Positions 1 to 34,384 of a DNA stretch of 34,384 bases are shown here, one piece after another. The stretch lies in assembly GCA_028684955.1 (NCBI GenBank), contig JAQUEY010000010.1, forward strand, positions 1-34,384. Reading direction: 5' to 3'. The stretch's first letter is position 1. Every line of letters starts with the position of its first letter. Origin of the DNA: Eubacteriales bacterium (GTDB taxonomy: Bacteria; Bacillota; Clostridia; Saccharofermentanales; UBA5734). A program made the translations under genes and the position numbers. The notes below the pieces were generated by a model. That model worked only from the letters and a program-made list of their open reading frames with translations, had not been told where the DNA came from and did not search any database.

Positions 1-61
1 TGGGTAACTGCACTTGTTTAGCGCAGTCATCCGGTGAGATAATCAGGGATTGAATAAAAAA

Positions 62-997
62 TCAGGCCTTGCCGTCGCAGCCGAGGACATTGGTGATCTT
101 GCGGGCAACCATGTCCTTGATCGCCTTGCGGGCCGGTGCCAGGTACTGGCGGGGATCGAAATGGCTCGGATTCTCGGCGAAGTACTTGCGGATGGTGGCG
201 GTCATGGCCAGGCGCAGGTCGGAGTCGATGTTGATCTTGCAGACGGCGCTCTTGGCTGCCTGGCGGAGCATGTCCTCCGGGATGCCGATGGCGTGGTCCA
301 TTTTGCCACCGTTGGCATTGATCATTTCAACAAATTCCGGGATGACCGAGCTGGCGCCGTGCAGGACGATCGGGAAGCCAGGCAGGCGGCGTTCGATTTC
401 CTCGAGGATGTCGAAGCGCAGCTGGGGCTTCTGGCCGGGCTTGAATTTGAAGGCGCCGTGGCTGGTGCCGATGGCGATGGCCAGGGAGTCACAGCCGGTG
501 CGGGTGACGAAGTCCACGACCTGGTCGGGATTGGTGTAGGAGGCATCTTCGGCGGAGACATTGACGTCGTCTTCGACGCCGGCGAGGCGGCCGAGTTCGG
601 CTTCAACGGTGACGCCGCGGGCATGGGCATATTCGACGACCTTTTTGGTCAGCTCGACGTTTTCTTCGTAGCTGTGGTGGGAGCCGTCGATCATGACAGA
701 GGTGAAACCGCCGTCGATGCAATCTTTGCAAAGCTCGAAGGAGTCGCCGTGGTCGAGATGGAGGGCGATCGGCAGATCGGTGACCTGGAGGGCAGCTTCA
801 ACGAGCTTGACCAGGTAGGTGTGGTTGGCATATTTACGGGCGCCGGCAGAAACTTGCAGGATCAGGGGGGCGTTGAGTTCCTTGGCTGCTTCGGTGATAC
901 CCTGAATAATTTCCATGTTGTTGACGTTGAAAGCACCGATGGCATAGCCACCCTCATAGGCTTTCTTGAACATTTCCGTCGTGTTTACCAGTGGCAT
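62..997 (-). CDS. fba: Class II fructose-1,6-bisphosphate aldolase
   Basis: Cleaves fructose-1,6-bisphosphate to DHAP and glyceraldehyde-3-phosphate (glycolysis/gluconeogenesis, cytosolic, zinc-dependent). The protein is 311 residues, normal for the class II family. It shows the class II landmarks in order: GAFNVNN near the N-terminus, LHLDHG (metal and catalytic region), an EAELG segment, GTSHGAFKF, and VLHGASS for phosphate and metal binding. I start it at the ATG at 997 (MPLVNTTEMF) because an AAAGGAG ribosome site lies just upstream. An in-frame ATG at 1033 has no such site. It is preceded by its own sigma-A-like promoter, so it is probably transcribed separately from the SDR and valS genes, although read-through is possible. 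Nothing looks degenerate. Tagatose-bisphosphate aldolase is a related alternative, but the context of a single housekeeping copy favours Fba. Confidence 0.96.
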   Translation of the reverse strand: MPLVNTTEMFKKAYEGGYAIGAFNVNNMEIIQGITEAAKELNAPLILQVSAGARKYANHTYLVKLVEAALQVTDLPIALHLDHGDSFELCKDCIDGGFTSVMIDGSHHSYEENVELTKKVVEYAHARGVTVEAELGRLAGVEDDVNVSAEDASYTNPDQVVDFVTRTGCDSLAIAIGTSHGAFKFKPGQKPQLRFDILEEIERRLPGFPIVLHGASSVIPEFVEMINANGGKMDHAIGIPEDMLRQAAKSAVCKINIDSDLRLAMTATIRKYFAENPSHFDPRQYLAPARKAIKDMVARKITNVLGCDGKA

Positions 998-1084
998 AGT
1001 AATCTCCTTTACCTGTTTCCATTCACATGGCATTCGTGGTGGTCAAGGCTGCCTGAAACAAGCGGCGCTTGATGGTCCTTTTCC

Positions 1085-1113
1085 ATTTTAGAGGGTTTGC
1101 ATCCTCCAGTCAA
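1085..1113 (-). promoter_or_regulatory. Sigma-A-like promoter for fba
   Basis: On the minus strand, TTGACT (-35, 1113-1108) and TAAAAT (-10, 1090-1085) are separated by exactly 17 bases. The -35 box contains the TGA stop codon of the upstream SDR gene. The predicted leader is about 80 nt and contains the palindrome CAAGCGGCGCTTG (1059-1071), which could form a small hairpin early in the transcript. Confidence 0.7.
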
Positions 1114-1634
1114 CGATAAATCATTTTGCGAGTCATGCCGCCATCGATCACCAGGGTTTGGCCGGTGATGAAGCCTGCATCCGGGCTGGCCAGGAAAAAG
1201 CAGGCGGCGGCGATATCAGCTGGGCGGCCGATCCGGCCGGCTGGATGCTGATGATGTTCTTCCTCCGGCCAAATTGCAGGATCGGGCCTTCCCTTCTGCC
1301 ATTCAGCAGAATGCGCGTTTGCGATCGCAGCATTGTGGACCAGGACAGCCAGGCCAGATGGAGCCAGGTCCTTGGTTTGCCGGGCCAGACGTTCAATCTG
1401 CGCCTGGTCAGACAGATCAGCCTGAAGGAAGTGGGCAGAAAGGCCCTGTTCGGCAAGGATCGTCTGAGTCTCCTCCCCTGTTTCTGAGTCCCGGTCGGTA
1501 TAAATCACGCGAGCCCCAGCCTGGGCAAAACTCAAGACCAGGCAACGGCCAATGCCGGCAGCGCCACCAGTGATGAGGACCGAGCGGCCGGAAAAATCAG
1601 GCCGGTAGGCAGGGGTCTGCAGAGTTCCGTTCAC
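1110..1634 (-). pseudogene. SDR-family oxidoreductase with internal deletion of the catalytic core
   Basis: The open frame encodes 174 residues against about 240-250 for classical short-chain dehydrogenases. The N-terminal Rossmann part is intact: ITGGAAGIG at residues 21-29, a D(R)D cofactor-specificity region around 47-49, QADLSD at 71-76 and VHNAA at 99-103. The C-terminal part is also family-like: GRIGRPADIAAA, then FLASPDAGFITGQTLVIDGG. Between them, near residues 106-110, the sequence jumps from the NNAG-equivalent straight to the late EWQKG segment. About 65-75 residues are missing, including the whole Asn-Ser-Tyr-Lys catalytic set. The reading frame is kept, so this is an in-frame deletion. 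Translation starts at a GTG whose GTGA overlaps the valS stop by 4 bases, so it is coupled to valS. It cannot be an active dehydrogenase by the known mechanism. I call it a pseudogene, though a residual dinucleotide-binding protein is possible. Confidence 0.8.
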
Positions 1635-4285
1635 AGGGCGCGCAGCTGGGCCAGGCGCTCGCTGGCGTTGTGCAGCATCGCGGTGTAGCGGCTGATTTTC
1701 TCGCGTTCGGTGTCGATAACCTTGGCGGGTGCTTTGGCAACAAAATCGGCGTTGGCGAGCTTGGCACTGACCCGCGCGACTTCGCTTTCCAGATTGGCTT
1801 GCTCCTTCTCCAGGCGCTCGATTTCCTTGCCCAGGTCGATCAGGTCGGTCAGGGGGATGAAAATCTCACCGGCTGTGAAGATGGCTGTGACCGCAGTCGA
1901 GGGGATATCTGTCTTGTCAGATTGGGTTGTCAGGGTCTGAACACTGGCCAGGCGCTGCAGGAAGGATTCGCTGGCCTCGAACATGCGGCGGGTGGCCTCG
2001 TCAGGCGAGACAACAATGATGCTGGCTTTTCTGGACGGGGGCACGTTCATGCTGGTGCGCACGGTGCGGATTTCGCGGATTGCATCCATCAGGATGGCCA
2101 TCTGGCGCTCAGCCTCCGGGAAGTGCAGGGTGCTGTCCTGGACAGGCCAGTTGCTGATCATGATCGAATCCGCCGTCTGGATCAGATGGCCGTGGATGGC
2201 TTCGGTCACAAAGGGCATGAACGGGTGCAGCAGACGCAGGGCTTCGACCAGGACCTGGTTGAGGACCGACTGGGCGACCAGGCGGCCATGCGAATCTTTT
2301 TCATTGAGGCGGGCCTTGGCGATTTCGATGTACCAGTCGCAGTACTCTTCCCAGAGGAAGCTGTAGATCTTGGCCAGGGCTACGCCGAGGTCGTAATTGT
2401 CGAGGTTGGTCGTCACTTCTGTTTTCAGGGTCTGCAAGCGCGAGAGGATCCAGCGGTCTTCAAGTGCATAATCGTCAGCGGTCACAGCGGCAAAATCCAT
2501 CTCGTCGTCAAAGTTCATGACCACGAAGCGGAAAGCATTCCAGATCTTGTTGATGAAATTGCGCCCGGCTTCGATTTTCTCTTTGGAAAAGCGCAAGTCG
2601 TTACCGGGGGCATTGCCGGTGACCAAGGCATAGCGCAGCGCGTCAGCGCCGAGTTCGTCGATGATTTCCAGCGGATCAATGCCATTGCCGAGGGATTTGG
2701 ACATCTTGCGGCCCTTGTCATCGCGGACGATGCCATGGATGAAGACAGTGTGGAACGGCGTCTGGCCGGTGTGGGCGATACCGGAGAAGATCATGCGTGC
2801 GACCCAGAAGAAAATGATGTCGTACCCGGTGACCAGGACACTGGTGGGATAGAAATATTTCAGGTCTTCGGTGTCATGGGGCCAGCCAAGGGTCGAGAAG
2901 GGCCACAGGGCGGATGAGAACCACGTGTCGAGCGTGTCTTCATCCTGGATCAGATGTGTGCTGCCGCATTCTGGACAGGCTTGCGGCTTGACTGTTGTCA
3001 CGATGGTATGACCACAGCTCTGGCAATAATAGGCGGGGATCCGGTGACCCCACCAGAGCTGGCGGGAAATGCACCAGTCGCGGATATTTTCCATCCAGTT
3101 GAAATAGGTCTTGTCAAAACGCTCCGGCACAAAACGGGTCTCTTTGGATTTGACCACTTCAATCGCTGGTTCTGCCAGAGGTTTCATTTTGACAAACCAC
3201 TGGAAGGACACGCGCGGTTCAACCACTGTCGAACAGCGGTAGCAGGTGCCAACATTGTGCTTGTGCGGCTCGGTTTTTTCCAAAAACCCCTGCGCTTCGA
3301 GGTCGATGAGGATCTGCTTTCGGGCTTGTTCGCGGGAAAGTCCGGCATAGGCTCCACCCTGCTCGTTGATGTGGGCGTCCTCCGTCAGGACATTGATCAC
3401 TGGCAGGTCATGGCGCAGGCCGACCTCAAAGTCATTCGGATCATGAGCCGGCGTGATTTTGACGACACCGGTGCCGAATTCGCTCTCGACGTAGGTGTCA
3501 GCAATGATCGGAATGGTCCGGCCGGTCAGGGGCAGGATGACGTGCTGGCCAATCAGGTGCTGATAGCGTTCGTCTTCGGGATGGACTGCGACGGCCGTGT
3601 CGCCAAGCAATGTCTCCGGACGGGTGGTGGCCAGGACGAGGTAGCCCTCCCCTTCCACCAGCGGATAGCGCAGATGGTAGAAATGGCTGTTCTTTTCTTC
3701 ATATTCGACTTCGGCGTCGGAAATGGAGGTCAGGCAGGCCGGGCACCAGTTGATGATCCGCTCACCGCGGTAGATCAGGCCTTTTTCATAGAGACGGATG
3801 AAGACTTCCTGGACTGCGTCGGAGCAGCCCTCGTCGAGGGTGAAGCGTTCGCGGCTCCAGTCGCAGGAGGATCCGAGGCGCTTGAGCTGTTCGATGATGC
3901 GGCCGCCATAAAGGCGCTTCCACTCCCAGGCTCGTTCGAGGAATTTCTCGCGGCCAAGGTCTTCCTTGCTGATCCCTTCCTGGCGCATGGCTTCGACGAT
4001 CTTGGCTTCAGTGGCAATCGACGCATGATCGGTGCCAGGCAGCCAGAGTGCGGCATAACCTTGCATGCGCTTGAATCGGATCAGGATGTCTTGCAGGGTA
4101 TTATCGAGGGCATGGCCCATGTGGAGCTGGCCGGTGATGTTTGGCGGCGGAATGACAATGGTGTAAGGCTGTTTGGCCGGATCCGGCTGGGGAGTGAAAT
4201 AGCCCTGGTCCTGCCAGTTCTGGTAGATCGGACTCTCCATCACCTGCGGTTCAAACGCTTTTGGGATTGAATCAATACGCGACAT
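1631..4285 (-). CDS. valS: Valyl-tRNA synthetase
   Basis: Charges tRNA-Val with valine in the cytosol. The protein is 884 residues, typical of bacterial class Ia ValRS. The HIGH signature appears as HMGH at residues 55-58 after PPPNITGQL. The KMSKS motif is at 527-531. Between them lies the CP1 editing domain with zinc-type cysteine pairs (CPAC near residue 185; CQSC and CPEC around 420-440). The C-terminus is a charged coiled-coil arm (EIERLEKEQANLE), as expected for ValRS. I start at the ATG at 4285 (MSRIDSIPKAF), which has a GGAGGAAAT ribosome site. The longer in-frame extension runs through repeat DNA and is not believable. A T-box leader with a GUC specifier lies upstream, so expression should rise when tRNA-Val is uncharged. 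The stop overlaps the GTG of the SDR gene. Confidence 0.98.
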   Translation of the reverse strand: MSRIDSIPKAFEPQVMESPIYQNWQDQGYFTPQPDPAKQPYTIVIPPPNITGQLHMGHALDNTLQDILIRFKRMQGYAALWLPGTDHASIATEAKIVEAMRQEGISKEDLGREKFLERAWEWKRLYGGRIIEQLKRLGSSCDWSRERFTLDEGCSDAVQEVFIRLYEKGLIYRGERIINWCPACLTSISDAEVEYEEKNSHFYHLRYPLVEGEGYLVLATTRPETLLGDTAVAVHPEDERYQHLIGQHVILPLTGRTIPIIADTYVESEFGTGVVKITPAHDPNDFEVGLRHDLPVINVLTEDAHINEQGGAYAGLSREQARKQILIDLEAQGFLEKTEPHKHNVGTCYRCSTVVEPRVSFQWFVKMKPLAEPAIEVVKSKETRFVPERFDKTYFNWMENIRDWCISRQLWWGHRIPAYYCQSCGHTIVTTVKPQACPECGSTHLIQDEDTLDTWFSSALWPFSTLGWPHDTEDLKYFYPTSVLVTGYDIIFFWVARMIFSGIAHTGQTPFHTVFIHGIVRDDKGRKMSKSLGNGIDPLEIIDELGADALRYALVTGNAPGNDLRFSKEKIEAGRNFINKIWNAFRFVVMNFDDEMDFAAVTADDYALEDRWILSRLQTLKTEVTTNLDNYDLGVALAKIYSFLWEEYCDWYIEIAKARLNEKDSHGRLVAQSVLNQVLVEALRLLHPFMPFVTEAIHGHLIQTADSIMISNWPVQDSTLHFPEAERQMAILMDAIREIRTVRTSMNVPPSRKASIIVVSPDEATRRMFEASESFLQRLASVQTLTTQSDKTDIPSTAVTAIFTAGEIFIPLTDLIDLGKEIERLEKEQANLESEVARVSAKLANADFVAKAPAKVIDTEREKISRYTAMLHNASERLAQLRAL

Positions 4286-4309
4286 ATTTCCTCCTGTGAG
4301 TTTGGAAGT

Positions 4310-4368
4310 GGTGCCAGGCACCTCACTAAGAAATTTGCATAAATTTCCCAGTGAGGTTGCCTGGCACC
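4310..4368. repeat. REPIN-like inverted repeat, copy 1
   Basis: A 59-bp imperfect palindrome. The outer arms GGTGCCAGGCACC (4310-4322) and TTGCCTGGCACC (4357-4368) pair through CCTCACT/AGTGAGG, and the tip carries AAATTTGCATAAATTT. A smaller palindrome (GGCACCAA...TTTGGTGCC, 4363-4384) follows immediately. It shares its core with copy 2 but lies in the opposite orientation. In the valS mRNA it would fold as a long hairpin between the T-box terminator and the ribosome site. Confidence 0.8.
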
Positions 4369-4392
4369 AAACCAATTTGGTGCCTAAGAGTG

Positions 4393-4456
4393 GGTGTGAT
4401 ATCAGGCACGTCGCCGGGAAATTCTGCGAATTTCTTGGCAACGTGCCTGACACCAC
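4393..4456. repeat. REPIN-like inverted repeat, copy 2 (opposite orientation)
   Basis: A second imperfect palindrome, with outer arms reading ATCAGGCACG (4401-4410) and CGTGCCTGAC (4442-4451), an inner GTCGCC/GGCAAC pair and the tip GAAATTCTGCGAATTTC. On the minus strand its core AAGAAATTCGCAGAATTTCC matches the plus-strand core of copy 1 (AAGAAATTTGCATAAATTTC) with few changes. The two are therefore diverged copies of one element set head to head. No transposase of the REP-associated type is present in the window. Confidence 0.8.
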
Positions 4457-4459
4457 CAT

Positions 4460-4513
4460 AAACAAAAACCTTCCGTCCAGTCCGGGCGTTTCCCGAAATA
4501 ACTGGACGAAAGG
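4460..4513 (-). terminator. T-box controlled intrinsic terminator upstream of valS
   Basis: On the minus strand CCTTTCGTCCAGT (4513-4501) pairs with ACTGGACGGAAGG across a GC-rich loop and is followed by TTTTTGTTT. The 5' arm lies directly downstream of the T-box sequence, so it can be drawn into the antiterminator instead. This is the expected off-switch of the leader. Confidence 0.9.
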
Positions 4514-4731
4514 TTGAGCTTCCGTGGTACCACCAGTTTTCCCTGCCAGGTGTGATCAGCTTGCTGCTGACCCAAGGGCAGGGCACTTTGCAGCCGTTTG
4601 TCACGTACGGCCTGACGTTCTGCTCCCGGGCGACTTTGGCCTTTCACACACCGGCAAAACCTTGCAGCACTAGGGTTTTGCTCTCTGGCGGGGTTTTAGG
4701 GCCTACTCCTCCCGGTCATGGCAGGGAATTT
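4514..4731 (-). promoter_or_regulatory. Valine T-box riboswitch (leader RNA of valS)
   Basis: The leader has the parts of a T-box RNA in order. Stem I has the base pairing CCGGG/CCCGG, with the AGTA of a loop-E-like bulge opposite a specifier loop reading AAAGTCG. The apical AGAGAG bulge and GTGCTGCAAGG loop that contact the tRNA elbow are present. Near the 3' end is the T-box bulge TGGTACC (4532-4526) within GGTGGTACCACGG. The specifier codon is GTC (4634-4632), a valine codon, which agrees with the valS gene downstream. By the established mechanism, uncharged tRNA-Val(GAC) binds specifier and bulge and stabilises the antiterminator; charged tRNA allows termination at 4460-4513. Confidence 0.93.
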
Positions 4732-4737
4732 GGCTTC

Positions 4738-4766
4738 ATCTTACACAAAGAGGACCCAACTTGCAA
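4738..4766 (-). promoter_or_regulatory. Promoter of the valS T-box transcript
   Basis: On the minus strand TTGCAA (-35, 4766-4761) and TAAGAT (-10, 4743-4738) are separated by 17 bases. Transcription would begin near 4731, a few dozen bases before Stem I of the T-box, which is the expected geometry. It lies just after the stop codon of the acetylesterase-like gene. Confidence 0.65.
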
Positions 4767-4786
4767 GCTGTTCCACCACCTCCGGC

Positions 4787-6601
4787 TCAGGTCAGGCGGA
4801 TGTTGTCGAGATAGAGCTGTCCGCGTCCAGATTTGTCATGCAGCACCAGCTGGATCCGGATCACTTGGGTCAGGTCGATCTCCTGGGCCAGAGGTCGTAA
4901 ATCAAAGGTCAGGGGCTGCCAGCGCAGGGCAGGAATGATCCTCTGGCCCGGGGTTTCGATTTCCCGGGCTCCGGGGGCAACGATCGCCAGGATCTTGAGA
5001 GCAAGGCTTTTCTCTTTCAGATCGGGATTGAAGACATCCATGACCAGATTGGCAGCTGGCGCAAGGTCAAGCGGCGGAAAATCGGCAGGCCGGTCGATCC
5101 AGGGACCGAACGCGATGCCCTGGCCAGAGGCCATCTGGTAATCCAGACTCAAAGACCCCTCGCCTTCAGATTTGTTCACCTTTTCGGGGCGGATCTTGAG
5201 CGAGCCAGCAAAGACTTGCCATTCGGCTGGATCATCACAGTGCATCCATTCCCTGGGCAGCACATAGGTCGATGCCTCCTGGTCTGAGCGGAACGGGACA
5301 ATGGGCAGATGGTCTTTGCTGATCAGGTTGGCGCGATCGTGCAGGTCATAAAAGCCGTACGTGACGGCCACGGGATTTTGAATTGCCTCATGCCAGACCA
5401 TGACACGGACACCGTATAAAACCTTGGCCTGAGCTTCGCGAAACATGCGGTCCGGACCGCAAATGGTGAAGCCGCGGACTCGGCTATCCTCCCGGAACAG
5501 GCGCAAACCCTCGCCGATATTCGAAAAAGTCAGCATCAGCTTACCACCCACCTGCTCGATGCTTTCACATTCAGGAGCAGACTGGGGGGCTTTGCGCTGG
5601 TACAGCAATCCGAGGCAGATCAAGCGCAGGCGTTCGGCAAGTGTTGCCAGTGGCGAGGATCCCGGCAAGCTGGAAACTGGAATGAGCGCGGTCGGCGCAG
5701 CCAGATGGTGCCGGACATAGGTCAAGGCTTCATTGCCCAGGGTTTGTTCGTAAAAAAGACGCTGGCCAACTGAAACGGTTGGCAGATGAAACAAGATAAA
5801 AGCCGGCTCAGATCCGTGAACAGACCTCAACTCGGAACGCAAGGCAGCCGCCAGTTTCATCAGGCCGGTCTGCAGCTTTTCAGGCTGGGCCAGTTCCTGA
5901 TGATGACCAGACCAGATGATCGCACGAACACCCATTCCGGCCAGGGCAGCCATCTGACGATAAAGTCCCTTGCGGTTGTCTGGCAGGTACTCCCGTAAAC
6001 GGCGACCGGGCGCATCCAGCAAGAGCAAGCCGACCGGAACATGGATGTCGGGCAGGATTTCCCGGCCGAAATGGCGGGCCAGGGCGGAAAGCAGCAGGCC
6101 CTGGTCTGCCCCTGCCGGTTCAAAATGAGGCTGGCTGGTCCAAATTCGTTCAACTTCGGGTGCCAGGATATCGAGCTGGCGCAGATACGGCTTGGCAGCC
6201 GGGACTGTCCCGGAATGGACCGGGCCCGGAGGCAGGCCTGACGATTGCAAGGGCAAGGTGAGTTCTCCAACAAAGAGATAGACGTCACCAATCAGAATGT
6301 CATGCAGCAGGATTTTGTCTGCTCCATCCGTGACCAGAAGTTCATAAGTATCGAAAGAAGCCTCAAAGGCAGGTAACTCCAGGCAAAATGAGCCTTTGCC
6401 GTCGCAAGTCACTTCTGCAGTGAAAAAGGTCCCATAGCGGGGATCATGCGGCGATACGGTTTGCGGATCAAGGGGAAACCTGGTCCATTCAACCGTCAAC
6501 AGGCTGTTGGGCCGGGCTTTTCCAGCCAAAAGGGTCCTGGCTTGCTGCTGCAAGACCATGCCAGACTGGAAAGGGTGCGGTAACGTAATCCAGGAAGTCA
6601 T
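4787..6601 (-). CDS. Sialate O-acetylesterase-like protein lacking catalytic motifs
   Basis: A 604-residue protein with the full architecture of the sialate 9-O-acetylesterase family but none of its catalytic signatures. Family-like parts: HPFQSGMVLQQQ (residues 9-20), a beta-sandwich ending ILIGDVYLF (102-110), SALARHFGREILPDIHVPVGLL, a GVRAIIWSGH segment, and NPVAVTYGFYD...LPIVPFRSD late in the protein. The C-terminal ~100 residues look like a jelly-roll carbohydrate-binding module ending in LYLDNIRLT. Where the family has GQSNM this protein has GELTL (112-116). WYQGE is replaced by WSGHH, WGGT by a DAPGRR stretch, and the late Asp-His motif is absent. No signal peptide is visible, so it is probably cytosolic. 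It starts one base after the NrdD-like gene ends, so the two are co-transcribed. The frame is long and clean, which argues for a maintained pseudoenzyme, possibly a carbohydrate-binding protein; its function is unknown. Confidence 0.85.
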   Translation of the reverse strand: MTSWITLPHPFQSGMVLQQQARTLLAGKARPNSLLTVEWTRFPLDPQTVSPHDPRYGTFFTAEVTCDGKGSFCLELPAFEASFDTYELLVTDGADKILLHDILIGDVYLFVGELTLPLQSSGLPPGPVHSGTVPAAKPYLRQLDILAPEVERIWTSQPHFEPAGADQGLLLSALARHFGREILPDIHVPVGLLLLDAPGRRLREYLPDNRKGLYRQMAALAGMGVRAIIWSGHHQELAQPEKLQTGLMKLAAALRSELRSVHGSEPAFILFHLPTVSVGQRLFYEQTLGNEALTYVRHHLAAPTALIPVSSLPGSSPLATLAERLRLICLGLLYQRKAPQSAPECESIEQVGGKLMLTFSNIGEGLRLFREDSRVRGFTICGPDRMFREAQAKVLYGVRVMVWHEAIQNPVAVTYGFYDLHDRANLISKDHLPIVPFRSDQEASTYVLPREWMHCDDPAEWQVFAGSLKIRPEKVNKSEGEGSLSLDYQMASGQGIAFGPWIDRPADFPPLDLAPAANLVMDVFNPDLKEKSLALKILAIVAPGAREIETPGQRIIPALRWQPLTFDLRPLAQEIDLTQVIRIQLVLHDKSGRGQLYLDNIRLT

Positions 6602-6602
6602 G

Positions 6603-8498
6603 CTAATCCCCTAAGCTGTCGAAAATAATCTGTCCCACACCTGATCCGGCTGCCTGCAAAACAAAAGCCGCGATCGATCCCGGCGAGGTGGCAGCATCTG
6701 TGCTGCGGCAGACTCGCAAGACACGTCCGGCGTCCACCAGCTGATGATAAGGCGATTCCAGGCGAATGCGGTCCTCATTTTCCAGAATCGGCCGGCACGG
6801 CAGGCTGAATCCAGGCGTATATGCCGGATGGCTGGTCACACCAGCAATCTGGCCATATTGCCTGCGGTCTGATTCAGCAAAAGATCGGGCTACGAGTGGA
6901 TCAGAATCGGCCAGCAACAGGAATAAGATGCCGGTGCGGTCCGAGGCAGCTGTACAGGTTTGCTGCATCATCCGCACAATTTCCAGGCCGAGGTCTTTGG
7001 CTTCGCGGCTCTGGCCATGGTGGCGGCCAACCAGCGAAACCAGGGTTTCAGCCAGCCCCGTCAAACCAATGGCCAGGCTGCCCTTGCCCAGCTGACTGGC
7101 AAGTGTCGTGGCATCAGCCTGGGCAGGGTCTGCTGCAGGTAAAGGCTGTCCATGCAAGAAGGGAAAATTACCACAGCCTAGAGACTGCAACGTTTTGTAG
7201 CGCTCAAGCAGGGAGTCGATGGCCAGGCTGAGCAGATGCTCCAGGCGCTGGTAGAACAAATTGAGATCATTGCGGGCCAGGATGGCACAGCGGGGCAAAT
7301 TGATCGTGACCGTAGCCAAGTTGGTCGTGGGTGGATCTGCAAAGGCGAATTCCGGCTGTCCAGTCTGGGCACAGCACTGGCAGGCCAGCAAGAACAGGTC
7401 GTGATTGGGGTCTCCCGGCTGCAAATTGACCCCGGCAGCGAGGCGGTAAATCAGGCGTGGCTGCTTTCGCAGCGGCGAATTCGCCGGATTCTCCCCTGCA
7501 ACTTTTCCAGCTGCCTCGAGTAATTTTCCAGTCACCAGCCGGCTTTCGGGATCTGTTTCCAATCCAAACAGGACACAGGTCTGGCTTTCTCCAGACTGGG
7601 ACTGGAAGCACTGGGTCTTGAACTGGTTGAGCACAGCATCCATGGCCTGGTACGTTGCCAGGGCGGTGTCTTCATCGGCGAGGGCGCCGGCCTGCTCTGG
7701 TGGGAGCCAATTACCAAATCTGGTTCCGAGACGCTGCCTTGTGGCCCGGACACCATCCGCCATGGCCCGGTCAAAATGCAGCAGATACACACTGCCGCTG
7801 ATTTCCTGCCGGATGCTGGCGGTAGCAACACCGGCCAGGGCAGCGTAGCTCCTGATATCGGAAGGCTGGCGGATGCTGGCCTGGCCACTCCGGAACCCCC
7901 CAGAAAAAAGAGGCCGCAGATCGATGGGCTGATCGGCATATGTCAGCGCATATGATTCAAGCTGATGGATGAAAAGGTCCAGATTCTGATGGGCCTGGCT
8001 GACAGCTGGCGACAAGACATAGAGCAAATTGTAGGAACAGGCACCCGTCCGGCCATATTTGAGCAGTTGGTCACTGGCAGTTTGCGGGATCTGGTTCATC
8101 ATGGGCGACTTGCCGGCTGCAGACGTTCCCTGCGCTGGGGTGGCCAGTGGGTTCATGGCATGGAAAGCCTGCATCAGGTGGGTCTTCATCTCGCGCACGT
8201 GCGTTCTCTGGGAGCGATACAGGATGTAGCGCTTGGCAGTTTCCGGGAAACCGGTTTCCATCAGGACCTGCTCAACCGTATCCTGGATCCGTTCGATCGT
8301 CGGACAGCGTTGTCCCATCTGGTCAATCCGCTCAGCCACCAGAGTGGCCAGTTCCAGGCTGGTCTGGCTCCGGGGCTGGGCGGGATCTTTGATGTTGGTT
8401 TCCGTGGAGGCATCGAGCGCCTTGTGGATGGCACTGGCAATTTTCTCGATGTTGAAAACGACTTCACGTCCATCCCGTTTGATGACTCTGGTGATCAT
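6603..8498 (-). CDS. ATP-cone/NrdD-like protein, truncated and without radical chemistry residues
   Basis: A 631-residue relative of class III (anaerobic) ribonucleotide reductase. The N-terminal ATP-cone is intact (VIKRDGREVVFNIEKIASAI, then PTIERIQDTVEQVL and YILYRSQR). The NrdD core is recognisable: IDLRPLFSGGF, SDIRSYAALAG, GVNLQPGDPNHDLFLLAC, TINLPR, NFPFLHGQ, GSLAIGLTGLAE, RRQYGQIAGVT, and SPYHQLVDAG at about 580-590. Radical features are missing. The TTCCQ-type segment reads LTYADQ. The loop that normally carries the thiyl cysteine before the GRGN/TINLPR motif is shortened to FADPPTTNLATVTINLPR. The protein ends at GVGQIIFDSLGD, just where the zinc cysteines and the glycyl-radical RITGY segment should follow. 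I start at the ATG at 8498 (MITRVIKRDGR) because AAGGAG lies upstream. It has its own promoter. It cannot be a working reductase; a nucleotide-binding role via the ATP-cone is speculation. Confidence 0.85.
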   Translation of the reverse strand: MITRVIKRDGREVVFNIEKIASAIHKALDASTETNIKDPAQPRSQTSLELATLVAERIDQMGQRCPTIERIQDTVEQVLMETGFPETAKRYILYRSQRTHVREMKTHLMQAFHAMNPLATPAQGTSAAGKSPMMNQIPQTASDQLLKYGRTGACSYNLLYVLSPAVSQAHQNLDLFIHQLESYALTYADQPIDLRPLFSGGFRSGQASIRQPSDIRSYAALAGVATASIRQEISGSVYLLHFDRAMADGVRATRQRLGTRFGNWLPPEQAGALADEDTALATYQAMDAVLNQFKTQCFQSQSGESQTCVLFGLETDPESRLVTGKLLEAAGKVAGENPANSPLRKQPRLIYRLAAGVNLQPGDPNHDLFLLACQCCAQTGQPEFAFADPPTTNLATVTINLPRCAILARNDLNLFYQRLEHLLSLAIDSLLERYKTLQSLGCGNFPFLHGQPLPAADPAQADATTLASQLGKGSLAIGLTGLAETLVSLVGRHHGQSREAKDLGLEIVRMMQQTCTAASDRTGILFLLLADSDPLVARSFAESDRRQYGQIAGVTSHPAYTPGFSLPCRPILENEDRIRLESPYHQLVDAGRVLRVCRSTDAATSPGSIAAFVLQAAGSGVGQIIFDSLGD

Positions 8499-8559
8499 GG
8501 CGCTACTCCTTGCCGCTGATTTTCCATTGTCCAAAAAAGTTCATGACCGGTCTTCTTTC

Positions 8560-8588
8560 AATGTAGCGGTCTTTGCCAGGAGCGTCAA
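8560..8588 (-). promoter_or_regulatory. Promoter of the NrdD-like/acetylesterase-like pair
   Basis: On the minus strand TTGACG (-35, 8588-8583) and TACATT (-10, 8565-8560) have a 17-base spacer. The predicted start is near 8553, giving a leader of roughly 55 nt before the ATG at 8498. This is the only good promoter seen ahead of the pair. Confidence 0.65.
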
Positions 8589-8617
8589 CTTGAATCACCC
8601 TGGATGCATGACAGGAC

Positions 8618-8632
8618 GCAGGACAGTCCTGC
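8618..8632. repeat. Perfect palindrome after the RNase E/G stop
   Basis: GCAGGACAGTCCTGC forms a perfect 7+1+7 dyad four bases beyond the RNase E/G stop codon. It has no T-tract on either side, so it is at best a weak terminator or 3'-end stabilising hairpin. It could also be an operator for the NrdD-like promoter about 30 bases downstream. Confidence 0.5.
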
Positions 8633-8636
8633 TTGC

Positions 8637-9704
8637 TCAGGGCACCTGGCGTACGAGTTCAAACAAGCCGAGTTTCGTCAGGCCGCCAACCGTGATCTTG
8701 CCCCGGTCTTTTCTCAGTTCAGAGGTGAAAAAACGGACCAGATCTGCCCGGTCTTCAGCATGGTGCAGGCGGATAAAGTCGACCATGACGATACCTGCCT
8801 GATTTCTCAGGCGCAGCTGGCGGGCAATTTCGCTGGCGGCCAGGTGGTTGGTCATGACACGCAGAGCTTCCGGGTCTTTGGCCTGAGCCTTTGCCGAATT
8901 GACATCGATCACCAGCAGGGCCTCGGTCTGGTCAAAGACGAGGCTGGCGCCGTTTTTCAGATGCACGTGATGGTGATGGACCTCCTGGGGTAGATTGCCC
9001 AGGCGAAACGCCGCTTGCAGGTCGAAGGTCTCCGGGCGTATGGACAGGACCGGGCGCAGAGCTGGCCATCGTTCCCGGACCAGAGTATCCAGCTCGTTGA
9101 ACAAGTCGATATCGTTGCATTGGATGGTGCGCAGGTCTGGCCTGGCCCAGTCTGCCAGGGCAGCGGCACAGACCGTGCGTGGCCGCCAGAGCAGGCGCGG
9201 GACAGGTCCGCTGCCGGATGCCCGGGCCAGAACGGCAAGATGGGCCGATTGGAGCAAGGTGGTCTCACCTGCCAGCAACGATTCCTGTTCCAAAACTGGA
9301 ACCAGTCCCAGTTTGCTACGCCGGATGATCCGCTCCTGCTCAGGCTCGTAAACTGCAAACAGGCCAGCATATTGCAGCCGGGTCGTCAACAGATGGCCCT
9401 TGCTGGCAGTCCCGTCTGGACGATGGTTTGGAATCAGGCGCCGGATCTGGACCAGGATCGCCTGGCCCGGTTTGCAGCCAGGCTCGACCTCCCGGTGTGG
9501 CAGAAGGGCGTTTTCTTCTTGTCCGATGTCGATGAAGGCGCCCAACGCCCGGTCAATGGACTCGATCCGGCCCAGGAGAATATCCTGGCGCTGGGCTGCA
9601 AGGTCTGGCTGGGGCCGGATCCATTCGACCGGCTGGCCATCTTCGACCAGGACTGACTGAGGCCAGCCGGCAGGATCACGATAGACCACAATATCCTGCA
9701 CCAT
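8637..9704 (-). CDS. rng: Ribonuclease E/G family protein, short C-terminus
   Basis: An endoribonuclease of the RNase E/G family, acting on single-stranded 5' rRNA ends and mRNA. The 355 residues contain the S1-like N-terminal region (ILLGRIESIDRALGAFIDIG, residues 43-62), a KGHLLTTRLQYAG segment, and the catalytic DNase-I-like region with both metal-binding aspartates: the D of LLVIDVNSAK and the first D of IVMVDFIRL, equivalent to E. coli D303 and D346. Full-length family members continue past GLVEMTRQR into a CPxC zinc-link and a small domain of about 100 residues. This protein stops at LGLFELVRQVP, so the zinc-link used for tetramerisation is absent. I see no continuation in other frames. 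It is last in the pgi, radical SAM, DUF2344, rng run, and pairing with the last two is common in Clostridia. The start at 9704 has only a poor ribosome site and lies 6 bases after the DUF2344 stop. Confidence 0.88.
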   Translation of the reverse strand: MVQDIVVYRDPAGWPQSVLVEDGQPVEWIRPQPDLAAQRQDILLGRIESIDRALGAFIDIGQEENALLPHREVEPGCKPGQAILVQIRRLIPNHRPDGTASKGHLLTTRLQYAGLFAVYEPEQERIIRRSKLGLVPVLEQESLLAGETTLLQSAHLAVLARASGSGPVPRLLWRPRTVCAAALADWARPDLRTIQCNDIDLFNELDTLVRERWPALRPVLSIRPETFDLQAAFRLGNLPQEVHHHHVHLKNGASLVFDQTEALLVIDVNSAKAQAKDPEALRVMTNHLAASEIARQLRLRNQAGIVMVDFIRLHHAEDRADLVRFFTSELRKDRGKITVGGLTKLGLFELVRQVP

Positions 9705-9710
9705 CTGGCT

Positions 9711-10379
9711 TTACGATCCGGCTGATTCCGGATCGTTCGAATCGAGAATCAGGGCGAGGCGAGTCACAGCACAATCGGCCGCGGCCTCAGCTGGCAAGTC
9801 TCCGTAAGTTTCCAGGGCTTTGAGGAACAGGTCCGGACGCAGGTTGGCTGAACTGCCTGCTTTGACCCGCATCTCGAGACAATCCGGTCCTTTGAGCTGG
9901 ATCTTTTCGATCAAAGGGCGGATGTCCACGTCGACCATTTTGCCCTTGCTGAATTTTTCGACCACCAGAGGCTGGGTATTGGCAATGCGGGCGATGGCTT
10001 CGGCTAGCCCTGGTGTTTCCAGCCGGTAATCGGCAGCCCGGACAAGGCTCATCAGGCTGGCCTTGGACGGAGCTGCCCGGTTGGCAGCCAGGATCGCAAA
10101 ACCAGTTGGGAGGGAACGGTTAAGCCGGTCCATCACGTCGGCCGGCTCAAGGTCTTCCTCCAGTGAAAGGTCGAGGTAATCGCCGGCTGTGGCCAGACCG
10201 ACGCTGATCGGCAAGGCAAAGGTCATCTGCGGGCGCGGATTGTAGCCTTGCGACCAGCAGATCGGCAGGCCGGCCCGGCGGATCGAACGTTCGAAGGTGC
10301 GCATCATGTCGAGATGGGCCAGCCAGATTGCGGGTTCCCGGCGCGAGAAGCGCAGGCGAACGATGAAGGTCTCACTCAT
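9711..10379 (-). CDS. TIGR03936/DUF2344 radical-SAM-associated protein
   Basis: A 222-residue protein of the family that accompanies TIGR03960 radical SAM proteins, either fused to them or, as here, as a separate downstream gene. Recognisable features are VRLRFSRREPAIWLAHLDMMRTFERSIRRAGLP near the start and WSQGYNPRPQMTFALPISVGLATAGDYLDLSL, which match the family's N-terminal domain. The biochemical function is not established; a role in RNA or ribosome-related modification has been suggested only from its neighbourhood with RNase G and ribosomal protein genes. The ATG at 10379 is chosen because GGAGG lies 8 bases upstream; a GTG at 10388 sits too close to that site. It overlaps the radical SAM gene's stop by 8 bases, implying translational coupling. 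Confidence 0.88.
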   Translation of the reverse strand: MSETFIVRLRFSRREPAIWLAHLDMMRTFERSIRRAGLPICWSQGYNPRPQMTFALPISVGLATAGDYLDLSLEEDLEPADVMDRLNRSLPTGFAILAANRAAPSKASLMSLVRAADYRLETPGLAEAIARIANTQPLVVEKFSKGKMVDVDIRPLIEKIQLKGPDCLEMRVKAGSSANLRPDLFLKALETYGDLPAEAAADCAVTRLALILDSNDPESAGS

Positions 10380-12246
10380 AGCAGACACCTCCGCCGAAAC
10401 ACTGGGCCCCGCAGGCAGAGCATTGTTCGCGACATTCGGGAGTTGTCTGGGCGAGGATGGCCTGCTGGTATTCGGACCAGAGGAAATCCTCCGTTACGCC
10501 GCAGTCTATGTGAGACCAGGGGAAAATCTCCTGGCGCGACCGCTCGCGGCGGGCATAGAAATTAGGGTCAAGACCTGCTTTTTCGAGGCAGTCGATCCAG
10601 AGATCGTATTTGAACTGCTCATCCCAGGCATCAAAACGGGCACCGCCTCTAAAGGCTGCTTCGATCACCTTGCCCAAGCGGCGGTCACCGCGGGCGAGGA
10701 CGCCTTCGATATAGGATTGCCGCGGTTCATGCCATTTGTAGCGGACCGAACGGCTGTGGCGCAGCAGGTCCTTCAGATGCATCTGGTGGCTTTTCATCGT
10801 TTCAGTGTCCGCCTGGGGCGACCACTGGAAAGGTGTGAATGGCTTGGGGATGAACATGGCTGTACTCAGGGACAGTTCCAGCCGCTTGGGCCGTTCAAAA
10901 CGCGGCAAGGACTGGTAGAGTTTCTCGATGGCCTGGGCCAGATGGGCGATGCCCTCGACGTCTTCAATCGTCTCGGTCGGCAGGCCGAGCATGAAATAGA
11001 GCTTGGCGCCGCTCCAGCCGCCACGCAGGGCCAGTTCCATCGCCTTGAGGAGATCTTCCTCGGTGATGTTCTTGTTGATGACATCACGGAGGCGCTGGGT
11101 GCCAGCTTCCGGGGCAAAGGTCAGGCCTCCCTTCCGGGTGCTGGAGGCCTTTTCCATCAACTCGAGTGAGAAATTGTCCAGGCGCAGCGAGGGCAGGGAA
11201 ATGCTCGTATGATGAGGGGTCAGTTCGCACAGCAGGCCATCGGTCAGTTCCGAAAGGGCGCTGTAATCCGATGTGGAAAGAGACAACATGCCGACCTCAT
11301 CATAACCGGTGGTTTTTTCCATCTCCAGAGCCTGGTTGACCAGAACCGCTGGTTTCTTCTCACGCACCGGGCGGTAGATCATGCCAGCCTGGCAAAAACG
11401 GCAGCCACGGGTACAGCCGCGAAACAGCTCGAGGAAGATGCGGTCATGGACGATCTCGGTGTTGGGAACGATGCTCTGGGTCGGGAAATACGCCTGGTCG
11501 AGGTCAAGGATGATGCGTTTGCGGATGGTCGCCGGCACACCGGTCCGGTTGGGCAGGATCGCCTGGACGGTGCCGTCATTCTTGTACGTGACTGTGTAGA
11601 ACGAAGGCACATAGACGCCTTCGATCTGGGCAGCCGCAAGCAAGAATCCCTCGCGGGTGCGCGTGTCGCCGCTGGCCTTCCAGTGCAGGTAGCAATCGAC
11701 GACTTCGGAGAGGACTTCTTCGCCTTCGCCAATGATGACCAGGTCAAAAAAGTCTGCCATCGGCTCGATGTTGTAGACCACGGGGCCGCCGGCCATGACG
11801 AAGGGATCATCAAGGGTGCGGTCGGCCGTGCGCAAGGGTACGCGGCCGAGGTCAAGCATGTCGAGCACGGAGGTGAAAGCCAGTTCATACTGCAGAGTGA
11901 AGCCCAGGAGGTCGAACTCATGGAGCGGCGTGCGTGACTCGAGCGCAAACAACGGCAAGTTCTCTCGACGCATCCGGTCAGCCATGTCTGTCCAAGGCGC
12001 AAAAACACGCTCACACCAGACGTCCGGCCGCTCGTTGAGCAGGTGATAGAGAATGCGCAGGGCAAGGTTGGACATGCCAATTTCGTAGGTGTCGGGGAAA
12101 CAGAACGCATAGCGCAAGAAAGGCCGGAGCGCCTGTTCGGCAGCCTCCGGCACGGTCTTTACAATGCTGTTCCATTCCCCACCGGTATAGCGCGCCGGCT
12201 TTTCGACCGACGCCAGCAGATGGCGGGGCAGGTTGACAGTTGACAT
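10372..12246 (-). CDS. TIGR03960-family B12-binding radical SAM protein
   Basis: A 624-residue radical SAM enzyme of unknown substrate. The N-terminal ~200 residues resemble a cobalamin-binding-like domain (CFPDTYEIGMSNLALRILYHLLN). The radical SAM core carries the 4Fe-4S motif FRGCTRGCRFCQAG with cysteines at about 278, 282 and 285. FAPEAGTQRLRDVINKN and FMLGLPTET are SAM-barrel segments, and KPFTPFQW is family-specific. The C-terminus has a second cysteine cluster, CSACGAQCFGGGVC, perhaps binding zinc or a second iron-sulfur cluster. The next gene encodes its usual partner, DUF2344. The upstream gene is pgi, with an 11-base gap. The SD sequence is weak and distant (AAAGGA about 14 bases before the ATG), so it may depend on coupling. 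The family assignment is firm; the reaction is unknown. Confidence 0.92.
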   Translation of the reverse strand: MSTVNLPRHLLASVEKPARYTGGEWNSIVKTVPEAAEQALRPFLRYAFCFPDTYEIGMSNLALRILYHLLNERPDVWCERVFAPWTDMADRMRRENLPLFALESRTPLHEFDLLGFTLQYELAFTSVLDMLDLGRVPLRTADRTLDDPFVMAGGPVVYNIEPMADFFDLVIIGEGEEVLSEVVDCYLHWKASGDTRTREGFLLAAAQIEGVYVPSFYTVTYKNDGTVQAILPNRTGVPATIRKRIILDLDQAYFPTQSIVPNTEIVHDRIFLELFRGCTRGCRFCQAGMIYRPVREKKPAVLVNQALEMEKTTGYDEVGMLSLSTSDYSALSELTDGLLCELTPHHTSISLPSLRLDNFSLELMEKASSTRKGGLTFAPEAGTQRLRDVINKNITEEDLLKAMELALRGGWSGAKLYFMLGLPTETIEDVEGIAHLAQAIEKLYQSLPRFERPKRLELSLSTAMFIPKPFTPFQWSPQADTETMKSHQMHLKDLLRHSRSVRYKWHEPRQSYIEGVLARGDRRLGKVIEAAFRGGARFDAWDEQFKYDLWIDCLEKAGLDPNFYARRERSRQEIFPWSHIDCGVTEDFLWSEYQQAILAQTTPECREQCSACGAQCFGGGVCYE

Positions 12247-12257
12247 GAAGGGTGTAC

Positions 12258-13604
12258 TTATCCTTTCAGGCGCGCTTCGAGTTCAGCCTTGCGCGCTTCA
12301 AAGCCCGGTTTGCCGAGCAGGGCATACATGTTCTTCTTGTAGTCTTCGACGCCGGGCTGGTCAAAGGGATTGACCGCCAGCAGATAGCCGCTGATGCCGC
12401 AGGCTTTCTCGAAGAAATAGACCAGCTGGCCGAGGTTGTAGGCATCCAGTTCCGGCACGACGATGCGGAAATTGGGCACACCGCCATCGACATGGGCCAG
12501 GACCGTGCCTTGGGCGGCCTTGTGGTTGACCAGGTCCATATCGAGCCCAGCGAGGAAATTGAGGCCGTCGAGGTTTTGCGGATCCGTGGGGATCTCGACA
12601 CTGCGGCGTGGTTTTTCGACATCGATCAGGGTCTCGAACAGCTGGCGCTGGCCATCCTGGACATACTGGCCCATCGAATGGAGGTCGGTCGAGTTGTCGA
12701 CACCGGCCGGGAAAATGCCTTTGCCATCCTTGCCTTCGCTCTCACCAAACAGCTGTTTCCACCATTCGGTGAAAAAGTGCAGGCTCGGCTCGTAATTGAC
12801 CATGATCTCGATGTTGTAGCCTTTGCGGAGCAAGACATTGCGCGCGGCAGCATACTGGTAGCAGGCATTCTCGGACAGTTCCGGATTACGGAACTCTTTC
12901 ATGGCGTCCTTGGCGCCGCGCATGAGCTCGCGGATATCGACACCTGCCACGGCAATCGGCAGCAGGCCAACAGCGGTCAGGATCGAATAGCGTCCACCGA
13001 CGTCATCCGGTACGACGAAGGTCTCGTAGCCCTCACCATCAGCGAGGCCTTTGAGGGCGCCGCGAGCCTGGTCGGTTGTGGCATAGATGCGGGAACGGGC
13101 CCCTTCCTTGCCGTATTTTTCTTCCATGTAGGCTTTGAAGATACGGAAAGCGATCGCCGGTTCGGTGGTCGTGCCGGACTTGGAGATCACATTGACCGAG
13201 ACGTCCTTGCCCTCGAGCAGGTCGAACAAATCGGCCAGGTAGGTGGAGCTGATCGAGTTGCCGGCAAAAATGATCTGCGGACCTTTGCGCTGGCGTTTGG
13301 TGAGCAGGTTGTTGAAAGAGTGGGTCAAAAGCTCGATCGCAGCTCTGGCACCGAGATAGGATCCACCGATGCCGATGACGATCAGGACGTCTGAATCTTT
13401 GCGGATCTTGGCTGCAGCTTTGCGGATGCGGGCAAATTCCGTTTTGTCATACTTGACCGGTAATTCGACCCAGCCGAGGTAGTCGTTGCCTGGGCCGCTT
13501 TTCTGGTGCAGCTGGACATGGGCGACGGTGACCTGGGGAGCAATGTAGTCGATTTCTTCCTGGCGCATAAAGCCCAGGGCATTGCTGTAATCAAAACGTA
13601 GCAT
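12258..13604 (-). CDS. pgi: Glucose-6-phosphate isomerase
   Basis: Interconverts glucose-6-phosphate and fructose-6-phosphate (glycolysis). The 448-residue length is characteristic of the Gram-positive/Thermotoga-type enzyme rather than the ~550-residue proteobacterial form. Visible motifs: [18 protein letters not shown] (about 75-92), the phosphate-binding [14 protein letters not shown] (about 140-153), the [14 protein letters not shown] signature, and [17 protein letters not shown] with the catalytic histidine region. The start at 13604 has an excellent AAGGAGG site. The gene is preceded by a promoter and by a GC-rich hairpin followed by six T residues directly before the ribosome site, suggesting leader control. 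It heads the run continuing into the TIGR03960 radical SAM, DUF2344 and rng genes. Confidence 0.97.
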
Positions 13605-13617
13605 GGGGATCCTCCTT

Positions 13618-13651
13618 AAAAAATCACCGCGGCTGGCAAGTCAGACCGCGG
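13618..13651 (-). promoter_or_regulatory. Attenuator-like hairpin with U-tract in the pgi leader
   Basis: On the minus strand CCGCGG-T-CTG (13651-13642) pairs with CAG-CCGCGG (13635-13627), leaving one bulged T and a 6-base loop. TGATTTTTT follows and abuts the AAGGAGG ribosome site (13617-13611). It has the form of an intrinsic terminator but sits between the predicted pgi promoter and pgi. It may therefore be a conditional attenuator, a 5' stability hairpin, or the terminator of the upstream radical SAM gene if the promoter call is wrong. Confidence 0.55.
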
Positions 13652-13664
13652 CTCTTGCTTGACC

Positions 13665-13694
13665 AGTATAATGCAGAAATGTCGGTTCACGCAA
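13665..13694 (-). promoter_or_regulatory. Promoter upstream of pgi
   Basis: On the minus strand TTGCGT (-35, 13694-13689) and TATACT (-10, 13670-13665) have an 18-base spacer. Transcription would begin near 13658, so the hairpin at 13651-13618 would form the very 5' end of the transcript. Confidence 0.55.
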
Positions 13695-13708
13695 GAAATA
13701 CGGTCTGT

Positions 13709-15544
13709 TTAGTCCAATTTTTGCACGAAAATGAGTGCTGGACGTGGTCCAGAGAGGTCAAAGGCACAGACACAGGTGCCAGCCGGCAGGAGCTGTCCGG
13801 AGCTGATTTCCGCTGTCCGGACCAACTGGGGGTCCCTGGGAGCAGAAAAATCGACGGGTGCATCCAGAACAAATCGTTCACTTCGAAACCGGCTCAGGCG
13901 CGGATACAAGGCCCGGACCTGTTCGCGCACCGTCCTGAGCACCTGGCGGCTGCCCTCCTCAGGATTGTTCTCGAGCGTATCGAGAAAATCTGGCTGGTCT
14001 TTGGCCCCCTGGAGCAGATAGTCCAGTCTGACCCGCGACACATAGACCGCCTGCTCGGCTGGCGCCAGATGTGCAAGACCGAATTCGAGCAGGAACCTGG
14101 CCCGGGAGACCGGGCTGGTCTTGAGATCGAACCAGCCGGCGAAACGGTACGCGGCAGCCAGGTCCTGGAAAAACGCAAAGGGTGTCAGGCTGCCACCTCG
14201 GACATGGTCTGCCAGCCAGGGCAGGCTGGCAGCAAATTTGCCACTGTTGTAAAACAAGTCAAGGACTGTTTCGATGTCCTTGAGCTGGGCCAGGTCGCCA
14301 TAAGTCATGGCATCGGAAGCCAGGATTTCGTAAGGTGGTTCCTGTGACCATCTGAATCCCAGGGTTTTTGCCTGGTGCGCCATCGGGCTGCCGGGCAGGA
14401 CTTTGAGGAAACCCAGCTGCAAATCGTGTGGTTTCAAGGCAAAAACATCGTTGAAGGAGCGGGCAAATTGTTGCACTGTTTCCGAAGGCAAACCGGCGAT
14501 CAGGTCGAGATGAAGATGGATCGCCGCCTGATGACGCAATTGCCGGACATTGGCCTGCAGGCGCGGCCAGTCGCAAGGGCGGTGGATCGCCTTGAGGACC
14601 TCGGGTGTCGTCGTCTGGACTCCGATTTCAAGCTGGAATAGCCCAGGCGGGGCCTGCGCCAGCAATTCGAGGTCTTCTGTCTCGAGCCGGTCAGCCATGA
14701 TCTCAAAATGGAAATTCGTCCGGAACGGCTGTTTCCGATGGTGTTCGATCAAAAAGCGCCAAATCGCCCGCGCCCGGGCAGGCTGGATGTTGAACGTGCG
14801 GTCAACCAGCTTGACTTGGCGCAGATCGGCAGCGATCAGGCGGGTAAAAGCGGCCTCAACCCATGGCAATGGAGCCAGCCGGACTGTTTTGTCGAGAGAG
14901 GACAGGCAATAGGTGCAGCCGTAAGGACAGCCACGTGATGTTTCAAAGTAGAGCAAGCGCTCCTTGAGCTGTCTGAGTTCCTGGCCGGTGTATGGGAACA
15001 GCCACTCGGGTGCGGGCAGCAAGGGTGGCGGCGGATTGTTCCGGATGGCACCTGAATCGTCCCTGAAAACCAGGCCGGGAATTGTTCCCGGATCGAAATT
15101 GGAGCCAGAAAACGAGCTCAGGTAAGCGGCAAAAACCAGCTCGCCCTCTCCTGCCAGGATGGCACTCACAGATGGGTGGCCTTGAAGAATCGCCGTGGCA
15201 TCCTGGCTCGCTTCGGGACCACCCCAGATGATCGTGGCCCCAGGCCGGATCTGGGCCAGTTCATCCGACAGTCGCTCCGTCAGGCGGCGATTCCAGATTG
15301 AGCAGGAAAACGCGTAAAGATCTGCATCGAGCTCGTAAAGACGCTGGAGCAGCATGGAGGGCAAGTCGTTGATCGTCCATTCATGCAGGCTGAGCTGGTT
15401 TGCCGAAAACCCCTGGTGGATGGCCCACTGGCGCAGCTGGCGCAGGGCCAGGCTCGTGTGGGCAAATTGGGAATTGAGTGTGACCAGGGCAATGTGCGGA
15501 GCGGGTCTTTGCCTTTGGCCAGCCAGAGATGAGCCTGGTGTCAC
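13709..15544 (-). CDS. B12-binding-domain radical SAM protein (DUF4080-type)
   Basis: A 611-residue radical SAM protein. The N-terminal part (HIALVTLNSQFAHTSLALRQL, then TIIWGGPEAS) matches the cobalamin-binding-like fold. The radical SAM signature TSRGCPYGCTYCLSS places cysteines at about 206, 210 and 213. Barrel segments include LFQLEIGVQTTTPEVLKAIHR and HLDLIAGLPSETVQQFARSF. The C-terminal ~170 residues fit the DUF4080 extension, ending with a small region that reads DAPVDFSAPRDPQLVRT. The substrate is unknown; related proteins are often called methyltransferase-like without proof. It starts at a GTG whose GTGA overlaps the NfeD-like stop by 4 bases, so it is translationally coupled to that gene and lies downstream of the decarboxylase in one transcript. 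Confidence 0.88.
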   Translation of the reverse strand: MTPGSSLAGQRQRPAPHIALVTLNSQFAHTSLALRQLRQWAIHQGFSANQLSLHEWTINDLPSMLLQRLYELDADLYAFSCSIWNRRLTERLSDELAQIRPGATIIWGGPEASQDATAILQGHPSVSAILAGEGELVFAAYLSSFSGSNFDPGTIPGLVFRDDSGAIRNNPPPPLLPAPEWLFPYTGQELRQLKERLLYFETSRGCPYGCTYCLSSLDKTVRLAPLPWVEAAFTRLIAADLRQVKLVDRTFNIQPARARAIWRFLIEHHRKQPFRTNFHFEIMADRLETEDLELLAQAPPGLFQLEIGVQTTTPEVLKAIHRPCDWPRLQANVRQLRHQAAIHLHLDLIAGLPSETVQQFARSFNDVFALKPHDLQLGFLKVLPGSPMAHQAKTLGFRWSQEPPYEILASDAMTYGDLAQLKDIETVLDLFYNSGKFAASLPWLADHVRGGSLTPFAFFQDLAAAYRFAGWFDLKTSPVSRARFLLEFGLAHLAPAEQAVYVSRVRLDYLLQGAKDQPDFLDTLENNPEEGSRQVLRTVREQVRALYPRLSRFRSERFVLDAPVDFSAPRDPQLVRTAEISSGQLLPAGTCVCAFDLSGPRPALIFVQKLD

Positions 15545-15909
15545 GTCGAAGTGGCCCCCGAAGAGGTTGCCGATGACTCCTTGGCGATGGTCCGGGCTAC
15601 ACCACGGTCCAGCGCGGTGATCAGGACCAACGACCCTGCCTCCAGCCGCTGGGTGCTACTGGCAGCAAGCTGGATCGCCTTGCCCTCGGCCGTGTACAGG
15701 ATTCGGCCTGCGTGGCCGGGACGGATCGTCCGGGTGACGCGGGCTTCCTGGCCGATCAGGTCAAGATCGGTCTGGGCTGCACTCTGCCGGGCAAGACGTG
15801 TCAAAAGTCTTATCAGCAGCCACGTGACAAGGTAAAGGACCGTCAGCACAGTCAACGTGCTGACGATCCATTTCAAAAGCCAGGTCAATTCGGCAACTGA
15901 GAGGTTCAT
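15541..15909 (-). CDS. Small NfeD-like membrane protein
   Basis: A 122-residue protein with one strong N-terminal transmembrane helix (about residues 11-37, WLLKWIVSTLTVLTVLYLVTW). A soluble beta-rich domain follows, starting LIGQEARVTRTIRPGHAGRILY. That segment resembles the OB-fold of NfeD-family proteins (GxxGxVxTxIRPxGxGxV), which act with stomatin/flotillin proteins or stand alone in Firmicutes. No stomatin gene is present in the window. The ATG at 15909 shares one base with the decarboxylase stop codon (TGATG), and its own stop overlaps the next gene, so it is tightly embedded in the three-gene unit. The NfeD assignment rests on this short motif and on topology. Confidence 0.75.
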   Translation of the reverse strand: MNLSVAELTWLLKWIVSTLTVLTVLYLVTWLLIRLLTRLARQSAAQTDLDLIGQEARVTRTIRPGHAGRILYTAEGKAIQLAASSTQRLEAGSLVLITALDRGVARTIAKESSATSSGATST

Positions 15910-17405
15910 CAATCGTTTGCTTCACCCAGGACCTGGATCAGGTCAGGGTCTTCGGCATTGTTGACGATGTTGCACTTTTGTTCACGATAAAACATGTAAT
16001 GATCGATGATGCGCTGGGTCAGCTTCTCGCCCGGGATGACCAGCGGGATGCCCGGCGGGTAGATCATCAGGGACTCGGCACAGATCTCACCGACGGCGTC
16101 CTTGATCGGGATGATCCGTTTCGGGCTGTAGTAGGCGTCGCGCGGCGAAACGACCGACATCGGACGTTCGGTCATCCATTCGATCTGTTCCAGTTTGAGC
16201 GGCTTGTTCTGGCCGGCATAACGATGGGAGATGGTCCGCAGGCCAGCAACCAGCTGGTTTACGGTCTGCTGGTCATCCCCGATCCCGACTACAGCCAGGA
16301 CAACATACGTCTCTGCCAGCTCCAGCTGGATGCCAAACTCGTTTTTCATGATGTCATAGACTTCGAAGCCCGTCAGGCCGAGGTCATTGACCCGGATGAC
16401 GATTTTCGTTTCATCGTAATCGTAGATGCCGTGGCCATCGACATCATCGCTGGTCAGCACATGCAGACCCGGCATGGCGGTGATTTCAACCTTGGCCTTT
16501 TCGACGATGTTGAGAATGTCCTCATAAATCTCCTGCCCATTGAGCACCAGATTGCGGCGGGCCAGGTCAAGGCTGGCCATCAGAAGGTATGAGGCACTGG
16601 TTGTCTGCATCAGATTGATCGTTGTCCGGACCTGGCTGTAGCTGATGTCGCGCTCATTCAAAAGCAGGACAGAGCTCTGAGTCAGCGAACCACCGGTCTT
16701 GTGCAGGCTGACAGTCGCCATGTCGGCATACAGGGTCGAAGCGTTGTCCGGGAAATCCGGATGGAACGGGAAATGGGCCCCATGGGCTTCATCGACCAGG
16801 ACCATGATGTGATGGCGGCGGCAAAGCTTGATGATCGCCTGCAAATCGGACACCACACCGTAGTAGGTTGGATTGATCATGAACAGGGCCTTGGCGTCGA
16901 GATTGTCCAGGACGGCCTTTTTCACCCGGTCATAGGAGACCCCGTTGGCAATGCCATATTCGAGATTGACTTCCGGTTCTATGAAAATCGGGATCGCACC
17001 GCTCAAGATGACCGCATTGATGGCCGATTTGTGGACATTCCTGGGCATGATGATCTTGTCTTTCGGACCGCAGGCGGTCATGATCATGGCCTGGATGCCA
17101 AAGGTCGAGCCATTGACCAGCATGAAGGCATAATCGGCATCATACGCCTCGGCCAGGAGCTGCTCGGCTTCGAAGATGATGCCGTCCGGATTGGACAGCA
17201 TGTCCAGTTCCCGGGTCGAATTAGCATCGAGCCGGATGATTTTTTCGCCAAAATATTCGCCGAGACCGGAGCGCAGCCGCTTTTTATGCCCAGGCACGTC
17301 AAAATGGACGATATCCTTCTGTGAATATTGTTCCAGGGCCTCGTAAAGCGGCGCACGAGCATGTCTGCTCTTCATTGTGCCGCGGCGGGCGCGAACCTCT
17401 GCCAT
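15909..17405 (-). CDS. speA: Orn/Lys/Arg decarboxylase (Gram-positive SpeA type)
   Basis: A PLP-dependent basic amino acid decarboxylase of fold type I. The 498-residue length matches the short Gram-positive arginine/lysine decarboxylases (B. subtilis SpeA-like), not the ~710-residue proteobacterial forms. Motifs in order: DVPGHKKR near residue 40, NGSTFGIQAMIMTACG, MPRNVHKSAINAVILSGA, NPTYYGVVSDL, VDEAHGAHFPFHP, and the PLP lysine in SLHKTGGSLTQSS. The C-terminal part has the usual YPPGIPLVIPGE segment. Product specificity (agmatine or cadaverine) cannot be read from sequence; polyamine synthesis is likely. The start at 17405 has a CAGGAG site. It leads a coupled unit with the NfeD-like and B12/radical SAM genes. 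An extended -10 promoter lies about 40 bases upstream. Confidence 0.93.
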   Translation of the reverse strand: MAEVRARRGTMKSRHARAPLYEALEQYSQKDIVHFDVPGHKKRLRSGLGEYFGEKIIRLDANSTRELDMLSNPDGIIFEAEQLLAEAYDADYAFMLVNGSTFGIQAMIMTACGPKDKIIMPRNVHKSAINAVILSGAIPIFIEPEVNLEYGIANGVSYDRVKKAVLDNLDAKALFMINPTYYGVVSDLQAIIKLCRRHHIMVLVDEAHGAHFPFHPDFPDNASTLYADMATVSLHKTGGSLTQSSVLLLNERDISYSQVRTTINLMQTTSASYLLMASLDLARRNLVLNGQEIYEDILNIVEKAKVEITAMPGLHVLTSDDVDGHGIYDYDETKIVIRVNDLGLTGFEVYDIMKNEFGIQLELAETYVVLAVVGIGDDQQTVNQLVAGLRTISHRYAGQNKPLKLEQIEWMTERPMSVVSPRDAYYSPKRIIPIKDAVGEICAESLMIYPPGIPLVIPGEKLTQRIIDHYMFYREQKCNIVNNAEDPDLIQVLGEAND

Positions 17406-17442
17406 ATGGCCTCACTCCTGTCCGTGAAAAAGATGCTAACGG

Positions 17443-17451
17443 ATTATAGCA
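17443..17451 (-). promoter_or_regulatory. Extended -10 promoter of the decarboxylase unit
   Basis: On the minus strand TGC-TATAAT (17451-17443) is a perfect extended -10 element. The -35 position holds only TATGGA, a poor match, which is compatible with extended -10 dependence. The leader would be about 30 nt. Confidence 0.6.
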
Positions 17452-17515
17452 TAAATGGGGGGATGTCCATATTCTTTGGGGCGTAAATTCCAGTGGTCAA
17501 AGCGTTGCCCGGGAT

Positions 17516-18190
17516 TTATTCGAGCATCTGCTTCAACAGGGCCGGACTGATGACCTCGATCCGGCCGCGGCCCAACTGGACGGCACCCTCCGATTTGAGT
17601 TCACCGAGCAGGCGCGAAACGACCTCGCGAGCCGTGCCCAGCTCGACAGCAATGGCCTCGTGCGTGTAGCGGATCGTGCCCGGTTTGTGATGGGTCTGAT
17701 CCAGAAGCCAATGGACCAGGCGATTGTCTGTGCGGTCAAATGCCACAGCTTCCAGCGTCTGCATGGTCTCGATCAGGTGCGAATACATCGAATTGATCAG
17801 GAAATCCTTCCAGGCCAGTTGCTTGTCAAGGATTTCGTGGTACACCTTGGACGGGACCATGAACAGCTCGGCTGCCTCCTCGACCTGCGCCATGGCCGGG
17901 AATTCATCGCCAGTCAGCTGGCAGGCGATCGAAGCCAGGCAAGTCTCTCCCGTCATCGTCCGGTACAAAGTCATCTCGCGCCCATTGGGTGACAATTTGT
18001 AGATGCGCAGGACGCCACTGATGACAAAGGGGACAAACTGGCACTGATGGCTCTGCTGCATCAGCATCTGTTCTTCTGGCAGTTCAATGATCTGGCCGGC
18101 CGAAAACAAGATGTCCCGGTCCTTGGCGTTTAATTTAGTCAGGACCGGGAAAAGCCGGTCGAGGCGCTGGATTTGCTCTTTGGTCAGCAT
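17516..18190 (-). CDS. Crp/Fnr-family transcription regulator
   Basis: A 224-residue regulator with an N-terminal cyclic-nucleotide-binding-type beta-barrel (about 20-125; VISGVLRIYKLSPNGREMTLYRTMTGETCL) and a C-terminal winged HTH (about 150-220; YTHEAIAVELGTAREVVSRLLGELKSEG, with the recognition helix around TAREVVSRLL). It lacks the Fnr N-terminal four-cysteine iron-sulfur motif. It does have cysteines at 50, 84 and 90 in the sensory domain, a pattern that would suit thiol or sulfur sensing (inference). I start at the ATG at 18190 (MLTKEQ) because AGGAG sits 8 bases upstream; the longer frame to 18217 has no good site. It is divergent from a rhodanese lipoprotein, and a CRP-like dyad lies between them, so autoregulation and control of the rhodanese are likely. 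Confidence 0.92.
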   Translation of the reverse strand: MLTKEQIQRLDRLFPVLTKLNAKDRDILFSAGQIIELPEEQMLMQQSHQCQFVPFVISGVLRIYKLSPNGREMTLYRTMTGETCLASIACQLTGDEFPAMAQVEEAAELFMVPSKVYHEILDKQLAWKDFLINSMYSHLIETMQTLEAVAFDRTDNRLVHWLLDQTHHKPGTIRYTHEAIAVELGTAREVVSRLLGELKSEGAVQLGRGRIEVISPALLKQMLE

Positions 18191-18249
18191 CCGTTTCACT
18201 CCTGCTGTCATCTGCATGGCTCATCAGTGACAATGCCATAAATAAATGC

Positions 18250-18277
18250 ATTATATCACATGTCAGGCCCTGTCCAA
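18250..18277 (-). promoter_or_regulatory. Promoter of the Crp/Fnr gene
   Basis: On the minus strand TTGGAC (-35, 18277-18272) and TATAAT (-10, 18255-18250) are separated by 16 bases. The predicted start is near 18243, about 50 nt before the ATG. The CRP-like dyad begins two bases upstream of the -35 box. Confidence 0.7.
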
Positions 18278-18278
18278 G

Positions 18279-18293
18279 TGTGATCCTGTCACA
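18279..18293. promoter_or_regulatory. Candidate Crp/Fnr operator (TGTGA-N5-TCACA)
   Basis: TGTGATCCTGTCACA is a dyad with perfect 5-base arms identical to CRP half-sites, but with a 5-base rather than 6-base spacer. Its centre (18286) lies about 42 bases from the predicted starts of both divergent promoters, the classic class II activator position. The regulator gene is adjacent, so it is the most likely binding protein. Confidence 0.6.
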
Positions 18294-18315
18294 GGTTTTC
18301 GCCCGGGTCTTGGTC

Positions 18316-18321
18316 TATACT
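18316..18321 (+). promoter_or_regulatory. -10 element of the rhodanese gene
   Basis: TATACT lies 30 bases before the rhodanese ATG. No good -35 box is visible 17 bases upstream (AGGTTT), as expected for a promoter that needs an activator bound near -42. The only strong dyad in the region is centred there. Confidence 0.5.
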
Positions 18322-18350
18322 GAAAGTCCACACAGTTATGGAGGATTCCC

Positions 18351-18827
18351 ATGAAACGTTCTGAAAACATAAGGATCTTGACCCTTGTCCTGATGCTGAC
18401 TCTGGCTCTGGCCCTGATGGCCGGTTGTACCCAGACCGTTGCTCCAACAGGTTCAGCAACGGTTGCCACCCCTTCTGCTGCTGCTACCTCTGCTGCTGAT
18501 GGAGCTGGTCAGGCAGCGCAGATCGTGAAGGTTTCTGCGGACGAAGCACTGGCCATTCTCAAGGACCAGCCCACAGCCGTCTTGCTCGATGTCAGGACTG
18601 AGGCCGAATTTGCCGAAGGCCACATCGCAGGAGCCCAGCAACTGGCGGTTGAAGAGCTTCTGGATCGCACCGGCGAACTGCCAGCCGACAAGAATACTCC
18701 GATCGTCATTTACTGCCGCAGCGGCCGGCGTTCTGCCCTCGCCGCCGAGCAATTGGCCGGACTGGGCTATACCACGCTGTATGATCTGGGAGGCATCACC
18801 AGCTGGCCTTACGACATCGTGCAATGA
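18351..18827 (+). CDS. Rhodanese-like lipoprotein
   Basis: A 158-residue exported sulfurtransferase-type protein. The N-terminus is a lipoprotein signal peptide: positive MKRSENIR, a hydrophobic stretch rich in Leu, and the lipobox LMAGC with Cys26 as the lipidated residue. A Thr/Ala/Ser-rich linker follows to about residue 55. A single rhodanese domain then contains LLDVRTEAEFAEGHIAGA and the active-site loop YCRSGRRS with catalytic Cys122, ending GGITSWP. It would sit on the outer face of the membrane and handle persulfide or sulfane sulfur; the true substrate is unknown. The ribosome site GGAGG precedes the ATG by 7 bases. It is divergent from, and probably controlled by, the Crp/Fnr regulator. 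Confidence 0.93.
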   Translation: MKRSENIRILTLVLMLTLALALMAGCTQTVAPTGSATVATPSAAATSAADGAGQAAQIVKVSADEALAILKDQPTAVLLDVRTEAEFAEGHIAGAQQLAVEELLDRTGELPADKNTPIVIYCRSGRRSALAAEQLAGLGYTTLYDLGGITSWPYDIVQ

Positions 18828-18869
18828 TACCCGGCCATGTCAACGCTAGCTATTAAAAATAACATCTGA

Positions 18870-18897
18870 TACGATTGTATGGATCCAGTACGATTGT
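18870..18897 (+). repeat. Direct repeat TACGATTGT upstream of comFB
   Basis: TACGATTGT occurs at 18870-18878 and again at 18889-18897. The repeats are 19 bases apart, nearly two helical turns, in the short gap between the rhodanese stop and comFB. They could be a tandem regulator site; no strong promoter is recognisable here. Confidence 0.4.
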
Positions 18898-18917
18898 TTC
18901 AGAAAGAGGGCCATTGA

Positions 18918-19196
18918 ATGATGCATGTATTGAAGAACCAGATGGAAACGATTGTCAGGCAGCATCTTGCAGAGCTGCTACCCCAAATGGAAGTCTGCAC
19001 CTGTGAAAAATGCCAGCTCGATATCCAGGCGCTTGTCCTCAACAGCCTGCCCAGCCACTACGTGGTGACTGAAAAAGGCGAGATAATGACCAGCATCGAT
19101 CAAACCTTACCGCAAAACCAGGCCGATCTCTATGCAGCCATTACGAAAGCGTGTGTCGTAGTCGGCAGCAACCCCCAGCATGACCTGAGTGAATAG
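18918..19196 (+). CDS. comFB: ComFB-family (late competence) protein
   Basis: A 92-residue protein of the ComFB family, found in B. subtilis between the comFA and comFC genes and also widespread as a solitary gene. The family core is clear: a short N-terminal helix (VLKNQMETIVRQHLAELLPQM), then the cysteine cluster CTCEKC (Cys27, 29, 32), DIQALVLNSLPSHYVVTEKGE, and a C-terminal helix. The cysteines suggest zinc binding. Function is poorly known; some homologues have been linked to cyclic-dinucleotide binding. A GAGGG ribosome site precedes the ATG. Whether it shares the rhodanese transcript (90-base gap) is unclear. No comFA or comFC gene is in the window. It converges on the yhaN-like gene with an 7-base gap. 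Confidence 0.88.
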   Translation: MMHVLKNQMETIVRQHLAELLPQMEVCTCEKCQLDIQALVLNSLPSHYVVTEKGEIMTSIDQTLPQNQADLYAAITKACVVVGSNPQHDLSE

Positions 19197-19203
19197 GCAG
19201 ATC

Positions 19204-21666
19204 CTAAAGATCGACAACTGAGATGGCCGGGCTGATCTGCCCGGCTATTTCTTTGATCCGGGCCTGGCTGGTCATGAGAACGACCTGTCCGCCAGTCGCC
19301 TGGCTATGCCAGGATAGATAGTCCAGAGCAGCGCTCGCCCGGCCATCGTCATACTGGACCAGGGCATCATCGAGCAGCAAGGGCAGCGGTTCGGATCCTG
19401 CCTGGATGATCCCGGCAATCGCCAGGCGCAGGGCCAGATAAATCTGGTCGATGGTTCCACCACTGAAATAGCGCCAGTCATGAAAATTCTGGTCTTCGGG
19501 CACAGCTACCTGGATGGCAAAAGAACGATCCACTTTGAGAGCTTCATAACGCGATCGGGTCAACTGATGAAGAATCCGGGCTGCTTCCTGGTTCAGGCGC
19601 GGACCGAAAGTCTCCTGAAGCTCGTCATAGGCTTTCTGGATCCAGGACCGGGCCACGGCCAGGCTCTCATGATACACTCTGGCTTTCTCAAGCTGCTCTT
19701 TCAGGATTTCTCGGTCACGGTCATACTCTGCTACGAGCTTCGGTGGCCGGGGGCTATGAAGGATGGCTGACTCCAGACTGGCCAGCTCGCGTTCGATGGC
19801 AGCCAGCTGGCCAGACACCTCACCCAGATGCTGATCCAGCTGCTCTTGTTCCATTGCCTCGAACAAGCGTCCCGGGTGTTTGATTTTTTGCCGCAGAGTC
19901 TCTTGTTCTGCAAGCTGCAGGGCCATAAACTGATCCCAGCTCAGACCATCCAGGTCACTTGCCAGGGCCGCTTCCGCCTGTTGTTTCAAAGCCCGGATCT
20001 GGCTTAGATCAGCCAGCAAGGTTGTCAGATGGTCGATGCCCTGCTGGATGATTGCCGGATCAAGCATCCCCAGTGCTGCCCGGGCAGTCGCAGGCACGCC
20101 CAGATCTTGGGAAGGTGTTGGGAAACCGCCAGATCGGTCTTGGGCGGATTTGGGCAGGGCACGCACGAGCGACTGTTGCACTTGCATCCAGTGATCCAGG
20201 AATACGTCTGTCTGGCGAGTCAGCTCCTCAGGCAAATTCACATCGCTGCTGGCTGCATCATCCCACGCCTCCAGATCTTCCTGTGCTTTGACGGCAGCGT
20301 TCTGGGCCTCGATGGCCTCTGTCCTGGCCTTTTCCAGTTGAACCTGCAGGATCTTGACCTGACGGTCCTGTTCCTGCTTGCGTTGCTGTTCGACGGCTTC
20401 CTGGTGTTTTTCCAGAACTTGATCTGCATGCTGGTGCCAAAGAAACACAAAAGCCAGAGCCAGAATGGTCACTACAGCCAGGGCGTAGAAAGCCGGGCGG
20501 ATCAGGAAGCCCAGCAAAAGGCCCGCTGCAACCAGAATCACAGTCAAGACCACACTCCAGGGCGGTAGGGGCCTGTGCTGTGGAGGATGGTTCCCTTCAG
20601 GCTGGGCCGGATCGCAAGACTGGATCCGGGCAGCCAGTTCCTGGACGATCTGCTGGCTGTCGGCAAGCGCGCGCCAGTTGTGTGCTGCCGTTGCTGCCAA
20701 CACAGCCTTGGCCTTGGTCCTGTAGTCATCGATCCATTGGATCAGGTGCTGCCGCTCCTCAAGAAGCAAGCTGAACGCCTGCTGCCAGTCCTTGATCACA
20801 GGTTCGCTTAAACCATGGTCAGCCAGATGCCTGGCCTTGTCTGATTCATTCTGGCGTAAATCCAGGACCACCTGATGGCGAAGAGCCAGTCTCTCCAGCC
20901 TTTGGCGCCTGGAGGCGATCTGCTGCATGGCCACCTGGTCTGACAGATCCTCTTGCAAGTCCAGCAGCTGGGCTTTCTGCCGTTTCAAGTCCTGCAGCTG
21001 ATGGGTGAACACCTGCTTCTGGTTTTCGGATTCCAGAGCCGCTTCACGGGCCAGGGACACAGCTTCCAACTGCTGCTCCAGCTCAACGATCAGACCCCCT
21101 CTGCCTCGTTCGGCCCGCAGTTTGGCCTGGGCTTTCTGGAGCTGGCTGTCAATGGCCTGGTAAGAAAGTGTCTCGTTGAAAGTGCTGGACAGATTGGTCA
21201 GTTTGGTCAGGATCGATGCATCCGGCTGGGTAATGACACTGTTCATCTGGCCGATGAAAACCGTCTGGGTGAATTCCTCGGCTGACACAAAAAACAGGAA
21301 TGGTCCGACTTCCTGTTGGCCTGGCAGATCGATTTTGGCACCGCTGATGTCATTCATCAGCAGCGTTTCGTCCTGGGCTCTGGTTTTGCCAAACGAACGC
21401 TGCAGGCGGTAGCGAATGCCTGCTTGCTCGAAAACCAGGCTGGCACGGGGCCTTGTTCCGTCCCACGGCTGGCAGCGCAGGCGTTCATTTTCCAGCGGGG
21501 ATCGGCTGCGGCCGGAAAAGCCATAGAACATCGCCTTCAGACAGGCCAGCAGGGTGCTTTTGCCTTGCTCGTTTTCGCCATGAAAAACAGTCAGGCCAGA
21601 GGGGAAATAAAACTGGCGGTTCTTGAAAGACCCAAAGGCTTGGACATCAAGCTGGATCAGTTTCAT
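19204..21666 (-). CDS. YhaN/SbcC-like AAA ATPase with membrane hairpin
   Basis: An 820-residue SMC/Rad50-type ATPase. Walker A is GENEQGKST (residues 30-38). A signature-like SGGTIDQIYLALRLAIAG and a Walker B segment LPLLLDDALVQYDD (about 762-775) lie near the C-terminus. The middle is long coiled coil rich in Gln, Glu and Lys, interrupted by two adjacent hydrophobic segments at about 370-410 (VVLTVILVAAGLLLGFLI and ALAVVTILALAFVFLW). That is the YhaN-type arrangement rather than classic SbcC, which has a zinc-hook at the coil apex. I start at the ATG at 21666 (MKLIQLDVQAFGSF), with a GAGGAG site. The longer frame upstream is the shadow of the phosphoesterase gene. It overlaps that gene by 20 bases, and the pair likely forms a Mre11/Rad50-like nuclease complex, probably membrane-associated. 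Confidence 0.9.
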   Translation of the reverse strand: MKLIQLDVQAFGSFKNRQFYFPSGLTVFHGENEQGKSTLLACLKAMFYGFSGRSRSPLENERLRCQPWDGTRPRASLVFEQAGIRYRLQRSFGKTRAQDETLLMNDISGAKIDLPGQQEVGPFLFFVSAEEFTQTVFIGQMNSVITQPDASILTKLTNLSSTFNETLSYQAIDSQLQKAQAKLRAERGRGGLIVELEQQLEAVSLAREAALESENQKQVFTHQLQDLKRQKAQLLDLQEDLSDQVAMQQIASRRQRLERLALRHQVVLDLRQNESDKARHLADHGLSEPVIKDWQQAFSLLLEERQHLIQWIDDYRTKAKAVLAATAAHNWRALADSQQIVQELAARIQSCDPAQPEGNHPPQHRPLPPWSVVLTVILVAAGLLLGFLIRPAFYALAVVTILALAFVFLWHQHADQVLEKHQEAVEQQRKQEQDRQVKILQVQLEKARTEAIEAQNAAVKAQEDLEAWDDAASSDVNLPEELTRQTDVFLDHWMQVQQSLVRALPKSAQDRSGGFPTPSQDLGVPATARAALGMLDPAIIQQGIDHLTTLLADLSQIRALKQQAEAALASDLDGLSWDQFMALQLAEQETLRQKIKHPGRLFEAMEQEQLDQHLGEVSGQLAAIERELASLESAILHSPRPPKLVAEYDRDREILKEQLEKARVYHESLAVARSWIQKAYDELQETFGPRLNQEAARILHQLTRSRYEALKVDRSFAIQVAVPEDQNFHDWRYFSGGTIDQIYLALRLAIAGIIQAGSEPLPLLLDDALVQYDDGRASAALDYLSWHSQATGGQVVLMTSQARIKEIAGQISPAISVVDL

Positions 21667-22828
21667 ACCAGATCTCCTCTCCCCGCATGGCTGCAAGACC
21701 CAGGTCGAGCGCCTGGGCCAGGATCTGGCGCTCGTGAGCCTGGCCGGATTCAGTGGCCTGCTGCAGGGCACTTTGAGCCTGGCGGACAAATGCACCCCGC
21801 AGGGAATGTTCTCGGGCCAGATCCAAAAGATCCACGGACTGGCGCGTCTCATCCACCAGACGATGCCAGAAAAGCTGACCGGCCATAAACGAGTCCAGAA
21901 CTGGAAGAGACAAGGTGAAATCCGGCGCCAGGTCTCCGGCCAGGACGATTTTGCAGAGGTGGTCTGGCCAGGACTTCCCCACCTCGGACTTGAGTGTCTT
22001 AAAGATCTTGTCTGCTACCTGACGGTGGTCCTGGCAGCCAGTCACATCTACGGTCTGCAAAAGAAAGCTGCGTCCGTCGATGGGCTCGAAATGCAAATCC
22101 AGAGTCGGTTTGCCCCGGTCTGGCTGGCTGGGAGCAACTGTCCCGACAATGACCCCTTTGATCCCGGTTTCGTCAAAGCCACGTCCAAACGGACAGCCGG
22201 CGTAGGCAAAGGTCGTTTGCCGTTCTTTCTGGAATCCGGAAAAGGAATGGACATGGCCCAGCGCCACATAGTCATAGCCAGTCCCGGCCAGGCTGGCAGC
22301 AGTGAGCGGATTGTAAGGCGACGCAGCTGAGCCATTGAGATCCCCGTGAACGAGGTAGAGATTGAACCAGTCCGGATCGAGGCCTCCCGGTGGTGCGAGT
22401 GGCAGTGGCACGGGTGCCACAGTCGAGGTAAAACCACAGCCGTACATGCGCACATGGGCATCCGGCCATTCGACCCGTTCCAGTGAATCCATGAAGATCC
22501 TGACATGGGCTGGCCAGATGCTTTGCCGATAGGGGGAATCGAGCGCTGCAGGGTCATGATTGCCGGGTGCGACCAGGACTTGGGTCTGGTCCAAGCTGCC
22601 CAGGAGTTCACAGACGGTGCGGACCAGCGCGGCATCGGGTACTGGCTGGTCAAACAAGTCGCCTGTAATCAGGAGGACGTCGGCCTGGACCTGCTGGCAC
22701 AGCCGGATGATGGCAACAAAAGCTTCCAGTTGCGTGCGCATGAGCAGCGGCGCCTTATCCGCGGCAAAAGAAAAAGGACTGCCCAGATGCAGGTCGCCGG
22801 TCTGGACAAAAGTCAAAGGACGGAACAT
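21647..22828 (-). CDS. YhaO/SbcD-like DNA repair metallophosphoesterase
   Basis: A 393-residue calcineurin-like phosphoesterase, partner of the ATPase downstream. All five metal motifs are visible: TGDLHLGSPF (residues 10-19), ITGDLFDQ, APGNHDP, VHGDLNG and ALGHVHSF. A C-terminal capping region of about 150 residues follows, as in SbcD/YhaO. The start at 22828 (MFRPLTFVQTGD) has GGAGG a few bases upstream; the longer frame to 22858 has none. By homology with Mre11 it should be a manganese-dependent nuclease acting on DNA ends. It is last but one in the eleven-gene run that starts at nfnA, with a 47-base gap from DUF1667 in which I see no convincing promoter. Confidence 0.9.
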   Translation of the reverse strand: MFRPLTFVQTGDLHLGSPFSFAADKAPLLMRTQLEAFVAIIRLCQQVQADVLLITGDLFDQPVPDAALVRTVCELLGSLDQTQVLVAPGNHDPAALDSPYRQSIWPAHVRIFMDSLERVEWPDAHVRMYGCGFTSTVAPVPLPLAPPGGLDPDWFNLYLVHGDLNGSAASPYNPLTAASLAGTGYDYVALGHVHSFSGFQKERQTTFAYAGCPFGRGFDETGIKGVIVGTVAPSQPDRGKPTLDLHFEPIDGRSFLLQTVDVTGCQDHRQVADKIFKTLKSEVGKSWPDHLCKIVLAGDLAPDFTLSLPVLDSFMAGQLFWHRLVDETRQSVDLLDLAREHSLRGAFVRQAQSALQQATESGQAHERQILAQALDLGLAAMRGEEIWYETDPA

Positions 22829-22875
22829 ATCGCCTCCGGGGATTGAAGTTTCGCACAAATGGGGGAACGGTGTCC

Positions 22876-23286
22876 CTAGTCGAGTGTTCTCGTCGCCAGC
22901 AGCGCTATGCCTGTGCCCAGGAGATTTTCGGCCAGAATGTCGCCCGTGTGGATGGGACGTTCAAGTTCCAGCCGGTGGATCTGGTCGACAAAGTCCCAGA
23001 AGAGTGCTTTGGGGACGGGCTGGCTGGTCTTGACACTGAGGGGGATCCTGCTGCCTCGGACGGGGATGAGGGTGGTCAGGGGGCGGACCGGATGGGTGAT
23101 TTCCTGGCGGGCGTGGATATCTCCGCGCGGGCACTGGGCCCCGGAAAATTGCCATTCACCACCTGGTCCCTGAGTGACAGAGACCAGGCAGCCCATCGGA
23201 CACCCGGTGCAGGTAATGGTCGTGAGGCTGTCGGGAGAAACCAGGGAATCCGGCGAATGATTGGCATCTGGAGTCGGCTTTGACAT
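22876..23286 (-). CDS. DUF1667-domain protein
   Basis: A 136-residue cysteine-containing protein of the DUF1667 family, a near-constant companion of anaerobic glycerol-3-phosphate-dehydrogenase-like flavoproteins in Firmicutes. The N-terminal cluster CTGCPMGC (about residues 26-33) and a third site AQCPRGD (about 50-56) are typical, followed by HPVRPLTTLIPV, LSVKTSQPVPK and IHTGDILAENLLGTGIALLATR. The cysteines probably hold an iron-sulfur cluster or serve electron transfer. The gene begins one base after the stop of the FAD/NAD oxidoreductase, so the three proteins are co-produced and likely form a complex. Confidence 0.9.
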   Translation of the reverse strand: MSKPTPDANHSPDSLVSPDSLTTITCTGCPMGCLVSVTQGPGGEWQFSGAQCPRGDIHARQEITHPVRPLTTLIPVRGSRIPLSVKTSQPVPKALFWDFVDQIHRLELERPIHTGDILAENLLGTGIALLATRTLD

Positions 23287-23287
23287 G

Positions 23288-24646
23288 CTACACCTCGATC
23301 GAGAGCTGCCAATGGCCAGCCGTCACAGCAGGCCAATGGCTGGCCGGGATTGTCAGCCGGGCTTCTTCACCCGGAGTCAGGATCCGGCGCTGGCTTTTGA
23401 TGATGAGCTGCCCCTGGCCATCGCGCAGGCAAATGCTGGCGGAACGGTAAACCCGGGCAGGGCGGAAAGCCAGCCGGAGGGTTTCTGGTATACGGTCGCG
23501 CGAGATGAGCTGAGGCACCACGCTGCGGATTCCAGGACCGGCCAGGATGGGCAACAGCGACGGCTGCTCTGGAAATGGCCAGCCGGCAGGTGCTGCCAGG
23601 TGTTGGTCTGGCAAGCGTCCAGTGGAAAAATCAGCTTGTGGTGCGGGCAGATCTGTTTCATTCAAAAAAGCCACGGCTGAGCGGGCCGCTTGTTCGGCCT
23701 CACGCGAGACATCATCTACCAGATCGTGCACGTGCAAGACATTGCCGCAGGCAAAGATGCCAGGCTGGCTGGTCCCAAGGCGCTGATCGACGCGCGGACC
23801 GCGGGTGGCAGGATCGAGCACCACTCCCGCCCCCAGCGATAGTTCGTTTTCCGGAATCAGGCCGACGGACAACAGCAGGGTGTCACAGGCGATGAAGCGG
23901 GTCTGGGCAAGGTCTGGTTTTCTGCTCTGGGGATGGACCGGCGCAAGGGTCACCCCGATCAGACGCTCGCGCCCATGTGTTTCCACAACCGTATGCGACA
24001 GCAGCAGCGGGATCTCATAATCTTGCAGGCATTGGACAACATTGCGGGTCAGACCACTGGAATACGGCATCAGTTCAACGACTGCCTCGACTTTAGCCCC
24101 TTCGAGAGTCAGGCGCCGGGCCATGATCAGACCGATGTCACCCGAGCCCAGGATCACGATCGACTGGCCAGGCATCATGCCCTGCAAGTTCAAGAGCCGT
24201 TGAGCCATACCAGCGGTCAGGACACCTGCACACCGTGTCCCGGGAATACCGAGTGCTCCGCGGGGCCGTTCACGGCAGCCCATGGCCAAGATGACTGCTC
24301 CAGCTGCGATTTTGCGAATGCCCAGTGGGGAGATAACGGTCAGGACCCTGTCAGGAGTGATCTCAAGGACATGCGATTCCAGCAGGCAGGCAATACCGGC
24401 AGTCGTAAACGCTGTGCTGAAACGGTCGGCGTATTCCGGCCCACTGAGTTCCTCGCCAAAATAATGCAGACCAAAGCCGGTGTGGATGCATTGGTTGAGG
24501 ATGCCGCCGAGTTGCTGGTCGCGCTCGATCAAGAGGATGTCCGTCAGGCCCTGGCGCTGGGCTTCCAGTGCGGCTGCCAGACCCGCGGGCCCACCACCGA
24601 TGATCACGAGACTGACTTTTTCCGGCATGACCTTCAACCCGTTCAT
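23288..24646 (-). CDS. NAD(P)/FAD-dependent oxidoreductase (GlpB-like partner)
   Basis: A 452-residue two-dinucleotide-binding flavoprotein. The FAD motif VIIGGGPAGLAAALEAQRQG lies at about 14-33 and the NAD motif IVILGSGDIGLIMARRLTLEG at about 158-178. GCRERPRGALGIPGTRCAGV between them is characteristic of the pyridine-nucleotide oxidoreductases that pair with GlpA-like proteins and DUF1667. The FAD-binding end motif GIFACGNVLHVHDLVDDV is present. The C-terminal ~100 residues form a beta-rich extension. It probably transfers electrons from glycerol-3-phosphate (or a related hydroxy acid) oxidation to NAD or another carrier. The ATG overlaps the upstream stop as ATGA; an in-frame ATG at 24628 is an alternative start. 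Confidence 0.9.
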   Translation of the reverse strand: MNGLKVMPEKVSLVIIGGGPAGLAAALEAQRQGLTDILLIERDQQLGGILNQCIHTGFGLHYFGEELSGPEYADRFSTAFTTAGIACLLESHVLEITPDRVLTVISPLGIRKIAAGAVILAMGCRERPRGALGIPGTRCAGVLTAGMAQRLLNLQGMMPGQSIVILGSGDIGLIMARRLTLEGAKVEAVVELMPYSSGLTRNVVQCLQDYEIPLLLSHTVVETHGRERLIGVTLAPVHPQSRKPDLAQTRFIACDTLLLSVGLIPENELSLGAGVVLDPATRGPRVDQRLGTSQPGIFACGNVLHVHDLVDDVSREAEQAARSAVAFLNETDLPAPQADFSTGRLPDQHLAAPAGWPFPEQPSLLPILAGPGIRSVVPQLISRDRIPETLRLAFRPARVYRSASICLRDGQGQLIIKSQRRILTPGEEARLTIPASHWPAVTAGHWQLSIEV

Positions 24647-26115
24647 GCCTCCACCCCCAGCTGGCCAGTCAAAATCCGGGACTGGCCACCCGATTTTGTG
24701 AGGTCTGTACTGTCGCAGCCCAGTTCTTCAGCCAGGATCTCCAGGATGCGCGGGGTGCAAAAACCACCTTGGCAACGGCCCATGTTGGCCCGGGTCCGGC
24801 GTTTGATACCGTCGAGCGTCCGGGCACCGACCGGGCGGCGGATCGCAGCCCTGATCTGGGCTTCTGTGACCTGTTCGCAGCGGCAGACCATCCGGCCCAT
24901 GGCTGGGTCACGGGCAATTTCAGCTGCCAGATTGTCCAGTTCGTCCGGGTCCGCCAACTGCTTGAGCGAAAAGCCGGGAATGGGTGGCGGCGGAGACAGG
25001 AACTCGGGTTTGAGCGCCAGGTTAAAATCCGTTGCGATCAGCTCAGCCAGATCGATGGCAATGGCTGGAGCGGCTGTCAGGCCGGGGGATTCGATCCCGG
25101 CGGCCAGGTAATATCCGGGCACATCCGGCACACGGCCAACCCGGAAATCACCTTCGGCCAGATGCGCCCGCAGTCCGGAGAAGGACGTGATGAACGAATC
25201 TTTGCGCAAGCCTGGCCAAGTCTGGGCCGCTGCCTCAAGAATTTCTTCCAGCTTGGCGGCTGTCGTCCGGGTATCCATCTTGTCCGGGACAGGGTCGCTG
25301 GTTGGCCCCAGGATCAGCGTCTGCTCCACTGTCGGGGTGACCAGGATACCCTTGCCTTTGTCCGTGGGCAGCTGAAACAACGTCGCACAGAACTGGGCTC
25401 CGATCCTTTTGTCCAGCATCCAGTATTCGCCCCGCCGGGCTGTGATGGTCAAGGTGTCCTGGCTGAGCGTGTTGTGGAGGCGATCGGCAAAAACACCGGC
25501 TGCGTTGACAATGGCCCGGGCCTGGACCGGTCCTTGCGAAGTCTCAATTATAAAATTGGTCTGCCCTCCGTCCAGGTCTGTCTGATGTGCCAAAGCCTGG
25601 ACCTGGCAGTTGAGGCGAAATTCGACCCCGTTGACCGCTGCGTGTTCAGCCAGGGCAATGGTCAGGCCGTAGGGACTGACGATGCCGCCTGTCTCTGCCA
25701 GCAAGGCCCCTGCAATGGCAGGGTTGACCAGGGGTTCCCGATCCAGGACTTCCTCGCGACTGACTTTTCGCAAGCCTGTGACACCGTTTTGCTGGCCGCG
25801 TTCGATCAGCGCATCGATCCTGGGCAGATCTGTCTCCGAAAATGCCAGAACAAGCGAGGTGTTGTTCTGGCATGGGACGGATAGTTCCTGAGCCCATTGA
25901 TAGACCAGCGGGTTGCCGCGGACGTTGTAGTGTGCCTTGCGAGTACCCGGTGTGGCATCGTATCCGGCATGAATGATGCCACTGTTGGCTTTGCTCGTGC
26001 CTTCGCAGACATCGCTGGCCTGGTCCAGGACCAGCACCCGGAGCTTGTACCGGGACACTTCCCGGGCAATGGCGCAGCCAATCACCCCTGCGCCGATGAT
26101 CACGACATCATGCAT
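24643..26115 (-). CDS. glpA: GlpA-like FAD-dependent oxidoreductase with BFD-type [2Fe-2S] domain
   Basis: A 490-residue DAO-fold flavoprotein, the likely catalytic subunit of an anaerobic glycerol-3-phosphate dehydrogenase, or of a closely related L-2-hydroxyacid dehydrogenase. The FAD motif is VVIIGAGVIGCAIAREVSRY (residues 4-23). KANSGIIHAGYDATPGTRKA is the substrate-region signature of this subgroup. Late FAD contacts are GYYLAAGIESPGLTAAPAIA. The C-terminal ~90 residues form a bacterioferritin-associated-ferredoxin-like domain with CRC and CQGGFC cysteines. The start at 26115 (MHDVVIIG) is chosen for its GAGGTG site; it overlaps the pabC stop by 8 bases. The next two genes, FAD/NAD oxidoreductase and DUF1667, complete the usual trio. 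No glycerol kinase or facilitator gene is nearby, so the substrate is inferred. Confidence 0.88.
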   Translation of the reverse strand: MHDVVIIGAGVIGCAIAREVSRYKLRVLVLDQASDVCEGTSKANSGIIHAGYDATPGTRKAHYNVRGNPLVYQWAQELSVPCQNNTSLVLAFSETDLPRIDALIERGQQNGVTGLRKVSREEVLDREPLVNPAIAGALLAETGGIVSPYGLTIALAEHAAVNGVEFRLNCQVQALAHQTDLDGGQTNFIIETSQGPVQARAIVNAAGVFADRLHNTLSQDTLTITARRGEYWMLDKRIGAQFCATLFQLPTDKGKGILVTPTVEQTLILGPTSDPVPDKMDTRTTAAKLEEILEAAAQTWPGLRKDSFITSFSGLRAHLAEGDFRVGRVPDVPGYYLAAGIESPGLTAAPAIAIDLAELIATDFNLALKPEFLSPPPPIPGFSLKQLADPDELDNLAAEIARDPAMGRMVCRCEQVTEAQIRAAIRRPVGARTLDGIKRRTRANMGRCQGGFCTPRILEILAEELGCDSTDLTKSGGQSRILTGQLGVEA

Positions 26116-26911
26116 GGATCCCCACCTCATTTTGAGCAGCCTGATAGGCAGCGTTTATGGCCCTGAAGGCCCGAGAATTGAACGGATCTGGATAGAGATT
26201 GGAGTCTCCTGTCCTGCCTACCTCGCGCACCGGCTGGATGCCGACCAGGCTGTTGGTGACAAAAACCCCCTCAGCGGCCCGCAAGTCTTCACAAGTGACA
26301 GGCCCCTCCTGGATGGAAAGATCCCAGGACTGGTCCAGATCCAGGACAAACTGGCGCACGATGCCCGGCAGCAGGTCGCCCCGCGCCTGTGGTGTGCGGA
26401 TCTGGTTGCCCTGGATGATGAACACATTTGCGGTCGTCGTTTCAAGAACCTGGCCTTGGTCTGTAACCAGCAGGGCATCCTGCCAGCCACTGGCCTGCGC
26501 CTGTTCCCGCACCAGGAGCAACCCAAGGTAATTGAGTGTTTTCAGGCCAGCCAGAGGAGCCCGGAGCGGATGACCTTCCGCGTGGAGCAGCAGGCGTTGG
26601 CCACCCGGAACAGGAGATGGCAGAGGCCGGGTCGCCAGGATCAGGTTTTCAGGCGTGACGATGATCTTGACGGTCTGGTTGCGGATGTGGTTTTCCTGGA
26701 CCTGGCTCAGGATTTCCGCTGCTGCAACCTGGCGCGAGATGCCCAGCCGGGTCAACGTCCGGTTGAGACGCTCAAGATGCTGGTCCAGCCAGAAGGGCTG
26801 GTCATGCACAGGCAGGGTTTCAAAGGCACCACGGCCGAAAGCCAGGCCTTCATCGAAAGCCAGGTTGGTGGATCTGTCTGATTCGGCCCGCTGGCCGTTG
26901 ATGATCAGCAT
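26108..26911 (-). CDS. pabC: Aminodeoxychorismate lyase (class IV PLP enzyme)
   Basis: Converts 4-amino-4-deoxychorismate to p-aminobenzoate and pyruvate, the last step before pABA enters folate synthesis. The 267-residue length and fold-type IV features fit: FDEGLAFGRGAFETLPVHDQ (about 20-39), the catalytic PLP lysine K124 in GLKTLNYLG, DALLVTDQGQVLETTTANVFII, the GIVRQFVL segment after GDLLPG, and a late EGVFVTNSLVGIQPV. On sequence alone a branched-chain or D-amino acid aminotransferase would be possible. Direct linkage after pabA and pabB makes PabC by far the best call. It overlaps pabB by 7 bases and the GlpA-like gene by 8, so it is embedded in a coupled operon. Confidence 0.92.
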   Translation of the reverse strand: MLIINGQRAESDRSTNLAFDEGLAFGRGAFETLPVHDQPFWLDQHLERLNRTLTRLGISRQVAAAEILSQVQENHIRNQTVKIIVTPENLILATRPLPSPVPGGQRLLLHAEGHPLRAPLAGLKTLNYLGLLLVREQAQASGWQDALLVTDQGQVLETTTANVFIIQGNQIRTPQARGDLLPGIVRQFVLDLDQSWDLSIQEGPVTCEDLRAAEGVFVTNSLVGIQPVREVGRTGDSNLYPDPFNSRAFRAINAAYQAAQNEVGIHA

Positions 26912-28401
26912 GCGAAAGCCTCCGCAATGGCAACCGTTTTATCCAGCGTTTCCTGGTATTCGGCAGCTGGCTCGGAATCCCAGGTGATCCCGCCTCCGGC
27001 ATGGTAGGTCGTTGCCTGGCTGCTATGGATAATCGTGCGGATCAGGATGTTGAACTCGGCCTGGCCGTCGAGTGAGAAAAACCCCAGGCACCCTGTGTAC
27101 AAGCCGCGCCGGACTGTTTCAAATGTGCTGATCAGCTGCATGGCACGCATTTTCGGAGCCCCGGTGATTGAGCCTCCAGGGAAAAGCGCCGCAAAGCAGC
27201 TGACTGCATCGTGTTCCGGGGCCAGTTCACCGCTGACAGTCGCGACCAGATGATGAACCGTGGCATAGCTTTCCAGACTGTACAGGTCCCGGACGTCCAC
27301 TGATTCCGGCGTGCAAACACGACTGAGGTCATTGCGTTCGAGGTCGACAATCATCAGCAGTTCAGCCCGGTCCTTGGCACTTTGGCGTAAAGCCTGCTGG
27401 TTTTTGGCATCGAGTTCAAGGGTCTGGCCACGCGGACGGGTCCCTTTGATCGGCCGGGTGATCGCCTGACGGCCCGAAACTTTCAAAAAAAGCTCGGGTG
27501 AAAAAGACAGGATCGCCAAGTCGGGATACTCCAGATAGGCCGCATAGTTTGTCGGAGATTCCTGGCGCAGGTTCAGATAGGTCCGGAAAGGATCGGCTGG
27601 AGGAGGCAGTTTCAGTCGTTGGGCCAGGTTGAGAATGTAGACCTCTCCGGCACCGATCGCGGCACGGACTTGACTGATCCGCTCCAGATAAGCTGGCCGG
27701 GTGAAATTCGACTCAGCTGTTAGAAGATCCGCGCTGGCAGGTTGGGCTGTGTGGTCCATCCGGCTGGCGAATCCTTGCAGCCCATCTGTCCGGGCAAAAA
27801 TTGCTCCAGCCAAGCCATTCTGGTCTGAATCTGCTGCAAGCAGAGCAGTCTGCAGTCCGTCCAGCGCTTGCCGGGCCGGCTGCAGCTGACCCCAGGCCAA
27901 AAGCCAGGCTTTGTGCTCCTGCCTGTCAAAGACGATCATCCGGTCATACGCTCTGAGCCAGGCCAGAGGCAGGTCATGGTCGGCTGCCTCGGGCACAAAC
28001 AGATGCTCCGGGTCCAGGGCCGCGGCCAGATCATAGGAAAAATAGCCCAGCAGTCCAGCCTGGAAAGGGAATTCAGGTGGCAGGAGTCCGGCGGGCAAAT
28101 CCTGGGCATGTTGCCTGAGAAAGGCCTGGATGGTGGTAAAAGGACCCTCGGGCACGGGCTTGCCGTTGAGCCAGGTTGTTTGTTCCTGATAGCGGATGTC
28201 CAGCCAGGGGTCCAAGGCCAGGATAGAAAAGCGTCCTGCAGAGGCTGGCTGATCTTTTGGGGGCTCAGCTGGGGGCTCAGCTCCAGAATCGAGGAAGACA
28301 AAGCCATCCTCGCGCATCCGCTCCAGATGAGTTTTCAGGAAGGCAGCGGCTGCAACCGGCTGGCATGAGCAGGACACAACAGCCAGGGCTAGCCGGCTCA
28401 T
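26905..28401 (-). CDS. pabB: Aminodeoxychorismate synthase component I
   Basis: Makes 4-amino-4-deoxychorismate from chorismate with ammonia from PabA. The 498 residues show an N-terminal anthranilate-synthase-I-like domain (LGYFSYDLAAALDP at about 130) and the chorismate-binding domain from about residue 240. PIKGTRPRG places the lysine (about 319) in the position that distinguishes PabB from TrpE, which has alanine there. Further motifs are AELLMIVDLERNDLSRVC, YATVHHLVATVSGEL, LFPGGSITGAPKMRAMQ and a final GGGITWDSEPAAEYQE. No trp genes are nearby, which supports the folate rather than tryptophan role. It starts with ATG overlapping the pabA stop (ATGA) and ends overlapping pabC, giving a compact pabA-pabB-pabC order. 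Confidence 0.95.
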   Translation of the reverse strand: MSRLALAVVSCSCQPVAAAAFLKTHLERMREDGFVFLDSGAEPPAEPPKDQPASAGRFSILALDPWLDIRYQEQTTWLNGKPVPEGPFTTIQAFLRQHAQDLPAGLLPPEFPFQAGLLGYFSYDLAAALDPEHLFVPEAADHDLPLAWLRAYDRMIVFDRQEHKAWLLAWGQLQPARQALDGLQTALLAADSDQNGLAGAIFARTDGLQGFASRMDHTAQPASADLLTAESNFTRPAYLERISQVRAAIGAGEVYILNLAQRLKLPPPADPFRTYLNLRQESPTNYAAYLEYPDLAILSFSPELFLKVSGRQAITRPIKGTRPRGQTLELDAKNQQALRQSAKDRAELLMIVDLERNDLSRVCTPESVDVRDLYSLESYATVHHLVATVSGELAPEHDAVSCFAALFPGGSITGAPKMRAMQLISTFETVRRGLYTGCLGFFSLDGQAEFNILIRTIIHSSQATTYHAGGGITWDSEPAAEYQETLDKTVAIAEAFAC

Positions 28402-29027
28402 GGCGTGTCAACTTTCCGCTGCAATCCCCAAGGCGGGTGCTCACCCGGGTCATGTCCCAGGCACTGGACCACAAAGTTCTGCAGCAACACCAGACCATGC
28501 TCCGTCAGCAGGGCTTCCGGGTGGAACTGGACACTCTCGATCGCAAGGGTCTTGTGGCGCAAGGCCATGACAGCCCGGTCATCCTGGGACCAGGCGCTGA
28601 CCACAAGCTCAGAGGGCAAGGTGTCAGGATCGACCACCAGCGAATGGTAGCGGGTGGCCACAAACGGAGATGGCAGGCCACTGAAAAGACCGGCCCCGTC
28701 GTGCTGGATCCGTGATGTGTACCCATGCATCGGCCTGGATGCCCGGACCACGGCAGCTTTAAAAGAATGGGCGATGATCTGGTGGCCCAGGCAGATGCCC
28801 AGAATAGGCAGGCGTCCTGACCAGCGTTCAAGGAGGGACAGTGCAGCGGATGCCTGCTCTGGCCGTCCGGGACCCGGTGACAGGATCAGACCCCTGTAAT
28901 CAGCTGGATTCAGGTCCGAAGGCGTGATGCGGTCCTGTTCCCTGAGGTCCACAGGCACACCCAGCCTTTTGAAATAGCGGGCCAGGTTGTGGGTGAAGGA
29001 ATCATAGTGGTCCAGGAGCAAAAACAT
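28398..29027 (-). CDS. pabA: Aminodeoxychorismate synthase component II (glutamine amidotransferase)
   Basis: A class I glutamine amidotransferase that supplies ammonia to PabB. The 209 residues contain LLLDHYDSFTHNLARYF at the N-terminus, the oxyanion segment LILSPGPGRP (about 47-56), the nucleophile Cys79 in ILGICLGHQ, and the His-Glu pair in VQFHPEALLTEHG. In many bacteria one amidotransferase serves both TrpG and PabA roles; that is possible here too, since no trp genes are in view. The ATG at 29027 is preceded by AGGTGA, which lies inside the perfect palindrome GCAGGTCACCTGC (29031-29043). A local hairpin might therefore tune its translation. It follows the FAH-family gene by 19 bases. 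Confidence 0.94.
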   Translation of the reverse strand: MFLLLDHYDSFTHNLARYFKRLGVPVDLREQDRITPSDLNPADYRGLILSPGPGRPEQASAALSLLERWSGRLPILGICLGHQIIAHSFKAAVVRASRPMHGYTSRIQHDGAGLFSGLPSPFVATRYHSLVVDPDTLPSELVVSAWSQDDRAVMALRHKTLAIESVQFHPEALLTEHGLVLLQNFVVQCLGHDPGEHPPWGLQRKVDTP

Positions 29028-29046
29028 TCAGCAGGTCACCTGCAGT

Positions 29047-29826
29047 TCAGTCCAGAGAATAGGGGCTGGCCATGACAGGATTTTGCAGGGTGCCGATGCC
29101 ATCAATGGTTACGGCAACGATGTCTGTGGCCAGCATCGGCCCGACCCCGGCTGGCGTGCCTGTTGTCACTACGTCTCCTGGCAGCAAGGTCATGGCCTGG
29201 GTGATGAACGCCAGCAGTTCGGGGATGGTCCAGATCAGCTGGGCGGTGGATTCCTGCTGGCGCACATGCCCGTTGAGCGTTGTGGTGATCATCAGGTCGG
29301 CCGGATCGACTTCATCTGTCAGGACTGGACCGACCGGAGCAAAGGTGTCAAAACCTTTGGCCCGGGTCCACTGGCCATCGAGCTTCTGCAGATCGCGTGC
29401 GGTCACATCGTTCAGGATGGTGTAGCCGAGGATGTACTGGGCTGCGTCGGCCGCGCTGACATGGGATGCCTCTTTGGCGATCACCAGGGCCAGTTCACCT
29501 TCGTAATCGACCCGGCTGCACAAAGTCTGGGGCGGCAGGATGATCGGTTTGCCAGGATCCTGGATGGCCGTGGACGGCTTGATGAACAAGATCGGACGTT
29601 CCGGGATCTGGGCATCGAATTCCTTGATATGGTCGTGGTAGTTTTTGCCCACCGCTACGATCTTGCTCGGCTGGCAGGGTGCCAGCACTTCGCAGTCCTT
29701 CAATGCCAGGACTTTGCCTGTTTTCTGGCCGCCCTCATAGGGAGCCTGGTCCAGCAGATAGACAGACTCGTGGGAGAGTTCGCCCCAGGTGGGTTGTCCG
29801 TTGAACTTGACACGTACGTATTTCAT
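29047..29826 (-). CDS. Fumarylacetoacetate hydrolase (FAH)-family protein
   Basis: A 259-residue member of the FAH superfamily, metal-dependent hydrolases, decarboxylases or isomerases acting on beta-keto or 2-oxo acids. After a small N-terminal domain, the core has KIVAVGKNYHDHIKEF (about 54-69), ILFIKPSTAI, the metal-binding VDYEGELALVIAKEA, GYTILNDVTARDLQ, a KGFDTFAPVGPVL stretch and GDVVTTGTPAGVGPML. All expected acidic metal ligands appear present. The physiological substrate cannot be assigned; oxaloacetate decarboxylase/tautomerase or acylpyruvase activity is common for such solitary genes. I use the ATG at 29826 (MKYVRVKF); its ribosome site (GGCAGGT) is modest. The longer frame upstream overlaps nfnB. 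It sits between nfnB and pabA in the same run. Confidence 0.9.
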   Translation of the reverse strand: MKYVRVKFNGQPTWGELSHESVYLLDQAPYEGGQKTGKVLALKDCEVLAPCQPSKIVAVGKNYHDHIKEFDAQIPERPILFIKPSTAIQDPGKPIILPPQTLCSRVDYEGELALVIAKEASHVSAADAAQYILGYTILNDVTARDLQKLDGQWTRAKGFDTFAPVGPVLTDEVDPADLMITTTLNGHVRQQESTAQLIWTIPELLAFITQAMTLLPGDVVTTGTPAGVGPMLATDIVAVTIDGIGTLQNPVMASPYSLD

Positions 29827-29845
29827 ATAAGACCTGCCTTGTTGT

Positions 29846-32144
<2,299 letters not shown>

Positions 32145-32196
32145 GGGACTGGCCTCCTTCTTGTGCCAACCAAAGCGAAGGCACTTCAATGTTTCC

Positions 32197-32224
32197 ATTA
32201 TAACGATCCTTTGGACAGCTGCAA
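32197..32224 (-). promoter_or_regulatory. Promoter of the nfn-pab-glp operon
   Basis: On the minus strand TTGCAG (-35, 32224-32219) and TATAAT (-10, 32202-32197) have a 16-base spacer. The start would be near 32190, about 45 nt ahead of the nfnA GTG. It is the only strong promoter I find for the eleven following genes. Confidence 0.7.
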
Positions 32225-32231
32225 TGTTGCT

Positions 32232-32252
32232 CCAGCAACTTCTGGTTGCTGG
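32232..32252. promoter_or_regulatory. Inverted repeat between nfnA and ferritin promoters
   Basis: CCAGCAAC (32232-32239) and GTTGCTGG (32245-32252) are perfect 8-base arms around a 5-base centre, starting 8 bases upstream of the nfn -35 box. Its place in a divergent intergenic region makes it a candidate operator; the binding protein is unknown. Confidence 0.45.
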
Positions 32253-32310
32253 ATTTGTTCATTTGCCTGAAAGAGTAACGTTCATGCTTCTTTATTCAGA
32301 ATCGTTCCCT

Positions 32311-32316
32311 TATACT
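32311..32316 (+). promoter_or_regulatory. -10 element of the ferritin gene
   Basis: TATACT at 32311 lies about 94 bases before the ferritin ATG. The matching -35 region (TTCTTT) is weak. No clear Fur or PerR box is visible. Confidence 0.4.
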
Positions 32317-32409
32317 GACTTTATTCGCCAAACTCACCAGCCGGACACCAGGTTCCCTGACCGGGACAGATCTGGGCATCCGGGCTGACAACAAGGAGGA
32401 AATGTCAAC

Positions 32410-32934
32410 ATGAAACAAGAATTATCCCGTGCATTCAGCGATCAGATCAACAAGGAATATTTCAGTGCCTTCCTGTATCTGGCCATGTCCAATTATTTTG
32501 CCAATAACGGACTCAAGGGAGCCGCCAACTGGACCTATGTCCAGTACCAGGAGGAACTCGCCCACGCCCAGAACCTGGTCCATTACCTGCACACCCGCAG
32601 TGAATCCGTCACTTACGCGGCAATTGCCGACCCCAGTGGTGCCTGGTCGAGCCCTCTGGAAGTCTTCGAGGCCGTGCTTGAGCATGAGCAGCTGATCACC
32701 GAATCGATCGGCAACCTGGCCACCTTGGCCATGCAGACCGGCGACCACGCCGCCTATATTTTCCTGCAATGGTACGTCACTGAACAAGTCGAAGAAGAAG
32801 GCAACGTCAATGATTTGCTCGACAAACTCAAACTTGCCAATGGCAACACGAATGCCTTGCTCATGATCGACAGTCAGCTGGCCACCCGGGCTTTTACCGC
32901 ACCGGTCGTCCCTGGCGTTGGTGCCAATGCCTGA
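32410..32934 (+). CDS. ftnA: Ferritin (non-heme, bacterial FtnA type)
   Basis: An iron-storage protein that oxidises Fe(II) and stores it in a 24-mer shell. The 174-residue length is normal. All ferroxidase-centre residues align with E. coli FtnA: E16 (INKEYFSAFLYLAM), E49 and H52 (QEELAHAQ), E93 (EHEQLIT), and Q126 and E129 (WYVTEQVEEE). No heme-binding methionine in the bacterioferritin position is apparent, so it is a ferritin rather than Bfr. The ribosome site AAGGAGG is ideal. The gene is divergent from nfnA and ends 9 bases from the convergent CHAD gene. Likely roles are iron homeostasis and peroxide protection in an anaerobe. Confidence 0.97.
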   Translation: MKQELSRAFSDQINKEYFSAFLYLAMSNYFANNGLKGAANWTYVQYQEELAHAQNLVHYLHTRSESVTYAAIADPSGAWSSPLEVFEAVLEHEQLITESIGNLATLAMQTGDHAAYIFLQWYVTEQVEEEGNVNDLLDKLKLANGNTNALLMIDSQLATRAFTAPVVPGVGANA

Positions 32935-32960
32935 TCCGCTTCCTTACCCCAAAGGATCAG
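32931..32960. repeat. Inverted repeat spanning the ferritin and CHAD stop codons
   Basis: CTGATCC (32931-32937) and GGATCAG (32954-32960) are perfect 7-base arms with a 16-base loop. The left arm includes the ferritin TGA and the loop contains the CHAD TAA. There is no T-tract, so it is at most a weak bidirectional terminator. Confidence 0.4.
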
Positions 32961-33996
32961 CCATCACATCGGACTGAGCTGATTTTTGAAAGATCAGCTC
33001 GTAGATCTTGCATTCAAAGCGCTCGGCTGTCCAATCAGACCACTGAGGCTGCAATCGATCCAAGAGAGTCTGGCGTTCCTCGCGCCAGGCTCTTTTCAAT
33101 GCCGCGCACAAGTCGAGCCATTCTTGAGACAGCTTGCGATCCGGCCCACACTTCTCCAGGCGGGTGATTCTCTCCTGAGCCAGGTCCAGATCATGGATGG
33201 CACCCAGTTGGTCCTGCAAGGCCCGGAACGAGTCCAGCCAGGCAGCAAGAGGCTCAGATTGCAAGACAGGTGCGAGGAATTCGAGGACATAGCGAAAATC
33301 CTTGGCCGAGAGCCGTATCCGGTGGATAACGTCCGGCGCAACCTCCAGAAAACCGGCGGCCAGAACCGGATCTGCCAGGACTTCTGCCGGCAATTCCGAC
33401 TCAGCAACGATCAATTGACGCAGGGCCAGCAACTTGGCAGTCTGGCAGAACAGCAGGGCAGACCGGACGTCTTCTATGCTATGAAGCGCATACAGATCCC
33501 TGCTTGTCGGCTCAGCCCGCAACAAATGGGCGGCGGCCGCCGGAGCACTCAGGAAATCATCCAGCTGGTCCAGCTTCCGGCGGAATTTTTCGTCCAGGAG
33601 CTTGAGCCGGGCTTTTTCCAGATGTTTGCGCTGCTCATGCCCCAGCCAGTCAGCCAGATCGGCCACATCCTGTCCAGGCACCTGTTCAGCAGGCATGCTG
33701 GCCAGGCGCTCGACCAGAACCGAGGCATCCCGCAGCCGGTTGGTCACCTTGCGCACCGGATGCACGGTTTTTGCGGCCTGACGGCACCATCTGGCATCCA
33801 GAAAAGGTTCCGTCTGCCGCACCAGGCTGGTGAATCGCCGGGCAGCGACACGCAGGTCATGAATCAGCTCCGGATCGTCCTGTCCAGCGTCCAGACGGGC
33901 GAGACAGGTCTTCATTACCTGAATCTGGTGATGGAAAAACTGGCGGCCCTGTTCCGCCAGCAAAAGATGTTCCGGCTGTCTCTTGAGATCTGGCAT
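32944..33996 (-). CDS. CHAD-domain protein
   Basis: A 350-residue all-helical protein with the conserved histidine alpha-helical domain. The diagnostic segments are HDLRVAARRFTSLVRQTEPFL (about residues 45-65) and the second-half counterpart HRIRLSAKDFRYVLEFLAPVL, both with the conserved His and basic residues that bind polyphosphate. Such proteins associate with polyphosphate granules or accompany CYTH-domain triphosphatases; no CYTH domain is fused or adjacent here. The start is the ATG at 33996 (MPDLKRQPEH), with an AGAGGTG site 6 bases upstream; the longer frame reads into the alanine dehydrogenase gene. It lies 4 bases after that gene's stop, so the two are probably co-transcribed. Confidence 0.9.
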   Translation of the reverse strand: MPDLKRQPEHLLLAEQGRQFFHHQIQVMKTCLARLDAGQDDPELIHDLRVAARRFTSLVRQTEPFLDARWCRQAAKTVHPVRKVTNRLRDASVLVERLASMPAEQVPGQDVADLADWLGHEQRKHLEKARLKLLDEKFRRKLDQLDDFLSAPAAAAHLLRAEPTSRDLYALHSIEDVRSALLFCQTAKLLALRQLIVAESELPAEVLADPVLAAGFLEVAPDVIHRIRLSAKDFRYVLEFLAPVLQSEPLAAWLDSFRALQDQLGAIHDLDLAQERITRLEKCGPDRKLSQEWLDLCAALKRAWREERQTLLDRLQPQWSDWTAERFECKIYELIFQKSAQSDVMADPLG

Positions 33997-34000
33997 GGTG

Positions 34001-34384
34001 TCACCTCTTCTCTTCCTGGAGAATAGCCAGGGCCAGCTCCGGACGGATCCTGAGAGCATCCAGGCCATGTTCAGCCAGCAGCAGCACATACGGCAAGGTG
34101 GCATTGGACAGCGCTGTCGTGGCAGTCCGTGGCACAGCCCCTGGCATATTGGCCACCGCGTAGTGGGTCACGCCCTCGATGACCAGGACAGGATCGTCGT
34201 GGGTGGTGCTATGGGGGATCGTCTCGACCGAACCGCCCTGATCGATGGCGATGTCCACGATCACACTGCCTTGGGGCATCCGCCGGACCATGTCAGCCGT
34301 CACGAGATGCGGAGCACGGGCGCCTGGCACCAAGACTGTGGAAATGACCGCATCCGAGGCTGTGACGGCGTCTGCGAGATTTTT
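34001..34384 (-). CDS. ald: Alanine dehydrogenase, C-terminal part (cut by window edge)
   Basis: The visible 127 residues are the C-terminal third of NAD-dependent L-alanine dehydrogenase, which interconverts alanine with pyruvate and ammonia. The frame is open to the window edge. Reading from the edge, [21 protein letters not shown] is followed by [55 protein letters not shown]. These match the Ald/PntA-type NAD-binding domain and the family's highly conserved MPGAVPRT signature. The C-terminus ends EEKR rather than the more usual GLN-type end, a minor variation. The N-terminal catalytic lysine and histidine lie outside the window. The CHAD gene follows by 4 bases. Confidence 0.95.

Follow-up and report, generated by a model that had tools for sequence, protein, structure and literature searches.

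The window (the whole 34,384-nucleotide stretch of DNA analysed here) encodes a 631-residue descendant of NrdD, the class III ribonucleotide reductase (RNR). Judged from its sequence, this protein (pseudo-NrdD) has lost catalysis: both catalytic cysteines, the substrate loops, and the glycyl-radical domain are gone. Selection keeps the protein after this loss, and above all its ATP-cone. We consider it probable that pseudo-NrdD is a kept pseudoenzyme that now serves as an ATP/dATP-responsive regulator or as a scaffold for a partner protein; the regulatory or scaffolding role, the nucleotide binding, the oligomer switching, and any partner are what we infer for it.

Lost catalytic parts and the retained ATP-cone

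The gene starts with ATG, runs for 631 codons on the minus strand (the initial annotation had named no strand), and ends in a stop codon at 6603-6605, one base before the ATG of the next gene, P2, at 6601, which is the spacing described at first reading. A class III RNR core with an intact ATP-cone had also been proposed, and Pfam bears both out (NRDD, 3.7e-61; ATP-cone, 2.1e-21, beginning at residue 4). The closest solved relatives are anaerobic ribonucleotide reductases (PDB sequence matches 8p23, 9d3x, and 1h78).

Table 1. Positions of pseudo-nrdD, its expression signals, its altered or retained motifs, and the adjoining gene P2 in the window
Feature	Position	Strand	Remark
pseudo-nrdD	8498..6603	minus	NrdD-derived, 631 aa, without catalytic machinery
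Shine-Dalgarno AGGAG	8506-8510	minus	7 bases upstream of the pseudo-nrdD ATG; identical in four species
Sigma-70-type promoter-like site, TTGACG-N17-TACATT	8588-8560	minus	Upstream of pseudo-nrdD
ATP-cone, residues 1-99	8202..8498	minus	All ten nucleotide-contact residues retained
Linker, residues 100-142	8073..8201	minus	NxN active-site flap lost; residues 121-140 hypervariable
Former HxHD triphosphate motif	7962..7973	minus	Now F-I-H-Q; F-x-H-x in the other four species
LTYADQ for LTxTCCQ	7929..7946	minus	betaA catalytic cysteine replaced
Finger-loop deletion junction	7322..7323	minus	Between T392 and N393; 38 residues gone, including the thiyl-radical cysteine
Former TPAE substrate-phosphate loop	6897..6911	minus	Now ADSDP
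P2, degenerate sialate O-acetylesterase-like, 604 aa	4787..6601	minus	Directly downstream of pseudo-nrdD

Motif names and roles follow published work on NrdD (PMC11226230, PMC12662201, PMC9669993), and motifs were compared between the five pseudo-NrdDs described below and 78 other NrdDs, taken from bacteria and from viral contigs. At the betaA position all 78 others have cysteine and all five pseudo-NrdDs aspartate; TCCQID has become (Y/F)(A/S)DxP in the genus, and the LTYADQ picked out in the initial annotation is read here within ALTYADQPID, against LTxTCCQID in real NrdDs. The thiyl cysteine of the finger loop, kept by 78/78 other NrdDs, falls in a gap in 5/5 pseudo-NrdDs, and the loop before TINLPR, rightly described as shortened, has 38 residues fewer than in full-length relatives. 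The C-terminal zinc/glycyl-radical domain is absent from all five in the alignment, in agreement with the original remark that the protein ends ahead of this region, and the TINLPR strand and the barrel are still present. No similarly dead form was found among viral NrdDs: every one in the alignment has the two cysteines. The idea that a small glycyl-radical protein serves as a rescuing spare part was rejected, since pseudo-NrdD lacks the two catalytic cysteines as well.

The probability that an assembly or binning artefact merely cut short a normal nrdD is negligible. The assemblies are draft and of metagenome type, and the canonical nrdD of the window's own genome (G000) is itself cut by contig ends, but the same internal lesions occur in five separate assemblies, each time well away from the contig ends, the next gene begins 1 to 2 bases past the stop in four genomes, and no radical-domain remnant was seen in the gap between pseudo-nrdD and P2 in G004.

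In StNrdD, the residues through which the cone contacts two ATP/dATP molecules include K19, R20, K31, I32, K38, Q79, Y98, Y101, R105, and R109 (PMC12662201). Their equivalents in pseudo-NrdD, aligned to StNrdD through the PDB sequence match, are K7, R8, K19, I20, K26, Q72, Y91, Y94, R98, and R102, and these are invariant (10/10) across the five species; two core residues that touch the cone nucleotide in StNrdD have changed (N167 to Q168 and K171 to N172). The AlphaFold2 model of pseudo-NrdD (pLDDT 84, pTM 0.78; pLDDT under 50 at linker positions 121-138) compares with PcNrdD 8p2s at Z 39.6 and 2.2 A over 476 residues and has a complete NrdD barrel, a fold that is partly expected because real NrdDs are in the model's alignment. 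A zinc-ribbon DNA-binding domain of the NrdR type is not among the Pfam domains of the protein, which are the ATP-cone and NRDD only. ATP/dATP sensing through the cone is likely: the sensing role ventured in the initial annotation is well supported at the sequence level by the ten invariant contact residues, while binding itself is a prediction.

Selection, distribution, and origin

Selection was estimated as dN/dS by the Nei-Gojobori method with bootstrap intervals, using two independent species pairs at a dS of about 0.5. For pseudo-nrdD as a whole, dN/dS is 0.179 (0.145-0.215), far below 1, which settles a check that had been proposed for its relatives. By region it is 0.31 in the linker, 0.15-0.21 for the barrel, 0.45 over the final 31 residues, and 0.030 (0.005-0.069) in the cone, the last value being less exact because few synonymous differences at the 5' end bring dS down there. 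This low dS is strongest over the first 25 codons, and the same pattern is seen in valS, so it is in part ordinary 5' constraint. Canonical nrdD, compared within one of these species pairs (G001 and G003), has a dN/dS of 0.041 overall, with 0.068 in the cone and 0.038 in the barrel and radical domain. The regional order of constraint is thus reversed: the cone is tightest in pseudo-nrdD, whereas the barrel and radical domain are tightest in canonical nrdD.

No stop or frameshift interrupts pseudo-nrdD in any of the five genomes and, with dN/dS far below 1, simple decay is rejected. The earlier view of a kept pseudoenzyme as opposed to random decay stands, given the common lesions, the low dN/dS, and the conserved promoter and synteny. 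A redundant nrdD that is slowly decaying and no longer does anything would fit with NrdJ filling the NrdD role, as a second nrdD also does in some genomes, but we judge such decay very improbable: at a dS of about 0.5, dN/dS is 0.18 with an upper bound of 0.215, and 0.03 in the cone, the frame is intact in five genomes, one of them at 52% identity, and the promoter is conserved.

Pseudo-NrdD occurs in all five genomes of the genus (G000 to G004), at the same locus and with the same lesions. Its identity to the four other genus members is 86, 81, 79, and 52%, and their frames measure 645 to 656 codons from stop to stop; homologues with the same C-terminal truncation, which it had been suggested to look for, are therefore found in four further genomes. 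At the threshold used, the truncated form appears in 5 of 188 genomes of the order, all five being draft assemblies of one genus. The gene order pgi, TIGR03960, TIGR03936, rng, pseudo-nrdD, P2, valS is kept within the genus. Because the lesions and the place are common to five species, they reflect more than chance.

The corresponding locus in another genus of the family (G013) holds an NrdD with all catalytic motifs, immediately upstream of P2 and valS. In a quick tree without bootstrap, this active syntenic NrdD groups as sister to the dead clade (support, 98). The branch leading to the dead clade is long in the same tree (2.14), which indicates a burst of change and, after it, constraint. 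Elsewhere in the family P2 follows rng or TIGR03936 without an intervening NrdD, and the canonical nrdD genes of G001 and G003 fall in a different clade of the tree from pseudo-nrdD. The sequence relationships indicate that pseudo-NrdD descends from an active enzyme. An active nrdD would have stood between rng and the SASA-family gene in the ancestor shared with the sister genus, and would then have lost both cysteines, the substrate-binding loops, and the glycyl-radical domain to become a pseudoenzyme.

Promoter and NrdR boxes

The gene's own promoter and good ribosome site, both reported in the initial annotation, are present (TTGACG-N17-TACATT and AGGAG). By chance alone, the scanned region would be expected to contain one such promoter-like site; TTGACG, TACATT, and their 17-base spacing are identical in four species, in which the flanking intergenic DNA varies and the leader is conserved alongside the promoter. 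Across 8499-8590 (minus strand), the promoter, leader, and first codons differ hardly at all between four species, and fourfold-site divergence is 0.10 in the first 25 codons versus about 0.37 along the gene. These two observations suggest that the leader is possibly under regulatory constraint.

NrdR boxes have been described as 16-base boxes with a spacer of 15-16 bases (PMC12051234), and the spacing found here is close to this. Box pairs 30-32 bases apart lie upstream of nrdJ (three genomes tested) and of canonical nrdD (three genomes), as well as upstream of the active syntenic nrdD of G013 and of the full-length nrdD of a further genome (G086); when pair scores were tested against 1000 shuffles, 0/1000 reached the score in any active nrdD or nrdJ region tested. 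Upstream of the five dead copies no NrdR boxes were found, the best pair falling within the shuffle range in 5/5. Since the boxes are missing from all five and present at every active nrdD or nrdJ tested, pseudo-nrdD has, by these sequence criteria, left the NrdR regulon, and it stands under its own conserved promoter.

Candidate partners and related systems

What remains of the enzyme would be a folded NrdD barrel joined to an intact two-nucleotide ATP-cone. The cone most likely binds ATP or dATP, and the nucleotide probably changes the oligomeric state of pseudo-NrdD as it does in real NrdDs, with cone-cone contacts in the presence of dATP and release with ATP. Such a change would regulate or scaffold a partner protein, for which NrdJ, P2, and, where present, canonical NrdD are candidates.

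Canonical nrdD is found in G000 (cut by contig ends), in G001, and in G003; in the last two, nrdG lies beside it. It was not detected in G002 or G004, both 96% complete, and the best NrdG matches in these two genomes reach about half the family cut-off; similar matches occur in all five genomes, and those of G002 and G004 probably represent another activase. The full-length nrdD-nrdG whose presence elsewhere had been proposed as a check is thus found in G001 and G003, whereas nrdD is contig-broken in G000 and neither gene is found in G002 or G004. If these absences are real, modulation of NrdD is not a general role. The NrdD-modulating role offered in the initial annotation is weakened, with canonical nrdD in three of the five genomes and no NrdR boxes at the pseudo gene. 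Pseudo-NrdD could still act as a regulatory subunit of canonical NrdD, assembling with it into hetero-oligomers by way of the dimer face of the barrel or of contacts between cones, and tuning its dATP response. The kept fold and ATP-cone favour such a subunit, as do the canonical nrdD of G000, G001, and G003 and the nrdG beside it in G001 and G003, but the pseudo gene is intact in G002 and G004, where nrdD and a full NrdG match were not found, and canonical nrdD comes from another clade; we regard this arrangement as rather improbable.

Two further NrdD-like sequences were noted. An NRDD match on contig C14 of G003 was set aside as not NrdD; its features point to a YjjI-type glycyl radical protein that has an activase of its own. 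On contig C153 of G000, a partial NrdD-like frame (L007/L046, 56-910, plus strand) breaks after HIHDLEYFGTRPFC into intein-start-like sequence and stops at residue 284.

Every one of the five genomes encodes a class II NrdJ, and no other catalytically intact RNR was found in all of them. A search of the five genomes for ATP-cones returned NrdR, pseudo-NrdD, and canonical NrdD only, never NrdJ, and a Pfam cone search in two NrdJs found none. An intact NrdJ in every genome, without an ATP-cone of its own, would suit a cone acting in trans, with the pseudoenzyme binding dATP and inhibiting NrdJ or binding ATP and stimulating it. We think this quite unlikely: ATP-cones are missing from most class II RNRs (PMC9669993), class II and class III RNRs dimerise differently and the docking surface would therefore be new, no partner of this kind is known, and nrdJ has NrdR boxes whereas the pseudo gene has none.

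P2 matches PDB 7kmm at 4e-19 and lies below the cut-off of Pfam SASA (PF03629), whereas its family relatives lie above it. Its catalytic motifs GQSNM, WYQGESD, and HP are lost in the genus, and the loss is partial in G013 and G006. As catalytic motifs are gone from both pseudo-NrdD and P2, the operon holds two former enzymes. A joint function, in which these two make up a single complex that serves some purpose other than nucleotide reduction, would agree with the position of P2 directly after pseudo-nrdD in every one of the five genomes (1-2 bases apart in four), with the lack of catalytic motifs in both proteins throughout the genus, with similar constraint on both (dN/dS, 0.12-0.19), and with the place of pseudo-nrdD outside the NrdR regulon. 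P2-like genes, however, occur in the family without an adjoining NrdD and in G013 beside an active one, and the gap widens to about 126 bases in G004, so that we take a joint function to be unlikely. Tentatively, the dead NrdD might be a free-standing dATP/ATP sensor that regulates NrdJ or another process in trans, in a two-ex-enzyme module with P2.

Inactive RNRs with second jobs are already known from herpesviruses, and the betaherpesvirus R1 homologues descend from class I RNR. Extracts of PMC5469499 and PMC11772975 describe two of them, UL45 and M45, as likewise inactive RNR large chains retained for another role; these act in host signalling, whereas pseudo-NrdD is bacterial, descends from class III, and still has its nucleotide-sensing cone intact. 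NrdR, as portrayed in an extract of PMC9110341, also uses an ATP-cone to sense nucleotides without catalysis, through oligomer changes, but it has a zinc-ribbon DNA-binding domain and no barrel, whereas pseudo-NrdD has a full barrel and no DNA-binding domain. In LbNrdB, as cited in PMC11226230, the ATP-cone has moved to the radical subunit NrdB, so a cone can regulate RNR from another polypeptide; there the carrier is an active subunit, in contrast to the dead catalytic chain of pseudo-NrdD. Class III NrdDs themselves (PcNrdD 8p23/8p2s, StNrdD 9d3x, T4 1h78) resemble pseudo-NrdD in descent, fold, cone contacts, TINLPR strand, and barrel, and differ from it in having both cysteines, the glycyl-radical/zinc domain, NxN, HxHD, TPAE, and NrdR boxes. 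Most NrdDs have such an N-terminal ATP-cone, and NrdR boxes are a usual though not a strictly defining feature of their genes. A search of the literature by title and abstract, with most subscription journals outside its scope, returned no report of a pseudoenzyme RNR in bacteria or in class III. In the kept pseudoenzyme that we favour, a sensory domain held tighter than the rest after the loss of chemistry would mean that sensing has been separated from catalysis in nature, and it would provide a system for asking what an ATP-cone on an NrdD body does alone and whether RNR can be controlled in trans.

Two other genes of the window are short. An RNase E/G-family protein at 8637-9704 (minus strand) has only 355 aa, reaches 152 bits where the cut-off of TIGR00757 is 326, and stops ahead of the usual C-terminal small domain, and this short form is conserved in the genus. 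A short-chain dehydrogenase at 1110-1634 (minus strand) has 174 aa versus about 265 aa in three congeners, whose some 90 extra mid-protein residues point to an in-frame internal deletion or an assembly collapse in the window.
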